Source of the DNA: Shouchella oshimensis
Lineage (GTDB): Bacteria; Bacillota; Bacilli; Bacillales; Bacillaceae_D
DNA length: 64,000 nt
NCBI RefSeq assembly: GCF_002019765.1
Contig: NZ_KV917380.1
Span: 1,445,858-1,509,857, forward strand
Reading direction: 5' to 3'
The notes beneath the pieces are model-generated. The model was not told the origin of the DNA. It saw nothing but the letters and a program-made list of their open reading frames with translations, and did no database searches. This document shows, in pieces, positions 1 to 64,000 of this stretch (its first letter is position 1; the number at the start of each line of letters is the position of its first letter). The translations under genes and the position numbers were made by a program.

Positions 1-1935
1 AAAGATGAACGCTATAGTCACCTTGTTGGCAAAATGGTGAAGCTACCGATTATTGGACGCGAAATTCCGATTGTAGCAGACGAGTACGTTGATCGTGAAT
101 TTGGTTCGGGTGCAGTGAAAATTACACCAGCTCATGATCCGAATGACTTTGAGATCGGAAACCGTCACGATCTACCGCGTATTCTCGTTATGAATGAAGA
201 TGGAACCATGAATGAAAATGCTGGCAAGTATCAAGGGCTAGATCGTTTTGATTGTCGTAAGCAGATCGTTAAAGACTTACAGGAGTCAGGTGTATTATTT
301 GAAATTGAAGAGCACCTACACTCGGTTGGTCACTCTGAGCGTAGTGGCGTAGTGGTTGAACCGTATTTATCAATGCAGTGGTTTGTGAAAATGCAGCCCC
401 TTGCAGAAGAGTCTCTCAAAATGCAGGAGCATGAAGACACAAAAGTCACCTTTGTGCCTGAACGTTTTGAAGGTACCTACACACGCTGGATGGAAAACAT
501 TCGCGACTGGTGTATTTCTAGACAGCTTTGGTGGGGTCATCGAATTCCAGCTTGGTATCATAAAGAGACGAATGAGCTTTATGTCGGAAAAGAAGCACCT
601 CAAGATCCAGAAAACTGGGTACAAGATGAAGATGTATTAGATACGTGGTTTTCTTCAGCATTATGGCCTTTTTCAACAATGGGCTGGCCAAATGAGGATG
701 CAGAGGATTTAGAGCGCTATTACCCAACGGATGTGCTTGTAACAGGCTACGACATAATTTATTTCTGGGTATCTCGTATGATTTTCCAAGGAAAAGCGTT
801 TACGAACAAAAGACCGTTCAAAGATGTACTTATTCACGGACTCATTCGTGATGCGGATGGGAAGAAAATGAGTAAATCCCTAGGAAACGGTGTTGATCCG
901 CAAGAGGTAATTGATAAATACGGAGCCGATTCATTGCGCTTTTTCCTAGCGACTGGAAGTACTCCAGGGAATGACCTCCGTTTTTATTGGGAGAAAGTCG
1001 AGTCTACTTGGAATTTCGGTAACAAGATATGGAATGCTTCTCGATTTGCTTTAATGAATATGGAGGGGTTAAGTTACGATGAAATTGATATAACGAAAGA
1101 AAAAACGATAGCTGATAAATGGATTTTAACACGATTAGGTCAAACAGCAGAGACGGTTACGCGCTTGCTGGATAGTTACGAATTTGGTGAAGCTGGACGT
1201 ACGCTTTATTCGTTTATTTGGGATGACGTTTGTGACTGGTACATTGAAATGGCGAAACTAACTCTATACGGGGAAGATGAAGAGGCAAAAGCGACGACTC
1301 GTTCCGTTCTCGCTTATGTGCTTGATCATACGATGCGTATGCTTCATCCATTTATGCCGTTTATCACTGAGGAAATTTGGCAGTACTTGCCGCATCAAGG
1401 AGAGTCCATTACGGTTGCAGAATGGCCGCTCTTTACAAGTGAATTCTATGATCTAAAGGCACTTCAGGATATGGAAACATTAAAAACACTCATTCGTTCT
1501 ATTCGTAATACACGCTCGGAGCTAAATGTACCAATGAGTAAACAAATTGAATTGTTTATTCGCCCAGCAAATGACGAAACGAAAGCTTGTTTAGAAACCG
1601 GCTCTGCTTACATCGAAAAGTTTGCCAATCCGAGTAAGCTTGTCATTGCCAATGATTTAGAAACGCCAGAAAAAGCAATGTCTCATGCTTTAACTGGAAT
1701 GGAGATTTTCATGCCGTTAGCAGGACTTCTTGATTTAGACGCAGAAATTGCACGGTTGGAAAAAGAAAAAGAAAAATTAACAAAAGAAGTGGAGCGTATT
1801 GAAAAGAAGCTCAGTAACCAAGGGTTTGTTGCCAAAGCGCCTGCACAAGTTGTAGAGGAAGAAAAGAAGAAAAAAGCAGATTATGAGTCAAAACGAACCA
1901 TTGTTATGGAACGAATTGCAGAATTAAGTGCATAG
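1..1935 (+). CDS. valS: Valine--tRNA ligase, 3' part (cut by window start)
   Basis: Class I aminoacyl-tRNA synthetase that charges tRNA-Val in the cytoplasm. The reading frame is open from base 1, so about 644 C-terminal residues of a roughly 880-residue enzyme are present; the HIGH motif lies outside the window. Visible parts are the editing domain ([16 protein letters not shown], near the start), the KMSKS loop ([13 protein letters not shown]), the anticodon-binding helical domain ([14 protein letters not shown]) and the lysine/glutamate-rich C-terminal coiled coil typical of ValRS. The gene ends at a strong terminator and is followed by folC, as in Bacillus subtilis. No defect is seen; the truncation is only the window edge. 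Confidence 0.97.
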
Positions 1936-1942
1936 CATGAGC

Positions 1943-1978
1943 GAGCTCAAGCGTTAAGAACGCCTGAGCTCCTTTTTT
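1943..1978 (+). terminator. Rho-independent terminator after valS
   Basis: Arms GAGCTCAAGCGTT and AACGCCTGAGCTC pair over 13 positions with one mismatch around an AAG loop, followed by CCTTTTTT. It lies between valS and folC, so folC depends on read-through or a promoter not recognised here. Confidence 0.85.
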
Positions 1979-1993
1979 AAGGAGAGACGTTCA

Positions 1994-3274
1994 GTGAAAA
2001 CGAGTGAAGAAGCAATTGCGTGGATTCATTCCTTGCTACCTTTTGGTATTAAACCAGGTTTAAAGCGAATGGAATGGATGCTTAAAAAATTAAATCACCC
2101 AGAAAAACAGATAACGTCTGTTCATATTGGAGGAACAAATGGGAAAGGGTCAACTGTAAGTTTTTTACGACATATATTAGAAGAAGAACAGGTTCAAGTA
2201 GGAACATTTACGTCTCCCTACATCGAACGATTTGAGGAACGGATTTCCATTAACGGTACTCCAATTTCCAGTGAAGATTTAGTGTGGGGAGCAAACAAAG
2301 TAAGACCTTTGGTTGAACAGGTAGCGGAAACGGATCTTGGTTCGCCAACAGAATTTGAAGTCATTACGACCATTATGTTTCTTTATTTCGCAGAACGAGC
2401 AAAACCAGACATTTGTTTAATTGAAGTTGGTTTAGGCGGTCGGTTTGATTCGACTAATGTCATTCAACCGATCGTATCGATTATTACAATGATTGGACAT
2501 GACCACATGCATATTCTTGGGGAGACTCTTGAAGAGATTGCGTTTGAAAAAGCGGGGATTATTAAACCGAACACGCCAATTATTCTTGGCGATATTCAAG
2601 GAGATGCACGAGTCGTTATGGAAGAGCAAGCGCATCAAAAGAAGGCAGCTATTTCGATTCTAAAGGATGATTTTACTTACGAGACAATGGATGCAGGTCA
2701 ATTTACGTATCAACATAAACAATACACGGTGTCGATGCTTGGAGAGCATCAGCACCATAATGCTACTCTTGCATTAAAAGCATGTGAAGAAATCGAAAAG
2801 CATTTAGATCGACCTATATCCAATGACGCAAAAATAGAAGGGATACGAAAAACAACGTGGCCAGGGAGGATGGAGTGGTTACATCAGTCTCCTGCTTTAT
2901 TAATTGATGGCGCACATAATCAAGAAGGCTTTCACGCACTTGCACAGACGTTGAAGCAACAATTTGCCGCCAAAAAAATAAATCTATTTATTGGCGTTAC
3001 AGAAGGAAAAGACGTTACTCCTTTAATTGATGAGCTTGAAACGATGAATGTTTCTTATTATTGCTGTTCTTTTTCTTTTTTTCGTGGGTTGCCTGCAACA
3101 GAATTGTTCCAACAATTTGGGAAGGTTCAACAAAAAGAAGAAGTGATTGATTGGAAGACAAAAATAGTAGAAAAAATAGGAACAGCAGGAACAGATGAAG
3201 TCATTATGGTAACAGGGTCCCTCTATTTCATCTCGGAAGTTCGTCATTTCTTAAAAAATAAGGAAGCGAAATAA
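1994..3274 (+). CDS. folC: Folylpolyglutamate synthase / dihydrofolate synthase
   Basis: Mur-ligase-family enzyme that adds glutamate to folates (and to dihydropteroate) with ATP, making the retained polyglutamate cofactors. It has 426 residues, normal for the family. The N-terminal ATP loop GGTNGKGST is near residue 48, followed by the central-domain motifs GLGGRFDSTN and MIGHDHMHILG; the C-terminal domain carries LIDGAHNQEGF. The start is a GTG preceded by GGAGAG. Sitting between valS and comC matches B. subtilis order. Confidence 0.95.
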   Translation: MKTSEEAIAWIHSLLPFGIKPGLKRMEWMLKKLNHPEKQITSVHIGGTNGKGSTVSFLRHILEEEQVQVGTFTSPYIERFEERISINGTPISSEDLVWGANKVRPLVEQVAETDLGSPTEFEVITTIMFLYFAERAKPDICLIEVGLGGRFDSTNVIQPIVSIITMIGHDHMHILGETLEEIAFEKAGIIKPNTPIILGDIQGDARVVMEEQAHQKKAAISILKDDFTYETMDAGQFTYQHKQYTVSMLGEHQHHNATLALKACEEIEKHLDRPISNDAKIEGIRKTTWPGRMEWLHQSPALLIDGAHNQEGFHALAQTLKQQFAAKKINLFIGVTEGKDVTPLIDELETMNVSYYCCSFSFFRGLPATELFQQFGKVQQKEEVIDWKTKIVEKIGTAGTDEVIMVTGSLYFISEVRHFLKNKEAK

Positions 3275-3305
3275 AGGGATTTGTGGATAAATTGATCAAG
3301 ACATG

Positions 3306-3342
3306 CTGTCCTACCAAAGCTCTGTAGGACAGTGATTTTTTG
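3306..3342 (+). terminator. Terminator after folC
   Basis: CTGTCCTA pairs with TAGGACAG across an 11-base loop, followed by TGATTTTTTG. It separates folC from comC. Confidence 0.7.
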
Positions 3343-3457
3343 ATCGTCCCAAGTTGCACCATCTTTTTTAAGGGATTCTTTTTCTACAGCAGCAGGGAAA
3401 GGCATGAATAGTGTGGAATGAGTAAAGACACATAAATGAAAAGGAGGAATAAAGCGG

Positions 3458-4195
3458 TTGGCTGACTCTTTCTTTATTGGTATTTATTCTGGCATGGTAG
3501 GCATGGTTATAGGCTCATACTTTCTTTCATTCTTATCCCGTGGATCGTTTATGCAAACGATAAAAGGGCGGTCAACATGTGAACACTGTAAACAGGCAAT
3601 CCAAGTAATCGACTTGATTCCTCTTCTCTCTTATTTGTTTTTGAAAGGAAAATGTCGCTTTTGTCATCACAAGATTCCTTTTTATTTTCCTCTTATTGAA
3701 GTGATCACAGGTGGTTTGTTTTTTCTCTCTTGGTTCCACGCTCATCACTTCATAGACATGATGATGTCATTCTTACTCATTTCAATGTTACTCCTCCTTA
3801 CACTTACAGATATTCGTTCCTTTCGCATACCAAACCGTATTTTACTCTTATTTTCCATTCCGCTCCTTGTCCTACGTTTCTTTAACCACCCTATTGTGTT
3901 TGACGTTTTTTCATTGGCTATTAGCCTTGTACTTTTGATTATCTTATTTTATGCTTGTCAAAAAGAACAGCTCGGTGGTGGCGATGTTAAATTATTTCTT
4001 CTGTTTATGCTGTTATTTGGTACCCAATCAACTTTGCTTATTATTGCAATGGCTTCCTTCATTGCACTTATATTCGTTTTTATCCACCCCTCGTTTAAAG
4101 AAAAATTTGAAAACAATAACCAAAAGAAGATCCCGTTTGCTCCATTTATTAGCATCGCCGCACTAATTGTCTATTTTTTACCTAATGTGGTCTAA
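3458..4195 (+). CDS. comC: Prepilin peptidase / N-methyltransferase ComC (A24 family)
   Basis: Polytopic membrane aspartic protease that cleaves and methylates the prepilin-like ComG proteins of the DNA-uptake pseudopilus. It has 245 residues. The N-terminal domain carries two CxxC pairs (CEHC near residue 47, CRFC near 71); the catalytic aspartates lie in TDIRSFRIPN and in GGGDVKLF. Multiple hydrophobic segments follow. The start is a TTG placed 7 bases after AAGGAGG. folC-comC adjacency is conserved in Bacillus. No convincing ComK box was seen upstream. Confidence 0.93.
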   Translation: MADSFFIGIYSGMVGMVIGSYFLSFLSRGSFMQTIKGRSTCEHCKQAIQVIDLIPLLSYLFLKGKCRFCHHKIPFYFPLIEVITGGLFFLSWFHAHHFIDMMMSFLLISMLLLLTLTDIRSFRIPNRILLLFSIPLLVLRFFNHPIVFDVFSLAISLVLLIILFYACQKEQLGGGDVKLFLLFMLLFGTQSTLLIIAMASFIALIFVFIHPSFKEKFENNNQKKIPFAPFISIAALIVYFLPNVV

Positions 4196-4240
4196 ATAAA
4201 GACAAGCCTCATATGTATAGAGGGAAAGGGGTGTTTACTT

Positions 4241-5311
4241 ATGAGTGATCAAAAGCATTCGATGAATTTTAAGTTCCCGCAATCAATGAAAAAAAACAGT
4301 CGTCCTGCACCCAAAAGTGAAGACTCAGAACCGATTGAAGTAATTAGCTGGGATCGTTCCCTATTTCAAAAAAATCATTCAACGCCACAAGATAATGACG
4401 ATTCACATCCAGAAGAAGATAAAGTTGTGGACTTCACTGAAAAAGTAAATGTGAAAAAATCTGGGAATGAACCTTTTTGGGATGATGGTGACCGCTCTAA
4501 AGGGCCAAAGCTTCCTCCTAAAAATCGAAAAAATAAAATTCAGCTATCGATTCCTTGGCCGATTGTTGGGGCTGTTATGTCTGCTATTGTGGTTGGGCTA
4601 GGACTTGGTATTGTTGTCTTCCAATTCTTTTTAAACGATGACACGGCGTATAGCGAGGCAGCTATACCGGCTCAAGCAACGGTCTATACAGATGTCGCCT
4701 TTCCTAGCTTACATGTTGACGTTGTTCAAGGCGCGGCATTCACAGATATGGAAACAGCTGAAAAAGTTGTATCAGAGACAAAAGAAAAAGGGCTGCCTGC
4801 CGTACTCATACCAGGCGAGGAAACACAATATATGTTTTTAGGAGTAGCCAATGATCAAGCTAGGGGTACAGAGTTAAGCGTGCATTACGGTGAACAGGGA
4901 CAGGAGACATATGTGAAGACATATACAGTAGAAGGTGGTGAGGTATCAGTCGGTGGAGAAGATGCTGCAAGTTGGTACACGAGCGCCAATGCAATCTATC
5001 AGTTTTTGAATAATGTATCATCCCAATTCATTGTAGCAAATGAGCGTGGTTCTATTAGCGAGGAGAATATAGCGCAATTAAATCAGTCTGTTGAGCAATT
5101 GCGTGATTCTCGTGATAGGGCTTTTTCACAAATGAATGAACAAGCTCGTGAAAGAAGTTTGCAGTATGCAGACACGTTGTTTTCGGCTGTAAAAGCGCTG
5201 AATACCTATCATGAGTCTAACGAGAACGATGCACTTTATCAGATACAACAACAATTACTTCAGATGATTGTCCAATATGAAGACGTGTTAACAATCATAA
5301 ATGAAGAATAG
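4241..5311 (+). CDS. spoIIB: Stage II sporulation protein SpoIIB-like (SPOR-domain membrane protein)
   Basis: SpoIIB localises to the sporulation septum and aids engulfment and septal thinning. This 356-residue protein has a hydrophilic acidic/lysine-rich cytoplasmic N-terminus (about 1-100), one transmembrane segment (about 105-127, PIVGAVMSAIVVGLGL) and an extracytoplasmic part beginning with a SPOR-like repeat (about 155-225; LHVDVVQGAAFTDMETAEKV), then a helical C-terminus. Identity rests on this architecture and on position between comC and maf, as in B. subtilis; sequence in the family is poorly conserved. ATG start with AAAGGGGTG upstream. Confidence 0.8.
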   Translation: MSDQKHSMNFKFPQSMKKNSRPAPKSEDSEPIEVISWDRSLFQKNHSTPQDNDDSHPEEDKVVDFTEKVNVKKSGNEPFWDDGDRSKGPKLPPKNRKNKIQLSIPWPIVGAVMSAIVVGLGLGIVVFQFFLNDDTAYSEAAIPAQATVYTDVAFPSLHVDVVQGAAFTDMETAEKVVSETKEKGLPAVLIPGEETQYMFLGVANDQARGTELSVHYGEQGQETYVKTYTVEGGEVSVGGEDAASWYTSANAIYQFLNNVSSQFIVANERGSISEENIAQLNQSVEQLRDSRDRAFSQMNEQARERSLQYADTLFSAVKALNTYHESNENDALYQIQQQLLQMIVQYEDVLTIINEE

Positions 5312-5321
5312 CATTTTCCTT

Positions 5322-5350
5322 AAAAAGATGTCATACGGCATCTTTTTTCT
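5322..5350 (+). terminator. Terminator after spoIIB
   Basis: AAAAAGATGTC pairs with GGCATCTTTTT (one T-G wobble) around a four-base loop, ending in a T run. Confidence 0.8.
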
Positions 5351-5401
5351 TTCGTCTTCCGAACTAATTCGGTATACTTTACAAAAAAGGAGGTCTATCG
5401 A

Positions 5402-7345
5402 GTGAAAGAGTTAACGGCACAAACCCTATTTCAATTAAGCACGGTAACGAATCCAGTTGTTTCTCCTACTGGAACGGAAGCAATCATTGTTGTAACAAAC
5501 TTAGATGAGCAAGAGGATACCTATCAAGCACATTTATATGTAATTGATATAAAGACAGGTAAACAAACAAAATTAACCCATGCAAAAGGTAAGCATATTG
5601 CGCCTCAGTGGTTACCGAGTGGGGATGGCTTTACCTATTTATCCAATCGCAAAGGAAAAAATCAAGTATTTTTAAAACAAGGCATGGCCGACGCAAAGCA
5701 AGTAACGAATGAGGAGCATGGTGTGCTTTCTTACGTGTTATCTCCAGATGGAACGAGAATTGCGTATTCAGCGTTTTTTAAAGAGTCAGAAGAAAATGAA
5801 CCAGATCGAAAACCAGAGCCGCTCGTGATTGATCAAATGAAATATAAGTCTGATCAGCGAGGCCTTCATGATGATCGAGTTATGCGCATTGGAAGTATTG
5901 ATTTAGCAACAGACAACCAGCAGTGGTTAACGACTGATTACTATGATAGCCAGCTATTAGACTTTTCGGGAGACTCTCGCCACGTTTTGTTTGCCAGTGA
6001 TCGAACAGAAAATCGTGATTTCTCATTTAGCGCACACGCCTACCTTATCAATATAGATTCAAAGCAAGAGCGGCAAGTGACGAAAGAAGCTTGCGTTATT
6101 ACTGGTGGTGCTGTGTCTCCAGATGGACAGACAATCGCTTTATTGAGCCATCGACGAGAATATGAAAACGCAACGCTTCCAAAGGTAATCTTGTATCGTA
6201 GCGGTACAGAGGAAACAGATTTAACTGCAAATGTCGATGCCTTTATTGGTGACATCGCAATTGGAGATTTTTTACAACACACTAAATCAAATCGATTGCG
6301 TTTCTCAGACGATGCTCAGTCACTATACACATTAGTTTCCAGTAAAGGTTCAGTTAATATTTGGAAATTTTCGTTAAATGGTGATCACCAGCAATTGACG
6401 AACACAGATGCACATATAAATGGTTTTGATTTTCATCAAGATGAATTTATTGTTACTCATAGTTCTGTAGTAGAACCAAGTGAGTGCTATCGTGTTAACC
6501 ACACAGAAAAGACATTAAGCCGTTTAACATCCTTTAACGCAGCATTTGAGGAATCATTCCACGTCAGCGTTCCTGAAAAAGTAAAGCTAAATCGGGATGA
6601 TGGCTCATTTGTAGAGGGCTGGTTAATGAAGCCGGCATTTTACAAAGAAGGACAACAGTACCCGTTAATTTTAGAGGTGCATGGTGGACCCCACGCGATG
6701 TACGCACATACATACTTCCATGAATTTCAACTGTTAACGGCAAAAGGATATGGTGTGCTCTATACAAATCCGAGAGGAAGTCATGGTTATGGACAAGCCT
6801 TTGTTGATGCTGTTCGAGGCGATTATGGCGGAGGCGATTTTCAGGATCTGATGGACATTCTTGATGATGTCGTGAAAACAACTAATTGGGTTGATGAGTC
6901 TAGGCTTGGTTTGACCGGTGGTAGCTACGGTGGGTTTATGACGAATTGGGCGGTTGGTCATACAAATCGATTTAAAGCAGCTGTCACACAACGATCGATT
7001 TCGAACTGGATTAGCTTTTACGGCGTAAGTGACATAGGGTATTATTTTTCTGAGTGGCAAATTAAAGCTGAACTTGATGAAATGGAGACGCTTTGGAAAC
7101 ATTCGCCTATAAAATATGTTGCCGATGTGGAAACACCTTTGCTTATTTTGCACGGAGAGAATGACCTTCGTTGTCCTATTGAACAAGCAGAGCAATTATT
7201 TATCGCTTTAAAACGATTAGGGAAACAAACACGATTTATTCGTTTTCCAGAAGCCAATCATGAATTGTCTAGAAGTGGAAAGCCGAGCTTGCGTGTCAAG
7301 CGATTAGAAGCCATTTTCGGCTGGTTCGAAAAGTATCTAACGTAA
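5402..7345 (+). CDS. S9 family serine peptidase (acylaminoacyl/dipeptidyl-peptidase type, YuxL-like)
   Basis: Cytoplasmic oligopeptidase of the prolyl-oligopeptidase clan. It has 647 residues: an N-terminal beta-propeller (about 1-390; repeated blade motifs such as PQWLPSGDGFTYLSNR and SPDGTRIAYS) and a C-terminal alpha/beta-hydrolase domain. The catalytic triad is visible as Ser in GGSYGGFM, Asp in HGENDLRCP and His in PEANHELSRSG. GTG start 8 bases after GGAGGTC. No signal peptide. It sits between spoIIB and maf, which are neighbours in B. subtilis, so it looks inserted into a conserved block. Substrate cannot be inferred. Confidence 0.92.
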   Translation: MKELTAQTLFQLSTVTNPVVSPTGTEAIIVVTNLDEQEDTYQAHLYVIDIKTGKQTKLTHAKGKHIAPQWLPSGDGFTYLSNRKGKNQVFLKQGMADAKQVTNEEHGVLSYVLSPDGTRIAYSAFFKESEENEPDRKPEPLVIDQMKYKSDQRGLHDDRVMRIGSIDLATDNQQWLTTDYYDSQLLDFSGDSRHVLFASDRTENRDFSFSAHAYLINIDSKQERQVTKEACVITGGAVSPDGQTIALLSHRREYENATLPKVILYRSGTEETDLTANVDAFIGDIAIGDFLQHTKSNRLRFSDDAQSLYTLVSSKGSVNIWKFSLNGDHQQLTNTDAHINGFDFHQDEFIVTHSSVVEPSECYRVNHTEKTLSRLTSFNAAFEESFHVSVPEKVKLNRDDGSFVEGWLMKPAFYKEGQQYPLILEVHGGPHAMYAHTYFHEFQLLTAKGYGVLYTNPRGSHGYGQAFVDAVRGDYGGGDFQDLMDILDDVVKTTNWVDESRLGLTGGSYGGFMTNWAVGHTNRFKAAVTQRSISNWISFYGVSDIGYYFSEWQIKAELDEMETLWKHSPIKYVADVETPLLILHGENDLRCPIEQAEQLFIALKRLGKQTRFIRFPEANHELSRSGKPSLRVKRLEAIFGWFEKYLT

Positions 7346-7424
7346 TTCCGTTTCCTTGCTTGAGCATTTCCTATCGAATGATGAAAAGATAGGATCGGTA
7401 GTTCAACGAACAGAAGCGGTTTGT

Positions 7425-7465
7425 AAGACGAAAAATCTTTGTTGTAAGGTTTTTCGTCTTCTTTT
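7425..7465 (+). terminator. Terminator after the S9 peptidase
   Basis: AAGACGAAAAATC pairs with GGTTTTTCGTCTT around a 10-base loop, then CTTTT. The stem contains one T-G wobble. Confidence 0.8.
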
Positions 7466-7494
7466 AAATTGTTATTGTTTTTTCCTCTTTATTA

Positions 7495-7524
7495 TTGGTA
7501 AACTATTTCTAACACCTGTACAAT
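7495..7524 (+). promoter_or_regulatory. Candidate sigma-A promoter for maf-radC
   Basis: TTGGTA (7495-7500) and TACAAT (7519-7524) are 18 bases apart, with TG directly before the -10. It lies just downstream of a terminator and 25 bases before maf. Assigned by eye. Confidence 0.5.
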
Positions 7525-7548
7525 AAAAAGAAAAAGTAGAGGTGCTCC

Positions 7549-8127
7549 ATGAACCAATCCCTTCTTTTAGCTTCTAGTTCCCCAAGGCGAAGTGAACTCC
7601 TTAAACAATGCCACATTCCATTTTCAGTTTATGCAAGTGATGTAGACGAGTCACTAAATGGAGACCATTCAACAGAAGAAGCGGTCTGTACCCTTGCAAA
7701 ACGGAAAGCTGTTGCTGTTGCGAACCAATTTCCTGATCAGGTTGTGCTAGCTGCTGATACTATTGTATCTCACAATGGTTGCCATCTAGGTAAGCCACAA
7801 TCAAAGCAAGAGGCAAAAAACATGTTACGTTCATTGTCGGCTTCGACTCACAGTGTTTCTACTGGAGTTGCCCTTCTTCAGCGTGATAAATCCCTTCTTT
7901 TCTCTCAGACAACTAACGTAACAATGACGTCGATTTCAGACGAGCTTCTTCAGCAATATATAGAAACAGATGAATGGCGTGATAAAGCCGGTGGATATGG
8001 AATTCAAAGTTTAGGTGCCATGTTTGTTTCGGAGATAAAAGGTGATTATTACACAGTTGTTGGTTTACCCCTTGTTAGAACGATTCAAGCTCTCGCTACC
8101 TTTCACATCTTTCCTAAAATTTCTTAG
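7549..8127 (+). CDS. maf: Maf nucleotide pyrophosphatase (septum formation inhibitor)
   Basis: Maf proteins hydrolyse non-canonical and UTP/dTTP-type nucleoside triphosphates; overexpression blocks septation in B. subtilis. It has 192 residues, the usual length. Signature LLLASSSPRRSELL at the N-terminus, VVLAADTIV (metal-binding Asp) in the middle and RDKAGGYGIQ near residue 145. ATG start with AGAGGTG upstream. It begins the conserved maf-radC-mreBCD-minCD block. Confidence 0.95.
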   Translation: MNQSLLLASSSPRRSELLKQCHIPFSVYASDVDESLNGDHSTEEAVCTLAKRKAVAVANQFPDQVVLAADTIVSHNGCHLGKPQSKQEAKNMLRSLSASTHSVSTGVALLQRDKSLLFSQTTNVTMTSISDELLQQYIETDEWRDKAGGYGIQSLGAMFVSEIKGDYYTVVGLPLVRTIQALATFHIFPKIS

Positions 8128-8144
8128 ATAAAGGAGTTGTGTAC

Positions 8145-8834
8145 GTGTCCATTATTATCCGCGATGTTCCTCCCCAAGAGCGTCCCCGTGAACGATTTAT
8201 CCGTGAAGGGGCGAAAGCCCTATCGAATCAAGAAATCCTTGCCATTATGCTCCGTTCAGGTACAAAGCAATACTCGGCACTACAAGTTGCTTCTGAATTG
8301 CTTTCCACTTATAAAACATTAACGGCTTTAAGTGAATCATCCCTTGAAGAAATGAGGCTCATTAAAGGAATTGGAGTAACAAAAGCAATTGAGCTTGCAG
8401 CGGCAATGGAACTTGGTAAACGAATAAACCGAGAAGGCAAAGGGCAAAAAAGCGTTATCGCTTCTCCAGATGATGCGGTCCAGATCGTGGCCGATGATCT
8501 AATCGGCATTCATCAAGAGCATTTTGTCGTACTTTACTTAAATACCAAAAATTATGTAATAAAGCAAAAAACAGTCTTTATTGGAAGTTTAAATGCAAGC
8601 ATTGTCCACCCGCGGGAGGTATTTAAAGAAGCACTACGTACATCATCTGCTGCTGTTATATGCCTTCACAATCATCCGAGTGGTGATCCTTCTCCTAGTC
8701 CAGAAGACATTAATGTGACAAAAAGACTGAATGAAGCTGGAAGAATACTAGGCATCTCACTTTTGGATCATATTATCATTGGTGATGAGACGCATTATGT
8801 AAGTTTAAAAGAACGTGGATTTATAACTATGTAA
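8145..8834 (+). CDS. radC: RadC family protein (JAB/MPN domain)
   Basis: RadC proteins combine helix-hairpin-helix DNA-binding repeats (about residues 20-85; LIKGIGVTKAIELAA) with a zinc JAMM/MPN domain whose motif is visible as HNHPSGDPSPSPED. Cellular role is uncertain despite the historical repair annotation. Two in-frame GTG codons occur, at 8139 and 8145; AAGGAG ends at 8136, which leaves only 2 bases to the first but 8 to the second, so 8145 (MSIIIRDVPP) is chosen. Starts 17 bases after maf, probably cotranscribed. Confidence 0.94.
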   Translation: MSIIIRDVPPQERPRERFIREGAKALSNQEILAIMLRSGTKQYSALQVASELLSTYKTLTALSESSLEEMRLIKGIGVTKAIELAAAMELGKRINREGKGQKSVIASPDDAVQIVADDLIGIHQEHFVVLYLNTKNYVIKQKTVFIGSLNASIVHPREVFKEALRTSSAAVICLHNHPSGDPSPSPEDINVTKRLNEAGRILGISLLDHIIIGDETHYVSLKERGFITM

Positions 8835-8908
8835 AATTATCGATAAACGTGGAATCACTTTTTTTTGCCTAGGGAACTTTAAGGCTATTTTTTTTGCTTA
8901 CAATTCGA

Positions 8909-9076
8909 TATAATAAAGGGTATGAGTTTGCGTTATAGTGATGTCGAAACGTAGCGAAAGCATGCACATCCATTATAAATAGAATGAAAAACCACGAACC
9001 TACGTGAATGCAAAGGGAGGAATCTGTCTATTTATTAGGTCGCTTTTAGTGAAAGCGAAAGAGACAGTATACATAC
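8909..9076 (+). promoter_or_regulatory. mreB leader: -10-like TATAAT and long untranslated region
   Basis: A perfect TATAAT (8909-8914) lies 163 bases before mreB; no good -35 is seen 16-18 bases upstream (only T-rich sequence). The leader contains a strong Shine-Dalgarno-like GGGAGGAA (9016-9022) far from any start codon, then a hairpin CGCTTT-N5-AAAGCG (9041-9057), then only a weak GAAAGAG near the actual ATG. The leader may control mreB expression; this is inference. Confidence 0.4.
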
Positions 9077-10108
9077 ATGTTTGGAAATAGAGACATTGGA
9101 ATTGATTTAGGGACAGCTAACACACTCGTTTACACAAAGGGAAAAGGAATTGTGCTTAGAGAGCCATCAGTTGTGGCACTACGTACGGATACGAATTCAA
9201 TCCAAGCGGTGGGAAATGATGCAAAGAAAATGATTGGTCGTACGCCTGGCAATATTGTGGCTGTTCGACCAATGAAAGATGGCGTTATTGCTGACTTTGA
9301 TACGACTGCGACGATGCTTAAGCATTTTATTCAACAAGCAATGAAAAATAGTTCCATGTTTAGCCGTAAACCAGCTGTGATGGTGTGTGTTCCGTCTGGT
9401 ATAACAGCAGTTGAAAAACGTGCGGTAGAGGATGCGACAAAACAAGCAGGTGCGAAAGAAGCCTATACGCTGGAAGAACCTTTTGCTGCTGCAATTGGTG
9501 CGAACTTACCAGTTTGGGAACCAACTGGTAGTATGGTAGTTGATATTGGTGGAGGCACGACAGAAGTTGCCATTATTTCATTAGGTGGCATTGTGACAAG
9601 TCAATCCATTCGCGTAGCTGGTGATGAGATGGACGATGCGATTATTCAATATGTGAAAAAAACGTACAATCTAATGATTGGGGAACGTACTGCTGAAACA
9701 TTAAAGCTTGAAATTGGTTCAGCAAGCGCTGACGATGAAGAGAGTCAAGATATGGATATTCGTGGTCGAGATCTTTTAACTGGACTTCCGAAGACAATTA
9801 CGGTAACGTCAGGTGAAATATCCAATGCGCTTTCAGATACAGTGGAAACGATTATTGAAGCGGTTAAAGATACACTTGAGCAATCACCACCTGAGTTAGC
9901 AGCTGATATAATGGATCGTGGTATTGTCTTAACAGGTGGGGGAGCATTGCTGAAAAACTTGGACAAAGTGTTAAGTGAAGAAACAAATATGCCTGTTATC
10001 GTGGCTGAAGATCCACTTGATTGTGTAGCGATTGGCACAGGTCGCGCATTGGAAAATATTCATTTATTCCGTACAAAAGCAGGTTCAGCTCGATCAAATT
10101 GGAAATAG
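9077..10108 (+). CDS. mreB: Rod shape-determining actin-like protein MreB
   Basis: Bacterial actin that polymerises under the membrane and organises lateral wall synthesis. It has 343 residues. Phosphate-1 motif [12 protein letters not shown] near the N-terminus, phosphate-2 [12 protein letters not shown] near residue 155, adenosine motif [12 protein letters not shown] near 285. Near full-length similarity to B. subtilis MreB is evident by eye, including the start MFG. First gene of mreB-mreC-mreD with 11 bases before mreC. The ribosome site next to the ATG is weak (see leader). Confidence 0.97.
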
Positions 10109-10119
10109 AGGGATAGAGA

Positions 10120-11022
10120 ATGCGATCTTTTTTCTCTAACAAGAAGCTCATTGTTTTATTAGTAAGTATTATCATTTTAATGGCGTTAATTGGCTACACA
10201 ATGAGAGACGACCGGAATTTATCTCAACCAGAACAAATTATGCGTGACGCTATTGGCTGGGTTCAGAATTTAGTTTCTGCACCAGCGCATTTCGTTGGTG
10301 GGATTTATGAAAATGTAAGTGAGATTATACATGTATATGATGAGAATCGGCTACTTCGTACACGATTAGAGGAATACGCACAATTATCTGTTCAAAAAGA
10401 CTTGTTGGATGAAGAAAATGAGCGACTAAGAGGGATGTTGGATATTGACGAGACCCTTAGCGACTACTCTCGTATATCGGCTGTTGTTATAAATCGTTCA
10501 CCAGATGCATGGGAGCAGTATATTGGTATTAATCGCGGCGAGAGAGATGAAGTGACAGGTGATATGGCTGTTATTGATTCACAAGGTGGCCTAGTTGGAA
10601 AAGTAACGGATGCTAGTAAGTTTACTTCTTTTGTGCAGTTATTAAGTGATAATGATCCAACTAATTTAGTGTCAGCACAAGTGCTAATTGAGGACGAAGA
10701 TGAGGATCCAGCAATGGGCTTTATTGAAGGGTACGATAGCGCAGAAGATTTATTGATTATGAGAAAAGTGGATATCGATGTACCGATAACAGAAGGAGAA
10801 ACGGTCACAACATCTGGTTTGGGAGATGTTTACCCTTCAGGCTTATTAATCGGTGAAGTGGAGAGAGTGGAAGTAGATGAATTCGGCTTATCTCAGAATA
10901 TCTATATTCATCCAACTGCTGATTTTTCAAAACTCGACTATGTGTTCGTTGTTCAAAGACATTTACCTAGCATGGATTCAGGTGAAGAGGAGCTAGGTGA
11001 TGAAGAGGGTGAGGAAGAATGA
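10120..11022 (+). CDS. mreC: Rod shape-determining protein MreC
   Basis: Bitopic scaffold linking MreB and wall synthases outside the membrane. It has 300 residues: one N-terminal transmembrane segment (about 9-26, LIVLLVSIIILMALIGY), a coiled coil (about 70-105) and the beta-rich periplasm-type domain (INRSPDAWEQYIGINRG; GLVGKVT). The C-terminus ends in an unusually acidic stretch (about 284-300), which would be extracytoplasmic and fits an alkaliphile. Stop overlaps the mreD start as ATGA. Confidence 0.95.
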   Translation: MRSFFSNKKLIVLLVSIIILMALIGYTMRDDRNLSQPEQIMRDAIGWVQNLVSAPAHFVGGIYENVSEIIHVYDENRLLRTRLEEYAQLSVQKDLLDEENERLRGMLDIDETLSDYSRISAVVINRSPDAWEQYIGINRGERDEVTGDMAVIDSQGGLVGKVTDASKFTSFVQLLSDNDPTNLVSAQVLIEDEDEDPAMGFIEGYDSAEDLLIMRKVDIDVPITEGETVTTSGLGDVYPSGLLIGEVERVEVDEFGLSQNIYIHPTADFSKLDYVFVVQRHLPSMDSGEEELGDEEGEEE

Positions 11023-11543
11023 GTCGGACATACTTTTCCATTGTACTCGTTTTTCTTTTCATTCTAGAGGGCTCCCTCCTTCCCTATATGCTGGCTAATT
11101 ATACAGAAGCGACACAATATGTGGTCCCAAGGTTAGTCATAATGACCATTGTTTTAATTGGTTTATACTCGGGCAAGCAAGTTGCGCTAATTTATGGACT
11201 TGCTTTTGGTTTTCTGTACGATGTTGTGTTCACCAATTATTTAGGGATCTATATGTTTGGGTTTGCCTGTTTGGGCTACCTTTCAGCAGTATCGTTAAAA
11301 GCGGTAAAAGAATCGGCACTTTGGGCAGTTCTGCTTTGTACCATAGCTGTTTTTCTCTTTGAATATTTTCAGTATGGTTTGTTTTATATTCTTAGTGTAA
11401 CGACGATGACGGGTGGAGATTTCCTTCTCGACCGTTTGCTACCCACACTCGTTTTAAATAGTGCACTAGCCATATTACTAGTGTTGCCGTTTAGAAAATT
11501 AGCGAACCATGTAAATGAGCAAGCAAGCTTTCGCAATCGTTAA
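11019..11543 (+). CDS. mreD: Rod shape-determining membrane protein MreD
   Basis: Integral membrane partner of MreC in the elongasome. It has 174 residues with about five to six hydrophobic segments and the family-type GLAFGFLYDVVFTNYLGIYMFGFACLGY region. Translationally coupled to mreC through a 4-base ATGA overlap. Followed by minC after about 66 bases. Confidence 0.93.
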   Translation: MSRTYFSIVLVFLFILEGSLLPYMLANYTEATQYVVPRLVIMTIVLIGLYSGKQVALIYGLAFGFLYDVVFTNYLGIYMFGFACLGYLSAVSLKAVKESALWAVLLCTIAVFLFEYFQYGLFYILSVTTMTGGDFLLDRLLPTLVLNSALAILLVLPFRKLANHVNEQASFRNR

Positions 11544-11609
11544 AGCAGGAATTATGCATTAAACGTGGAATGTATTGTTACAATGGGAGTTAGTAGAGGT
11601 GAAATAGGA

Positions 11610-12296
11610 ATGTCACAAGTGAAATCACTCGTTACAATAAAAGGAACAAAAGATGGTTTGATCTTTTTATTAGATGATCGCTGTTCATTTGATCAGTTAA
11701 TAGAAGATCTTCGTGAGAAATTATCATCTGATTACTATAAAAGTGAGAAGAATGATCCAATTGTTTACGTACAGATTGATTTAGGTAATCGATTATTAAC
11801 TATATCCGATCAAGAAACGATTGAATCCATTATTACATCGAATAGCCATTTGCGCGTCCACCACTATCATTCGAATGTTGTGACAGTGGAAAAGGCAAAA
11901 GCGATGCAAGAAGAAGTACAAACGGCAACCTTAACGAGAATGATTCGTTCTGGCCAAATCGTTAAAATGAAAGGAAATGTCCTTCTAATTGGTGATGTGA
12001 ATCCGGGTGGCTGTTTAATGGCTACTGGCAACATCTATATAATGGGGGCATTAAAAGGAAAGGCTCACGCCGGTTATAACGGGGATACTAGTGCCTTTAT
12101 TTGTGCGAGCCATATGTCTCCAACAAGCTTACATATTCATGAACATATGCTTCATTTCGCTGATGAAACAATTGAAGATGCTGAGATGCAAGCGGTATTT
12201 ATCGACAGCACGAGCGGCGAAATGACCTTGACAAAAGTGCAACGTTTATTTGATGTAGAGAGTAGAGGATTAAAAGAGGCCGAGGCGGTTTCTTAA
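11610..12296 (+). CDS. minC: Septum site-determining protein MinC
   Basis: Inhibitor of FtsZ assembly that acts with MinD to block polar division. N-terminal domain (about 1-100; VTIKGTKDGLIFLLDD) and C-terminal beta-helix domain with RSGQIVKMKGNVLLIGDVNPGG and KGKAHAGYNG. An in-frame ATG occurs 45 bases earlier (11565), but AGAGGTGA at 11596-11603 correctly positions the ATG at 11610, and B. subtilis MinC starts at the equivalent place. 228 residues from this start. Confidence 0.94.
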   Translation: MSQVKSLVTIKGTKDGLIFLLDDRCSFDQLIEDLREKLSSDYYKSEKNDPIVYVQIDLGNRLLTISDQETIESIITSNSHLRVHHYHSNVVTVEKAKAMQEEVQTATLTRMIRSGQIVKMKGNVLLIGDVNPGGCLMATGNIYIMGALKGKAHAGYNGDTSAFICASHMSPTSLHIHEHMLHFADETIEDAEMQAVFIDSTSGEMTLTKVQRLFDVESRGLKEAEAVS

Positions 12297-12328
12297 TTTG
12301 GATCGTATGAAAGAAAGGGGATATGAGC

Positions 12329-13126
12329 GTGGGCGATGCAATTGTAATTACAAGTGGTAAGGGCGGTGTAGGAAAAACAACTACATCTGCAAACATTGGA
12401 ACTGCGCTTGCTCTAGAAGGAAAAAAAGTATGCTTAATTGATGCGGACATTGGCTTACGGAATTTAGATGTGGTGATGGGTTTAGAAAATCGAATCATCT
12501 TTGACTTAGTCGATGTCGTGGAAGGGAACTGTGACTTACATCAAGCACTAATTAAAGATAAACGTTTCGACGGAAATCTGTACTTACTTCCTGCAGCACA
12601 AACGAAAGATAAAACAGACATTTTGCCAGAGCAAATGAAGCAGCTTGTAGATGAATTAAAACAAGAATACGACTTTGTTCTTATTGATTGTCCAGCTGGA
12701 ATAGAGCACGGGTTTCGCAATGCAGTTGCTGGTGCAGATAAAGCCATTGTTGTTACCACGCCTGAAGTCTCGTCTGTAAGAGACGCAGATCGAATAATCG
12801 GTCTTCTTGAACAAGAGAACGTTGAACGTCCTCGTTTAGTGATTAATCGAATTCGAACCCATTTAGTGAAAAATGGTGAGATGCTTGATGTAGACGAAAT
12901 TACGAAAATCCTTGCAATAGATTTAATTGGCATCGTGCTTGATGATGATCAAGTAATAAAACATTCCAATAAAGGTGAACCAATCGCTCTACACTCAACG
13001 AGTAAAGCCTCTATTGCTTATCGCAATATAGCACGGAGAATTCTCGGAGAAACCATTCCATTAATGTCTATTGAAGAAACGACAACCATGTTTACAAAGA
13101 TTAAACGGTTGTTTGGTGTTCGATAA
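12329..13126 (+). CDS. minD: Septum site-determining ATPase MinD
   Basis: ParA-family membrane-cycling ATPase that recruits MinC to the poles. Deviant Walker A GKGGVGKTT at about residues 9-17, switch region LIDADIGLRNLDVVMG, LIDCPAG, and a C-terminal amphipathic membrane helix (MFTKIKRLFGVR). Both ATG 12323 and GTG 12329 are in frame; AAAGGGG ends at 12320, 2 bases from the ATG but 8 from the GTG, and the GTG gives MGDAIVITSG, matching the B. subtilis start, so GTG is chosen. Confidence 0.95.
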   Translation: MGDAIVITSGKGGVGKTTTSANIGTALALEGKKVCLIDADIGLRNLDVVMGLENRIIFDLVDVVEGNCDLHQALIKDKRFDGNLYLLPAAQTKDKTDILPEQMKQLVDELKQEYDFVLIDCPAGIEHGFRNAVAGADKAIVVTTPEVSSVRDADRIIGLLEQENVERPRLVINRIRTHLVKNGEMLDVDEITKILAIDLIGIVLDDDQVIKHSNKGEPIALHSTSKASIAYRNIARRILGETIPLMSIEETTTMFTKIKRLFGVR

Positions 13127-13147
13127 GGAAGAGCTGAAACGAAGCTA

Positions 13148-13191
13148 AGCCCATTAAGTCATGTATAAGACTTTAATGGGCTTGTTTTTTT
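13148..13191 (+). terminator. Terminator of the mre-min block
   Basis: AGCCCATTAAGTC pairs with GACTTTAATGGGCT (one bulged base) around an 8-base loop, then TGTTTTTTT. Confidence 0.85.
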
Positions 13192-13244
13192 AGACTTCTT
13201 AATGGAAGAGGGTTATTAGCTAGCGATTATTACTAGTTTGAACA

Positions 13245-13272
13245 AAAGAAAAAAGAGCGACTCACGCTCTTT
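13245..13272 (-). terminator. Terminator of the moaC-like gene
   Basis: AAAGAGCG pairs with CGCTCTTT around five bases; on the minus strand it is followed by a run of T. The stop codon of the moaC-like gene lies inside the hairpin. Confidence 0.8.
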
Positions 13273-13717
13273 GATTGCCTTTTCGAGAAAGGTAAGTAGG
13301 TCCTAGCACAATCGATAGCGCATCGTGCTGACATAAATCATAAACAGTTAATGCGGCAATAGAAGCTGCCGCCATCGCTTCTGTGTGAATTGGTAAAGGA
13401 TGCTTTGCTTTTACCTCTACCTCTATAATTAAATCCCAGCTGCCTGAATTGACTTCCCAGTTAAACTGTATCGCTATGTACGTTAGTTCTTTTGGGTGGC
13501 TATTTGGCAGAAGGATTGATGTGTTTTTAGCAGCCATGATTCCAGCGAAACGCGCGTTTTCTAAAATCTGCTTATGACGCAAGTCGCCATTTTGAAGGTT
13601 TTCATAAAGCTCTTTATCAATTTGAACGCTTGATTTTGCATAAGCATGCTGTTTTATTGCATTCATTGAAGAAATATCAATAAAGCCGCTATGATCAACT
13701 TCTTGCCTTCGCCTCAT
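13262..13717 (-). CDS. Divergent MoaC-like protein (cyclic pyranopterin phosphate synthase family)
   Basis: MoaC converts the MoaA product to cPMP in molybdenum-cofactor synthesis. This 151-residue protein keeps the family fold signatures (NARFAGIMAAK near 54-64; ASIAALTVYDLC near 118-129) but differs at sites known to be catalytic in E. coli MoaC: the PLCHP motif reads PNSHP (Cys to Ser73, His74 kept), the first Glu of the EME motif is His111 (second Glu113 kept), the Lys after YDMC is Gln130; Lys49 and Asp127 are kept. Start ATG 13717 has GAGGGGTAGG upstream; an earlier in-frame ATG at 13756 lacks a site. It is alone, without other moa genes, and faces bioY. Activity as MoaC is doubtful. 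Confidence 0.75.
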   Translation of the reverse strand: MRRRQEVDHSGFIDISSMNAIKQHAYAKSSVQIDKELYENLQNGDLRHKQILENARFAGIMAAKNTSILLPNSHPKELTYIAIQFNWEVNSGSWDLIIEVEVKAKHPLPIHTEAMAAASIAALTVYDLCQHDALSIVLGPTYLSRKGNQRA

Positions 13718-13791
13718 CCTACCCCTCTTTTCTCGACAGATTGTTACCGTAATCATAATCGACAGAGCCGGTCTACGTCAAGATTGTCATG

Positions 13792-13823
13792 ATTGTTAAC
13801 TATTTATAAAATAGGTTGACAAT
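13792..13823. promoter_or_regulatory. BirA-type biotin operator between the moaC-like gene and bioY
   Basis: TTGTTAAC-N14-GTTGACAA (13793-13822) is an interrupted palindrome that matches the Firmicute BirA/BioR-type operator consensus (TTGTTAAC, about 14-15 bases, GTTAACAA) at 15 of 16 positions. The right arm contains TTGACA (13816-13821), which can be the bioY -35, with TAATGT (13839-13844) 17 bases on. Binding of biotinoyl-AMP-BirA here would repress bioY when biotin is plentiful, and could also affect the divergent gene. Confidence 0.85.
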
Positions 13824-13871
13824 AAAGTTTTCATCAGCTAATGTATAAGAAAAAAGAGTGGGGTAAATCAA

Positions 13872-14405
13872 ATGGGGATTCGAGATTTAACTAAAATTTC
13901 AATGATGACAGCAGTTATGGCAGTGCTTGGAGCGATACCTCCCATTCCACTACCGATCTCACCTGTGCCAATTACAGCACAATCCATTGCACCAATGATT
14001 ATTGGTGGATTGCTTGGCGCAAAACGTGGGTTTTTAGCTGTAGTGTTATTTGTTTTCCTTGTTGCGTGTTCCCTTCCTTTATTGGCTGGAGGGAGAGGTG
14101 GAGTAGGGGTCCTTTTCGGTCCTTCTGGAGGATATATCATTGGCTGGATGCTTGTTGCACTAAGCGTTGGGTACGTTGTGCAAAAAATGAAAAAGAGAAC
14201 GTTTTTGAACGTATTTTGTGTGAATCTTCTATTTGGATTAGGTTTACTTTACATATGTGGTGCTAGTTATTTAGCTGCTACTACTGGTGTTTCAATAAAA
14301 GAAGCATTCGGAATGACTCTTGCTTTTATACCTGGAGATGTCTTAAAATCCATTCTTGCAACGTTTATAACGCTTCGTGTGCTACGAGCAGTACCAACGA
14401 TTTAA
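13872..14405 (+). CDS. bioY: Biotin transporter substrate-binding S component BioY
   Basis: ECF-transporter S component for biotin uptake. It has 177 residues with about six transmembrane segments; family motifs are PIPLPISPVPITAQ near residue 20-35, IIGGLLGAKRGFLAV, and GGRGGVGVLFGPSGGYIIGW. ATG start, with AAAGAGTGGGG upstream. No ATPase or EcfT genes are adjacent, so it would use shared ECF modules encoded elsewhere or act alone. The BirA operator directly upstream supports the biotin assignment. Confidence 0.95.
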   Translation: MGIRDLTKISMMTAVMAVLGAIPPIPLPISPVPITAQSIAPMIIGGLLGAKRGFLAVVLFVFLVACSLPLLAGGRGGVGVLFGPSGGYIIGWMLVALSVGYVVQKMKKRTFLNVFCVNLLFGLGLLYICGASYLAATTGVSIKEAFGMTLAFIPGDVLKSILATFITLRVLRAVPTI

Positions 14406-14437
14406 TAGAAAAAGACCGGGACGCCGGTCTTTTTCTA
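14406..14437. terminator. Bidirectional terminator between bioY and aldo/keto reductase
   Basis: A perfect 14-bp stem (TAGAAAAAGACCGG with its complement) around GACG, with A/T tracts on both sides. It serves the two convergent genes and touches the minus-strand stop codon. Confidence 0.9.
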
Positions 14438-15355
14438 CTACATACGATGCTGTTCATAAACATCGTTCTTTGTAATACGTGCGATGTTCTCCAACTCTTT
14501 TTCAGCTAATGATTCGTCTGTAATGGCTTTTACATTCTGTCGAATTTGCTCTATGCTGCTTGCGCCCGCTACGACACTTGCTACAGGTGAGTGGGATAAA
14601 CAGTAGTGATAGGCCAGTCCATTTAATGAATTGGTATGCCCATAATTTTGCTGCAGAATATCTCTTAATTGAGCTAGCTCTTTTGAAGAGTAGGATAAAT
14701 AACCGTCTTTAGCTGCTTTTACTTGGTGCAATGCTCGATTGGTTAAGATGCCTTTTGCTAATGAGCCTCTAGTAACAACACTAATCTGTTTTTCCTCTAA
14801 ATAAGGAAACAATTCTTCTGGACGACGATCAAGGATGCTGTACTGCATCATAATGGAGACGATTCCTGAACGCTCCGCATATTCTTTAATAACATTTGGA
14901 CGGATGGAAGAAAGACCATACTCACGAATATACCCTTCCCTTTTCAATTCTTCGAAAGCGGAGATTGTCTCGTCGATAGGGTCATCAATTGTTCCACCGT
15001 GTAATTGGTATAAATCAATATAATCAATGCTCAAACGTGACAGGCTATTTTTAACGGCACTTTTAATATGAGCTTTAGAAGGGTCCCATTCCCAGCCCTC
15101 TTTTCCTGGTGTAAAACGATTGCCAGCCTTTGTTGCAAGAATGACTTGATCCCGTTTTCCTTTAATTGCTTTTCCTATAATCTCTTCGTTTTGCCCATAA
15201 TCATATAAATCTGCAGTATCCAAATAATTAATGCCTAATTCTAGCGCTTCATCGATAATCGATTTTGCGGTTTCTATGTTTGTACCAAGAGACATTCCAC
15301 CTAATCCCATCGTGCTGACAGAAAGGGACGATTGCCCAAGTTTTCTTTTTTCCAT
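14438..15355 (-). CDS. Aldo/keto reductase
   Basis: NADP-dependent oxidoreductase with a TIM-barrel fold, 305 residues. The catalytic tetrad is visible: Asp in YLDTAD, Tyr in DLYDYG, Lys in LATKAG and His in LYQLHGG. The C-terminal cofactor-binding region VASVVAGASSIEQIRQN is typical of YqkF/YhdN-like bacterial members. ATG start with AAGGAGTG 8 bases upstream. Its substrate cannot be told. It lies between the minCD block and spoIVFAB, which are contiguous in B. subtilis. Confidence 0.93.
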   Translation of the reverse strand: MEKRKLGQSSLSVSTMGLGGMSLGTNIETAKSIIDEALELGINYLDTADLYDYGQNEEIIGKAIKGKRDQVILATKAGNRFTPGKEGWEWDPSKAHIKSAVKNSLSRLSIDYIDLYQLHGGTIDDPIDETISAFEELKREGYIREYGLSSIRPNVIKEYAERSGIVSIMMQYSILDRRPEELFPYLEEKQISVVTRGSLAKGILTNRALHQVKAAKDGYLSYSSKELAQLRDILQQNYGHTNSLNGLAYHYCLSHSPVASVVAGASSIEQIRQNVKAITDESLAEKELENIARITKNDVYEQHRM

Positions 15356-15407
15356 CCAATCACTCCTTCTAGAAAAATCTATTCCCTATTTATTTTAGTA
15401 TTAATCT

Positions 15408-15436
15408 GAATAGATGAACAGGACAAGTCATACGAT
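15408..15436 (+). promoter_or_regulatory. Candidate sigma-E promoter for spoIVFA-spoIVFB
   Basis: GAATAGA (15408-15414) and CATACGAT (15429-15436) are separated by 14 bases, close to the sigma-E pattern (K-M-ATATT, 14-15 bases, CATACANT). The spoIVF operon is sigma-E controlled in B. subtilis, which makes the match credible. Confidence 0.55.
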
Positions 15437-15474
15437 GAAAGAAAGTGTGTTTCGTAAGTTAAGGAGGGCTTAAG

Positions 15475-16194
15475 GTGGATCGACGAAAACAAATTGAAAA
15501 ACAAATTGCTTTAAAGCAGAAACAAAAAGAAGGCAATCCTACCCAACTGGAGGACCGCTCGCCATTTCCACGAACAGAAGACAAGGAGCCAACCTCTTCT
15601 CGCTTTCATAAATTAGCGCTGCAATCAATTCTCTCAGGTTGTTTGTTCTTTGCAATTGGAATTGCCTATGATGCCAATCATAAGCAAGCGGAAAGTGTTC
15701 AAGCATTCGTCAATCATTCATTTGAAGAACATTTTCAATTTGCAGCTGTTTCCTCTTATTTTGAAAGTGTGTTCGGCTCACCATTAGAATTGTTACCTGA
15801 TCAAAGGGCACAAGAAGGTAGTGACGACATTGTCAATTATGCATTGCCCGCTTCAGGTAGTATTAAAGAAAGCTTTTCTGAAGACCGGAAGGGCATCCTA
15901 CTTGAAACGGGTGTGGAAGAAGTGGTAAAAGCAGTAAAGGGCGGTCATGTTATTAATTTGTATGAAGATGAAGAATCGCTTGGGCAAGTGGTTGAGCTTC
16001 AGCATCAAGACGGGACTGTATCCGTCTATGGAATGTTAGATGATGTGCACGTACGCCCTTATGATATTCTATCAAGAGGAGCGGCAATTGGCACGATCCT
16101 TGAAACCGATGAAGAACAGGCTGGATTGTTCTACTTCGCATTAAAAGAAAATGGTGAGTACATTGACCCTAGCACTGTGATGAACTTTGATTAA
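15475..16194 (+). CDS. spoIVFA: Stage IV sporulation protein SpoIVFA-like (M23-domain inhibitor of SpoIVFB)
   Basis: In B. subtilis SpoIVFA sits in the outer forespore membrane and holds SpoIVFB inactive until SpoIVB signalling. This 239-residue protein has a charged cytoplasmic N-terminus, one transmembrane segment (about 48-65, LQSILSGCLFFAIGIAY) and a C-terminal degenerate M23/LytM domain (about 140-239; GTVSVYGMLDDVHVRPYD). GTG start 7 bases after AAGGAGGG. Overlaps spoIVFB by 8 bases. Confidence 0.88.
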   Translation: MDRRKQIEKQIALKQKQKEGNPTQLEDRSPFPRTEDKEPTSSRFHKLALQSILSGCLFFAIGIAYDANHKQAESVQAFVNHSFEEHFQFAAVSSYFESVFGSPLELLPDQRAQEGSDDIVNYALPASGSIKESFSEDRKGILLETGVEEVVKAVKGGHVINLYEDEESLGQVVELQHQDGTVSVYGMLDDVHVRPYDILSRGAAIGTILETDEEQAGLFYFALKENGEYIDPSTVMNFD

Positions 16195-17026
16195 TTTTTT
16201 AAAGAAAATACACATCCATCCTTTTTTTTGGGTCATTATAGCAATGGGTGTGCTAAGTGGGCGTTTTAAAGAAGTGCTCATGCTTTTATTCATCGTTTTT
16301 GTCCATGAGATGGGTCATGTATGGATGGCGCGGCGGTTTCATTGGGACGTGATTAAGATTGAACTATTGCCTTTCGGTGGAGCCGCTGTTTTAGAACCTA
16401 AAGGCATTCGACCTGCTAGAGAAGAGGCATGGATTGTCTGTTGGGGACCCTTTCAACATAGTTGGATGATTGGGCTCTCCTATATTCTTTTACACACGAC
16501 AGACGTTTGGATGATACAAGATCATCATCTATTTATCAGCCATAACATAGCCATCCTACTCTTCAATTTCATTCCTATTCATCCCCTTGATGGTGGAAGG
16601 CTTGTCCATCTTCTTTACAGCGCTTTCCTGCCTTATAAACAAGCAATGAAGGCGACATGGTTAACGTCCCTTATCCTGCTTACCCTTGGCTTCTTTGTTG
16701 TACTTGTTCTTATGCTCAAGCTAAATCTCATGATGATTTTTTCTTTCTTGCTCCTTACACTTATCTTAGATTATCGCCAACGAAATTATCGGTTTATTCG
16801 TTTTTTAATGGCTAAAATAAACGATCAAACCTCAACAAAGCAATCAGCTCTTTATGTTGAGAGAGAAACGACCCTTAAAGTAGTAAGTGAACAGATTAGA
16901 AAAAATCACTTACACACCATTGTAGTAGAGAATAACGCTCGGTACACTTATTCGTTAGAAGCAGTGTTAGACGCCTACTTTCAAAAAGGTTCACACGTGA
17001 CGATAGACGAATTAGATAAAAGGTAA
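16187..17026 (+). CDS. spoIVFB: Site-2-type metalloprotease SpoIVFB (M50 family)
   Basis: Intramembrane zinc protease that releases active sigma-K from pro-sigma-K in the mother cell. It has 279 residues; zinc motif HEMGH (about residues 41-45) and the second-ligand region IPIHPLDGGR (about 124-133) lie in hydrophobic segments. A C-terminal CBS-like tail (about 215-279) follows, as in the sporulation subfamily. The only suitable start is a TTG overlapping the spoIVFA end, with a weak ribosome site, implying translational coupling. Confidence 0.93.
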   Translation: MINFLKKIHIHPFFWVIIAMGVLSGRFKEVLMLLFIVFVHEMGHVWMARRFHWDVIKIELLPFGGAAVLEPKGIRPAREEAWIVCWGPFQHSWMIGLSYILLHTTDVWMIQDHHLFISHNIAILLFNFIPIHPLDGGRLVHLLYSAFLPYKQAMKATWLTSLILLTLGFFVVLVLMLKLNLMMIFSFLLLTLILDYRQRNYRFIRFLMAKINDQTSTKQSALYVERETTLKVVSEQIRKNHLHTIVVENNARYTYSLEAVLDAYFQKGSHVTIDELDKR

Positions 17027-17028
17027 CG

Positions 17029-17052
17029 AGACAAGTTTGTGTCTTCTTTTTG
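17029..17052 (+). terminator. Weak terminator-like hairpin after spoIVFB
   Basis: AGACA pairs with TGTCT around six bases, followed by TCTTTTT. The stem is short, so some read-through to rng is likely. Confidence 0.4.
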
Positions 17053-17095
17053 CATCCTTTACAATAAAAAGGAAGGAAAAAGGAGCAGTATACAA

Positions 17096-18580
17096 ATGAC
17101 CAAAACAATAAGAATGAAAAAAACATCATTAAAACGAGAAGCGGTCGTTATTGATGAACATGGAAAAGCAGTAGAATGGTATGTCGAAAGCGAATTTATT
17201 CCTAATCTAATAGGATCTGTTTTTAAAGCGAAAGTTGAAAAAGTAATGCCAAATATGCAGGCTGCTTTTGTGTCAATTGGAGGCGAAAAGAACGGTTTTC
17301 TTCATCGAGATGAGTTAGTAGCCTATCAAAGGGATGCTCGTAATGGGAATGAGGAGCGATCGATTAACCAATATGTAAAAGCTGGTTCCGAGATGACTGT
17401 GCAAGTTACGAAAGAAAGTGATGGAACGAAGGGACCGCGATTAACGGAAATCATCTCTCTACCAGGACATGCGATTGTTTATTTACCAGAAGGGCATGGT
17501 GTGTCACTATCAAAAAAGATACGTGAAGAGGAGAAACGCCAATCTTTAGCTGATTACCTTACTTCTTTACTACAAGGTGATGAAGGTGTGATCGTAAGAA
17601 CCCAGGGTGAAAAAGCTACCCGTGCGGATATTGAAGAAGAAATGCGGTTTTTAAGAGCACTTTGGAAGAAAACACAGACAGATCAAGCTCAAGTTCCGTC
17701 ACAACTGTTCCAAGGTTCGTCTTTAATTGAGCAGCTGATAAAACGCCATTGTAACGAGGAGCTTCACGAATGGTTTGTGGATGAGTATGATGACTTTCTA
17801 ATGTTGAAGCAATTACTACCGGCTTCATTGAAAGAAAGGGTTCGACTGACAGCCGGAAGTGAAGATGTTTTCTTGTCTGTTTCAGGGCAGCTTCAGAAGG
17901 CGATGCGACGTCATCTATGGTTGAAGAATGGTGGCTATTTAATCTTTGATGAAACTGAGGCACTTACTGTTGTAGATGTAAACTCAGGTAGATACACAAA
18001 GAAAGCAACAAAATCTCAAATGGCTTTTGAAGTGAACCAACAAGCAGCCGTGGAAATTTGTCGACAACTGCGCTTACGAAATTATAGCGGAATGATTTTA
18101 ATCGATTTTATTGAAATGGAAAGCGAAAAAGCACAACGAGACATTTTGAAACAAGTTGAAGAAGAGTTACTGCAGGATCATATCAAAACAAGTGTAAAGG
18201 GCTTTACGAAGCTAGGCATGCTAGAGTTGACACGGCGAAAAGCTTCTTTACCAATGGCAGAAATGGTGCAGCAGACTTGTCCAACATGCGAAGGTAGTGG
18301 ACGGATTTTAACGAATCATGGTTTTGCTTTTCAATTGGAAAATGAATTAGCCCAGCTACGTGGTGTTGAATGTATGCTTGTTCAAGCTCGACCGGAGCTA
18401 GTGCACTTATTTCATGAAAACGAAGCGTCTGTGTTAAAGCGGTTAGAGTCTTGGTTGAATGCAAGTGTTCTTTTGGTAAGCACCAACCAACTACCAGTGG
18501 AAAAACCATATGAGATTCTGTTTCAAGGTACCGAACAGGCAGCAAAAAATCGACTCAAAACCCTTACGAACAATGATTGA
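17096..18580 (+). CDS. rng: Ribonuclease E/G family endoribonuclease
   Basis: Single-strand endoribonuclease of the RNase E/G catalytic core type, 494 residues. N-terminal S1 RNA-binding domain (about 35-110; GSVFKAKVEKVMPNMQAAFV), catalytic DNase-I-like domain with metal-binding aspartates in LTVVDVNSGRYT and MILIDFIEME, and the zinc-link CPTCEGSGRIL near residue 400. ATG 17096 is chosen because AAAGGAG sits 10 bases upstream; an earlier in-frame start at 17039 has none. B. subtilis lacks this family, but alkaliphilic bacilli have it beside rplU. Confidence 0.92.
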   Translation: MTKTIRMKKTSLKREAVVIDEHGKAVEWYVESEFIPNLIGSVFKAKVEKVMPNMQAAFVSIGGEKNGFLHRDELVAYQRDARNGNEERSINQYVKAGSEMTVQVTKESDGTKGPRLTEIISLPGHAIVYLPEGHGVSLSKKIREEEKRQSLADYLTSLLQGDEGVIVRTQGEKATRADIEEEMRFLRALWKKTQTDQAQVPSQLFQGSSLIEQLIKRHCNEELHEWFVDEYDDFLMLKQLLPASLKERVRLTAGSEDVFLSVSGQLQKAMRRHLWLKNGGYLIFDETEALTVVDVNSGRYTKKATKSQMAFEVNQQAAVEICRQLRLRNYSGMILIDFIEMESEKAQRDILKQVEEELLQDHIKTSVKGFTKLGMLELTRRKASLPMAEMVQQTCPTCEGSGRILTNHGFAFQLENELAQLRGVECMLVQARPELVHLFHENEASVLKRLESWLNASVLLVSTNQLPVEKPYEILFQGTEQAAKNRLKTLTNND

Positions 18581-18606
18581 CAGCGAATTCGAAACTATGC
18601 TATGAT
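18577..18606 (+). promoter_or_regulatory. Sigma-A promoter of the L21-Prp-L27 operon
   Basis: A perfect TTGACA (18577-18582) and TATGAT (18601-18606) are 18 bases apart. The -35 overlaps the stop codon of rng. Confidence 0.8.
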
Positions 18607-18611
18607 GATGT

Positions 18612-18716
18612 GTGTTAGTGATTTGGTAGCACCCAATGAACTTACAACCGCGCGGATTAGGTGTTAAACGGACACGTTCCTGCCTAAAATGGCGAGTCTT
18701 ATGTTATGAGGAGGTG
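18612..18716 (+). ncRNA. Ribosomal protein L21 leader (autoregulatory mRNA element)
   Basis: The leader between the promoter and rplU contains the AACCGCGCGGATTAGGTG block recognised in Firmicute L21 leaders, a GTGT...ACAC hairpin and a TAGG...CCTA pairing enclosing it. Such leaders are thought to bind an L21-operon product and control expression. Boundaries are approximate and the identification is from memory of the motif. Confidence 0.7.
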
Positions 18717-18721
18717 CAGAA

Positions 18722-19030
18722 ATGTACGCAATTATTGAAACTGGTGGTAAACAAATCAAAGTTGAAGAAGGTCAAGAGATCTACGTTGAGAAACTAGATG
18801 CTGAGGCTGGAGCAGAAGTAAGCTTTGATAAAGTCCTATTTGTAGGTGGCGATTCAGCAAAAGTCGGCGCTCCATTCGTAGAAGGTGCTTCTGTTACGGG
18901 AACGGTTGAAAAACACGGACGTAATAAGAAAATCATCGTTTACAAAATGAAAGCGAAGAAAAACTACCGTCGTAAGCAAGGTCATCGTCAACCGTATACA
19001 AAAGTTGTAATTGGTAAAATTAACGGCTAA
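18722..19030 (+). CDS. rplU: 50S ribosomal protein L21
   Basis: Large-subunit protein binding 23S rRNA with L20. It has 102 residues, full length. Begins [18 protein letters not shown]; the C-terminus has the [19 protein letters not shown] signature. ATG with GAGGAGGTG upstream. First gene of rplU-prp-rpmA. Confidence 0.98.
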
Positions 19031-19035
19031 GCCCG

Positions 19036-19377
19036 ATGATACGTATTCAATTTCACCATGATCAAGAAGAGAATATTACAATGTTCACGATGAGCGGACA
19101 TGCTGAAGCCGGTCCTCACGGACAAGATATTGTTTGTGCAGGTGCTTCTGCTGTTTCCATTGGAGCAATTAATGCAGTTCATGCGTTATGTGGTGTTGAT
19201 CTTGTTGTTGATTTGGCTGGTTCAGAAGGTGGCTATTTACACTGTGAAGTTCCAGAAAATCTGGATACAAAAACATATGATCAAGTTCAATTGCTTTTGA
19301 AAGGGATGGAACTTTCTCTTCATTCAATGGAACAATCATATCGCTCATTTATGAGTATTGAAACCGACAGGAGGTGA
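19036..19377 (+). CDS. prp: Ribosomal-processing cysteine protease Prp
   Basis: Cysteine protease (YsxB family) that removes the N-terminal extension of L27 in Firmicutes. It has 113 residues. The catalytic His is in SGHAEAG and the Cys in DIVCAGASA, near residues 23 and 35. Its partner L27 directly downstream carries the extension with the expected cleavage motif. The stop TGA is part of the rpmA ribosome site AGGAGGTGA. Confidence 0.95.
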
Positions 19378-19381
19378 CGAT

Positions 19382-19660
19382 ATGTTAAGAATGGACCTTC
19401 AATTTTTCGCATCGAAAAAGGGAGTAGGTAGTACGAAAAACGGTCGTGATTCTCGTTCTAAACGCCTAGGCGCAAAGCGTGCTGATGGTCAAACGGTAAC
19501 GGGAGGATCAATCCTTGTTCGTCAAAGAGGTACACGCGTTTACCCTGGAACAAACGTTGGTAAAGGTGGAGACGACACTCTTTTTGCGAAAGTAGACGGT
19601 GTTGTTAAATACGAGCGCGTTGGTCGTGATCGTAAACAAGTTAGTGTATATCCAGCATAA
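19382..19660 (+). CDS. rpmA: 50S ribosomal protein L27 (with Prp-cleaved N-terminal extension)
   Basis: Large-subunit protein whose mature N-terminus reaches the peptidyl-transferase centre. It begins [14 protein letters not shown]; cleavage after the FFA of this extension by Prp exposes the mature ASKKG-type end in Firmicutes. 92 residues. The start at 19382 follows AGGAGGTGA; an upstream in-frame ATG at 19358 has no such site and would add sequence absent from the family. Confidence 0.98.
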
Positions 19661-19687
19661 AACCTTGCATACGCAAGGTTTTTTTTT
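19661..19687 (+). terminator. Terminator after rpmA
   Basis: AACCTTGC pairs with GCAAGGTT around ATAC, then a run of seven T. It closes the ribosomal operon. Confidence 0.9.
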
Positions 19688-19770
19688 ATAAAAAAATCGT
19701 TTTGAAAATGATTAAAAAGTACTAGGTAAGCTAGCAGCTTTTGGAATTCAGATGCGACTTAACACTAATT

Positions 19771-19779
19771 TTGTCGAAA
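19771..19779 (+). promoter_or_regulatory. Candidate Spo0A box upstream of the AbrB-like gene
   Basis: TTGTCGAAA contains the full Spo0A heptamer TGTCGAA. In B. subtilis, Spo0A represses abrB through boxes of this type. It lies 88 bases before the start codon; a downstream AGGAAAA-N14-GAAT pattern (ending near 19818) resembles sigma-H but is weak. Not scored computationally. Confidence 0.5.
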
Positions 19780-19866
19780 CACACTGTTAAAACAGGAAAA
19801 GATGAAGTAAACTAGAATGGTGAATAAATAGGTAAAATTAGGAATTCGTCAAGGAGGAGTTAAAAA

Positions 19867-20154
19867 GTGAAATCAACAGGTATTGTTAGAAAGTTAGATC
19901 AGTTAGGTCGCATTGTGATCCCCAAAGAGTTAAGAAGCATGTTAAATATTGAGATTAAAACACCTCTCGCTATTTTAATTGATGGCGATCAAATTGTGCT
20001 AGAGAAATATCAGCCCTACAGTGCGTGTTTGATTACTGGGGAGAGTTCGGATGAAAATATTAAACTCGCAAATGGCAGTATTTGTTTAAGTAAAGAAGGT
20101 GCCGAACAACTCATTAAAGAGTTACAAGAAAAAATGAACGATCCCCACCGTTAG
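19867..20154 (+). CDS. AbrB-like transition-state regulator
   Basis: SpoVT/AbrB-fold DNA-binding protein of 95 residues, the length of AbrB and Abh. The N-terminal swapped-hairpin domain reads STGIVRKLDQLGRIVIPKEL; DNA-contacting Arg8, Arg15 and Arg23 are present but position 24, Arg in B. subtilis AbrB, is Ser. The C-terminal half (CLITGESSDENIKLANGSI then SKEGAEQLIKELQ) clearly resembles AbrB. GTG start after AAGGAGGAG. A Spo0A box upstream fits a role at the growth-to-sporulation transition. Whether it is the main AbrB or a paralogue cannot be told. Confidence 0.9.
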   Translation: MKSTGIVRKLDQLGRIVIPKELRSMLNIEIKTPLAILIDGDQIVLEKYQPYSACLITGESSDENIKLANGSICLSKEGAEQLIKELQEKMNDPHR

Positions 20155-20179
20155 CCAAAAAGAAGGCAGCGGTTTTTTT
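20147..20179 (+). terminator. Terminator after the AbrB-like gene
   Basis: Two-part stem ACCG..CGGT and GCC..GGC with an internal loop, followed by seven T; it overlaps the stop codon. Confidence 0.6.
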
Positions 20180-20211
20180 GCGTCGAACTAGTATAGATAG
20201 GAGTTGATGGA

Positions 20212-21360
20212 ATGAAACAAACGGTTATAACGAACGGTAAAGTCTGGTCAGGTGTTAAAACAGAAGTAGAATCAGTTGAAATTTTAATAGAAGGGCATCA
20301 AATAATTGATGTTGCCAAGAAGGTAAATCGCAGAGAAGATAGCATTATTATTGATGCAAATGGAAGTTGGGTGACTCCTGGGATCATAGATGTTCACACT
20401 CATTTAGGTGTTTACGCACAAGATGTTGGAAAAGCAGGACATGATTTTAATGAGATTACTAAACCATGTACACCAGAGGTACGAGCGATTGATGGAATTG
20501 ATCCAAGTGATAGTGGCTTTTTCGATGCGCGAAAAGCCGGTGTGACGACTGTTCAAGTTCTTCCAGGGAGTGCAAATGTAATTGGTGGTGAAACATGTGT
20601 CATTAAAACAACGGGTCGCTCTGTAGATGAAATGATTGTTAAAGCACCATCGGCAATGAAAGCCGCTTTAGGTGAAAATCCAAAATCTGTTCACGGGGCA
20701 AAAGGAAAAATGCCTGTCACGAGAATGGGGGTTGCTGCAGTTCTTCGTCAAGAGTTAATGCATGCGCAGGATTATGGAGATCGAAAAGCAAAGGGTGAAG
20801 TTTCCATGAGAGATTTAGGAATGGAACAACTGTTGCCAGTTCTCAAGGGGGAACTACCAATGCGTATCCATGCTCACCGGGCAGATGATATCTTGACAGC
20901 GATTCGGATCGCAAAGGAATTTTCAATTGAAATAACCATTGAGCATGTAACAGAAGGACATCTCGTTGAAAAAGAACTGCTTGAAAGTGATTTTCGTTTT
21001 ACGATTGGCCCTACATTCTCTGCAAGGTCTAAGCAAGAACTTGCCAATAAAAGTTGGGATACGGTGAAAGGCTTTGCAAATGCAGGTGTACCCTTTACTA
21101 TCACCACAGATCACCCTGTTATTCCAATAGAACATTTAGTCACAACTGCTGGGTATGCACGAAAACACGGAATTGATGAACATACACTTCTAAAGGCGAT
21201 AACGGTGTACGCAGCAGAACATCTTCATTTAGAACACCGAGTAGGAAGTATTGAAAGTGGTAAAGAAGCCGATGTTGTGATTTGGAGTGGCCATCCCTTA
21301 GCGATTGACACAGTGGTCGAACAGACGATTATAAATGGTGAAGCGGTCTATACTAGGTAA
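20212..21360 (+). CDS. Amidohydrolase superfamily enzyme
   Basis: Cytoplasmic metal-dependent hydrolase of 382 residues. The HxH metal motif is in DVHTHLG near residue 62, further histidines in RIHAHRADD and TIEHVTEGH, and the late Asp in TITTDHPVIP. The composite beta-sandwich surrounds the barrel (start MKQTVITNGKVWSG; end SGKEADVVIWSGHP). It resembles the imidazolonepropionase/YtcJ-side of the superfamily that acts on cyclic amides or N-acyl amino acids; substrate unknown. ATG start with ATAGGAG upstream. Confidence 0.88.
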   Translation: MKQTVITNGKVWSGVKTEVESVEILIEGHQIIDVAKKVNRREDSIIIDANGSWVTPGIIDVHTHLGVYAQDVGKAGHDFNEITKPCTPEVRAIDGIDPSDSGFFDARKAGVTTVQVLPGSANVIGGETCVIKTTGRSVDEMIVKAPSAMKAALGENPKSVHGAKGKMPVTRMGVAAVLRQELMHAQDYGDRKAKGEVSMRDLGMEQLLPVLKGELPMRIHAHRADDILTAIRIAKEFSIEITIEHVTEGHLVEKELLESDFRFTIGPTFSARSKQELANKSWDTVKGFANAGVPFTITTDHPVIPIEHLVTTAGYARKHGIDEHTLLKAITVYAAEHLHLEHRVGSIESGKEADVVIWSGHPLAIDTVVEQTIINGEAVYTR

Positions 21361-21386
21361 TAAACGAAAAGAGGAAGTAGGTTTCT

Positions 21387-21521
21387 ATGAAAAGCCGAGA
21401 TCAACACCAGCTTTACACCTTGCATCAAATGATCTGGTGCGCTACAAGTGATGGAGAGCGCAAACGATGTATTACGAAGTTAGCGCTCTTGCAAGCTCAA
21501 TTAAAGGCTAAACGAGGCTAA
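21387..21521 (+). CDS. Small basic protein of 44 residues, unknown
   Basis: A short frame preceded by GAGGAAG, encoding 44 residues with many Lys/Arg and two Cys (MKSRDQHQLYTLHQM... ending QLKAKRG). Predicted largely helical. It lies 26 bases after the amidohydrolase and 5 bases before the uracil-DNA glycosylase-like gene, whose GAGG ribosome site lies inside its last codons, so translation may be coupled. I do not recognise a family; a chance frame is possible. Confidence 0.45.
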   Translation: MKSRDQHQLYTLHQMIWCATSDGERKRCITKLALLQAQLKAKRG

Positions 21522-21526
21522 GGAAA

Positions 21527-22150
21527 ATGCTGAAATCAGAAGTTATACAAGACGCAAAAAGACGAATGCAGCCTTTCCCTTGTGAAGGATTTCTACACGG
21601 TGAAGGCAATGAAAGGGCGCGTGTTTTATTCGTCGGTGAAGCGCCGGGACGAACGGAAATTGTGACCGGGAAACCTTTTTCTGGACAGTCTGAAAAAAGC
21701 TTTGAAGCATATTTACAGCTAATCGGACTGAGTCGTGAGGATATTTATGTGACAAGTACTGTTCGTAGTAGGCCCTATAAAACCGATAGTAAAAGCATAA
21801 TCAAGCCGGTTCAAGAGCGTGGCAATCGTACGCCATCAAAAAGGGAAATTGCGGCACATGCGGTTCTTCTAGATGAAACGATTGCTTCAATTCAACCTGA
21901 AATCATTGTAACGTTAGGCAGAATTGCACTAGAACGCTTAGCTGGTTCTCAGTTTAAGGTTAGCGTGCAACATGGAAAACCCTTTTGCACCAAATTACGA
22001 TCTTATGGGTCAGAGGGGACGTATACACGAAAGAATTGGTCGATCGTCTTTCCAACGTATCATCCTTCTGCCATTTTTTATCGACCAGCCATTAAAGAAA
22101 CGATACTAGATGATATGAAAGAATTAAAACAGCTATTGACCATCTTGTAA
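21527..22150 (+). CDS. Uracil-DNA glycosylase superfamily protein (family 4/5-like)
   Basis: Probable base-excision repair enzyme of 207 residues. Active-site motif 1 reads VGEAPGRTEIVTGKPFSG (about residues 30-47) and motif 3 reads FPTYHPSA (about 180-187), as in iron-sulfur type UDGs. Of the four cluster cysteines of family 4 only Cys19 (PFPCEG) is evident, with another at about 153 (PFCTKL), so the cluster may be absent or reduced. Preceded by the 44-residue frame; converges with the DUF4385 gene one base away. Confidence 0.85.
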   Translation: MLKSEVIQDAKRRMQPFPCEGFLHGEGNERARVLFVGEAPGRTEIVTGKPFSGQSEKSFEAYLQLIGLSREDIYVTSTVRSRPYKTDSKSIIKPVQERGNRTPSKREIAAHAVLLDETIASIQPEIIVTLGRIALERLAGSQFKVSVQHGKPFCTKLRSYGSEGTYTRKNWSIVFPTYHPSAIFYRPAIKETILDDMKELKQLLTIL

Positions 22151-22151
22151 A

Positions 22152-22595
22152 TTAACCATAACGGTCTTGATGCTGTTTTTTCATGTTTAAATAGTCTTGG
22201 TCCTCTCGAACAATTTTCCATTTTTCTTCAAAATAACGCGCTGCTGTTGCCTTTTCTTCGTCAATATCTCGTTCATTTAAATGACCATCTTGATCGTATT
22301 TTTTGCCACCTGGATAATTAGCGTATCGTCTTGCCCTCGTATAACCCATCTGCAAAAACTTTCTTGCCATATCCATGCCAACAAAGTCTTCCTCTTCTTG
22401 ATACTGGAGAAATTGTGTGTATATCTTTTCTGCAGAAACTTTAGCAATATCAGGTGTTTTAAAGCGCCAATGGGGTAAAATCTCACTTTTATAAGGTTCA
22501 ACCATTAAGACTCCTTGCTCGCCTCGGCCTACAAGGTATTTTTCTGGGGATTTGCGGTGATTCGCATGTTTGTCCATTTGTTTATAGTAGCTCAT
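22152..22595 (-). CDS. DUF4385 family protein
   Basis: Small soluble protein of 147 residues with the family signature VGRGEQGVLMVEPYKSEILP (about 22-41), HWRFKTPDIA and DFVGMDMARKFLQMG, rich in aromatic and charged residues. Function of DUF4385 is not known. ATG start with GGAGGTG upstream. It is transcribed towards the UDG-like gene with only one base between stops and no hairpin seen. Confidence 0.85.
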   Translation of the reverse strand: MSYYKQMDKHANHRKSPEKYLVGRGEQGVLMVEPYKSEILPHWRFKTPDIAKVSAEKIYTQFLQYQEEEDFVGMDMARKFLQMGYTRARRYANYPGGKKYDQDGHLNERDIDEEKATAARYFEEKWKIVREDQDYLNMKKQHQDRYG

Positions 22596-22639
22596 CTTGA
22601 CACCTCCACTATACCATACCCGTATGTAGCCATCTGTAA

Positions 22640-22670
22640 GCGAAAAAAAGCCCAGCGAATAGACTGGACT
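22640..22670 (-). terminator. Terminator of the FAD oxidoreductase gene
   Basis: On the minus strand AGTCCAG pairs with CTGGGCT (one T-G wobble) around eight bases, followed by seven T. The stop codon touches the hairpin. Confidence 0.75.
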
Positions 22671-23785
22671 TAGTGCTTTATAATCGAAGCTACATCATAC
22701 AGGGATGGTGAGAGCGGTACCTCTCGATTAGCGAGAGATTCAGCGAGTGCAAAGCCGATATAAGGTCCAGCAGTGAGACCAGTAGAGCCAAGTCCGTTTG
22801 CTATCCAGACCGTTTTATGATTCGGTAGTCTTCCGAACAATGGCATATGGTGTGGGGCAACTGGACGAAAGCCTACTTTCGTATCAATGTATGTAGCCGC
22901 TTTTAAACCAGGAGCTACAGATAATGCTTCGTGGAGTATAGTATGAATGGCGTCAACGGTGATGGACGATTCAAAGTTTGTATGATTTTCGTAAGTAGAA
23001 CCTGCAATAATTTTTCCATCTTCAAAAGCAAGAAGATATTGATTACCAGGCGGAATGACAACGGGCCAATGAGATGTGTCGGCATCAATTTGCATATGAA
23101 CAATTTGCGCTTTTTGATCCCGAATATCAATTGACATCGATGTTGATTCGAAAAGTGGTTTTACCCAGGCACCATTCGTAATAATCAGTTCATCATAGTC
23201 TACTTCACCGGCACTTGTAACGACGGCTATTCGCCCATTCTCATGTTCTTTTACAGATGCTTCATCGTGAAGAATCGAGGCACCAAGGGTTTGAGCAGCT
23301 TGCTGAATAGAGTTTGTTAATAGCTGACCATCTACACGGCCTGCCCCTTCTACTAATACGCCGTAATAGTTTGAGTGAAGGAGTGGAAAGTGCTCTTGTA
23401 GCTCTTCTCCTTCAAGATAAGTGAGCGAGCCAATTTCCGGTGCTTCTTGACGTTTCTCAGTTGCACGCTCAATGGTTTCTAACACATTCTCTTTTTTTTC
23501 ATGTATCCATAAGGCCCCAGTACGCTTAAATCCAGTCTCTTCCCCACCAAGTGCCGTTAATGATTTCACAAACGACGGGTAATAGGCCGCACTTCTTCTT
23601 ACCAATTGATACCAGGCCTGATTTCTTCTTTTCGAAAGCCAAGGACACACAATACCAGCTGCAGCATTTGTAGCACGATGGGGATGACGACTATCTATAA
23701 GAATAACGTCGTAGCCTTGTTTTGCTAAATGGAAAGCTGTGGAACTTCCAACAATTCCACCACCAAGAATCACAATTCGTTTCAT
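22670..23785 (-). CDS. FAD-dependent amino-acid/glycine oxidase-like protein (DAO family)
   Basis: Flavoprotein of 371 residues related to ThiO and D-amino-acid dehydrogenases. N-terminal FAD-binding Rossmann motif RIVILGGGIVGSSTAFHLA, then LIDSRHPHRATNAAAG; the C-terminal FAD region is IANGLGSTGLTAGPYIGFALAE. ATG 23785 is preferred: GTGAGG lies upstream, and the longer in-frame TTG start at 23812 would put this site inside the gene. No thi genes nearby, so substrate is open. Confidence 0.88.
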   Translation of the reverse strand: MKRIVILGGGIVGSSTAFHLAKQGYDVILIDSRHPHRATNAAAGIVCPWLSKRRNQAWYQLVRRSAAYYPSFVKSLTALGGEETGFKRTGALWIHEKKENVLETIERATEKRQEAPEIGSLTYLEGEELQEHFPLLHSNYYGVLVEGAGRVDGQLLTNSIQQAAQTLGASILHDEASVKEHENGRIAVVTSAGEVDYDELIITNGAWVKPLFESTSMSIDIRDQKAQIVHMQIDADTSHWPVVIPPGNQYLLAFEDGKIIAGSTYENHTNFESSITVDAIHTILHEALSVAPGLKAATYIDTKVGFRPVAPHHMPLFGRLPNHKTVWIANGLGSTGLTAGPYIGFALAESLANREVPLSPSLYDVASIIKH

Positions 23786-23863
23786 AAATATAAATGCCTC
23801 ACTTCTGTTCAAACGATCATTAGAAAAGCGTAGCGAATTCAGTGGGAAATGTCAATTATGCTC

Positions 23864-23892
23864 TTGACATCATTTGTAAGGCTACGCATAGT
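23864..23892 (+). promoter_or_regulatory. Candidate sigma-A promoter for the GATase hydrolase gene
   Basis: TTGACA (23864-23869) and CATAGT (23887-23892) are 17 bases apart, 23 bases before the ATG. The region is flanked by a 7-bp inverted repeat GCGTAGC (23828-23834) / GCTACGC (23881-23887) that overlaps the -10. Confidence 0.55.
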
Positions 23893-23915
23893 GTAAGTAA
23901 AAAGGAGGCTAGCAA

Positions 23916-24608
23916 ATGATTCTAATTGGGATTACTTCATCTATTGTTGAAGACGGAAGACTAAGTACAGCAATCGACAATATTTCGGCAATCAATGATG
24001 AATCCGTACTTCCTGTTATCTTGCCAAATATTGAGCCTGATAAAGCATGGCACTACATAAAAACAGTTGACGGTGTATTATTAACGGGAGGCGGCGACAT
24101 TAATCCGATGTTATTTAATGAAGATCCACACCCGCATTTAGGCGATATTACATCCGAGCGGGATTTGTTTGAGTATGAACTAGCAAAAGCAGCTTTAGCT
24201 GAGGGGAAGCCAATATTGGGGATCTGTCGTGGCATGCAAATCTTATCCATTGCAGCAGGAGGCGATATGTATCAGGACTTACCTACACAATATGAAGGAG
24301 ATCTCGTGCAACATCGTCAACGCGCACCTAGGGGATATAGGAGTCACCAAATTCAACTGAAGCCATCGTCGAAATTAGAATCAATTGTTACCTGCACCAC
24401 TATGTACGTGAATAGTTTTCATCATCAAGCTGTTCGCAATGTATCATTTCCTTTTCAAGCAGTTGCTTGGACGAATGACCGTGTAATTGAAGCAATCGAA
24501 CATCACTCCCATCCGTTTCAAATTGGTGTCCAGTGGCATCCGGAAAATATGACAGATAAGCAATCGAAAAAGTTGTTTCAAGCTTTTATTCATGCATGCA
24601 CATCATAA
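23916..24608 (+). CDS. Gamma-glutamyl-gamma-aminobutyrate hydrolase family protein (peptidase C26)
   Basis: Class-I glutamine-amidotransferase-fold hydrolase of 230 residues, PuuD-like. The nucleophile Cys is in LGICRGMQIL, with His and Glu in GVQWHPENM; GVLLTGGGDINP and NSFHHQAV are also typical. Such enzymes cleave gamma-glutamyl amides. ATG after AAAAAGGAGG. An amidase follows, so the pair may process amide compounds; this is inference. Confidence 0.93.
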   Translation: MILIGITSSIVEDGRLSTAIDNISAINDESVLPVILPNIEPDKAWHYIKTVDGVLLTGGGDINPMLFNEDPHPHLGDITSERDLFEYELAKAALAEGKPILGICRGMQILSIAAGGDMYQDLPTQYEGDLVQHRQRAPRGYRSHQIQLKPSSKLESIVTCTTMYVNSFHHQAVRNVSFPFQAVAWTNDRVIEAIEHHSHPFQIGVQWHPENMTDKQSKKLFQAFIHACTS

Positions 24609-24632
24609 GCGAAATGATGTGCGTTCTTTTAT
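24598..24632 (+). terminator. Terminator after the C26 hydrolase
   Basis: GCACATCAT pairs with ATGATGTGC around seven bases and is followed by GTTCTTTT; the stop codon lies at the loop. The T tract is interrupted. Confidence 0.65.
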
Positions 24633-24653
24633 ACTGAAAAAAAGGAGGCTAAC

Positions 24654-26117
24654 ATGAACTTTAATGAATACAAGCAGTACGATGGTGTAGGGCTAAGCTC
24701 ATTAGTAAAAGAACGAAAAGTAAAGCCGACTGAGGTGTTGGAAGCTTGCTTGGAAGGAATTGCAGTGAATCAACAATTAAATGCCGTCATCTCAACTCGA
24801 GAAGAAAAGGTTTTTAACGAATTGGAAACAGTGAATCACAATGAACCGTTTTATCCCGTTCCTTTTTTATTGAAAAATTCATCGCAAGCCCTTGAAGGAG
24901 AAGAAATGAATGGCGGAAGTAGATTATTAAAAGGTTCCATTGCGACAACGACGAGCCACTACACTAAACGACTTCAACAAGCAGGCTTTTGTATGATGGG
25001 CTATTCCAATTCTCCGGAATTTGGGTTGAAGAATATTACGGAACCGAAGTTATACGGTGCAACCAAAAATCCATTAAATGAATCTTATTCTCCAGGTGGG
25101 TCGAGCGGTGGAGCTGCAGCTGCTGTGGCAAGTGGAATCGTACCAATTGCAGGTGCCAGTGATGGTGGTGGTTCCATTCGCATTCCTGCTTCTTTTAGTG
25201 GTCTTGTCGGTTTAAAACCGACGAGAGGACGAACGCCAGTTGGACCAGGAGCTGGAAGGCAGTGGCAGGGAGCGGCAATTGATTTTGTGCTTAGTCGTTC
25301 TGTTCGAGATAGTGCTCGTGCATTAGATGTTTTGCAAATTCATCAACCAGAAGTCGCTTTTCATACGCCGCTTTTCCAAGCAGGCTTTGAGCGAACGTTA
25401 TCTAAGGAACTCCCTCCTTTACGAATTGCTTATTCTTACACTTCACCAGTGGGCACCCCTGTTTCTAACGATGCGAAACAAGCACTTATGACAACCATTC
25501 GCTATCTTGATTCTTTAGGTCATTTTGTTGAAGAGGCGACGCCAGCGATTAATGGCCGTTTATTAGTGGAACAGTATTATTTAATGAATGCAGGAGAGAT
25601 GGCGAATGTGCGTCAGCGACTAGAGCAATCGCTTAATCGTGTATTAACCGGAGACGATTTTGAGACAGAAGCCTTTGTGTTGGCGGAAACGGGGAAAAAC
25701 GTGGGAGCAGCTGATTATGCCAATAGCTTAACATCTTGGGATCAGCATGCTGCAACAGCTATGGAATTCCACGAAACGTACGACCTTTACTTAACACCAA
25801 GTGCCGCGTCCATCGCACCAAAGATTGGTGAATTAACGCCTTCTCCTGATGATGAATTAGAGATGAAAGACCGAATTCAGCAGTTGGGGGTTAAAGATCA
25901 ATTAGCGTTTGTGTACGAGATGTTTTTACCAAGTTTGACATATACACCGTTTACACAATTAGCTAATCTAACAGGTCAACCAGCAATTAGTCTACCTGTT
26001 TACAAAACAGAAGCAGGAATGCCAATTGGCGTTCAAGCAATAGCGGCGAAAGGGAATGAATCGCTATTACTTTGCCTAGGGAATTTGTTTGAGCAAAGTG
26101 AACGTTGGCAAGGGTGA
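24654..26117 (+). CDS. Amidase (amidase-signature family)
   Basis: Ser-cisSer-Lys hydrolase of 487 residues. Lys in VPFLLKNSS (about 85), glycine/serine-rich signature PGGSSGGAAAAVASG and the nucleophile region ASDGGGSIRIPASFSG are all visible. C-terminal QPAISLPVY and GMPIGVQAI complete the family pattern. ATG after AAAAAAGGAGG. Not adjacent to gatC/gatB, so not the GatA subunit. Substrate unknown. Confidence 0.93.
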   Translation: MNFNEYKQYDGVGLSSLVKERKVKPTEVLEACLEGIAVNQQLNAVISTREEKVFNELETVNHNEPFYPVPFLLKNSSQALEGEEMNGGSRLLKGSIATTTSHYTKRLQQAGFCMMGYSNSPEFGLKNITEPKLYGATKNPLNESYSPGGSSGGAAAAVASGIVPIAGASDGGGSIRIPASFSGLVGLKPTRGRTPVGPGAGRQWQGAAIDFVLSRSVRDSARALDVLQIHQPEVAFHTPLFQAGFERTLSKELPPLRIAYSYTSPVGTPVSNDAKQALMTTIRYLDSLGHFVEEATPAINGRLLVEQYYLMNAGEMANVRQRLEQSLNRVLTGDDFETEAFVLAETGKNVGAADYANSLTSWDQHAATAMEFHETYDLYLTPSAASIAPKIGELTPSPDDELEMKDRIQQLGVKDQLAFVYEMFLPSLTYTPFTQLANLTGQPAISLPVYKTEAGMPIGVQAIAAKGNESLLLCLGNLFEQSERWQG

Positions 26118-26185
26118 GTTCGCCTGACTTGAATGGAAGAGATGCTTTTTACTATACTAGTACATGATGAAAAAAGGAGTTGGAT

Positions 26186-26662
26186 ATGATGTATCGTAAA
26201 GTTGAGGATTTTATTCAAGAGTGGAAACAGGAGTCTCAATTAACGCTATCTGTATTACAATCATTAACAGACGAGAAACTGGGACAAGCTATTGAAGAGG
26301 GGCATAATACGTTGGGGTGGCTAGGCTGGCATTTAACGACATCCCCTGTCTTTTTTGTTGGGCAACTGGGTCTTAACTTAAATGTTGATTTAGCCAACAA
26401 ACAACCTAGTAGCGCAAGTGTAATCAAAGATTCTTACGATCGTGTAAGCAAAGCGTTACTCAATGCTGTGGAGCAGGTGAATTCTGATGCATTTATGGAG
26501 GAAGAACTAGAAGCATTGGGAGCCACCTTTACGAAGGGAGCAATGTTACGTTTACTTCTAAATCACCAAGCGCACCATCGTGGCCAGATGATCGTACTGC
26601 TTCGCCAAGCAGGGTTAACGGTTCCTGGTTTATATGGTCCAACAAAAGAACAATCAAGATAA
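26186..26662 (+). CDS. DinB-family protein
   Basis: Four-helix-bundle protein of the DinB/YfiT metalloenzyme superfamily, about 158 residues. Histidines typical of the metal site occur in LGWHLTTS (about 50) and HQAHHRGQM (about 130-138). Family members include damage-inducible proteins and bacillithiol-type thiol transferases. Start: AAAGGAG sits 6-7 bases before ATG 26186; the upstream TTG at 26180 abuts that site. No LexA box was seen. Confidence 0.88.
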   Translation: MMYRKVEDFIQEWKQESQLTLSVLQSLTDEKLGQAIEEGHNTLGWLGWHLTTSPVFFVGQLGLNLNVDLANKQPSSASVIKDSYDRVSKALLNAVEQVNSDAFMEEELEALGATFTKGAMLRLLLNHQAHHRGQMIVLLRQAGLTVPGLYGPTKEQSR

Positions 26663-26674
26663 ATAAATGAGATG

Positions 26675-26715
26675 AAAGCACATGGAAAAGTCAAACGCCA
26701 TGTGCTTTTTTTTTG
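26675..26715 (+). terminator. Terminator after the DinB gene
   Basis: AAAGCACATGG pairs with CCATGTGCTTT around 12 bases, followed by a long T tract. Confidence 0.85.
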
Positions 26716-26780
26716 TGTTGAAATAATCTTGATCACTGACTTTTCATGTACAACTGTTTGTAAATGCCTTCTTCATGCTT

Positions 26781-26834
26781 TTTACAAAAGCTTTACATGA
26801 GCCATAAATGAACTTAATACTTTCCAACTATACT
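26781..26834 (+). promoter_or_regulatory. PhoP-box array and -10 of the pst operon
   Basis: Four hexamers at exact 11-base spacing: TTTACA (26781), TTTACA (26792), CATAAA (26803), TTAATA (26814). B. subtilis PhoP binds TT(A/C/T)A(A/C)A-type repeats in this arrangement. A -10 TATACT (26829-26834) starts 9 bases after the last repeat, so activator repeats replace a -35. Predicts induction of pstS under phosphate limitation. Confidence 0.8.
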
Positions 26835-26883
26835 TGGGCTTGTAAGAACGATACCGCTTAATAAATAGGGGGAAATAAAACAG

Positions 26884-27810
26884 ATGAAGAAGCTAAACCT
26901 TGGAGCCGTTTTCGCAGCCTTTCTATTAACAGTAGCTGCATGTGGATCAGATGATGAAGCAAATACTGGAGGAGACAATGCATCAACCGGTGGATCGGAT
27001 GAGAATAACAGCGAAGAAGTTTCAGGGAGCATTCTCGTCGCTGGCTCTAGTGCAATGGAACCGCTAGTGGCGGCAGCAAGTGAAGTCTTCATGGAAGAAA
27101 ATTTAGAAGCAAGCATTTCTGTACAAGCTGGAGGTTCTGGTCAAGGCCTTTCTTCTATTGCAAGTGGACAGGTTGAAATTGGTAACTCTGACGTGTTTGC
27201 AGAAGAAAAAGATGATATTGATGCTTCTAACTTGATTGACCACCGCATTGCCGTTGTCGGAATGGGTCCAGCAGCTCATCCTGAAGTAGGAGTAGACGAT
27301 CTTTCAACAGAAGAAATGATTGATATATTCACTGGGGAAGTAACCAATTGGAGTGAAATTGGTGGTGTTGATCAAGACATCGTCCTTGTAAACCGTCCAG
27401 ATTCATCAGGAACGAGAGACACGTTTGTGAAGTATGGTTTAGAAGGAAATGAACCTTCTTCCGATGCGATTACAGAAGACTCATCAAGTACCGTCCGTCA
27501 AATTATTAGCGAAACACCAGGAGCTATTGGGTACCTTGCATTCTCGTATTACGATGACCAAGGTTCTGTGCTTCCATTGTCGGTAGATGGAGTCGAACAA
27601 ACAGACGAAAATGTGATGTCTGGTGACTTCCCGATTTGGGCTTATATGCACTCTTATACAAATGGTGAACCGGAAGGATTAACAAAAGCGTTTATCGACT
27701 TCTTATTCAGCGAAACGGTTCAAGATGGCGTCATTCCTGAAATGGGTTATATTCCTGAAACCGGTATGCAAGTAGAGCGAGATGCTGAAGGAAACGAAAC
27801 AGCGAAATAA
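26884..27810 (+). CDS. pstS: Phosphate ABC transporter substrate-binding lipoprotein PstS
   Basis: High-affinity phosphate-binding lipoprotein, 308 residues. Signal peptide with lipobox TVAAC (Cys about residue 20), then an acidic, Gly/Ser/Asn-rich linker (about 21-45). Phosphate-contact regions are GSSAMEPL, AGGSGQGLSSIASG and RPDSSGTRDTF. First gene of pstS-C-A-B-B-phoU behind the PhoP boxes. The strongly acidic linker fits an alkaliphile. Confidence 0.96.
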   Translation: MKKLNLGAVFAAFLLTVAACGSDDEANTGGDNASTGGSDENNSEEVSGSILVAGSSAMEPLVAAASEVFMEENLEASISVQAGGSGQGLSSIASGQVEIGNSDVFAEEKDDIDASNLIDHRIAVVGMGPAAHPEVGVDDLSTEEMIDIFTGEVTNWSEIGGVDQDIVLVNRPDSSGTRDTFVKYGLEGNEPSSDAITEDSSSTVRQIISETPGAIGYLAFSYYDDQGSVLPLSVDGVEQTDENVMSGDFPIWAYMHSYTNGEPEGLTKAFIDFLFSETVQDGVIPEMGYIPETGMQVERDAEGNETAK

Positions 27811-27818
27811 TGATAGAT

Positions 27819-27857
27819 AAAAGAGACTTTGCTTTCATAAGTCGAGTCTCTTTTTTA
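27819..27857 (+). terminator. Attenuating terminator between pstS and pstC
   Basis: AAAAGAGACT pairs with AGTCTCTTTT around 16 bases, followed by TT. With no other promoter seen, partial read-through would give more pstS than transporter message, as usual for binding-protein operons. Confidence 0.75.
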
Positions 27858-27901
27858 AACATTGATTTTCATTGAGGAGAAGATCAAGGAGGAAGAAGTT
27901 C

Positions 27902-28831
27902 ATGCCAGCTACCCAATCTGTAGCAGACCGTTTGCTAGACAAGAAAAAAACAATAAAAAAAGAACGCACTGGTAAACTTGTTGTTTATACATGTGCGGCC
28001 ATTATTATTTTAACAACATTAGCCATTACACTCTTTCTCGTTTTACGTGGAATACAAGCATTTGTAGCGGATGGAGTTAGCCCTATTCAATTTCTTACAG
28101 GCTTAGAATGGAATCCATCTAGAAGTGCTGAGCAAGGTGGTCCGGTATACGGCGCCTTACCTTTTATTGTAGGTTCATTTGCCGTTACCATTTTAGCTGC
28201 ACTCGTAGCCGCTCCTTTAGGAATTGGAGCCGCAATCTATATGACAGAAATAGCACCAAGCTGGGGGCGGAAAATTCTTCAACCAGCGGTAGAGTTATTA
28301 GTTGGAATTCCTTCCGTAGTATATGGGTTTATCGGTTTAACTCTCATTGTTCCTTTTATACGGGAAAATGTCGGTGGGCAAGGATTTGGGCTTTTTGCCG
28401 GAATGATCGTATTATCGATCATGATTTTACCAACTGTGACAAGCATCGCAACAGACGCTCTTCGCTCCATACCAAATGGAATGAGAGAATCGTCATTGGC
28501 ACTCGGTGCGACGAGATGGCAAACGATTCGGCGTGTTATTGTACCAGCAGCAACACCTATGTTATTAACCGCTGTAGTGCTAGGGATGGCTCGAGCATTT
28601 GGTGAAGCCCTTGCCGTTCAGATGGTTATTGGAAACTCTCGCACAATTGCTGAATCTTTACTTGATCCAACTGCAACATTAACGACGATTATTACATTAA
28701 ACATGGGGCATACGGTACCTGGAAGTACAGAAAACAATGTGCTTTGGTCGCTCGGATTAATCTTGCTTGTCATGTCTTATTTGTTCATTATCATCGTCCG
28801 TTTCTTGTCATCTAGGAGGCGTTTTTCATGA
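27902..28831 (+). CDS. pstC: Phosphate ABC transporter permease PstC
   Basis: Membrane permease of the Pst complex, 309 residues with about six transmembrane segments and a long N-terminal cytoplasmic tail. The EAA loop appears as RESSLALGATRWQTIRRVIVPAA. ATG 27902 is placed 8 bases after AAGGAGGA; an upstream in-frame TTG at 27872 would lack a site. Overlaps pstA by ATGA. Confidence 0.95.
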   Translation: MPATQSVADRLLDKKKTIKKERTGKLVVYTCAAIIILTTLAITLFLVLRGIQAFVADGVSPIQFLTGLEWNPSRSAEQGGPVYGALPFIVGSFAVTILAALVAAPLGIGAAIYMTEIAPSWGRKILQPAVELLVGIPSVVYGFIGLTLIVPFIRENVGGQGFGLFAGMIVLSIMILPTVTSIATDALRSIPNGMRESSLALGATRWQTIRRVIVPAATPMLLTAVVLGMARAFGEALAVQMVIGNSRTIAESLLDPTATLTTIITLNMGHTVPGSTENNVLWSLGLILLVMSYLFIIIVRFLSSRRRFS

Positions 28832-29715
28832 ATAAACGATGGACAGATCGATTAGCAACGTCAGTATTTACGATAATTGCACTTGTAATTGTTGCCGTAT
28901 TAGCCGGTTTGATTAGTTATATAGTGGTACGTGGTTTTAGCCAGCTTGATTTGGACTTTTTAACAAGCCCACCTAGTTCTTTCCGAGAAGGTGGAGGGAT
29001 TGGACCACAATTATTTAATTCATTTTACATTCTAGTATTAACCATGTTATTTACAGTACCACTTGGTTTAGGCGGCGGTATTTATATGGCTGAATATGCT
29101 AAACCAGGAAAAGTGACAGATTTTATTCGTACTTGTATTGAAGTGTTGGCATCATTGCCTTCCATTGTAGTTGGTTTGTTTGGGCTACTTGTTTTTGTTC
29201 AGTTAACAGGATGGAGCTACTCAATCTTAGGTGGGGCACTTGCATTAACTGTCTTTAACTTGCCCGTAATGGTTCGTGTTGTAGAAGATTCTATTACGAG
29301 CGTACCAAGGGAGCAAAAAGAAGCCAGTCTAGCATTAGGCATTACGCATTGGGATACGATTCGAACGATTATTTTACCAGCAGCATTTCCTGGCATATTG
29401 ACAGGGGTTATCTTATCTGCGGGCCGTGTGTTCGGTGAAGCTGCTGCGTTACTTTTCACGTCAGGCGTGACAACACCAAGATTAGATTGGGCAAATTTCA
29501 ACCCGTTTTCCGAAACATCACCACTTAATGTGTTTCGACCAGCAGAGACTCTTGCTGTACACATTTGGAAAGTAAATACGCAAGGGCTTGTTCCTGATGC
29601 AAGAGATATTGCTGATGGGGCGGCTCTCGTTCTTATCATCGCAGTACTCTTATTTAACTTATTAGCACGATTACTTGGACGCTATGTACACAAAAAATTA
29701 ACGTCTGCAAAATAG
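28828..29715 (+). CDS. pstA: Phosphate ABC transporter permease PstA
   Basis: Second Pst permease, 295 residues, about six transmembrane segments. EAA loop [38 protein letters not shown] is typical of PstA. Translationally coupled to pstC (4-base overlap); 10 bases before the first pstB. Confidence 0.95.
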
Positions 29716-29725
29716 GAGGGATTCG

Positions 29726-30529
29726 ATGTCGACGTTGACCGTTCAAAAAGAAATGGAACAAACAGAAATGTTGACTGCACCAACGTTACTAAAAGCAGAA
29801 GATATTAATATTTATTATGGTGAAAACCATGCTGTGAAAAACTTGAATTTAACCGTTCATCGAAATGAGATACTTGCATTGATAGGCCCTTCAGGCTGTG
29901 GGAAATCGACATTTTTGCGAAGTATTAATCGAATGAACGACTTAATTCCATCAGCTAGAGTGACTGGGAATATGATGTATGAGGAAGTAAATTTATTAAG
30001 TGACGCTGTCAACGTTGTAGCGTTGCGGAAGGAAATTGGAATGGTATTTCAAAAAGCGAATCCATTTCCTAAGTCCATTTACGATAACTTAACACATGGG
30101 TTACGGTTTCACGGTGTACCAAAAAAGCAATGGAAAGACATTGTTGAGGAATCTCTTACAAAAGCTGCGCTATGGGATGAAGTAAAAGATCGCTTGCATG
30201 ATTCAGCACTTGAACTCTCAGGTGGACAGCAACAGCGCTTATGTATTGCAAGAACGCTAGCATTAAAGCCTGAGGTTATTTTACTCGATGAACCTGCATC
30301 AGCACTTGACCCAATTGCTACTGCTAAAGTAGAAGAATTAATGATTGACCTTAAAAAGCAATATACAGTTGTTGTGGTGACACACAATATGCAGCAAGCA
30401 TCACGAGTGTCTGATCGAACAGCGTTTTTCTACAATGGTGAACTGATTGAAACGAATCCAACAGAAAAGTTGTTTAGTAACCCTGATCATAAACAAACAG
30501 AGGCCTATATTTCTGGTCGATTTGGATAA
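29726..30529 (+). CDS. pstB: Phosphate ABC transporter ATPase PstB (first copy)
   Basis: ATPase of the Pst complex, 267 residues. Walker [10 protein letters not shown], signature [14 protein letters not shown], Walker [14 protein letters not shown], switch His in VVVTHNM. The N-terminus is about 20 residues longer than the second copy. The tandem arrangement corresponds to pstBA-pstBB in B. subtilis. The two copies are clearly related yet diverged, so the duplication is old. Confidence 0.96.
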
Positions 30530-30543
30530 GGAGGACATTTGCT

Positions 30544-31320
30544 ATGGTTGCGACAATAGAGGAAACAAAATCAGTCTATAGTGTGAGAGACTTTAATTTA
30601 TGGTACGGACAAAACCATGCTTTAAAAAATATTAATCTTGATTTAAATGAAAAAGAAGTGACAGCCATTATAGGCCCTTCAGGCTGTGGTAAATCAACAT
30701 TTATTAAAACACTAAACTTAATGTCACGTTTAAATCCAACGATCCGAATGTCAGGCGAATTAACTTATCGGTATGAAAACCTATTGAACGCTTCAATGGA
30801 CTTAGCAGAGTTACGAAAGCATGTCGGCATGGTGTTTCAAAAGCCTAATCCATTTCCAAAATCGATTTACGAAAACGTAGCCTATGGACCAAGAGTGCAT
30901 GGTGTGCGAAAGAAAAAAGAGCTTGATGAACTGGTTGAATCTAGCTTAAAAGGTGCCTTTTTATGGGATGAAGTAAAAGATCGATTAAACAAAAATGCAA
31001 TGGGGTTGTCTGGAGGACAACAACAACGTCTATGTATTGCACGAGCACTTGCGACGAAACCTGAAGTCTTGTTAATGGATGAGCCGACAAGTGCATTAGA
31101 TCCGCTTTCAACAACAAAGATTGAAGAACTTATTTCCAATTTAAAAGGTACCTATACCGTTGTCATTGTCACACATAATATGCAGCAAGCTGCTCGTATC
31201 TCTGACAAAACCGCTTTTTTCTATATGGGTGAACTAATTGAAATGGACGATACACGTAAAATTTTCGCAAATCCTGAACATAAGCGGACAGAGGCTTATA
31301 TTTCAGGTCAATTTGGATAA
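30544..31320 (+). CDS. pstB: Phosphate ABC transporter ATPase PstB (second copy)
   Basis: 258 residues, Walker [10 protein letters not shown], signature [15 protein letters not shown], Walker [14 protein letters not shown], switch His in VIVTHNM. Starts 14 bases after the first copy with AAGGAGGA upstream. Whether the two ATPases form a heterodimer or are alternatives is not known from sequence. Confidence 0.96.
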
Positions 31321-31332
31321 GGAGCGAATCGA

Positions 31333-31980
31333 ATGTTACGAAGCATGTTTGTTCAACAGCTAGAAGAAACGGTGTCGCATATTCAAGAATTAGGTGAACG
31401 TACGCTCATACAACTAGACGAAGCCATTCAATCGTTTGAGTACCGCGATACGAAAAAAGTAGAAGCGATTATCGCAAATGATAAAAAAATTAATAAGCGA
31501 GAGCTTGAATTAAATGAACAAGTATTTGATATCATTGCTAGACAACAACCAGTTGCAGGTGATTTACGTAAACTGATTGTTGTCATGAAAATTAGTGGTG
31601 ACTTAGAACGTGTAGCGGATTTAGCAGTCGATATAGCTAAAGTATCAAGACGACTCTCAGATGTCGATGAGTCAACGCTAACAGAGTTAACAGTATTAGC
31701 GAAGGATGCCCGGGCAATGGTTGCAAAGGCACTTATTGCCTATAAAGAAAAAGATGTCGTATCTGCACAACAACTGGCAAAAGAAGATGACCTTATTGAC
31801 GAGCAGTTTGGAAAATTTATTAAACGCTTGTTTAGACAAGATGTGAATGAGCAAAATGTGGAAGCTACAACTCAGTTAGCTTTTATCGCTCGGTATGTAG
31901 AGCGAATTGCTGATTATGCAACTAATTTATCGGAATGGATTATTTATGAAGCGAACGGACATCATTTTGATTTAAACTAA
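31333..31980 (+). CDS. phoU: Phosphate transport accessory regulator PhoU
   Basis: Cytoplasmic helical protein of two three-helix bundles (215 residues) that modulates Pst activity and, in many bacteria, PhoR signalling. Metal-binding type motifs occur in each half (ERVADLAVDIAK near 95; ERIADYATNLSEW near 197). It ends the pst operon; the stop codon overlaps the terminator stem. The B. subtilis pst operon, from memory, lacks phoU, so regulation may differ here. Confidence 0.95.
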   Translation: MLRSMFVQQLEETVSHIQELGERTLIQLDEAIQSFEYRDTKKVEAIIANDKKINKRELELNEQVFDIIARQQPVAGDLRKLIVVMKISGDLERVADLAVDIAKVSRRLSDVDESTLTELTVLAKDARAMVAKALIAYKEKDVVSAQQLAKEDDLIDEQFGKFIKRLFRQDVNEQNVEATTQLAFIARYVERIADYATNLSEWIIYEANGHHFDLN

Positions 31981-32007
31981 CGAGAGTTGTGTACTCTCGT
32001 TTTTTTG
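31980..32007 (+). terminator. Terminator of the pst operon
   Basis: ACGAGAGT pairs with ACTCTCGT around five bases, followed by seven T. Confidence 0.88.
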
Positions 32008-32012
32008 TTTTA

Positions 32013-32021
32013 TGCTATACT
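32013..32021 (+). promoter_or_regulatory. Extended -10 promoter for the YisL-type gene
   Basis: TGCTATACT gives an extended -10 (TGnTATACT) about 40 bases before the GTG start and just after the pst terminator; no clear -35. Confidence 0.5.
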
Positions 32022-32061
32022 GAGTAGGTATTCTTATTCTACAGCTGAAGGAGGGCATTGC

Positions 32062-32430
32062 GTGATTCCTGCCCAAACCTTTTTACCGTATTTATCGTTT
32101 CATAATCACGTTTGGCCACTTTTTTTTGTCGGGGCTGCTATTTGGTTACTACTGACTTGGAGAGATATTCGAACTGGGCGTACATTAATTGCTCTATTTG
32201 TTCGTGTAACGCAAATCCTTTTGCTTCTAACAGGTAGTGTCATTCTATATATGTATCAATTTATGCCTTATTATGCTGTAAAAGGCGCCATTGCTTTATT
32301 ATTGTTTTCCTTTTTTGAAACGAGCAGAATGGCTTTAAAGCGGCGTGACTATGCAGGATTTTCCATACATATGGGTATTGTTGTGTTTGCTTCTTTAACG
32401 GTATGGTTACTTGGCGTGAATGGGCGCTGA
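32062..32430 (+). CDS. DUF1516 / YisL-family membrane protein
   Basis: Small polytopic membrane protein, 122 residues, about four transmembrane segments; short motifs FHNHVWPLF at the N-terminus and FFETSRMALKRRD before the last helix. The GTG at 32062 follows AAGGAGGG by 6 bases; a longer frame from 31987 starts inside the preceding terminator and is rejected. Function of the family is unknown. Confidence 0.75.
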   Translation: MIPAQTFLPYLSFHNHVWPLFFVGAAIWLLLTWRDIRTGRTLIALFVRVTQILLLLTGSVILYMYQFMPYYAVKGAIALLLFSFFETSRMALKRRDYAGFSIHMGIVVFASLTVWLLGVNGR

Positions 32431-32450
32431 TGCTATTTAATGAAGGAAAC

Positions 32451-32485
32451 GTTGGGACTAGGTCAAAGCTTGTCTCACATCCCAC
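32451..32485 (+). other. Hairpin in the yisL-cheA spacer
   Basis: GTTGGGA (32451-32457) can pair with TCCCAC (32480-32485) with one bulge. No T tract follows, so it is not a standard terminator; meaning unknown. Confidence 0.3.
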
Positions 32486-32518
32486 TAAAAGGAAGTCTCA
32501 AGCTGACATACACAATAC

Positions 32519-32546
32519 TAAACTTCTAACGAAACGAATCCGATAA
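32519..32546 (+). promoter_or_regulatory. Sigma-D-type promoter of cheA-cheW
   Basis: TAAA (32519-32522) and CCGATAA (32540-32546) match the flagellar sigma-D consensus (TAAA, about 15 bases, GCCGATAA); the gap is one base longer than ideal (16 before the TCCGATAA). Sigma-D controls motility and chemotaxis genes in Bacillus. Confidence 0.7.
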
Positions 32547-32547
32547 A

Positions 32548-32582
32548 GAGTACGAGGGTAAATCTCCTCGTATTCTTTTTTT
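32548..32582 (+). terminator. Terminator-like hairpin directly before cheA
   Basis: GAGTACGAGG pairs with CCTCGTATTC (one G-T wobble) around eight bases, followed by eight T; the cheA ribosome site AAGGTGG begins two bases later. It could terminate yisL transcripts, yet the sigma-D promoter would start transcription about at its first base, so for cheA it is a 5'-terminal hairpin. Confidence 0.75.
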
Positions 32583-32598
32583 TAAGGTGGAGAATCCA

Positions 32599-34557
32599 TT
32601 GAGTCAAAACCGTTATGTATCCATGTTCATTGATGAAAGTCTTGAACACCTGTCACTTATAAATGAGCATTTACCTAAATTAGCACAAGAAGAACATCAA
32701 GGAAAGATTCTTGATGATATTTTCCGATCGGCTCACACAATAAAAGGGATGGCTGCTTCAATGAACTTTACCGTCATGGCAGACCTCACCCATCAATTTG
32801 AGAATGTTTTAGATGATTTACGATCGGAAAAAGTACGCTTAACTGATCAACATGTCGATTTTTTTTACGCCATCGTTGATTTTCTAGATAGTTCAATTGA
32901 ATCTGTTTCGGAACAAGGTATCGAACTCGCACATACACCAGAGTTAAAACAACAATTAAATGAGATGAACGAAGGTGCAGGCAAACAAACATCTACGAAT
33001 CAGACGATGGATGAACATACGTTACGCATCATTGAACAGGCTGTGCAAGAAGGGATTCCGGTTAAAACCATTACCGTTAGTGTAGATGACCAAGCGATGT
33101 TAAAAGGTGTTCGTGCTTATATGGTTATCACTGAAATCACGAAGCTAGGTGAAATTCTGTACACAAACCCTTACACAGAAGCGCTAGAAGAAGGGTTATT
33201 TGAAAAGAGCTTTCAAGTAATCGTGGCTACAGGTATAGAGGCGGATGAAATTGTCCAATCAGTTGGATCGTTAACAGAAATTACTCAAGTAGACGTTAAA
33301 GATTTTACGATTCAGCAACAGACACAGCAGCAGACACCTATAGCTGCCCCTGAGCGACGTCAGCAGGAAGCCAGAGAGGAAAAAACACAAAAATCAATTC
33401 GTGTCCAGTTAGGTAAGCTTGATGAACTCATGTATTTATTTGAGGAACTGGTTGTTGAAAAAAGTCGTTTAGAAGAATTATCAAGAAAAGTTGACGACAC
33501 AGACTTGACCACAACAACAGAAAAGATTAATCGGAGCATTAGTCACCTTCAATCGGTTATGTTATCCATTCGAATGATGTCACTTGATACAATTTTCTCT
33601 CGTTTTCCAAAGATGGTTCGCAAAATAGCTAAAGAGGTAAACAAAGACATCGATTTTGTTATTGAGGGTGGAGAAACAGAAATAGATAAAGCGTTAATTG
33701 ATGAATTAAGCGATCCACTCTTGCATTTATTACGAAACTCCATTGATCATGGAATTGAACAAAAAGAGCAGCGGCTAGCACAACAAAAAAAGGAAAAAGG
33801 TACGATTACATTAAGGGCATTTTACAAAGGCAGTCGAGTAGCAATTGAAATTGAAGATGATGGTGGCGGAATTAATCGTGAGAAAGTACTGCAAAAAGCT
33901 CTTAAACTAAACCTCCTTTCTGAAGAAGAAGCTATGGAGCGAGCGGATGAAGACATTTATCAATTATTGTTCCAATCAGGATTTAGTACAGCCGAAGCCG
34001 TGACGGATCTGTCTGGTCGAGGTGTTGGCCTAGACGTTGTCAAAACAAATTTAAGTAAAATTGGCGGTACAATTGATGTCTATTCAACACCAGGTAAAGG
34101 ATCTACTTTTTCTATTTCCTTGCCGCTCACCGTGTCAATTATGGAAGCTTTACTAGTTCAAGTAGACAATCGTCCATACGCCATTCCAGTATCTGCTGTA
34201 TTGGAAACAGCAACGGTTCGACAAGAGGCGATTCACTATTCACAAGGTCAAGCTATGATCCATGTTCGTGGACAGTTTATTCCCCTTTATTCTCTTCAAA
34301 CATTTGTTGGAGCACCAATCCCTTTAGAGGAAGAGGAATGGTCTGTGGTGGTTTTATATCAGAAAGACAAGCTCGTAGCCCTTCGTGTAGATCATTTTAT
34401 TGGTCATAGTGAGATTGTCCTTAAAACGCTCGGTCATTTATTGAAAACAACCAAAGGGTTACTAGGGGCAACGATTCTTGGCGATGGTAATATTGCGATG
34501 GTTGTAGACACATCTTTATTTTTCACGAATCAATGGAGGGCTTTTCATGAGCAATAA
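32599..34557 (+). CDS. cheA: Chemotaxis histidine kinase CheA
   Basis: Central chemotaxis kinase, 652 residues. P1 HPt domain with phospho-His46 (SAHTIKGMAASM), P2 region (about 140-240), a Gln-rich linker, P3 dimerisation helices (about 265-325), P4 ATPase with N box LLRNSIDHGIE, G1 EDDGGGIN and G2 GRGVGLDVVK, and CheW-like P5. The TTG at 32599 lies 8 bases after AAGGTGG; an in-frame GTG at 32587 is part of that site. Overlaps cheW by 11 bases. In B. subtilis these genes sit in the large fla/che operon; here they stand alone in the visible region. Confidence 0.95.
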   Translation: MSQNRYVSMFIDESLEHLSLINEHLPKLAQEEHQGKILDDIFRSAHTIKGMAASMNFTVMADLTHQFENVLDDLRSEKVRLTDQHVDFFYAIVDFLDSSIESVSEQGIELAHTPELKQQLNEMNEGAGKQTSTNQTMDEHTLRIIEQAVQEGIPVKTITVSVDDQAMLKGVRAYMVITEITKLGEILYTNPYTEALEEGLFEKSFQVIVATGIEADEIVQSVGSLTEITQVDVKDFTIQQQTQQQTPIAAPERRQQEAREEKTQKSIRVQLGKLDELMYLFEELVVEKSRLEELSRKVDDTDLTTTTEKINRSISHLQSVMLSIRMMSLDTIFSRFPKMVRKIAKEVNKDIDFVIEGGETEIDKALIDELSDPLLHLLRNSIDHGIEQKEQRLAQQKKEKGTITLRAFYKGSRVAIEIEDDGGGINREKVLQKALKLNLLSEEEAMERADEDIYQLLFQSGFSTAEAVTDLSGRGVGLDVVKTNLSKIGGTIDVYSTPGKGSTFSISLPLTVSIMEALLVQVDNRPYAIPVSAVLETATVRQEAIHYSQGQAMIHVRGQFIPLYSLQTFVGAPIPLEEEEWSVVVLYQKDKLVALRVDHFIGHSEIVLKTLGHLLKTTKGLLGATILGDGNIAMVVDTSLFFTNQWRAFHEQ

Positions 34558-34993
34558 TCTGGAGAAACTCATTGTTTTTACTAGTGGAGAACAGCAATAT
34601 GGTTTACCACTTAGTCAGCTCCTTTCAATTGAAAGGGTAAAGAACATAGCGACTGTCCCAAATACGCCAGCGGTTATTGAAGGCGTTATCCTTGTAAGAG
34701 GCGAGCTTATTGCAGTAGTCGATATGAAAAATGTATTCGAGCAGATCAAAACAGAAGATAGTATACATACACGTTTACTAGTCTGTAAATGGGAAGATAA
34801 AAGCGTAGCTCTGTTGGTAGAAGAAGCAAGCGACATTGTTCAAGTAGAAGGCGATGCTTTTCAAGATCTACAGGAACAAAGTATTGATCGTTCTTTCTCA
34901 AAGCAGCTCGTACAAATGGGGGATCGCTTTGTAACAATGGTTGATTTAAAAGCTTTTATAGCTTTTCTAGAAACAGAATGTCTAGCATCCTAA
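34547..34993 (+). CDS. cheW: Chemotaxis coupling protein CheW
   Basis: Adapter between chemoreceptors and CheA, 148 residues with the CheW fold (YGLPLSQLLSIERV; IEGVILVRGELIAVVDMKN; LLVEEASDIVQVE). ATG after GGAGGG, inside the cheA 3' end, implying coupled translation. Confidence 0.94.
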   Translation: MSNNLEKLIVFTSGEQQYGLPLSQLLSIERVKNIATVPNTPAVIEGVILVRGELIAVVDMKNVFEQIKTEDSIHTRLLVCKWEDKSVALLVEEASDIVQVEGDAFQDLQEQSIDRSFSKQLVQMGDRFVTMVDLKAFIAFLETECLAS

Positions 34994-35002
34994 TGGATAT
35001 AC

Positions 35003-35040
35003 AAAACAGCTCATGGGACTCTCCATGAGCTGTTTTTTGT
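35003..35040. terminator. Bidirectional terminator between cheW and asnB
   Basis: AAAACAGCTCATGG pairs perfectly with CCATGAGCTGTTTT around six bases, T tract on the plus side and A tract on the other. It serves the convergent genes. Confidence 0.9.
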
Positions 35041-35042
35041 TA

Positions 35043-36926
35043 TTACATGACGTTTGTAATGGCTGTCTCATTCGTCGGAGCAAGATGTAGGTCATGCCAC
35101 ATCATGTAGCAAAGTACCGTCCATAGCTTCCTGCTGTAGTCTGCTTTTCCTTGACGGTGATCTTCAAGCATTCTTAACAAATATTCTTTGTTAAAATATT
35201 CGTCGGCCGCGCTTGTTTTAATGGTTTGCTCAGCCCAACTGTAAAGCTCGTCTTTTAACCAAACGCGAATTGGAACTGGAAAGCCTAGCTTTTTACGCGA
35301 TACAATGGATTCAGGAACAATCTCCTTCATGGCTTCACGTAAAACAAATTTCGTTGTTTTGTTCGCAAGTTTAAAGTCGGTTTGAAGGGAACGGGCAAAT
35401 TCAAATACTTCTTTATCAAGAAACGGTACTCGTAATTCAAGAGAATGAGCCATTGTCATACGGTCTGCTTTAACAAGGATGTCGCTTGCAAGCCACGTAT
35501 GCATATCAACGTACTGCATCTTCGTAGAATCATCATAGTCACGAACGGCATCATAAAGTGGGCGTGTGACATTTGTGTATGGATGAGCCGAATTGTAAGA
35601 GTGAAATAACTCTCTTTTTTCCTCTTCATTGAAGATGAAGGCATTTCCGACATAACGCTCTTCTATCGGCGTTGTACCTCTTAATAAGAATCCACGTCCT
35701 TTAACAGAAGATGGAAGACGGTGTGCAAGACGATTTAATGCAGGGTGAAGGCTCTTAGGAACTTTATCAAAGAATTTCAAGTCTAATGGCTCACGATAAA
35801 TTCGATAGCCACCAAATAGCTCATCTGCCCCTTCGCCAGATAAAACAACTTTGACATGCTTACTTGCTTCCTTTGCAACAAAATAGAGTGGAACTGCTGC
35901 TGGATCAGCAACTGGCTCGTCCATATGCCACATAATTTTCGGAAGTTCATGTAAAAATTCCTCTGGTGTAATAATTTTAGAAATATTACGGACACCTAAT
36001 TTGTCTGCAGAGTCTTGAGCAATATCTATTTCACTGTACCCTTGTGTCTCAAAGCCAACTGTAAATGTTAACAATTCAGGGTGTTGCTCTTTTGCCATAG
36101 CGACAATCGCTGTAGAGTCGATCCCACTAGAAAGAAACGAACCAACTGGTACATCTGAGCGCATATGTTTTTCAACAGAGTTTTTAAGAACCTCTTTTGT
36201 TTCTGTTACTAATGATTCCAAAGACTGGTTGCGCGTTTGTTGATAAAAGGAGCGATCACTATAGCTTGTTACCTCAATAGACAAATGCTGATCGATCGTT
36301 AAATAATGTCCAGGCAACAATTTCTCAACTGTTGTTGTTAATGTATTTGGCTCTGGTACATATTGAAAAGTAGCATAGTGTTGCAGTGATTCCATGTTTA
36401 CTTCAATTTCTTGAATGTAGGGCATTAATGATTTTTGCTCTGAACCAAAGTGAATGCGACCGTTATCGCGCATGTAGTAAAATGGCTTAATACCAAACCG
36501 ATCACGACCACAGAAAAGCGTTTTTTCTTCTGTATCCCAAATCGCAAACGCAAACATACCACGCAATTTTTTTATCATGTCTTTTCCTTCATGGGCAAAA
36601 AGAGCGATTAACACTTCCGTGTCTGAATGGGTTTGAAAAGTGACACCTTGTTCTTGCAATGCTTCACGAAGCTCAATATAGTTATAAATCTCTCCATTAA
36701 AGACCATCTGGTAGCGACCATCTTCGTAAGAGAAGGGCTGAGAGCCATTTTCTAAATCAATGATACTCAGACGTTTAAAACCTAGTCGAACGAAATCATC
36801 TTTATATTCACCCGTTGAATCTGGACCACGATGATGAATAACTTCTAAGGCTTGATTCCAGGTTTGATCGTTTGCATGATTATTTTCATTATGTTTGTGT
36901 AACAGTTCTCCTATAAAACCACACAT
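35043..36926 (-). CDS. asnB: Asparagine synthetase, glutamine-hydrolysing
   Basis: Makes asparagine from aspartate, glutamine and ATP. It has 627 residues: N-terminal Ntn glutaminase domain with nucleophile Cys2 (MCGFIGE) and HHRGPDSTG, then the synthetase domain with the PP-loop SFLSSGIDSTAI (B. subtilis AsnB has SFLSGGIDSS) and LSGEGADELFGGY. Extensive similarity to B. subtilis AsnB by eye. ATG with GGAGGTG 8 bases upstream. A terminator-like hairpin lies in its leader. Confidence 0.95.
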   Translation of the reverse strand: MCGFIGELLHKHNENNHANDQTWNQALEVIHHRGPDSTGEYKDDFVRLGFKRLSIIDLENGSQPFSYEDGRYQMVFNGEIYNYIELREALQEQGVTFQTHSDTEVLIALFAHEGKDMIKKLRGMFAFAIWDTEEKTLFCGRDRFGIKPFYYMRDNGRIHFGSEQKSLMPYIQEIEVNMESLQHYATFQYVPEPNTLTTTVEKLLPGHYLTIDQHLSIEVTSYSDRSFYQQTRNQSLESLVTETKEVLKNSVEKHMRSDVPVGSFLSSGIDSTAIVAMAKEQHPELLTFTVGFETQGYSEIDIAQDSADKLGVRNISKIITPEEFLHELPKIMWHMDEPVADPAAVPLYFVAKEASKHVKVVLSGEGADELFGGYRIYREPLDLKFFDKVPKSLHPALNRLAHRLPSSVKGRGFLLRGTTPIEERYVGNAFIFNEEEKRELFHSYNSAHPYTNVTRPLYDAVRDYDDSTKMQYVDMHTWLASDILVKADRMTMAHSLELRVPFLDKEVFEFARSLQTDFKLANKTTKFVLREAMKEIVPESIVSRKKLGFPVPIRVWLKDELYSWAEQTIKTSAADEYFNKEYLLRMLEDHRQGKADYSRKLWTVLCYMMWHDLHLAPTNETAITNVM

Positions 36927-36976
36927 AAGTGAGGCACCTCCGCATAAATTTGAATATAAAATTGACGATCATCAAT

Positions 36977-37046
36977 AAAAAACGGGCTGGAACATCCATA
37001 GCCCTAAGGTTTATGACCATACTATTAAGGGTAAATACTACGTAAA
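36977..37046 (-). promoter_or_regulatory. asnB leader: promoter candidate and terminator-like hairpin
   Basis: On the minus strand TTTACG (37046-37041) and TAGTAT (37024-37019) are 16 bases apart. Just downstream, GGGC-TA-TGGA pairs with TCCA-GCCC (37004-36984, two-base bulge, three-base loop), followed by GTTTTTT. It lies about 55 bases before the asnB start and has no upstream minus-strand gene to terminate, so it may attenuate asnB. No T-box or other known riboswitch core is recognisable. Confidence 0.5.
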
Positions 37047-37082
37047 TCAAACGATATCATCATAACAGATGGAGGGAGAATA

Positions 37083-37379
37083 ATGAAAGAGCCATTTGCC
37101 ATTGATAAGAATGTCCTAAAGCAGTTACAAATTATTAATAGTTTAGAGGTTCGTACCGATTTGACGGTTCAATCACTCTATGCACGTGCTGTACTTGCTT
37201 ATTCTAGTTACTATTTTAAAGAACATTACTTAAGAAAACAAATTGATCTTGCTTTGGAACACCTTGATAAAGAACAATTTCACATTCTTTCTTCAGAGCT
37301 CTCCTCTCACATCGAGCGCCATAAATACGGTAAAACCATTTCAGAAAATGGCTATAATTTATTTCTGACTTTTCACTAG
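37083..37379 (+). CDS. IDEAL-domain protein, unknown function
   Basis: 98 residues. The segment about 64-84 (LRKQIDLALEHLDKEQFHIL...) matches the IDEAL motif (ID-ALD--DKE-F--LS-EL) found at the C-terminus of YpiB and in other Bacillus proteins of unknown role. Mostly helical. ATG after GGAGGGAG; followed by a strong terminator. Divergent from asnB. Confidence 0.7.
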   Translation: MKEPFAIDKNVLKQLQIINSLEVRTDLTVQSLYARAVLAYSSYYFKEHYLRKQIDLALEHLDKEQFHILSSELSSHIERHKYGKTISENGYNLFLTFH

Positions 37380-37381
37380 CG

Positions 37382-37412
37382 ATCAGACCAATCCATTTGG
37401 TCTGATTCTTTT
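37382..37412 (+). terminator. Terminator after the IDEAL-domain gene
   Basis: ATCAGACCAA pairs with TTGGTCTGAT around five bases, then TCTTTTC. Confidence 0.82.
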
Positions 37413-37477
37413 CATTTTAATATCGGATCTACTGTATAAATTAGGTAAGAATACCTTCTTTATTATACACCTAGTTG

Positions 37478-37505
37478 TTGATGTACGAATATATAAAAAT
37501 ATAAT
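37478..37505 (+). promoter_or_regulatory. Candidate sigma-A promoter of the DDAH-type gene
   Basis: TTGATG (37478-37483) and a perfect TATAAT (37500-37505) with 16 bases between, in an AT-rich spacer, 76 bases before the start codon. Confidence 0.6.
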
Positions 37506-37580
37506 GGAAAAAATTGATTTTTTCAATGGCTTATGCAAATCTTAATAAAGGATTGTATCAAAAGAAGGAGCTTTTTACTT

Positions 37581-38423
37581 ATGGGAAATGAAAAAGTGTA
37601 TTGTACTACTGAATTTGATCCATTAAAAGAAGTTCTCGTGTGTGAGCCAAAGTTTATGGCCATTAAAGAACCAATTAACGAAACACAGCGAAAGTATATG
37701 AATGAAAATATTGACCAAGCGCTAGCTTGCAAGCAGCATCAGTCACTTGTGGATACCATGAGAAAAGAGGGAATCGATGTAAAAGTATTGCCGCCTAATG
37801 AAGCATTCCCTGAACAAATCTTTATGCGAGATAGTGGGTTTACAATTGAAAATACACTTTACGTCGGGCGAATGGAAAGTTCGGTTAGGCAAGGCGAAGA
37901 AAAGAAATTAACAGCCTTTTTAGATTCAATTGAACGCCCGTTCTATTCCTTGCATGAAGGAACGATTGAAGGTGGCGACGTGATCGTTACAAAAGACGTT
38001 GTTTTTGTTGGGGCAAGCGGTCGTACGTCACAAAATAGTATTGACGAATTAAAAGCGAATCACAAAGAAAAACAATTTGAATGGATTACGTTTGATCATA
38101 AATTCCTTCACCTTGACTGTGTGTTTCAGCCAGTGTCTGATCATGAAGCGTTACTATACCCCGATGCTATTGAAGCTACGTCTTTAAAGAAGTTAACGGA
38201 TCGGTATGACTGTATTGAGGTTACAAAAGAAGAGCAGTTTTATTTGAGTGTCAATGTGTTATCAATTGGACACAAACGAGTCATTGCTTTGCCGCAAAAT
38301 AAGAAAACCAATGATGCGTTGAGAGCAAGAGGATATACCATTATTGAAATTGATTTTTCAGAAATTATTAAATCAGGCGGCTCGTTTCGCTGTGTCACTT
38401 TACCTGTATTGCGGAAGAGCTAA
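37581..38423 (+). CDS. Dimethylarginine dimethylaminohydrolase family protein (amidinotransferase fold)
   Basis: Guanidine-modifying hydrolase of the DDAH/arginine deiminase superfamily, 280 residues. Catalytic Cys near the C-terminus in GGSFRCVTLP, His in KFLHLDCVF, and acidic residues in MRDSGF and EGGDVIV. ATG 37581 with GAAGGAG upstream; a 16-residue longer frame from 37533 has no site. Natural substrate in bacteria unknown; could act on methylarginines or related compounds. Confidence 0.9.
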   Translation: MGNEKVYCTTEFDPLKEVLVCEPKFMAIKEPINETQRKYMNENIDQALACKQHQSLVDTMRKEGIDVKVLPPNEAFPEQIFMRDSGFTIENTLYVGRMESSVRQGEEKKLTAFLDSIERPFYSLHEGTIEGGDVIVTKDVVFVGASGRTSQNSIDELKANHKEKQFEWITFDHKFLHLDCVFQPVSDHEALLYPDAIEATSLKKLTDRYDCIEVTKEEQFYLSVNVLSIGHKRVIALPQNKKTNDALRARGYTIIEIDFSEIIKSGGSFRCVTLPVLRKS

Positions 38424-38485
38424 ACGAATAGGTTTGTTCATTCTGGTTACATTACAACCAGATCCAAAAAAAAGGGCGGATGGAA

Positions 38486-39928
38486 ATGGACCTTAATGAA
38501 CAAACCGAGTTTGAAGGGCGTCTGGAGTCCATTAGGCTTGGTGGTGGAGAGGAAAAACAAAAAGCACAACGTCAACGTGGAAAGTTGTTAGCGCGGGAAC
38601 GGATTGATCAACTTCTTGATGAAAACAGCTTCTCAGAACTTTTCCGATTTGCTACTGGAAAAGATCATCTACCGGGTGATGGTGTAGTTACTGGAATCGG
38701 CAAAATAAATGACAGGTATGTTTGTTTGTATGCCCAAGATTTCACGGTAGCTGGGGGAACATTAGGCTCGATGCATGCAAAAAAAATCTGTTCATTAATG
38801 GATTTTGCCTACGAACAACAAATGCCAATCATTGGCTTAATTGATTCAGGTGGTGCACGCATTCAAGAGGGCATTGAAGCTCTTCACGGTTATGGAGAAA
38901 TTTTCAAACGAAATGTACACTATTCTGGAAAAGTTCCTCAACTTTCAATTATGCTCGGTCCTTGTGCAGGAGGTGCCGCATATTCTCCAGCACTAAGTGA
39001 CGCAATTTTTATGGTAAAACGAATTAGCCAAATGTTTATTACAGGACCAAAGGTATTGCAGGCAATTAGTGGTGAGACGATGACAAGTGAAGAGCTAGGT
39101 GGCACGAATGTACATGAAACGAAGAGCGGGTTAGCTCATTTTGTTGCTGAAACAGAAGAGGAAGCATTTGAACAAGTGCGTACATTTTTATCGTATTTAC
39201 AAGAAAAGACTATAAAAGTAAGACAAGGGGAAAAACCTCAAGAGATTGAGGCGTGCCTTCCGAAAAGTGAGTGCGATGTTTACAATGTAAAAGACATCAT
39301 TTCATGTATAGCGGACGAGCAGCAATTATTCGAACTTTCAAAAGGCTATGCAAAAAATATGGTGACCGCCTTTATTCGATTAAATGGTGAAACGGTAGGA
39401 GTAGTGGCAAATAACCCGTTACATTTAGCGGGGTGTATCGATATTGATGCGAGCGATAAAGGTGCAAGGTTTGTTCGTTTCTGTCATTGTTTTTCCATCC
39501 CGATTCTCGTTTTAGAAGACGTGAGTGGATTTATACCGGGAAAGGACCAAGAACGTAAAGGGCTGTTGCGTCATGGGGCGAAGCTCATCTATGCGTTTGC
39601 AGAAGCAACTGTTCCAAAAATTACTGTTATTCTTCGAAAAGCGTATGGAGGAGCTTTTGTCGCGTTAAATAGCAAAGGAATTGGTGCTGATTTTGTCGCG
39701 GCTTGGCCTGGTGCTTCTATTGCGGTAATGGGTCGTCAAAGTACAAAATCCATTTTAGCTGAGATGAATACGACGGATTCTCATTCTCCTTATGAAGCAG
39801 CAGAACAAGGCTACATTGATGATGTCATTTGCCCTCAGGATACACGAACGTATGTCATAGATCGCTTTGCTTGTTTACAACATAAGTGTTTAGAAGATAA
39901 ACGACATAGCGGTAACATGCCTATGTAA
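38486..39928 (+). CDS. Acyl-CoA carboxyltransferase (beta) subunit
   Basis: Carboxyltransferase of the propionyl/methylmalonyl-CoA type (YqjD/MmdA-like), about 480 residues, two crotonase-like halves. Motifs GGARIQEG and GPCAGGAAYSPALSD in the first half, GGAFVALNSKGIGADF in the second. ATG 38486 has better spacing from AAAGGGCGG than ATG 38480. No biotin carboxylase or biotin carrier gene is in the window, so it must use subunits made elsewhere; exact acyl-CoA not inferable. Confidence 0.9.
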   Translation: MDLNEQTEFEGRLESIRLGGGEEKQKAQRQRGKLLARERIDQLLDENSFSELFRFATGKDHLPGDGVVTGIGKINDRYVCLYAQDFTVAGGTLGSMHAKKICSLMDFAYEQQMPIIGLIDSGGARIQEGIEALHGYGEIFKRNVHYSGKVPQLSIMLGPCAGGAAYSPALSDAIFMVKRISQMFITGPKVLQAISGETMTSEELGGTNVHETKSGLAHFVAETEEEAFEQVRTFLSYLQEKTIKVRQGEKPQEIEACLPKSECDVYNVKDIISCIADEQQLFELSKGYAKNMVTAFIRLNGETVGVVANNPLHLAGCIDIDASDKGARFVRFCHCFSIPILVLEDVSGFIPGKDQERKGLLRHGAKLIYAFAEATVPKITVILRKAYGGAFVALNSKGIGADFVAAWPGASIAVMGRQSTKSILAEMNTTDSHSPYEAAEQGYIDDVICPQDTRTYVIDRFACLQHKCLEDKRHSGNMPM

Positions 39929-39967
39929 TAGAAGATAATAGAATTAATTGTTTTTATCCTTTTTCGT

Positions 39968-39995
39968 TTGTTAATGACCACTCTTATGGTACGAT
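39968..39995 (+). promoter_or_regulatory. Candidate promoter of the 182-residue membrane protein gene
   Basis: TTGTTA (39968-39973), 16 bases, then TACGAT (39990-39995) with an extended TGn; 47 bases before the ATG. Confidence 0.55.
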
Positions 39996-40042
39996 TAAAA
40001 TGGCTAAACAACATTATTGTACGAGAAAGAGAGTCGTTTTAA

Positions 40043-40591
40043 ATGGTTATTTTATCAGAAGGATGGTTTCAATTTATTATCATTGGGATTAGCATCGCTT
40101 TACTTGCGGTAACGCTTGTAATTGTCCATCGTAGTATCCAAAAAAAAGGTGTTTATACAAAGGCAAGAGAACGGACGAGCTCTTTTCTAGTCTTTATAAC
40201 GGTCTTAACCCTTTATTTTGTTATGTCTGTGTTTACTCCTTCTGCATACGGTGGGGATGTACTAATCGCTAGTGATCGAGAACAACGCGTAGAAAATGAA
40301 CAAGTGCGCTATATTCATCTTTCTTCGGCTTTTCGTGTACATGCTATTGATACAAGAGACTACACACGCGATATACAAGGAAGAACAGTCGATTTTCGGA
40401 TTCAATCTTTTCAACCTCTTTATGAGCTAGCCGAAAAGGATGAAGCTTATGTGCGCTCAGATGGCACGATTAACGTATCTGCTTATATTGATAACGTGGT
40501 GTTATCTGCTTTTGAGCAGTTACAAGCTGAAGAAGTGACGTTAACACAAGTGCGTGAATCATTTCCACATATTGAAATGTCAATCGAATAA
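40043..40591 (+). CDS. Conserved-looking membrane protein, unknown
   Basis: 182 residues: two transmembrane segments (about 10-29, FIIIGISIALLAVTLVIV; about 46-62, SFLVFITVLTLYFVMSVF) and a soluble C-terminal domain (about 70-182) probably outside the cell. Starts with ATG and an AAAGAGAG site. I do not recognise the family. Followed 20 bases later by a rhodanese gene, so probably one transcript. Confidence 0.7.
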   Translation: MVILSEGWFQFIIIGISIALLAVTLVIVHRSIQKKGVYTKARERTSSFLVFITVLTLYFVMSVFTPSAYGGDVLIASDREQRVENEQVRYIHLSSAFRVHAIDTRDYTRDIQGRTVDFRIQSFQPLYELAEKDEAYVRSDGTINVSAYIDNVVLSAFEQLQAEEVTLTQVRESFPHIEMSIE

Positions 40592-40611
40592 GAAAAAAGC
40601 AGGAGGCTACG

Positions 40612-40989
40612 ATGAGTAAAGTAGAAGATGGAGTAATCCAACTATCAACAACAGAATTAAAAGATGCATTAACAAACAAACAGCCACATCAGGAACCGAT
40701 TGTTATTGATGTAAGAGAAGTGACAGAATACGAAGACGGTCATATTCCAGGTGTTCCGTTAATTCCAATGAACGAGATGCCTGCAATGCTTCCAACGATG
40801 GATGAAGCAAAAAGTTACATCCTCATTTGTCGAAGCGGTAGAAGAAGTCAACATACGGCTAAATACATGAAAGAGCAAGGGTTTTTAAATGTTCGTAATT
40901 ATGAAGGCGGCATGTTAGAGTGGGATGGCGAGCAAGCATTCGGTCAAGAATGGATTGTAAAAGAATCCGAAGAACTCTATGAAAAATAA
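40612..40989 (+). CDS. Rhodanese-like sulfurtransferase
   Basis: Single-domain rhodanese of 125 residues. Substrate-loop Cys in LICRSGRRS (about residue 71), preceded by VIDVREVTEYEDGHIPG. Cytoplasmic. May move sulfane sulfur; partner unknown. ATG after CAGGAGG. Confidence 0.92.
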   Translation: MSKVEDGVIQLSTTELKDALTNKQPHQEPIVIDVREVTEYEDGHIPGVPLIPMNEMPAMLPTMDEAKSYILICRSGRRSQHTAKYMKEQGFLNVRNYEGGMLEWDGEQAFGQEWIVKESEELYEK

Positions 40990-40995
40990 GCAAAA

Positions 40996-41032
40996 AATAA
41001 GGGACTCTGTTGGAAGAGTGCCTTATTAGGTT
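40996..41032 (+). terminator. Weak terminator-like hairpin after the rhodanese gene
   Basis: AATAAGG-G-ACTCT pairs with AGAGT-G-CCTTATT with one internal G-G mismatch around six bases; only a short T run follows. Confidence 0.5.
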
Positions 41033-41103
41033 TATGAAGCACCCTACTTGGGAACATATTATAAGAGACGAAAGCTGATTATGTTAGAGAGGGGTTTTTC
41101 ATA

Positions 41104-41364
41104 ATGGACGCAAAAAAAACCGTTGTTGCAGTAGCATCAGCTGCTGTGGCAGGAGCATTGACCGTTTACCTAGTAGATGGGGACAAGCGAGCGGAGTTAA
41201 AAGAAAAAGGAACCGATTTTCTTAACAAAGTAACAGGCAAAACAAAAGAAGATAAAATTAAAGCGTTCCAATTAGGCAATCCAAGACCTTATTCAGAAGA
41301 TAGTAAAATGGTGGATGAGGGTTCTTTGTACAGCGTTCAGCGTTACAATGAGCGATATCAATAA
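41104..41364 (+). CDS. Small membrane-anchored protein, unknown
   Basis: 86 residues: a small-residue-rich N-terminal hydrophobic segment (about 6-25, VVAVASAAVAGALTVYLV), then a basic helical stretch reminiscent of YtxH-type proteins, then an acidic C-terminus. ATG after AGAGGGG. Ends 53 bases before the hydrolase gene. Function not recognised. Confidence 0.7.
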   Translation: MDAKKTVVAVASAAVAGALTVYLVDGDKRAELKEKGTDFLNKVTGKTKEDKIKAFQLGNPRPYSEDSKMVDEGSLYSVQRYNERYQ

Positions 41365-41417
41365 TGAATGTAAAGGCTGCCTATCCAGGTAGCTTTTTTG
41401 AACGTAGGAGTGAAAAC

Positions 41418-42200
41418 ATGATTATACAAGAAGATTGGATACATACTGTGCCATTACTAATCGTAGAAGAAGAAGGGTCCGATGAGAAACCAACGCTGTT
41501 TTTCTTTCATGGTGTAACCAGTGCGAAAGAACACAATTTGCACATTGCCTACTCGATTGCAAAACAAGGGTTTCGAGTGATTTTACCTGATGCGCTTTAT
41601 CACGGAGCCCGAGGAGAAGGGACTCGTGACTCATACCGCCATTTCTGGACAGTTGTGCAACAATCAATTACAGAATTTCCTGACTTAGTAGAAGAGGTTC
41701 TCCAGCGATACCCTTCACAAGAAGATGAACTTTATATTGGTGGAACGTCAATGGGAGCAATTACGTCATATGGTTTATTAAAGCGATACGAGTGGATTAA
41801 AAAGGCATGCTTATTTATGGGTGCACCGCAATATGAGGAATTCTCTAAACTCATGTTTGAACTAGCAGCTCAGCGAGATATTCATCTAACAGAAGAGCAA
41901 AAGAAACAAGTCTTCGAGCAAATTAGTGCCGATGATCTTTCAAAAGATGTCAGTGTGTTAAAGGGACGACAGCTTTATATTTGGCATGGCACTGAGGATA
42001 AGACGGTTCCTTACTCCTTTGCAGAACGCTTCTTAAAACAGCTACAGAATTCTCCTGATGTGAACAATGCAGACATTACGTTTTTCGCTGAAAAAGGAGC
42101 AGATCATAAGATTACGAGAAAGGCGATGCTTGATGCAACTGCTTGGTTTGAACAGCAACGCATGAATCAGATTAAGGTGACCTTGTCGTATGAATCGTGA
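41418..42200 (+). CDS. Alpha/beta hydrolase, YitV-like
   Basis: Serine hydrolase of 260 residues resembling B. subtilis YitV (FFHGVTSAKEHNLHIAYSIAKQGF). Nucleophile Ser in GGTSMGAIT, Asp in HGTEDKTVPY, His in GADHKITR. ATG 41418 is 7 bases after AGGAG; an upstream in-frame ATG at 41364 is rejected. Overlaps yitT by 11 bases. Substrate unknown; possibly an esterase. Confidence 0.9.
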   Translation: MIIQEDWIHTVPLLIVEEEGSDEKPTLFFFHGVTSAKEHNLHIAYSIAKQGFRVILPDALYHGARGEGTRDSYRHFWTVVQQSITEFPDLVEEVLQRYPSQEDELYIGGTSMGAITSYGLLKRYEWIKKACLFMGAPQYEEFSKLMFELAAQRDIHLTEEQKKQVFEQISADDLSKDVSVLKGRQLYIWHGTEDKTVPYSFAERFLKQLQNSPDVNNADITFFAEKGADHKITRKAMLDATAWFEQQRMNQIKVTLSYES

Positions 42201-43011
42201 AATCGGTAAAATCTTTATCGTTGTCATTGGTTCATTTCTGTTAGCCAGTTCGTTAAACTTTTTCTTCATCCCAGCGGATGTTTTTGCGAGTGGTTTTACA
42301 GGTGTTGCACAGCTTTTATCATATATCGTCCCTTTATCAACAGGGATATTATTACTTTTATTAAACATACCCGTTGCCATTTTGGGGTGGTTAAAAGTAG
42401 GGAAGAGTTTTACCATCTATAGTTTCGCAAGTGTTGTGTTAACAACCATTTTCTTAGAAGTCTTGCCTGTCTACGCGTTTTCTGAAGACATCATGCTGAA
42501 TGCCGTTTTTGGAGGTGTAATTGCTGCAGCAGGTGCAGGACTACTGCTTAAATGGGGGGCTTCTTCTGGCGGACTTGATATTATCGTGCTCGTGTTGGCC
42601 CGTATTTCTGACCGACCTGTTGGGAGCTTTTTCTTTATTTTAAATTCAATCATTGTCATCGCTTCAGGTGTCATGCTTGACCCAGAGAAAGCGTTATTTA
42701 CCCTTATTTCCATTTATGTGACATCGCGCTTTATTGATGCGATCCATACAAGGTATGTCAAGCTAACAGCTATGATTGTAACGAAAAATGCAGACGTGTT
42801 AAATAAGGCTATCCATCAACGCCTAACGCGAGGCATCACTCGAATACCTGCAAAAGGTGGCTATACATTTGAAGAAAAAGAAATGCTTGTGATTGTGTTA
42901 ACACGTTATGAATTGTATGAGCTAAAAAATATTGTAGAGGAAGTTGACCCGGAGGCATTTACCAATATTGTAGAAACGGCTAGTATCTTCGGTTTGTTTC
43001 GGAAAGATTAA
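42190..43011 (+). CDS. yitT: YitT-family membrane protein
   Basis: 273 residues: five to six transmembrane segments (about 1-165, SSGGLDIIVLVLAR) followed by a soluble DUF2179 domain (about 205-273; GGYTFEEKEMLVIVLTRYEL). Function of the family is unclear (some members affect transport). Coupled to the YitV-like gene; yitT and yitV are also close together in B. subtilis. Confidence 0.92.
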   Translation: MNREIGKIFIVVIGSFLLASSLNFFFIPADVFASGFTGVAQLLSYIVPLSTGILLLLLNIPVAILGWLKVGKSFTIYSFASVVLTTIFLEVLPVYAFSEDIMLNAVFGGVIAAAGAGLLLKWGASSGGLDIIVLVLARISDRPVGSFFFILNSIIVIASGVMLDPEKALFTLISIYVTSRFIDAIHTRYVKLTAMIVTKNADVLNKAIHQRLTRGITRIPAKGGYTFEEKEMLVIVLTRYELYELKNIVEEVDPEAFTNIVETASIFGLFRKD

Positions 43012-43025
43012 TAGGAGGGATTGCG

Positions 43026-43526
43026 TTGAAGACGTGGAATGTATTAGTAGGGATATCACTTGCCTTTACGTTAGCCGCATGTGGAGGACAGGCTGATGAA
43101 GAAGAAAATCAAGATATACCTGCTGGAGGAGATTCAACAATGAGTGGTGAGTGGTTATTTACAGTGGATCAACAACTTGCAGACGACATGCTATATGTAG
43201 AAATGTATATTGAAAACGATTCAGAGGAAGCTCAGACATTAACTTTTCCTTCCCAACAGCTCTATGAAATTACGTTAGTGAATGCACAAGAAGAAGAAGT
43301 GTTCCGTTATTCAAATGAGCATATGTTTGCACAAAGTGTGACCGAAAAGACGTATGAACCAGGTGAGACACAAGATCTAAGAGAAGAGATTCCAACAGAG
43401 AATATCCCAGCCGGTTCGTATATGATGACTGTAGAGCTATTAGTTGACGACAGTGTTGTAGAATCATTAAGTGATCCAGGAACGTTTACAAAGTCAATCG
43501 AAGTTGAAATAAGTGAATCTGAATAA
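43026..43526 (+). CDS. BsuPI-domain lipoprotein
   Basis: 166 residues. Signal peptide with lipobox TLAAC (Cys about residue 19), an acidic linker, then a beta-sandwich domain matching the BsuPI intracellular-proteinase-inhibitor family (LTFPSQQLYEITLVN; YEPGETQDLREEIP). Anchored outside the membrane. TTG start after TAGGAGGG, 15 bases after yitT. Role unknown. Confidence 0.8.
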   Translation: MKTWNVLVGISLAFTLAACGGQADEEENQDIPAGGDSTMSGEWLFTVDQQLADDMLYVEMYIENDSEEAQTLTFPSQQLYEITLVNAQEEEVFRYSNEHMFAQSVTEKTYEPGETQDLREEIPTENIPAGSYMMTVELLVDDSVVESLSDPGTFTKSIEVEISESE

Positions 43527-43527
43527 A

Positions 43528-43566
43528 GAAAAAAGGTAGTGCACCGATAAGGTGCCTACCTTTTTT
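43528..43566. terminator. Bidirectional terminator after the BsuPI lipoprotein
   Basis: AAAAAAGGTAG with inner GCACC/GGTGC and CTACCTTTTTT form a long hairpin with T/A tracts on both sides; it also contains the stop codon of the minus-strand small gene. Confidence 0.85.
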
Positions 43567-43699
43567 CTTTTGCTTTTTGTTGAATGGCTTCTTTTAGTGC
43601 TTTCCATTCCGATGAGCCTGCCGGCGTTTGGGGGAGAGTGTCTTTGTTCTCCTGCTCTATCATTTTTGCTTTCCAATACTCTTCAAATTCTTCTCTCAC
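43556..43699 (-). CDS. Small acidic/basic helical protein of 47 residues
   Basis: Frame with GTG start and AAAGGTGG 8 bases upstream, reading VREEFEEYWKAKMIEQ, then a TLPQTPAGSSEWKALKEA segment, ending QQKAKEKR. It lies 15 bases after the SNF2 helicase stop and ends in the shared terminator, so it looks like the last gene of that operon. Rich in Glu/Lys, two helices likely. No family recognised. Confidence 0.6.
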   Translation of the reverse strand: MREEFEEYWKAKMIEQENKDTLPQTPAGSSEWKALKEAIQQKAKEKR

Positions 43700-43714
43700 A
43701 GTACTACCACCTTT

Positions 43715-46678
43715 TTAAGATAAACGTAGCAACGCTAGTAATTCATCATCACTAAGTTCTGTCACTTGTGAAGAAGATGCTAAGATTCCATCGGCTAAAT
43801 GCTGTTTACCAACTATCATCCGATCTATTTTCTCTTCTATTGTACCTTCTGTTAACAGTTTGTAGACATGCACATCATCGGTTTGACCAATACGATATGC
43901 TCGGTCAGTAGCTTGATTTTCAACAGCAGGATTCCACCAGCGATCATAATGAATTACATTTGTAGCTTTTGTTAAATTCAAACCGACCCCACCTGCTTTT
44001 AAAGATAGAACAAAGAAAGAAGGCTGTTTACTTTCTTGGAACGTTTGAACCGCTTCAAGTCTTTGTTTTTTCGTTAAACCACCATGAAGAAAAGAAGTAG
44101 AAACGTCATAAGTTTCTTCTAAATACGTTCGAATAAGCTTACCCATCTCCTTGTATTGTGTGAAGATTAGTGTGCTTTCACTGCGTTCGTAGATATCTTG
44201 TATCAACGATTGAAAAGCTTGCCATTTGCCAGATGTATGCTCATCTAAAGACGATTTCAGAAACTGAGCTGGATGATTACACACTTGCTTTAACCTGGTG
44301 ATTGTCCGCAATATAAGCGCACGACGCTCCATTGTTGAAACGGTATGAATCTGATCTTCAATGTCGTTTACAATCGCTTGATATAAACTAATTTGTTCCA
44401 TAGAAAGAGGAACGTGTGTTAATCGTTCGTGCTTAGCAGGTAAGTTTAATTCAGCTTCTGTTGTTTCTTTGGTACGTCTAAGCAAGAAGGGCTGGATAAC
44501 CGTTCGTAATTGGTGCTGACGATCTTCGTCCCGATCTTTTTCAATTGGTTTAATGTAGTTTGAATAAAACTGTTTATACGTTCCTAGTAGAGAAGGGTTT
44601 AGTAAATCCATTAAAGACCAAAGTTCAGTTAAGCGATTCTCAATAGGTGTTCCAGTCAAAGAAATTCGATGGGTCGCGTTCAGCTTACGAATGGATTTAC
44701 GCTGTTTCGTTTCTTTATTTTTTATATGCTGCGCTTCATCGAGAATCAAGCCATTCCAATAATGAGTGTGAAGCAAGCTCTCATCTCGTAAGGCAAGTGT
44801 GTAAGACGTAATAATCAAATCGTACTCGTAAAGTCGCTTATCTTGTTCAAGAAGACGGTCATTTCCATGATGAATAAACACATTTAAATCTGGAGCAAAC
44901 TTCTGACATTCGGCTTCCCAATTATAAAGTAACGAGGTTGGGCAAATAAGAAGAAAAGGCTCCTTTTTTTCCGCTTGCTGTTCGAGAACATATAGAATAT
45001 ACGTTATCGTCTGAATGGATTTTCCAAGCCCCATATCATCAGCAAGGCAGCCACCAAAGCCAATTTGTCTTAAATGAACTAACCAACTGAATCCTTGCTG
45101 TTGATAGGAGCGTAAATCTCCAACTAGTGTAGAAGGAATGGAGACAAGGCTAGGCTCGTTTCGATATAAGTGAGGTAGCTTTTCCTGTATTTTTTGCGAC
45201 CATTCAATGGATACATCAATATCTTCTAATTCCTCAAATTCTTCTTCCTGATCGAGGCGCCATGCATCTAGATACGTATAGTCATGCTGTAATTTATCAA
45301 GGAACTGTTTTAACCGTTCGGCGAGATTAGGGTCCCAAACGAGCCATTGGTTATTAATATTCAGCAGCGATTTTTGCTCATTTACATAAGCTTGAAAATC
45401 GGCTTGGCTCATTTCTTCAGATCCGATCATAATAGAATAATCAAATTGCGATAAACTTTGCCAATTCAATAGTGGATCGACGCTATTAAACGTCTCTTGT
45501 TGTATATCTTTAAGCTTCACCTGAATAGACGGCGTTTGTTTTAATTGATTCGGAACAATCAACGTAATGCCTACTTGTTCAAACTGTTCGTGCTGCATAA
45601 AGAGCTCGTACGCTTCTTCACTGCTAACATGAACAGTTGGTGAAGATAAATTTAAGCCTGAAAGTACTGTGAACGCATCTTGTATATAGGTTAAATCTTT
45701 CTTTAACTGCGGGATGGGATTTGTTAACCATGGATGTTCTCCAGTTGCTAACTGCTGCACCGGTACAAGTTGTTCTTGATTCGTTCGATCAATTAAAGCA
45801 AGAGACAAGGTCCAGTCTTGGTTGTCTTGTGGTTCATTTAACACAATAGCTGTTTTAAATGGTTCTTCTTGTTTTAATCCGAGTTGGTGCTGAAACGAAT
45901 GCGTGTGCCATTGTTTCAGCATCGTTGTGGTTTCTCTATTTTTTAAAGACTTCAGAAAAGGCTGGATCGGTTCATCAACCGACTGCTGCCATTGATCGTA
46001 AATAAGAGCGACGTCCTCTTCAAGAACAATACTTCGAATGGTGGCATCAACAATCGCTTCCATAATGGCTTTTCGTGCTAAAACATAGTCTTCATCTTCT
46101 TCGTGAGCAAATTGCTGACCCTCTTGAGTTGCCGCTATAGAAAAAGTTGATTTTGGCATGGCGCTTATCCAGTTTGTATACCAGCTATCCTTTACCTTTA
46201 ACATCCAATGACCATGTTGATTTGGCTCAAAAAAACCTTCTTCAATAAGTCTATATACGTTATCCATAAAACGAAGCCAAACGTGAAAGTCATCCGCTAG
46301 TTGAAAATCCTGTTTCCAAGTGCGGAATAATGGATAAAACTGAACAAATTCTTGTAGCGATAGCTCAATCCCTTCAATGGGAAAAAAGTGTGTTTTCCAT
46401 GAATCAGCCGATTGATAAATAATGGTTGAGCCAACATAAGATTGAAACTCACGTGAAGCGAGAGGAACATGAATAATGGCTCTTGATAACGTTAAGAACG
46501 TACCGTAAAACGATATGGGATCGGTTTGAAAGAGTCGGAGCTTTAATTCAAAAGGAGAGTAGAGGAAAGGGTAAATAAATCCACTTTTTCCTTGAGTTGG
46601 TTGTCCCTTTGATTCTGCCCATATGAAAAAGGACTGATCTACCCAGCCACTATGAATCCATATTGATGTTTGATTCAC
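43715..46678 (-). CDS. SNF2-family DEAD/DEAH-type helicase (YwqA-like)
   Basis: Swi2/Snf2-type DNA translocase, 987 residues. N-terminal about 480 residues of bacterial SNF2-associated sequence, then motor domains: Walker A DDMGLGKSIQ, motif II LDEAQHIKN, motif III SLTGTPIENRLTELWS, motifs V/VI SLKAGGVGLNLT and DRAYRIGQ. GTG start overlapping the upstream gene by 29 bases, GAGGAG about 12 bases upstream. Resembles B. subtilis YwqA; may act in remodelling or repair. Confidence 0.93.
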   Translation of the reverse strand: MNQTSIWIHSGWVDQSFFIWAESKGQPTQGKSGFIYPFLYSPFELKLRLFQTDPISFYGTFLTLSRAIIHVPLASREFQSYVGSTIIYQSADSWKTHFFPIEGIELSLQEFVQFYPLFRTWKQDFQLADDFHVWLRFMDNVYRLIEEGFFEPNQHGHWMLKVKDSWYTNWISAMPKSTFSIAATQEGQQFAHEEDEDYVLARKAIMEAIVDATIRSIVLEEDVALIYDQWQQSVDEPIQPFLKSLKNRETTTMLKQWHTHSFQHQLGLKQEEPFKTAIVLNEPQDNQDWTLSLALIDRTNQEQLVPVQQLATGEHPWLTNPIPQLKKDLTYIQDAFTVLSGLNLSSPTVHVSSEEAYELFMQHEQFEQVGITLIVPNQLKQTPSIQVKLKDIQQETFNSVDPLLNWQSLSQFDYSIMIGSEEMSQADFQAYVNEQKSLLNINNQWLVWDPNLAERLKQFLDKLQHDYTYLDAWRLDQEEEFEELEDIDVSIEWSQKIQEKLPHLYRNEPSLVSIPSTLVGDLRSYQQQGFSWLVHLRQIGFGGCLADDMGLGKSIQTITYILYVLEQQAEKKEPFLLICPTSLLYNWEAECQKFAPDLNVFIHHGNDRLLEQDKRLYEYDLIITSYTLALRDESLLHTHYWNGLILDEAQHIKNKETKQRKSIRKLNATHRISLTGTPIENRLTELWSLMDLLNPSLLGTYKQFYSNYIKPIEKDRDEDRQHQLRTVIQPFLLRRTKETTEAELNLPAKHERLTHVPLSMEQISLYQAIVNDIEDQIHTVSTMERRALILRTITRLKQVCNHPAQFLKSSLDEHTSGKWQAFQSLIQDIYERSESTLIFTQYKEMGKLIRTYLEETYDVSTSFLHGGLTKKQRLEAVQTFQESKQPSFFVLSLKAGGVGLNLTKATNVIHYDRWWNPAVENQATDRAYRIGQTDDVHVYKLLTEGTIEEKIDRMIVGKQHLADGILASSSQVTELSDDELLALLRLS

Positions 46679-47903
46679 GACGTTTCAACTCCTCAATAAA
46701 CGCACGATACGATTGATATCGTTTCAGTAAAATTTGCTTAAATTGATTGTATCGATGTGGTTCATTTAACCGCCGATAAATGAATGCGAGCTTGTCAACA
46801 TACTCAGCTGCTTCGACATAATATTTTCGTGAGCGTTTCTCTGCTAAGCGGATAATAAACTGGTGATAAACAGGAAGCGAGAGCTCAGGTCGCGCTTCAG
46901 CAAGTCGCTGCAATAACAGCTGCTTCTGCTCATGTAACTCTAATGGATTGGCTTCATTCAAAAGGAAATAGCGCTGAATACGTTCAAAGTCTTCCTTTTC
47001 AAGTAGTATTTGAATATAGACCAGTTTATTTGCTTCGTTAAAAAGTCGTTCCTCTAGATGCGGCAATAAATAATCAAGCACTAGCTCCTTCTGTTTAGTC
47101 GAATAATGACTCATTAGCGTCTTGAAGCGTTTAAATGAAGGGGCTTTTAACCATCGGTCCCATGTTTCATACTGAATGGACGATGAGTCATGTAAGGACG
47201 TTGACTGATCGTAATACTCTTGTAGCGTACCGAGCTTGTCCGATTTGTTTGGAAAGAATGTATCAAACCAACGTAACACCTGTTCATAACGCTCTCGCTG
47301 TGTTAATAATGCAATATGGGCCTCGGCTTCGCTTGCTAATACTGGGCTTGCTTGCTTCAGTAAGACCATTGCCTGAGATTCTTTACCGATGTATAAATAA
47401 AAGTAACTAATAGCTATGCAAAAACTTCGTGAAGCATTGTGCATATCTTGCCCAATAAAGTAATGGTCCAGCTTGTCGATTTGATCGGCTGAGAAAGTTT
47501 TCATATAGGCAGAGAAAAGTCGAGCATAAGGGGCGTCATTATCGCGCATAGACTGTACCACATACGTACCTAACATTTTTGCAAAGCGTGCTTTTAGCTT
47601 CTTTGATTTAGAAAAGGAAGCTGTATATACATAATGAGTGACTGTATCAAAAAAAGGATTAAGCCTCCGTTCAAGAGAAGACCATTTTCCGTCTTGTTGA
47701 GCTTGTTCATAAATAAAATCAATGATAACAAAGAAGCCGTGTAGCTGTTCGTCTTCTTTATAAACGTTTAACTCAGATTGCACCTCTAGCCCAAATGTTT
47801 CAATTTGATTAGGGGAGAGGTACCGAGATGATTTTAGTTTTCGGTTCATTCCTTTTAGAAACGGTTCCATTTCAGTACGCAACCGGCGATAGGTGTTCGT
47901 CAA
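46650..47903 (-). CDS. Helicase-associated protein, YwqB-like but without a SWIM zinc finger
   Basis: 417 residues, all-helical, rich in Leu/Arg/Glu, with repeat-like helices (ERYEQVLRWF, AEARPELSLPVYHQFI). TTG start with GAGGTGA 5 bases upstream; overlaps the SNF2 gene. In B. subtilis the SNF2 gene ywqA is paired with ywqB, a SWIM-domain protein; here only one Cys is visible and the CxCx(n)CxH motif is missing. The relation to YwqB is inferred from context. Confidence 0.6.
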   Translation of the reverse strand: MTNTYRRLRTEMEPFLKGMNRKLKSSRYLSPNQIETFGLEVQSELNVYKEDEQLHGFFVIIDFIYEQAQQDGKWSSLERRLNPFFDTVTHYVYTASFSKSKKLKARFAKMLGTYVVQSMRDNDAPYARLFSAYMKTFSADQIDKLDHYFIGQDMHNASRSFCIAISYFYLYIGKESQAMVLLKQASPVLASEAEAHIALLTQRERYEQVLRWFDTFFPNKSDKLGTLQEYYDQSTSLHDSSSIQYETWDRWLKAPSFKRFKTLMSHYSTKQKELVLDYLLPHLEERLFNEANKLVYIQILLEKEDFERIQRYFLLNEANPLELHEQKQLLLQRLAEARPELSLPVYHQFIIRLAEKRSRKYYVEAAEYVDKLAFIYRRLNEPHRYNQFKQILLKRYQSYRAFIEELKRRESNINMDS

Positions 47904-48001
47904 TTTTTCACCTCATGATAAAACAGTATCTCTCTATTTTACCTGTTTTAGCGATGAAAAAAAAGCCTAGCCAATGATTTGCTATAAATGGTGTAAACTC
48001 A

Positions 48002-48023
48002 AAAAAAAAGCACATGATGTGCT
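48002..48023 (-). terminator. Terminator of the 201-residue gene
   Basis: On the minus strand AGCACATCATGTGCT forms a short stem followed by nine T. Confidence 0.75.
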
Positions 48024-48038
48024 AAGGGTGAAATGCAA

Positions 48039-48644
48039 TTAAAGTTTAAGAAGTTTTTCTACTTGTGAGCGACGGTTTACTAATTTTTTCAAACGGTGCT
48101 TGTGTTCAGCGATAGCTTCTTCGTTGTTTTCTTCCATTGCTTCAAAAAGCTCCATTAAAATATAATTAATTTCTAAATTCATGACATTGATCATTGTTTT
48201 TGGACCAAGGGATTTTCCATTCTCTTTATATTGAATCATCGGTACATTTTTATTCGCCATACCTTGCTCACTCCCTTCAATTTCAACTGTAGAGGCAATG
48301 TCTCCATGCTCGTATGTTGTCACATACTGTGGCCCTTCCGTCATTCTTTTCACGACACCTGTTCCTTTTTCAGATTGTAAGAGTTCTTCAATCACATCAG
48401 AAAGAATGGAATCATAAATATATAGCTTTTTTGCTTTTAGGGTTAAAAACTGTTCATTACGAATGAAAGGAAGTTCATGAACCAAGTCTTCCAACTCAAT
48501 AATGAGATAGATAAAGCTTGAATCATAGCGCCAGTAAAGAGCGTATTCATTTGCCATCATGTTTTTGATAAACTGATGCAATGTGCGTTTTGTGATTTTG
48601 ATTGAAAGTTCTTGAAATTCTGTCGGCCAAGGAATTGCAGACAT
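48039..48644 (-). CDS. Conserved-looking soluble protein, unknown
   Basis: 201 residues, mixed alpha/beta N-terminus (about 1-100; YALYWRYDSSFIYLIIELED) and a helical, basic C-terminus (about 150-201; LEINYILMELFEAMEENNEEAI). ATG after AAGGAG. Monocistronic with its own terminator. I do not recognise the family. Confidence 0.7.
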   Translation of the reverse strand: MSAIPWPTEFQELSIKITKRTLHQFIKNMMANEYALYWRYDSSFIYLIIELEDLVHELPFIRNEQFLTLKAKKLYIYDSILSDVIEELLQSEKGTGVVKRMTEGPQYVTTYEHGDIASTVEIEGSEQGMANKNVPMIQYKENGKSLGPKTMINVMNLEINYILMELFEAMEENNEEAIAEHKHRLKKLVNRRSQVEKLLKL

Positions 48645-48705
48645 GTTCTTACACTCCTTTTGCAGAAGGCACTAAATAAGAGATTGCTTTAGTCTATGTA
48701 AAATC

Positions 48706-48758
48706 GTAAAAAAAAAGAAGCTATACGCCTAGTTCGCAAGAAAATAGGCGTATAGCTT
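48706..48758 (-). terminator. Terminator of the GNAT gene
   Basis: AAGCTATACGCCT pairs perfectly with AGGCGTATAGCTT over 13 bases around a 15-base loop; on the minus strand it is followed by CTTC and nine T. Confidence 0.85.
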
Positions 48759-48762
48759 ATTG

Positions 48763-49218
48763 TTAAAAACGAAAGGAGTACCGTTTTGAAACAACGTCAT
48801 AAAATCCAAGTGAATTGTACAATGCCTTTGTCGCTTCATTATGTAACCCTGTTTCCAATTCAATTCCTTTAATTTTTCGATTCTCTGCCCAGTAAATAAT
48901 GCGCAGTAACAGTTTTTTAGCAATCCCTTGGTTCCGATACGCTTCGTCTACATAAATTTCATTTAACCAAATGTATTGACCGCCTTTTTGGAAACTTGTC
49001 ATTGTATTAAAGAAGGCAAAAGCAACAGCAGTGCCTTCATAGCGTGCAATAAAGAAATACGTTTGAGATTGGGGAAGAAGGGCTTCGTTCAAAAGCGTTT
49101 CAATTTGTGTAATCGCTTGTTTCCCCGCAATGTTATGCAGTTGTTTTTCAAAGAGAGAGGTGAGCTCTCTTTTCGTTTCAGCCGTTGTATCTGCTGAAAG
49201 TTCAACAATGTCAATCAT
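48763..49218 (-). CDS. GNAT-family N-acetyltransferase
   Basis: 151 residues. Acetyl-CoA-binding motif A is NEIYVDEAYRNQGIAKKLL (about 85-103; R/Q-x-x-G-x-G/A type), motif B ELETGLHNEATKALYNSLGF. Substrate unknown. ATG with GGAGGGGAC upstream. Confidence 0.92.
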   Translation of the reverse strand: MIDIVELSADTTAETKRELTSLFEKQLHNIAGKQAITQIETLLNEALLPQSQTYFFIARYEGTAVAFAFFNTMTSFQKGGQYIWLNEIYVDEAYRNQGIAKKLLLRIIYWAENRKIKGIELETGLHNEATKALYNSLGFYDVVSKRYSFRF

Positions 49219-49240
49219 GATTGTCCCCTCCCATAAATGA

Positions 49241-50053
49241 TTACCTCAGTTGAAGTGCTTGTTCAATATATTTTGCAATTCCATCATCTTCATTTGTATC
49301 AGTAACTGCGTGCGCAATCTCTTTTAATTCTGGAATGGCGTTCCCCATGGCAATACCTTGTCCAGCAAATTCGATCATTTCTAAATCATTTTCTTCGTCC
49401 CCAAAAGCGATAATATGTTCAGTTGACACATTATAGTGGGTAGCTAATTCTTGTAAAGCAGTCGCCTTCGTCACATGATTAGGGGCGATTTCTAATACTG
49501 ATACTTTGCCTTTCCACCAGCGCTGCAAAGTTGTTTCACTTTTGGTGCCTTCTAATGCAGCTCGTAGCTCTAACGTTTTATCTGGGAGTGGTTCAACTAG
49601 AATGGCTGTTGGAGGGTCGGTAAGTAAGTCGTCTAATGTACCGGACGCAATTGGCTCAATTCCTTCTGTAAGAAAGTTCGCAAAGAATCCTTCATTTTTA
49701 GCCATATAAAACGCATCATCAATTTCGACCATCATGTTCTCAATGCCGACTTGCTGGCACGTTCTAATGAGGTGTCGACTTGTGTCTAAATCAATTGTTG
49801 CTTTTGTTCTCGGATACTGTTGATCAAGTGGGTGATGAACGCTTGCCCCATTAAAGTTAATAATAGGTGTTGTTAAATTAAGTTCTTGATAATAACGTTT
49901 ACTGGCTCGATATGGCCTTCCTGTTGCAATAGCAACGAGGTGCCCAGCCTTTTTAGCGCTTAACAAGGCAGCTTTTGTACGTGTTGAAATTGTCTGGTTG
50001 CCTGGCAGTAATGTGCCGTCTAAGTCTAATGCGATTAAATGTCTTGGTAACAT
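49241..50053 (-). CDS. Cof-type HAD phosphatase
   Basis: 270 residues, HAD superfamily class IIB. Nucleophile motif ALDLDGTLL, motif II AIATGRP, motif IV FGDEENDLEMIEFAG, with the cap domain between. Probably hydrolyses sugar or cofactor phosphates. ATG 50053 follows AAAGGAGA by 6 bases; a 13-residue longer frame has no site. Confidence 0.94.
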   Translation of the reverse strand: MLPRHLIALDLDGTLLPGNQTISTRTKAALLSAKKAGHLVAIATGRPYRASKRYYQELNLTTPIINFNGASVHHPLDQQYPRTKATIDLDTSRHLIRTCQQVGIENMMVEIDDAFYMAKNEGFFANFLTEGIEPIASGTLDDLLTDPPTAILVEPLPDKTLELRAALEGTKSETTLQRWWKGKVSVLEIAPNHVTKATALQELATHYNVSTEHIIAFGDEENDLEMIEFAGQGIAMGNAIPELKEIAHAVTDTNEDDGIAKYIEQALQLR

Positions 50054-50170
50054 ACGTTCTCCTTTAATTTTAATTAGTAACAAAAAATACACGGATGCAC
50101 ATATGGAATAAGGACTTGATGTGCTATGATAGGTACGTATAAGAAGTTCCTGCTTGGAAGGAGGACGCAG

Positions 50171-51058
50171 ATGGAAACGTTTGCTTCAAGCTTAGGATTC
50201 CGTGCATTATGGACACCGGAATTGCTTGTATCCATAGTCATTGTTGCTATTTTTTATTGTTGGCTGATCCGAAAAACAAAAACAGGCTCTGTTAAAAAGG
50301 GTTTCTTTTTTATGAGCGGCTTGTTGGCACTTTATTTAGGCTGGGGGAGTCCACTTTACGTCTTTGGTCATGTCATGATGACAATTCATATGATGCAAAT
50401 GGTCTTTGCCTATTTTGTTGCAGTGCCATTGCTACTACTTGGTATTCCAATAAAATGGTATGAAGCCTTTCTTAATAGCAAATGGGCATTTCGGCCATTG
50501 CGATATGTATGGAATCCCATTGTTGCGCTACTTCTGTTTAATGGTCTTTTTTCATTTTATCATGTTCCGCTCATGTTTGACACGCTCATGCAAGCACCAT
50601 TTTTACATAGTCTCTATCAATGGGTGCTACTTTTTGCGGCGGCGTTAATGTGGTGGTTTATTTTAGCGCCTGTACCAAGCTCGTACAAGCTTAGAGAATT
50701 ACGACGCATTTTTTATATTTTTGCTAATGGCTTATTAATTACGCCTGCATGTGCATTGATTATATTCGCTCCTCAAGCAATGTATGCTGTTTATACGGAC
50801 CCGATCATTTGGGCGAATGTTATGGCCTATTGCTTACCTGGAGGAACAGGTCCAGGAGCGTTGTTGGCAGCATTCGGAAGTCCTGAATCCTTGCAATTTT
50901 TGGATGCACGAACAGATCAGCAATTGGCAGGTGTTTTAATGAAGGTATTCCAAGAAATAGTGTATGGAATTTCGATTGGTTACGTCTTTAAACAATGGTT
51001 AAGAAATGAAAAGCTTCAAGACGGTGAATTAACCATTAGCGATATTCCTCGATCTTAA
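50171..51058 (+). CDS. ctaG: Cytochrome c oxidase assembly factor CtaG (caa3 type)
   Basis: Polytopic membrane protein, 295 residues, about seven transmembrane segments, Caa3_CtaG family. Typical segments are HMMQMVFAYFVAVPLLLLGIP and the late FQEIVYGISIGY. Required for caa3 oxidase assembly in B. subtilis. ATG 50171 is 7 bases after AAGGAGG; an upstream ATG at 50126 has no site. Next to a SCO-type gene. Confidence 0.93.
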   Translation: METFASSLGFRALWTPELLVSIVIVAIFYCWLIRKTKTGSVKKGFFFMSGLLALYLGWGSPLYVFGHVMMTIHMMQMVFAYFVAVPLLLLGIPIKWYEAFLNSKWAFRPLRYVWNPIVALLLFNGLFSFYHVPLMFDTLMQAPFLHSLYQWVLLFAAALMWWFILAPVPSSYKLRELRRIFYIFANGLLITPACALIIFAPQAMYAVYTDPIIWANVMAYCLPGGTGPGALLAAFGSPESLQFLDARTDQQLAGVLMKVFQEIVYGISIGYVFKQWLRNEKLQDGELTISDIPRS

Positions 51059-51076
51059 AGACGAAGGATGGTTACA

Positions 51077-51673
51077 TTGAAAACATTGATAAGTATACTC
51101 ACTTTAGTTTTATTATCTGGTTGCGGTTGGATGTATGGGATGGGCCAATCATCCCAATTTGATTTAACGGAAGCAAACATTCATGTTCCAGAATTTACGT
51201 TTACCAATCAGAATGATGAATCATTTGGTTCGGGTGATGTAGATGGAGAGCATTGGCTTGCTAATTTCGCATTTACTAATTGTACGACTGTCTGCTTGAC
51301 AATGATGCCAAATATGAATCAATTGCAACAAGATTTACTTGCAGAGGGCTACCCACTTCAATTTGTTACTTTTACAGCTGATCCAATTGACGACACACCC
51401 TCGCAATTAAGGCAATATGCTGAAAACATCGGAATTGGTTCTAGAAGTTGGGATTTTCTTACGGGTTATGCCATCGATGAACTTGAAACCTTTTCAAATG
51501 AAGCTTTTCGTGTTCCTTATGCGTATGGTGATACACCAGAAGATATTATCCACTCCACAAGTTTCTTTTTAGTCAATAAAGAGGGACAGGTGGTAAGGAA
51601 ATACAATGGACTTGAAATGAATCAAGATGATATTTTAGCAGATATTATTACGTATGTTTCCAATGAGGAGTAA
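51077..51673 (+). CDS. SCO1/SenC-family lipoprotein (copper chaperone)
   Basis: Thioredoxin-fold copper chaperone for the CuA centre of cytochrome oxidase. 198 residues, lipobox LLSGC near residue 16. Copper ligands CxxxC in TNCTTVCLTM and His in IIHSTSFFLV are present. TTG 51077 is preferred because ATG 51068 overlaps the GAAGGA site. Follows ctaG by 18 bases; together they point to oxidase biogenesis. Resembles B. subtilis YpmQ. Confidence 0.92.
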   Translation: MKTLISILTLVLLSGCGWMYGMGQSSQFDLTEANIHVPEFTFTNQNDESFGSGDVDGEHWLANFAFTNCTTVCLTMMPNMNQLQQDLLAEGYPLQFVTFTADPIDDTPSQLRQYAENIGIGSRSWDFLTGYAIDELETFSNEAFRVPYAYGDTPEDIIHSTSFFLVNKEGQVVRKYNGLEMNQDDILADIITYVSNEE

Positions 51674-51707
51674 TGCAAATCCTATTGCTCATCGTTTTTA
51701 AATGGAT

Positions 51708-51756
51708 AAGCACAATTGATGATCGCACTAAAAGCGATTATTGATTGTGCTTTTTT
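51708..51756 (+). terminator. Terminator after the SCO gene
   Basis: A 19-bp stem (AAGCACAATTGATGATCGC with its partner; three G-T wobbles) around seven bases, then six T. Confidence 0.88.
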
Positions 51757-51897
51757 ATGTTGTATACACAATCTAATTCTACTAAAAAAGCAAAATGAGA
51801 GATGCTCCTTGCATAAGGAATGAACAAGTACAGTGCATGACGGTTTAAATCGATTCTATTGTATCTTAAAAAGAGGATAAATAAAATAAAAATACAG

Positions 51898-51926
51898 TTG
51901 AATTTATTTTTATTCATATTTATAAT
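51898..51926 (+). promoter_or_regulatory. argC promoter overlapped by an ARG-box operator
   Basis: TTGAAT (51898-51903), 17 bases, perfect TATAAT (51921-51926). The interrupted palindrome TGAATTTATTTTTATTCA (51899-51916) covers the -35 and spacer; its arms TGAAT/ATTCA are those of the AhrC/ArgR box, though 8 rather than 4 bases apart. A second inverted repeat ATATTTA-N7-TAAATAT (51916-51936) spans the -10. Predicts arginine repression. Confidence 0.75.
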
Positions 51927-51964
51927 AGGTAAATATCAAGAGAAAATGAATCGGGAGTGAGACG

Positions 51965-53002
51965 ATGAATGTTGGTATTATCGGTGCTAGTGGATACGGA
52001 GGGGTGGAGTTAATCCGTTTTTTGAACCAGCATCCAAAAATTGAATCCATTAATCTTTATACATCGAGTGAAGAAGGAGTGCTGTTAACCAATCACTATC
52101 CTCATTTATTAAATGGCGATACATATACACTTCGGCCATTAGTCGAAGCAGAGCTGAGTGGTCAAGTGGATACGGTCTTTTTAGCGACACCACCAGGCGT
52201 CTCAAGTAAGTGGAGTCAATGGCTACTAGATCAAGGCATTCGAGTCATTGATTTGTCAGGAGACTTACGGTTACATTCGCAATCAATCTATGAAACATGG
52301 TACAAACGAGAAGCGGCATCTCTTTCATTGATAAAACAGGCAACCTATGGATTAAGTGAATGGAATAAAGACACTATTCAATCGGCACAACTCATTGCGA
52401 ACCCGGGGTGTTTTCCAACGGCAATATTGCTTGCGCTAGTTCCGGTATTACAAGCAGGATTGATTGATCCAGCATCCATTATTATTGATGCAAAGACAGG
52501 CACATCTGGAGCTGGAAAGAGCCCATCACAAACGACGCATTTTAGTGAAATGAACGAGAACTTCAAAATTTATGGTGTTGCTACCCACAAGCATACACCA
52601 GAAATTGAACAAGAACTGAGGGCCTTTACAAATGAAGAAATTAAAGTAAGCTTCCAGCCACATCTTGTTCCAATGGTAAGAGGGATTATGGCAACAATCT
52701 ATGCGTCAGGAGTGGAGGGTGTCACGAGTAAGAAACTCTATGATTGTTTGAAACAGGCATATGAGCATCATTCATTTATTCGTATTCGTGACATTGGTGA
52801 TTTTCCACAAACTAAACATGTGTATGGAAGTAATTATTGTGATATTGGTGTCGCTTATGATGAGAGGACGAACCGGGTTATTCTCGCATCCGTTATTGAT
52901 AACCTTGTTAAAGGCGCTGCAGGGCAAGCCATTCAAAATATGAATTTAATGAATGAATGGGAGGAGCATACAGGTTTAATGGTGCTTCCTGTTTATCCGT
53001 AA
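51965..53002 (+). CDS. argC: N-acetyl-gamma-glutamyl-phosphate reductase
   Basis: NADPH-dependent third step of ornithine synthesis, 345 residues. Rossmann GASGYGGVELIRFL at the N-terminus, catalytic Cys in NPGCFPTA (about residue 146), and GTSGAGKSPSQTTHFSE. First gene of the arginine operon. ATG with GGGAGTGAG upstream. Confidence 0.97.
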   Translation: MNVGIIGASGYGGVELIRFLNQHPKIESINLYTSSEEGVLLTNHYPHLLNGDTYTLRPLVEAELSGQVDTVFLATPPGVSSKWSQWLLDQGIRVIDLSGDLRLHSQSIYETWYKREAASLSLIKQATYGLSEWNKDTIQSAQLIANPGCFPTAILLALVPVLQAGLIDPASIIIDAKTGTSGAGKSPSQTTHFSEMNENFKIYGVATHKHTPEIEQELRAFTNEEIKVSFQPHLVPMVRGIMATIYASGVEGVTSKKLYDCLKQAYEHHSFIRIRDIGDFPQTKHVYGSNYCDIGVAYDERTNRVILASVIDNLVKGAAGQAIQNMNLMNEWEEHTGLMVLPVYP

Positions 53003-53015
53003 TGGAGGGAAAGAC

Positions 53016-54245
53016 GTGATTCTAAGTGAACAACGATTTAAGCAGATAAATGTAATTGAAAATGGCTGCATTGATGATGTACAAGGGTTCTATACAACAG
53101 GTACTCATTGCGGATTAAAACGAAAAAAACCTGATCTTGGACTGATCTACTGCGAGAACGTAGCAGAGGCGGCTGGGGTATTTACGACAAATCAAATCCA
53201 AGCAGCTCCGCTTCGTCTTACGAAATCTCTTATTGAAACGACAGGTACGCTACAAGCAGTCGTTGTAAATAGCGGCAATGCTAACGCCTGTACAGGTAAA
53301 CAAGGAATGATTGATGCGAAAGAAATGCAAAAATGTGTAGCAGAAAAATTCAATTTGAATGAAACCGATGTTGCTGTTTCTTCGACAGGTGTAATTGGCG
53401 AACAGTTACCAATGGATAAGGTTAGAGCAGGAATCAATACGTTATCAGTAGCAGAAAGCAAAGGAAGCTTTGCTGAAGCCATTTTAACGACAGATACGAC
53501 AACGAAGGAAATTTGCGTAGAAATTCTTATCGATGAGCAGCCTGTTCGTATTGCTGGTGTTGCTAAAGGATCGGGGATGATCCATCCAAACATGGCAACG
53601 ATGCTTAGTTTTTTAGCTACTGACGCTACAATAAAAGGCAGCGAGTTGCAACAATTACTAAGAGATACAACAAATGAAACATTCAATCGAATAACTGTAG
53701 ATGGTGACTCCTCTACAAATGATATGGTACTTGCCTTAGCATCTAACAAAGTGCAGCACAAGCAGCTTAACCAAAATCATCCGCAATGGGGAGTTTTTCA
53801 AGAGGCATTTCAGCTATGTGCAACCGAGCTTGCTAAAATGATTGCTCGAGATGGAGAAGGTGCAACGAAGCTTATTGAAGTACAGGTAGTTGGGGCAAAA
53901 TCCAATGACGATGCAGGGAAAATAGCGAAAACGATCGTCGGTTCTGATTTAGTGAAAACAGCAGTATTTGGTAAAGACGGCAACTGGGGTAGGATTATTT
54001 GTGCAATTGGATATAGTGGATGCACCATTTCTCCCGATCTGATTGATATTGCCATCGGTCCATATGCAACACTAAAGGAAAGCGAACCATGCGGAACGAA
54101 TGATAAAGAGATAACGGCGTATATGACAGAAGAGGAAACCATTGTTATCTCAGTTAATCTTCATGTTGGAACTGGAGTAGGAAAAGCGTGGGGCTGTGAC
54201 TTATCTTACGACTATGTTCGTATAAATGCAGGGTATCGTACTTAG
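53016..54245 (+). CDS. argJ: Bifunctional glutamate N-acetyltransferase / ornithine acetyltransferase
   Basis: Recycles acetyl from N-acetylornithine to glutamate and can prime the pathway, 409 residues. The autocleavage site ATML (cleaved between Ala and Thr) is in GMIHPNMATMLSFL near residue 190. KGSGMIHP and VDGDSSTND are family motifs. GTG start after GGAGGG. Confidence 0.97.
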   Translation: MILSEQRFKQINVIENGCIDDVQGFYTTGTHCGLKRKKPDLGLIYCENVAEAAGVFTTNQIQAAPLRLTKSLIETTGTLQAVVVNSGNANACTGKQGMIDAKEMQKCVAEKFNLNETDVAVSSTGVIGEQLPMDKVRAGINTLSVAESKGSFAEAILTTDTTTKEICVEILIDEQPVRIAGVAKGSGMIHPNMATMLSFLATDATIKGSELQQLLRDTTNETFNRITVDGDSSTNDMVLALASNKVQHKQLNQNHPQWGVFQEAFQLCATELAKMIARDGEGATKLIEVQVVGAKSNDDAGKIAKTIVGSDLVKTAVFGKDGNWGRIICAIGYSGCTISPDLIDIAIGPYATLKESEPCGTNDKEITAYMTEEETIVISVNLHVGTGVGKAWGCDLSYDYVRINAGYRT

Positions 54246-54258
54246 GAGGTCATTATAC

Positions 54259-55023
54259 GTGAGCAAACGAACGGTTATAAAAATTGGTGGGAGCATGCTA
54301 GCTGAACTTAGTGAAGAATTTTACAAAGGGCTAATTGAACGTCAGCGCTCTGGTGAGGAACTCATTATTGTTCACGGCGGTGGCCCAGCCATTAATGAAC
54401 AATTGGAAAGGGCTAATATTGAAGTCGAATTTGATAACGGATTACGAAAGACAACGGCACAGGTGCTAACCATTGTAAAGGACGTCTTGTTTCATCAGGT
54501 GAATCAATCCATTGTTAGTCAACTTCAGGCTTTAGGAATGAACGCAATATCGTTAAATGGATATGATCACCGTTTTGTTCATGCAACCCTATTAGATGAG
54601 CAACGTTTAGGTTTAGTTGGTGATGTGAAGGCGGTCCATACCGACGTACTAGAGACGGCACTTCGAGAACAAATGGTTCCAGTTGTTTCTCCATTAGGTT
54701 TAACGGAGTGTGGGAAGCAAGTAAATATTAATGCAGATACAGTTGCTTCAGCGGTTGCAAAAGCATTAACGGCAGAAGAGTTTATTGTGGTGACGGATGT
54801 AGATGGTGTTTATATTCAAGCTGAAAAGCAAGCAAAACTAAATGAAAAAGATATTAAAAAGTTTATTGAGCAAGGTGACATTACAGGCGGAATGATTCCT
54901 AAAGTAACAGGTGCATTAAACAGTCTTTCTGATCATTTACAGCGAGTACGTATTGTAAGTGGAAAACAGCGATTAACTGTAGAAAGTGGCACGGTTATTG
55001 AGAAAGGAACCCTCGTTCCATAA
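54259..55023 (+). CDS. argB: N-acetylglutamate kinase
   Basis: Second step of ornithine synthesis, 254 residues of the amino-acid-kinase fold. KIGGSML at the N-terminus, HGGGPAINE, FDNGLRKTT (substrate Arg), VNINADTVASAVAKAL. GTG 54259 is 8 bases after AGGAGGT; a longer frame from 54226 overlaps argJ without a site. No N-terminal arginine-sensing helix is evident, as expected with an ArgJ cycle. Confidence 0.96.
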   Translation: MSKRTVIKIGGSMLAELSEEFYKGLIERQRSGEELIIVHGGGPAINEQLERANIEVEFDNGLRKTTAQVLTIVKDVLFHQVNQSIVSQLQALGMNAISLNGYDHRFVHATLLDEQRLGLVGDVKAVHTDVLETALREQMVPVVSPLGLTECGKQVNINADTVASAVAKALTAEEFIVVTDVDGVYIQAEKQAKLNEKDIKKFIEQGDITGGMIPKVTGALNSLSDHLQRVRIVSGKQRLTVESGTVIEKGTLVP

Positions 55024-55038
55024 AGAATGGAGTCGATT

Positions 55039-56190
55039 ATGAGCTATTTATTTCCTACTTATAAGAAGAAAGAGATCCAGTTAACTCAAGGCAAGGGAGC
55101 ATTTTTATATAGTCAAGATGGTAAACGATACCTAGATTTTATGTCTGGCATTGCCGTTACGAATTTAGGACACAATCATCCTAGTATCGTGCAGGCCTTG
55201 CACAAACAAGCAGATCTATTATGGCATGGCTCCAACTTATTTCATTATGAAGTTCAAGAACAAGCAGCAAAACAGCTTGTTGAAAAAAGCAACTGTGACG
55301 CTGTGTTTTTCTGCAATAGTGGGGCTGAAGCCAATGAGGCAGCGATTAAACTTGCGCGAAAAGCAACTGGCAAATCGCATATTATTTCAATGAAACAATC
55401 ATTTCACGGGAGAACACTTGGTTCTATGGCTGCAACAGGTCAAGCTGCTGTTCACGAAGGTTACGGCCCTTTATTATCTTCGTTTACCTATGTTGAATTT
55501 AACAATGTAGACGCACTTGAAGCAGCTGTCCAAGAAGATACAGCTGCGATTCTAATTGAAGTTGTGCAGGGAGAGGGTGGCGTACATGTTATCAACGAAA
55601 TGTATGTCGAAGCCATCAACACCCTTAAACAAAAACACAATCTCTTGCTAATCATCGACGAAATCCAAACAGGAATCGGGCGAACAGGTACATTCTTCGC
55701 CTATGAACACTATCGGTTGGATCCAGATATCGTGACAGTTGCGAAAGGACTAGGTAACGGGTTTCCAGTTGGCGCAATGTTAGGGAAGAAAGCATTAATC
55801 CAATCGTTTCAAACAGGCTCACATGGTTCAACCTTCGGCGGTAATCCATTAGGTATGGCAATTGTAAAAGCTGTTTTAGACGTTTATGAACCGTCATTTT
55901 TGGCAACCATTCGTACGCAGTCCAATGAATGGGTCCAGGAACTAAAACAAGAGCTATCTACATGTTCTATTGTGAAAGACATTCGTGGGAGTGGCTTCCT
56001 TATTGGACTTGAAACGACTGTAGAAGCACAACAAGTCATCCATAGATGTGAAGAAAAGGGATTGTTACTATTGCCTGCCGGTACTCATGTAACACGATTG
56101 TTACCGCCGCTTACTTTAACGAGGCAAGAGTGGGAAGAAGCTCAAACAATAATAAAGACTGTTTTAACAGACATTGAACAAAACGGATAA
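55039..56190 (+). CDS. argD: Acetylornithine aminotransferase
   Basis: PLP-dependent class III aminotransferase converting N-acetylglutamate semialdehyde to N-acetylornithine, 383 residues. FCNSGAEANEAAIKLAR, LIIDEIQTGIGRTG and the PLP-Lys in TVAKGLGNGFPVGA. ATG 55039 preferred over 55027 because AATGGAG provides the site. Confidence 0.96.
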   Translation: MSYLFPTYKKKEIQLTQGKGAFLYSQDGKRYLDFMSGIAVTNLGHNHPSIVQALHKQADLLWHGSNLFHYEVQEQAAKQLVEKSNCDAVFFCNSGAEANEAAIKLARKATGKSHIISMKQSFHGRTLGSMAATGQAAVHEGYGPLLSSFTYVEFNNVDALEAAVQEDTAAILIEVVQGEGGVHVINEMYVEAINTLKQKHNLLLIIDEIQTGIGRTGTFFAYEHYRLDPDIVTVAKGLGNGFPVGAMLGKKALIQSFQTGSHGSTFGGNPLGMAIVKAVLDVYEPSFLATIRTQSNEWVQELKQELSTCSIVKDIRGSGFLIGLETTVEAQQVIHRCEEKGLLLLPAGTHVTRLLPPLTLTRQEWEEAQTIIKTVLTDIEQNG

Positions 56191-56214
56191 ACGAGCATTT
56201 TTTTTACGCACAAA

Positions 56215-56248
56215 TGTATTTTTATCCGATAAAAAGAATATTTATTCT
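56215..56248 (+). promoter_or_regulatory. Tandem ARG boxes before carA
   Basis: AGAATATTTATTCT (56235-56248) matches the box core GAAT-WWWW-ATTC exactly, and TGTATTTTTATCCG (56215-56228) matches 11 of 14 positions of TGAAT-WWWW-ATTCA. Their centres are 20 bases apart, the usual phasing of paired ArgR/AhrC sites. Suggests separate control of carAB-argF inside the operon. A promoter (TTTACG 56203 / GATAAA 56228) is weak. Confidence 0.65.
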
Positions 56249-56265
56249 TTATGAGGTGATTGAGT

Positions 56266-57342
56266 GTGAAAGGGTACGTTTTATTAGAGAGTGGAGAGCA
56301 ATTTGAAGGAACATGGCATGGGCAGGACCCAGTTAACGGAGAAATAGTCTTCTTTACAGGGATGACAGGGTATCAAGAGGTAGTAAGTGATCCATCATTT
56401 AAAGGACAAATTGTTGTCTTTACGTATCCAATGATTGGGAACTATGGCGTAAACGAAAGGGACTTTGAAAGCGAAGGTCCAAAAGTAGAAGGCGTTATTT
56501 TAGCAGAAGTAGAGGAAAACCCTTCCCATTATAGTCAAGTAGAGAGCTTTTGTATGTATTTAGAAAAACATGGCATTCCATATATGACGCAAGTAGATAC
56601 AAGAGCAATCGTGAAACGTATTCGTAAACATGGAGATATGAAAGCGACAATGACAACTGATGCTAATCAATCTGTTATAGAAGCCGAAGGACTTGAACAT
56701 AAAGATGTTGTCCCGTTTGTCAGCACGAAAGATCGAAAGGTTTACAACGAGGGTGGGATCAAACACATTGTTCTGATTGATTACGGTTATAAACAGTCTA
56801 TTGTTGATGAACTTGTTGCAAAAGGCATGAAAGTAACCGTTGTACCTTATGAGACAAAAAAAGAAACCATTGATGAGTTGAAACCAGATGGACTAATCTT
56901 TTCAAATGGTCCCGGAAATCCCAAAAAACTAGATTCGTGTTTAACGACTATCCATGAGCTCGCAACTACCTATCCATCATTAGGGATTTGCCTAGGTCAT
57001 CAGCTGCTAGCTCTAGCCTTTGGCGGTGAAACAGAAAAACTAACGTTCGGTCATCGAGGAGCAAATCAGCCCGTTTTGGACTATCAAACGAATCGAGTCT
57101 ATATGACAAGTCAAAATCATAGTTACGTTGTAAACGAGGCATCGATTCAAAAGACTGATTTTGACGTTCGCTATATGAATGTGAACGATAAAAGCGTTGA
57201 AGGGCTGATGCATAAGCATTTACCAGTTATGACGGTACAATTTCATCCAGAAGCAAGCCCTGGACCAATGGATTCAAACGCCATTTTTGATGAATTTATT
57301 CAAACTGTGGCGCTAAAGGAGAGAGATCATCTATATGCATAA
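56266..57342 (+). CDS. carA: Carbamoyl-phosphate synthase small subunit
   Basis: Glutaminase subunit giving ammonia to CarB, 358 residues. Class-I GATase nucleophile Cys in LGICLGHQLLA, His/Glu in VQFHPEASPGP; FTGMTGYQEV is typical. GTG 56266 is 6 bases after GAGGTGA; the in-frame TTG 56260 abuts it. Location in the arg operon indicates the arginine-specific enzyme rather than pyrAA. Overlaps carB by 8 bases. Confidence 0.96.
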   Translation: MKGYVLLESGEQFEGTWHGQDPVNGEIVFFTGMTGYQEVVSDPSFKGQIVVFTYPMIGNYGVNERDFESEGPKVEGVILAEVEENPSHYSQVESFCMYLEKHGIPYMTQVDTRAIVKRIRKHGDMKATMTTDANQSVIEAEGLEHKDVVPFVSTKDRKVYNEGGIKHIVLIDYGYKQSIVDELVAKGMKVTVVPYETKKETIDELKPDGLIFSNGPGNPKKLDSCLTTIHELATTYPSLGICLGHQLLALAFGGETEKLTFGHRGANQPVLDYQTNRVYMTSQNHSYVVNEASIQKTDFDVRYMNVNDKSVEGLMHKHLPVMTVQFHPEASPGPMDSNAIFDEFIQTVALKERDHLYA

Positions 57343-60300
57343 CCAATCTTCCATAAAAAGCGTGTTAGTCATCGGATCAGGACCAATTGTTATTGGCCAG
57401 GCAGCAGAATTTGATTATGCCGGTACGCAAGGATGCTTGGCACTAAAAGAAGAAGGCATTCGCGTAATTTTACTAAACCCTAACCCAGCAACAGTTATGA
57501 CAGATGAGCACTGTGCTGATGTTGTTTATTTTGAACGACTGACGGCAGCGACAGTAGAAAATATAATAAAAAAAGAAAAACCAGATGGTCTATTGGCTAC
57601 ACTTGGTGGTCAAACAGGATTAAATTTAGCGTTAAAACTTCATGATGATGGGATTCTTGAGCACTATGGCGTCAGCTTGTTAGGCACACCTATTGAGTCT
57701 ATAAAAAAGGGCGAGGATCGAGAGCTATTTCGTAATTTAATGAATGAATTACAAGAACCTGTCCCTGAAAGTGATATTATCCATACGGTTGAAGAGGCCG
57801 TTGCTTTCTCTAAGAAAATTGATTTTCCTATCATTGTGAGACCTGCCTATACCCTTGGTGGTTCCGGCGGTGGGATCGCCCATAATGTAAATCAGTTGCG
57901 TACGATCGTCGCCAATGGAATTAGACAGAGTCCCATTAATCAATGTCTAATAGAAAAAAGTATTGCCGGTTTCAAGGAAATTGAATACGAAGTGATGCGG
58001 GATGCGAATGATACGTGTATTACAATCTGTAATATGGAAAATATTGATCCGGTTGGTATTCATACAGGTGATTCCATTGTTGTGGCTCCATCACAAACGT
58101 TAACTGACCGAGACTATCAAATGCTTCGTTCTGCTTCAACGAAAATCATTCGTGCCTTAGGTATTATCGGTGGTTGTAATATTCAATTTGCACTTGATCC
58201 GCATAGTGACCAATATTACTTAATTGAAGTGAACCCAAGGGTATCACGTTCATCGGCTCTCGCATCAAAGGCAACTGGTTACCCCATTGCTCGTATAGCT
58301 GCCAAGCTAGCCATTGGTTATCATCTACATGAATTGTTAAATCCTGTTACAGGTCATACGTACGCAAGCTTTGAACCAGCCTTGGATTATTGTATTGTAA
58401 AATTTCCACGCTGGCCGTTTGATAAATTTTATCAAGCTGATCGTACCCTCGGTACACAAATGAAAGCTACAGGTGAAGTGATGGCAATCGAACGCTCCTT
58501 TGGTGCCGCGCTGCAAAAGGCCATTCGATCACTGGAAATTGGCATTGAAGATTTAGCAAGAGGTGAGTTCGTTAAAGAAGAGACATCTCACCTATGGAAA
58601 ATGATTTGTCAAGCAGATGATCGTCGTCTCTTTATTCTGTTCGAGCTTCTTCGCCGTGGAATAAGTGTCGAAGAGCTTCATCAAGAAACGAAAATAGATC
58701 GCTTTTTCTTACAACGTTTTGCAAGTCTTATTAAGATGGAAAACGATTTGAAGGCAAACTCGTTATCATCTGTAACAAAAAGCCAGATGGAAATGTACAA
58801 AAAAGCTGGCTTTTCTGATCAAAATTTAGCCAATCAATGGAACAATACCGAAGAGGAAGTAAGAAACACGCGCCAAGAAATGGGGATTCGACCTGTTTAT
58901 AAAATGGTTGATACATGCGCTGGAGAATTTGAAGCTCAGACTCCATATTTTTATTCAAGTTACTTTGGCGAAAACGAAAGCCTTCCTTCACCTAACAAAA
59001 AAATCGTCATCATCGGCTCTGGTCCTATTCGAATTGGTCAAGGAATTGAATTTGATTATTGTTCCGTTCATGGTGCTAAGACGATTCGTGAGCTTGGTTA
59101 CGAAGCAATCATTATTAATAACAATCCTGAAACGGTCAGTACAGACTATATGACAGCAGACCGTCTTTACTTTGAACCTCTTGCTCTTGAAGATGTAGTG
59201 GCTATTGTCCATCATGAACAAGTTGAGGGCGTTGTTGTAACGTTAGGTGGACAGACTGGTATAAAGCTGACCAAAGAGCTGGAACAAGCAGGAATTCATG
59301 TATTTGGTGTTTCCTCTGCTTGTGTAGACGAGCTTGAAGAGCGTGAAGGATTTTATACATTACTTTCAACAATCGGTGTTGAACCAATTCCTGGTGAGGC
59401 CGTTTCGTCAATAGAAGAAGCGTTAAACTATTGTGATCAAGCAACATTTCCAATACTAGTGCGACCTTCATTTGTAATTGGAGGTCAAGGGATGGCAATC
59501 TTACAATCAAAAAAACAAGTGGAAGATTATTTGAACCATCATCCTTATAAAGGTTTATTTCCGCTCCTTATGGATACGTATGTACAAGGGATTGAAATAG
59601 ATGTAGATGTATTAACAGATGGAAAAGAGATTTATATAGCCGGTATGTTTGAACATGTAGAACAAGCAGGCGTTCATTCAGGTGATAGTTTGGCTATTAC
59701 ACCACCTTATCGTTTAAGAAGTGCGGTTCAAAATCGTTTAGAGATCATCGCCAAAAAATTAGCCGATGCAATAGACTTTAAAGGCATTTTTAACATTCAA
59801 TTTGTTGTACAAGGTGATGCGATTTATGTGATTGAAGTAAATCCTCGTGCTTCTCGTACGGTACCGCTTCTAGCAAAACTAACAGGTGAACCATTTGTTG
59901 CCTATGCTACAAGGCTAATGCTAGGGGAAACGATTAGTCAACTTCCTCTAGATAAAAAGAAGCCGTCTTTCTTTGCTGCTAAAGCACCTGTATTCTCATA
60001 CGGAAAGTTGTCTGGTCTTGATCCGAAATTAGGAGCAGAAATGAAATCAACAGGAGAATTATTGATGATTGGTGAAACGCCTGAAGAGGCTTTAGCAAAA
60101 GTAAGTGCGCCGTTTGAGACATTGCCAACTCTGTTTGAAGATCACCCTAACAAATCCGTTTTCTTACAGGTAGATGCCGGCATAGAAGAATACGTCTCTG
60201 AATTACTGAAAGAAGCTGGCTTTACAATTGAAACGGACCAATTTGAAGACTGGATCGAAACAGCTGGAGCGAAGGCGTTTATTGATCTTACACTACCAGG

Positions 60301-60496
60301 GCAATCAGGCAGTGAAACGTATCGTCATCAAGCGCTTGCGCAGCAACTATCAGTCTTTACAGAACAAGCTACTGTAGCTGCCAGCCTTACTTATTATCAA
60401 CACCCGTCCTTCCCATTAAAGTCAATAGCGGAGTGGCGAGACCTATCAAATGTGAAAAAGGAGTCGACATTATGCAAAGCACAGCCATCAATTTAA
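57335..60496 (+). CDS. carB: Carbamoyl-phosphate synthase large subunit
   Basis: 1053 residues; two homologous ATP-grasp halves (each opening VLVIGSGPIVIGQAAEFDY or VIIGSGPIRIGQGIEFDY) and NPNPATVMTDE / NNNPETVSTDY. The C-terminal about 120 residues form the MGS-like regulatory domain. Makes carbamoyl phosphate for argF. The argF start lies within its last 25 bases. Confidence 0.97.
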   Translation: MHNQSSIKSVLVIGSGPIVIGQAAEFDYAGTQGCLALKEEGIRVILLNPNPATVMTDEHCADVVYFERLTAATVENIIKKEKPDGLLATLGGQTGLNLALKLHDDGILEHYGVSLLGTPIESIKKGEDRELFRNLMNELQEPVPESDIIHTVEEAVAFSKKIDFPIIVRPAYTLGGSGGGIAHNVNQLRTIVANGIRQSPINQCLIEKSIAGFKEIEYEVMRDANDTCITICNMENIDPVGIHTGDSIVVAPSQTLTDRDYQMLRSASTKIIRALGIIGGCNIQFALDPHSDQYYLIEVNPRVSRSSALASKATGYPIARIAAKLAIGYHLHELLNPVTGHTYASFEPALDYCIVKFPRWPFDKFYQADRTLGTQMKATGEVMAIERSFGAALQKAIRSLEIGIEDLARGEFVKEETSHLWKMICQADDRRLFILFELLRRGISVEELHQETKIDRFFLQRFASLIKMENDLKANSLSSVTKSQMEMYKKAGFSDQNLANQWNNTEEEVRNTRQEMGIRPVYKMVDTCAGEFEAQTPYFYSSYFGENESLPSPNKKIVIIGSGPIRIGQGIEFDYCSVHGAKTIRELGYEAIIINNNPETVSTDYMTADRLYFEPLALEDVVAIVHHEQVEGVVVTLGGQTGIKLTKELEQAGIHVFGVSSACVDELEEREGFYTLLSTIGVEPIPGEAVSSIEEALNYCDQATFPILVRPSFVIGGQGMAILQSKKQVEDYLNHHPYKGLFPLLMDTYVQGIEIDVDVLTDGKEIYIAGMFEHVEQAGVHSGDSLAITPPYRLRSAVQNRLEIIAKKLADAIDFKGIFNIQFVVQGDAIYVIEVNPRASRTVPLLAKLTGEPFVAYATRLMLGETISQLPLDKKKPSFFAAKAPVFSYGKLSGLDPKLGAEMKSTGELLMIGETPEEALAKVSAPFETLPTLFEDHPNKSVFLQVDAGIEEYVSELLKEAGFTIETDQFEDWIETAGAKAFIDLTLPGQSGSETYRHQALAQQLSVFTEQATVAASLTYYQHPSFPLKSIAEWRDLSNVKKESTLCKAQPSI

Positions 60497-61425
60497 TTGG
60501 AAAACATATGTTAACCCTGCTTGACTATACCGTCGAGGAAATTGATTTTTTATTAACGAAAGCAAGTGAATTAAAGCAAGAGACTCGGAAGGGAGAGGTC
60601 AATGAACTTCTAAGGGGAAAATCACTCGGTATGATTTTTGAAAATGCGTCAACAAGAACCAGAGTGTCTTTTGAGGTAGGCATGACACAACTAGGAGGGC
60701 ATGCGTTATTTCTAAGCCCGAAAGACTTACAAATTGGTCGAGGGGAGCCAATTAAAGATACAGCAAATGTGCTCTCTCGCTATGTTGATGCCATTATGAT
60801 TCGAACGAATTCACATCAAACTGTAGAGGAATTTGCAACCCATGCAACGGTTCCTGTTATTAACGCATTAACAGACGCCTATCATCCTTGTCAAGCGCTT
60901 GCTGATGCCCTGACGATTAAAGAGAAAAAAGGCGACTTGAAAGGCTTAACCCTTGTTTATGTAGGTGATGGAAACAACGTAGCCCACTCTTTAATGGCTG
61001 TTGGTGCTAAGACCGGAATGAATGTTACGATTTCTAGTCCTAAAGGCTACGAGGTAGATAGTGATGTATTCGCTCGAGCAAAAGAACAAGCAAAGGGAAC
61101 AGGAGCGATCATTCAAGTGGAGCAGGATCCATTTGTTGCAGCAAAAGGGGCAGATATCATCTATACTGACGTATGGACGAGTATGGGCTATGAAAACGAG
61201 CAAAGCAAACATAGTCTAGATTTGAAGCCGTATCAAGTAAACGAAGAATTAATGGCTGTAGCTGATTCAAAGGCGCTATTTATGCATTGTCTCCCTGCGC
61301 ACCGTGATGAGGAAGTAACTAGTGGCGTCATTGATGGAGCACAATCTGTTGTATACGATCAAGCTGAAAATCGACTTCACGTTCAAAAAGCCATTTTGGC
61401 TTCTGTTATTTCACATAATCGATGA
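60472..61425 (+). CDS. argF: Ornithine carbamoyltransferase
   Basis: Forms citrulline from ornithine and carbamoyl phosphate, 317 residues. Carbamoyl-phosphate motif STRTRVSFE, HPCQALADAL, ornithine loop HCLPAHR. ATG 60472 is 9 bases after AAAAGGAG; an earlier in-frame start at 60433 is inside carB without a site. Arginosuccinate genes argG/argH are not in the window. Confidence 0.97.
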   Translation: MQSTAINLIGKHMLTLLDYTVEEIDFLLTKASELKQETRKGEVNELLRGKSLGMIFENASTRTRVSFEVGMTQLGGHALFLSPKDLQIGRGEPIKDTANVLSRYVDAIMIRTNSHQTVEEFATHATVPVINALTDAYHPCQALADALTIKEKKGDLKGLTLVYVGDGNNVAHSLMAVGAKTGMNVTISSPKGYEVDSDVFARAKEQAKGTGAIIQVEQDPFVAAKGADIIYTDVWTSMGYENEQSKHSLDLKPYQVNEELMAVADSKALFMHCLPAHRDEEVTSGVIDGAQSVVYDQAENRLHVQKAILASVISHNR

Positions 61426-61463
61426 TAATCTAGGGAATCCTTATTGTTAAAGGTGGTGGAGTA

Positions 61464-61643
61464 ATGGGCCAAAATAAACAATTTACTGCTGGACAAAAAG
61501 CGCCTAATAATGGAATTTACGTTGAAATTGGTGAAACCGGAAGTATGGTCACTCGTCCAAAATCTGTGCATTTACAAGCTGGAGATGTTTTTCCAGAACT
61601 GACAAACGATGACCGTAAATGGACGCAGAAACGGAAGCCATAA
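61464..61643 (+). CDS. yjzC: YjzC-family small protein
   Basis: 59 residues: MGQNKQFTAGQKAPNNGIY, EIGETGSMV, FPELTNDDRKWTQKRKP. The family is small, conserved in Bacillaceae and of unknown function; it follows argF in B. subtilis too. ATG after AGGTGGTGGAG. No terminator lies between argF and it, so it is likely cotranscribed with the arginine operon. Confidence 0.85.
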   Translation: MGQNKQFTAGQKAPNNGIYVEIGETGSMVTRPKSVHLQAGDVFPELTNDDRKWTQKRKP

Positions 61644-61658
61644 CCATCTACTATGACC

Positions 61659-61698
61659 AAGCTATACAACCTTTTAATAGGTGTGTATAGCTTTTTTT
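61659..61698 (+). terminator. Terminator of the arginine operon
   Basis: AAGCTATACAACCT pairs with AGGTGTGTATAGCTT (one bulged G) around a six-base loop, then T7. Confidence 0.85.
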
Positions 61699-61794
61699 TA
61701 TGAATGAATAAATTTCTTTTCTATTTTGCTTTCACATTTTACAGGAAAAACATAAGCTATTACGAATCTAAATCATTCAGGAGAGATGGACACT

Positions 61795-62451
61795 ATGCCT
61801 GTTTATGTCCGCTATATCGACTTAAATGGCTGTAAAAATAGCTATTGTATTCCAGAAAAGCCAAATGGCTATGCCTTGTTTATGTTACTTGATTACCAAA
61901 CCTTTCATTCTGGCCATGCTGAGTATTTTATTGAGACATTTGTAAAAAAAGGATATATCGTCTTTTCTTCAGGGCTTTTAATTGCCGAATGGGGTTCAAA
62001 AACAGCGGTGAAGCATGCTGAACATTTAATTCAACTTTTATTGCGTCAAGAAATTATTAACGAAAAAATCTTCTTATGTGCTGAAGGCACAGGAGCACTT
62101 ATAGCGCAGCAGTTATGTTGCTCAGAAGACATTCATATACGAGCTGCAGCCTTTATTAATCCACTTTTGTCTTTGCAAGACTGTCTCATTCATTATCAAG
62201 AAGACGAGGTCACGTTAAAACGGTTTAAAAAAGAAATGAGTAGACAACATGGGTTGAGCCATTGTGATAGGGAGAGCGTAGCCAATGTAGACGAGAAATT
62301 GTTTACCGCCTATCATTTACCAGTTCAATCGTTTTTACGGCACGTAAAAAAAGACAACGTAGAAGAACTAGTGAAAGTAAATCCACTTGAGACACGGTTG
62401 TTAGCGAACGAAGTGAGTGATTTTTTTGAAAAATTTATTCCAGCAACGTAG
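61795..62451 (+). CDS. Alpha/beta-hydrolase-like protein without the usual nucleophile (YjaU position)
   Basis: 218 residues. The fold is suggested by a strand-helix layout and a nucleophile-elbow-like segment LCAEGTGALIAQQL, but the GxSxG serine position is Gly, so it is probably not a serine hydrolase. ATG 61795 is 9 bases after AGGAGAG; ATG 61786 abuts that site. In B. subtilis the yjaU gene lies in this place after argF-yjzC; orthology is inferred from position. Confidence 0.65.
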   Translation: MPVYVRYIDLNGCKNSYCIPEKPNGYALFMLLDYQTFHSGHAEYFIETFVKKGYIVFSSGLLIAEWGSKTAVKHAEHLIQLLLRQEIINEKIFLCAEGTGALIAQQLCCSEDIHIRAAAFINPLLSLQDCLIHYQEDEVTLKRFKKEMSRQHGLSHCDRESVANVDEKLFTAYHLPVQSFLRHVKKDNVEELVKVNPLETRLLANEVSDFFEKFIPAT

Positions 62452-62483
62452 AAGTGTTCTGATAAAGGAAAGGAGTCATTAGA

Positions 62484-63152
62484 GTGAAAAAACTAACGGT
62501 TATTGGTGGATTGGGTTTTATTGGGAGCCATGTTTGCGCCAAGTTCCTTGATGAAGGTTGGGAAGTAAACGCTGTTGACCATATGGCTGAAAAAACACAA
62601 GAAAAACAAATGATCGAAATGAATATGGGTAGAAATGCGCACTTTACATTTATTCATAAAAACGTAAATGAGGTAAGGCTGTCAAACGAGAATGCAGTGT
62701 ATGTGTATGTGGCAGATAATGAAAAGAAAGAAGAAGTTCTTGCATTTGCTTCTAGCTTAAATCATCATGATCGTTTGCTTTATTTATCGACAACCAGAGG
62801 TAGTGAGCTACGTACCTCACTTGAAGAAGAGTTACAGGCATTGGCTCGTTCCAAACCATTTGGGCTTCTTATTCTGCGTAGCCCACAAGCATATGGATTG
62901 CACAGCAATCTTGCGTTTACTCATATTGATGAACAGGTGAAACAAGGCAATTCAGATTTGATTTACATTAACGATTTAGTGGATTATGTGTATGCGGTTA
63001 TGGAAAAAGAGAATGGAATGTATTCGTTAGAAGGAAGTGAACAAGAGAATGGGGACATTCTACCTTTTTCGCCAAAATGGACCCTTGAAGAGGGCCTAAA
63101 AGCATACAGGGAGGCAGAAAAAAAGTGGATACGACAAAATGACTTAAAATAA
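62484..63152 (+). CDS. Truncated-looking NAD(P)-binding epimerase/SDR protein (YjaV position)
   Basis: 222 residues, starting LTVIGGLGFIGSHVCAKFL (GxxGxxG Rossmann). The extended-SDR catalytic YxxxK is absent: the likely region reads SPQAYGLHSNL with no Lys. Shorter than typical epimerases of about 300 residues. GTG start after AAAGGAG. Corresponds in place to yjaV. May bind a nucleotide without catalysis. Confidence 0.65.
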   Translation: MKKLTVIGGLGFIGSHVCAKFLDEGWEVNAVDHMAEKTQEKQMIEMNMGRNAHFTFIHKNVNEVRLSNENAVYVYVADNEKKEEVLAFASSLNHHDRLLYLSTTRGSELRTSLEEELQALARSKPFGLLILRSPQAYGLHSNLAFTHIDEQVKQGNSDLIYINDLVDYVYAVMEKENGMYSLEGSEQENGDILPFSPKWTLEEGLKAYREAEKKWIRQNDLK

Positions 63153-63169
63153 CTCGTTTTCCAGCAGCT

Positions 63170-63194
63170 GTTCGTACTTGCGTTCGTAGGGTAA
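63170..63194 (+). promoter_or_regulatory. Possible sigma-B-like promoter before the cobalamin sensor
   Basis: GTTCGT (63170-63175), 13 bases, GGGTAA (63189-63194), compared with sigma-B GTTTAA-N12-14-GGGTAT. Only moderate; could be chance. Confidence 0.25.
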
Positions 63195-63253
63195 AACCTT
63201 TACTCTTAAACTAGGTAAAGAAGGAAAACGGTTGGGAGGAGGCGGAACGTGTA

Positions 63254-63913
63254 ATGGAGCAGTCATGGGAAGTGTTAGTAGACGCCTTACTTGACGGAGA
63301 TGAAGATCGTGCTTGGGATTGTGTCCGTCGCCTATCTGATGCGGGATATGATAGTATTTGGATATATGAAAAATTGTTAACGAAAGCTATGGCGCATACT
63401 GGGTGGCTATGGGAACAGAATGAGATAACAATCGCTGATGAACATTTAGCTACATCAACATGTGATTTTGTACTAACACGCTATCACCATTATATACGAA
63501 AATGGCGCATGCCCAAAAACGGCAAAAGCTTGATGTTTTTATGTTTAGATCAAGAGCAACATGATCTTGGGATCAAAATGTGCGCCTGTTTATTGGAAGA
63601 GTTGGGCTGGACGACACGGTTATTAGGAGCCAGTGTGCCCCTTGAGCAAGCGGAAATGATGGCGAAGAAATGGCAGCCTGATGCCATTGCCATTTCAGTT
63701 TCTATTCCGTATCATGCCCGCAGTTTAAGTTTGTATGTTGATACGTTAGAAAATTTACCTCATAAACCAACGATCGTTATTGGTGGACGACTTGTATCAA
63801 TGTACGATTTAAGTCCGCTTTGTAATGAACAAACCGTATTAATTGGAAACTTAGCAGAATTAGCTAAATGGCAGGAAAGACAGTTAGAGGTGAATGCGGA
63901 TGTCCGCCATTAA
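63254..63913 (+). CDS. CarH-type cobalamin-binding sensor protein without DNA-binding domain
   Basis: 219 residues: an N-terminal four-helix B12-binding-2 domain (about 5-80) and a Rossmann B12-binding domain (about 90-215). It carries the W-x9-EH motif of AdoCbl photoreceptors (Trp53, Glu63, His64 in WEQNEITIADEHLAT), strikingly like CarH, and ExHxxG with lower-ligand His103 (EQHDLG). The His that follows the Trp in Thermus CarH is Glu54 here. No MerR domain precedes it, so it must signal through a partner; the overlapping downstream gene is the obvious candidate. ATG start after GGAGGAGGCGG. Confidence 0.88.
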   Translation: MEQSWEVLVDALLDGDEDRAWDCVRRLSDAGYDSIWIYEKLLTKAMAHTGWLWEQNEITIADEHLATSTCDFVLTRYHHYIRKWRMPKNGKSLMFLCLDQEQHDLGIKMCACLLEELGWTTRLLGASVPLEQAEMMAKKWQPDAIAISVSIPYHARSLSLYVDTLENLPHKPTIVIGGRLVSMYDLSPLCNEQTVLIGNLAELAKWQERQLEVNADVRH

Positions 63914-64000
63914 TCGTTTACCAGTTCCCTATTTTGAGTTAGACGAAACGTATCAAATCTTGAATCGCTCGATTGTTGCTAAACAAGCGTTTAAACAAGC
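63900..64000 (+). CDS. Start of a downstream gene, cut by window end
   Basis: ATG at 63900 with AGAGGTGA 6 bases upstream, overlapping the cobalamin sensor by 14 bases. The visible 33 residues (MSAINRLPVPYFELDETYQI, then LNRSIVAKQAFKQ) look like the beginning of a PAS-type domain (F-E-L-D..Y-I-L), but this is too short to be certain. Tight overlap implies it works with the sensor. Confidence 0.7.
   Translation, partial: MSAINRLPVPYFELDETYQILNRSIVAKQAFKQ

Follow-up and report, generated by a model that had tools for sequence, protein, structure and literature searches.

A stand-alone cobalamin-binding protein of Shouchella oshimensis, encoded near the end of the window (the whole stretch of DNA that was analysed, 64,000 nucleotides), is interpreted here as the cobalamin half of a split photocobilin, i.e. 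a sensor of green and perhaps red light that would signal through a YtvA-like partner to the stressosome. For this scheme taken as a whole we regard the chances as a little better than even, while several of its parts can be stated more firmly. The protein itself is an established member of a conserved family and not a chance reading frame.

The 219-residue protein scored 54.2 bits with the Pfam family B12-binding_2 (cut-off 23) and 42.8 bits with B12-binding (cut-off 32.1), and no Pfam family besides these two was matched at E ≤ 0.1. Its AlphaFold2 model (pLDDT 93.9, pTM 0.88), calculated with an alignment depth of 49 related sequences, comprises four helices (residues 4-13, 17-29, 34-54 and 60-84) and, behind them, a Rossmann-type fold of alternating strands and helices. 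The preliminary description of this DNA had noted the lack of a DNA-binding domain, and this agrees with the determined data, as only B12 families were matched and the model opens with the B12 cap. The features are compiled in Table 1.

Table 1. Positions of the B12 gene, its parts and the start of the partner gene in the window
Feature	Position	Strand	Basis
Stand-alone cobalamin-binding protein, 219 aa (B12-binding_2 cap + B12-binding Rossmann domain)	63254..63913	+	ORF, Pfam, AlphaFold2
Four-helix B12 cap, residues 7-74	63272..63475	+	Pfam PF02607
Upper-face light signature GxxW...EH, W53 to E63-H64	63410..63445	+	sequence; 80/80 loci
Rossmann cobalamin-binding domain, residues 94-182	63533..63799	+	Pfam PF02310
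Lower cobalt ligand motif E101-x-H103-x-x-G106 (EQHDLG, 101-106)	63554..63571	+	sequence; 80/80 loci
GxxxP motif, G125-xxx-P129	63626..63640	+	sequence; motif from PMC11796333 (excerpt)
Likely ribosome-binding site of the B12 gene, purine-rich GGGAGGAGG	63233..63241	+	by eye
Start of the partner gene (ATG 63894 or 63900); PAS-like + long helix + STAS, continues beyond the window	63894..64000	+	

A pattern scan of 84,980 species genomes yielded 375 candidate stretches and 357 relatives, and the analysis covered the best 80 of the latter. GxxW-x9-EH and ExHxxG were found in all 80; since the scan pattern contains EH, this part of the count is partly built in, while the Trp and ExHxxG lie outside the pattern. 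In an alignment of 19 stand-alone proteins including that of S. oshimensis, G50, W53, E63, H64, E101, H103 and G106 were present without exception. Within the S. oshimensis protein, the W-x9-EH pattern occurs once, and W53, E63 and H64 align with W131, E141 and H142 of Thermus CarH with spacings of 10 and 11 in both proteins. The residues named in the preliminary description (Trp53, Glu63, His64 and His103 of the ExHxxG motif) were therefore confirmed, and the superposition on Thermus CarH proposed there gave a fold match (8c31_D) with Trp, Glu and His in register. Its placement of Glu54 at the position of CarH His132 was likewise borne out by the register, which was taken from CarH sequences including the H132A variant, with H132 directly after W131. 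The further suggestion that Glu54 hints at altered photochemistry did not hold as an argument against a light response. Glu is the norm of the family at this place (74 of the best 80 of 357 relatives, besides four Gln and two Leu), and SasPcob and CtMerR carry Gln and Arg, respectively, yet are light-responsive according to the available excerpts (PMC11796333, PMC10979010).

For cobalamin-binding domains, four light-signature motifs (SignatureFinder) have been described, GxxW, EH, GxxH and GxxxP (PMC11796333, excerpt). GxxW, EH and GxxxP are present in the S. oshimensis protein, GxxxP being nearly invariant in the 19-protein alignment and invariant in alignment A5. The Gly of GxxH is replaced by Gln100; Gly was determined at this place in 26 of the 80 relatives. 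The protein very probably binds cobalamin and is likely to respond to light.

By profile scores against the PDB, the photocobilin SasPcob (101.5 bits) is closer to the B12 domain than Thermus CarH (46.5 bits) and AerR (38.2 bits). A Foldseek search with the model placed SasPcob (8j2x) first by E-value (TMq 0.83, rmsd 2.0 Å), with the CtMerR B12 domain (8jbs_B; TMq 0.88) next and then CarH of Thermus (8c31_D; TMq 0.75). In a tree of 27 rows, all seven MerR-B12 proteins of the same order formed one separate side (support 100/99). Since the photocobilin is nearer by profile and first by fold E-value, and the MerR-B12 proteins stand apart in the tree, the protein cannot be described as CarH minus its DNA-binding domain. 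The membership in the CarH/LitR group claimed earlier thus stands for the shared B12 and light residues but not for the closest relationship. CarH/LitR (Thermus CarH 5c8d, 8c31) and CtMerR (8jbs) have the fold, the Trp, the Glu-His and the His ligand in common with the S. oshimensis protein, which differs from CarH by the missing MerR domain, by Glu in place of His132 and by a score of only 47.5 bits with the NCBIfam CarH model (cut-off 400). A truncated or decayed CarH was ruled out by the separate tree side of the seven MerR-B12 proteins and the residues kept in 80 of 80 relatives. Among the best 80 of the 357 relatives, the nearest named one belongs to Shouchella miscanthi (94%). A match at 1e-10 was obtained in 25 of 60 genomes near S. 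oshimensis (itself counted), some of these being MerR-fused.

The proposal that the protein signals through a partner gained much from the gene neighbours, as a partner gene lies directly downstream and is cut by the window end. The complete partner (L003:3752-4501) comprises 249 aa, and the start at 63900 corresponds to the commonest overlap in relatives, 14 bases. The homologue and neighbour search that had been proposed returned the PAS-helix partner gene next to the B12 gene, on its 3' side, in all of the best 80 of 357 loci. The two genes overlap in 74 of 80 loci and are separated by a gap of 2-13 bases in five, and in the remaining one (L046) the partner frame is broken into two pieces, the first of which overlaps. 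A profile of PAS and helix matched 80 of 80 partners and a STAS profile 78 (all except L104 and L108), while the single S. oshimensis partner sequence scored 22.1 bits with Pfam STAS, just below the cut-off of 22.6. The Pfam PAS family gave no match in the partner N-terminus; it is the predicted structure and its Foldseek matches that speak for PAS. For the S. miscanthi partner, AlphaFold (pLDDT 86.2, pTM 0.49) predicts a PAS-like fold (about residues 13-94), then a helix (99-137) and a STAS-like domain (148-248).

Co-occurrence gave the same picture. Among 179 genomes of the order, 75 carry the stand-alone B12 gene; these were hand-picked as frames without a fused domain at E up to about 1e-35, with broken copies in G085, G086 and G135 included and MerR-fused and other long frames left out. 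The PAS+helix part was also determined in 75 of the 179 genomes, 71 of them B12-positive, whereas the B12 protein occurred alone in four (G135, G176, G199, G200) and the partner without stand-alone B12 in four (G081, G118, G151, G205), corresponding to a Fisher value of 1e-39, which, like the further values below, overstates independence because the species are related. It is very probable that the B12 protein acts through this partner. A comparable arrangement is known from AerR (7te2) and CrtJ, where a stand-alone B12 protein is likewise co-encoded with a PAS-helix regulator. AerR is a B12 photoreceptor cotranscribed with CrtJ, with a modelled contact at the helix beside the PAS domain (PMC9144470, excerpt). 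In contrast to CrtJ, which is a DNA-binding regulator, the partner described here ends in STAS, and AerR is the weaker match by profile.

The closest relatives of the STAS part suggest a direction for the output. A profile of 18 partners against the PDB matched YtvA (2mwg) first, with 62 bits over the STAS part, followed by stressosome RsbR chains. Foldseek with the partner model also returned full-length YtvA first (E 7.8e-13, 259 columns), with a TMq of only 0.40 and an rmsd of 16.7, which may reflect a different placement of the domains in the model. The NCBIfam YtvA model scored 60.3 bits on the partner (cut-off 250) and covered the STAS part only. In common with YtvA and RsbR, the partner has the order of a PAS-type sensor, a linker helix and an RsbR-type STAS. 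It differs from YtvA in lacking the LOV flavin motif with its reactive Cys, which the genome's own YtvA (331.9 bits with the NCBIfam model, cut-off 250) does contain as GTNCRFLQ; light would accordingly have to enter via the separate B12 protein. The difference from RsbR concerns the phosphorylation sites, described as T171 and T205 for RsbRA (PMC3944199, excerpt). Counted by hand along the sequences, these places are Asp and Asn in the S. oshimensis partner, and Thr or Ser at the T205 place was determined in 8 of 62 relatives with a readable motif (18 of 80 being unreadable by pattern). Since the YtvA of S. oshimensis likewise comprises no phospho-residues at the two places, a YtvA-like role of the partner is compatible with their absence.

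A second set of genes connects the B12 protein with bilins. In 55 of the 80 loci, the B12 gene is preceded by abm, encoding a haem-monooxygenase-like protein of about 101 aa, and by a homologue of the photoglobins (about 120 aa), the two genes overlapping by 4 bases in 51 of the 55. The photoglobin profile matched phycocyanin (E 6e-4) and photocobilins (E 0.0035) in the PDB, and no haem globin was among its matches there at E ≤ 0.1. A Cys at the place of the phycocyanin CXRD Cys (as CxxD) was found by pattern in 50 of 55 photoglobins; the S. oshimensis copy carries Thr. The ABM-fold protein of S. oshimensis is nearest to haem-degrading HmuQ with 44.2 bits, which lies below the cut-off of 130, and the W-x9-H pattern is missing in 11 of 55 abm proteins. 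In S. oshimensis, the abm-photoglobin pair (at 2.41 Mb) and the B12 gene (at 1.51 Mb) are unlinked, 0.9 Mb apart. The same 5 of 13 Shouchella genomes carry both the B12 gene and the photoglobin and the other eight carry neither; across the 179 genomes sampled from the order, the two genes occur together in 64 and are both missing in 99, with the photoglobin alone in 5 and the B12 gene alone in 11 (1e-30, again with overstated independence). It is likely that the photoglobin belongs to the same system. Photoglobins were reportedly named by Schneider in 2022.

As a side observation, the S. oshimensis pair lies about 2.4 kb downstream of the YtvA orthologue (L122:4909-5611 and L122:8049-8846), and the stretch in between contains a small frame on the opposite strand and two frames that by eye resemble an acyl-CoA dehydrogenase and a trypsin-like protease.

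Photocobilins (SasPcob, AbDPcob; PDB 8j2w, 8j2x, 8j2y) are the closest solved B12 domains by profile, and both systems go with photoglobin. A photocobilin is a B12 domain fused to a biliverdin-binding globin, while the S. oshimensis protein has no globin part and its photoglobin is encoded elsewhere. B12 protein, photoglobin and output are separate proteins here, the output is STAS, and the abm gene is added in 55 of 80 loci. In the excerpts available (PMC10979010), photocobilins are described as responding to green light with biliverdin adjoining the conserved Trp, a stand-alone photocobilin is said to be able to act on a separate enzyme via protein contacts, and STAS and SpoIIE-type proteins are named as potential SasPcob interactors. 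BBAG-2/B12 clusters, Myxococcales included, also have separate globin and B12-binding genes, with the haem oxygenase in the cluster or elsewhere (PMC10151467, excerpt); the words 'stas', 'bacillus' and 'firmicutes' do not occur in the main text of that paper, which thus covers no STAS partner and no Bacilli. Among the matches listed from the open-licence literature, no B12-STAS-stressosome light module was found.

For the output, the open reading frames of S. oshimensis show the order rsbR-rsbS-rsbT-rsbU-rsbV-rsbW-sigB-rsbX, with SigB named by NCBIfam (394.9 bits, cut-off 315), rsbR by Pfam (RsbR_N + STAS) and the rest by eye. RsbT was found in 137 of the 179 genomes of the order, namely in 71 of 75 B12-positive against 66 of 104 B12-negative ones (6e-7). 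All 49 genomes that carry a STAS-length partner have it, compared with 88 of the remaining 130 (2e-7), the relatedness of the species inflating both values. By open-frame length, the STAS form was assigned to 49 genomes, a kinase form to 12 (8 with RsbT) and a short form to 21 (all with RsbT), some genomes holding two forms; sequences were read for some, and two kinase-length partners checked by Pfam both comprise HisKA + HATPase. Three of the four B12-positive genomes without RsbT have the kinase form (G096 and G207 by sequence, G183 by frame length), and in the fourth, G135, a photoglobin-B12 frame adjoins a GGDEF-like gene. Since its STAS is YtvA-like and it co-occurs with RsbT, we infer that the partner is part of the stressosome, and an output at this point is reasonably probable. 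Against this counts that RsbT is common anyway and that kinase-length and short partners also mostly occur with RsbT.

In S. oshimensis the B12 gene lies 0.59 Mb from rsbT. For 83 B12 places entered and the RsbT places listed, the B12 gene shares a contig with rsbT in 33; 12 of the 33 cases, spread over four genera, have the two genes within 15 kb. One of the 12 is L136, where a second rsbT with a frame that by eye resembles rsbS (L136:11699-12509) lies about 6-7 kb from a four-gene module. The search for a SigB-type promoter upstream of the module gave no signal (4 of 80 stretches compared to about 2 of 80 in shuffles).

The proposed working would be as follows. In the dark, adenosylcobalamin would be held between the cap (W53, E63, H64) and the Rossmann domain with His103 as the lower ligand; green light would break the Co-C bond and the cap would shift. 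The photoglobin would carry a linear tetrapyrrole supplied by the haem-monooxygenase homologue and dock on the cap in the manner of fused photocobilins, possibly making the system sensitive to red light too. From the cap, the signal would reach the co-encoded PAS-helix-STAS partner, with the PAS/long-helix region as the probable place of transfer, and the YtvA-like STAS in the stressosome would alter the release of RsbT and hence the activity of SigB. That light acting on adenosylcobalamin moves the cap and thereby the partner is deduced from the photocobilin work (PMC10979010) and from AerR-CrtJ (PMC9144470), both in excerpt.

Alternatively, the protein could report the loading with adenosylcobalamin, not light, to the PAS-STAS partner, and thus be a sensor of cobalamin availability. 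The B12 fold and the ligand residues are established, while a light response is deduced, and the genome contains a cobalamin adenosyltransferase homologue (PF01923, 174 bits), which speaks for the split photocobilin too, as well as a second B12-domain frame of 1152 aa. Nonetheless, we consider this explanation unlikely, since all 80 relatives retain the Trp/Glu-His cap, a signature tied by others to light response (PMC11796333, excerpt), and since both the co-occurring photoglobin and the haem-monooxygenase homologue linked to the B12 gene suggest bilin and light. A bound cobalamin or haem could also read the redox state, with the ABM protein and the globin handling haem or bilin stress signals, in a sensor of redox or of oxygen and haem. 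The related SCHIC domain of AppA binds haem (PMC9144470, excerpt), and the similarity of the abm protein to HmuQ would fit as well. However, the lower-ligand motif is of the cobalamin-protein type, the fold fits best to photocobilin, CtMerR and CarH, and the globin profile matched phycocyanin and photocobilin but no haem globin within the stated limit, which makes this explanation very unlikely.

If light is the stimulus, the STAS output could still lie elsewhere, in another partner-switching module or in mere binding within a photoglobin/B12 complex. This would agree with the missing conserved phospho-acceptor in the partner STAS and with other loci that fuse PAS-helix to a histidine kinase or place the B12 gene beside GGDEF genes, which indicates a flexible output. 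It is quite unlikely, as YtvA and stressosome RsbR are the closest STAS relatives, all 49 genomes with a STAS-length partner have RsbT, the four B12-positive genomes lacking it carry kinase-length partners (three) or a GGDEF neighbour (one), and a second rsbT with an rsbS-like frame lies near one module. A corrinoid subunit of a methyltransferase (MtaC/MtbC/MetH type) was rejected as extremely improbable. Corrinoid models of NCBIfam match weakly, up to 30.2 bits and far under their cut-offs, and the predicted cobalamin-binding protein 1y80 of the PDB gave 46.2 bits, but no methyltransferase-like frame was seen among the neighbours (by eye; four neighbours by Pfam), and neither the W-x9-EH cap nor a PAS-helix signalling partner encoded at all 80 loci fits such a role.

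The blue-light LOV protein YtvA is the known route of light into the stressosome. In a 2011 paper (PMC3019169), the mechanism is given as unknown in Listeria, and for B. subtilis RsbP is named as proposed, with no receptor unambiguously identified. If the reading as a split photocobilin is true, green and possibly red light would enter the same stress-response hub in the carrier species, the stand-alone B12 gene being present in 75 of the 179 genomes sampled from the order. The module would also provide small, separable parts for study and optogenetics.

Loci with a different output suggest a wider picture. The PAS-helix partner is fused to a histidine kinase in L151:3090-4196 and L155:2366-3478 (Pfam) and in L152:2313-3419 and L153:2977-4110 (by eye), and in L151, L152 and L155, abm and photoglobin are located after the kinase and not ahead of the B12 gene. 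Short partners were observed in L130:1940-2566, L160:2309-2953, L161:2757-3377 and L162:2943-3590. By eye, their tail resembles the kinase form's second DHp helix with the catalytic parts missing. Downstream of each, a large gene is oriented towards the partner; also by eye, it is kinase-like in L130 and CheR-like in L160-L162. In L129:528-2896, a GGDEF-like gene, the B12 gene, abm and photoglobin stand in a row, perhaps as a c-di-GMP-linked relative, and in L127:2312-3472 a photoglobin-B12 stretch in two frames lies beside GGDEF-like genes. The name GGDEF was assigned by eye. It is conceivable, at slightly less than even chances, that these forms belong to a three-protein multi-colour photoreceptor of Bacillales, in which separate adenosylcobalamin (green) and bilin-globin (red) proteins would share a common PAS-helix adaptor, the output being swapped between STAS (stressosome and SigB, beside the blue-light YtvA of the same cell) and histidine kinase, with a short tail-degenerate form and GGDEF-linked relatives elsewhere. 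Such a photoreceptor would give the general stress response a B12-based light input and would be a candidate for red-light SigB activation in the species that bear the module.

A decaying module was found at G118:C29:50075-50714 (L138), where the partner is partly kept, the photoglobin match lies in two opposite-strand pieces and no stand-alone B12 match was obtained. One record with a typical Bacillales module (L087) is named Chryseobacterium sp. ISL-80, so that the name or the assembly may be wrong. In other Bacillales (L124, L125, L126), B12-domain matches lie inside open frames of 572-601 aa.
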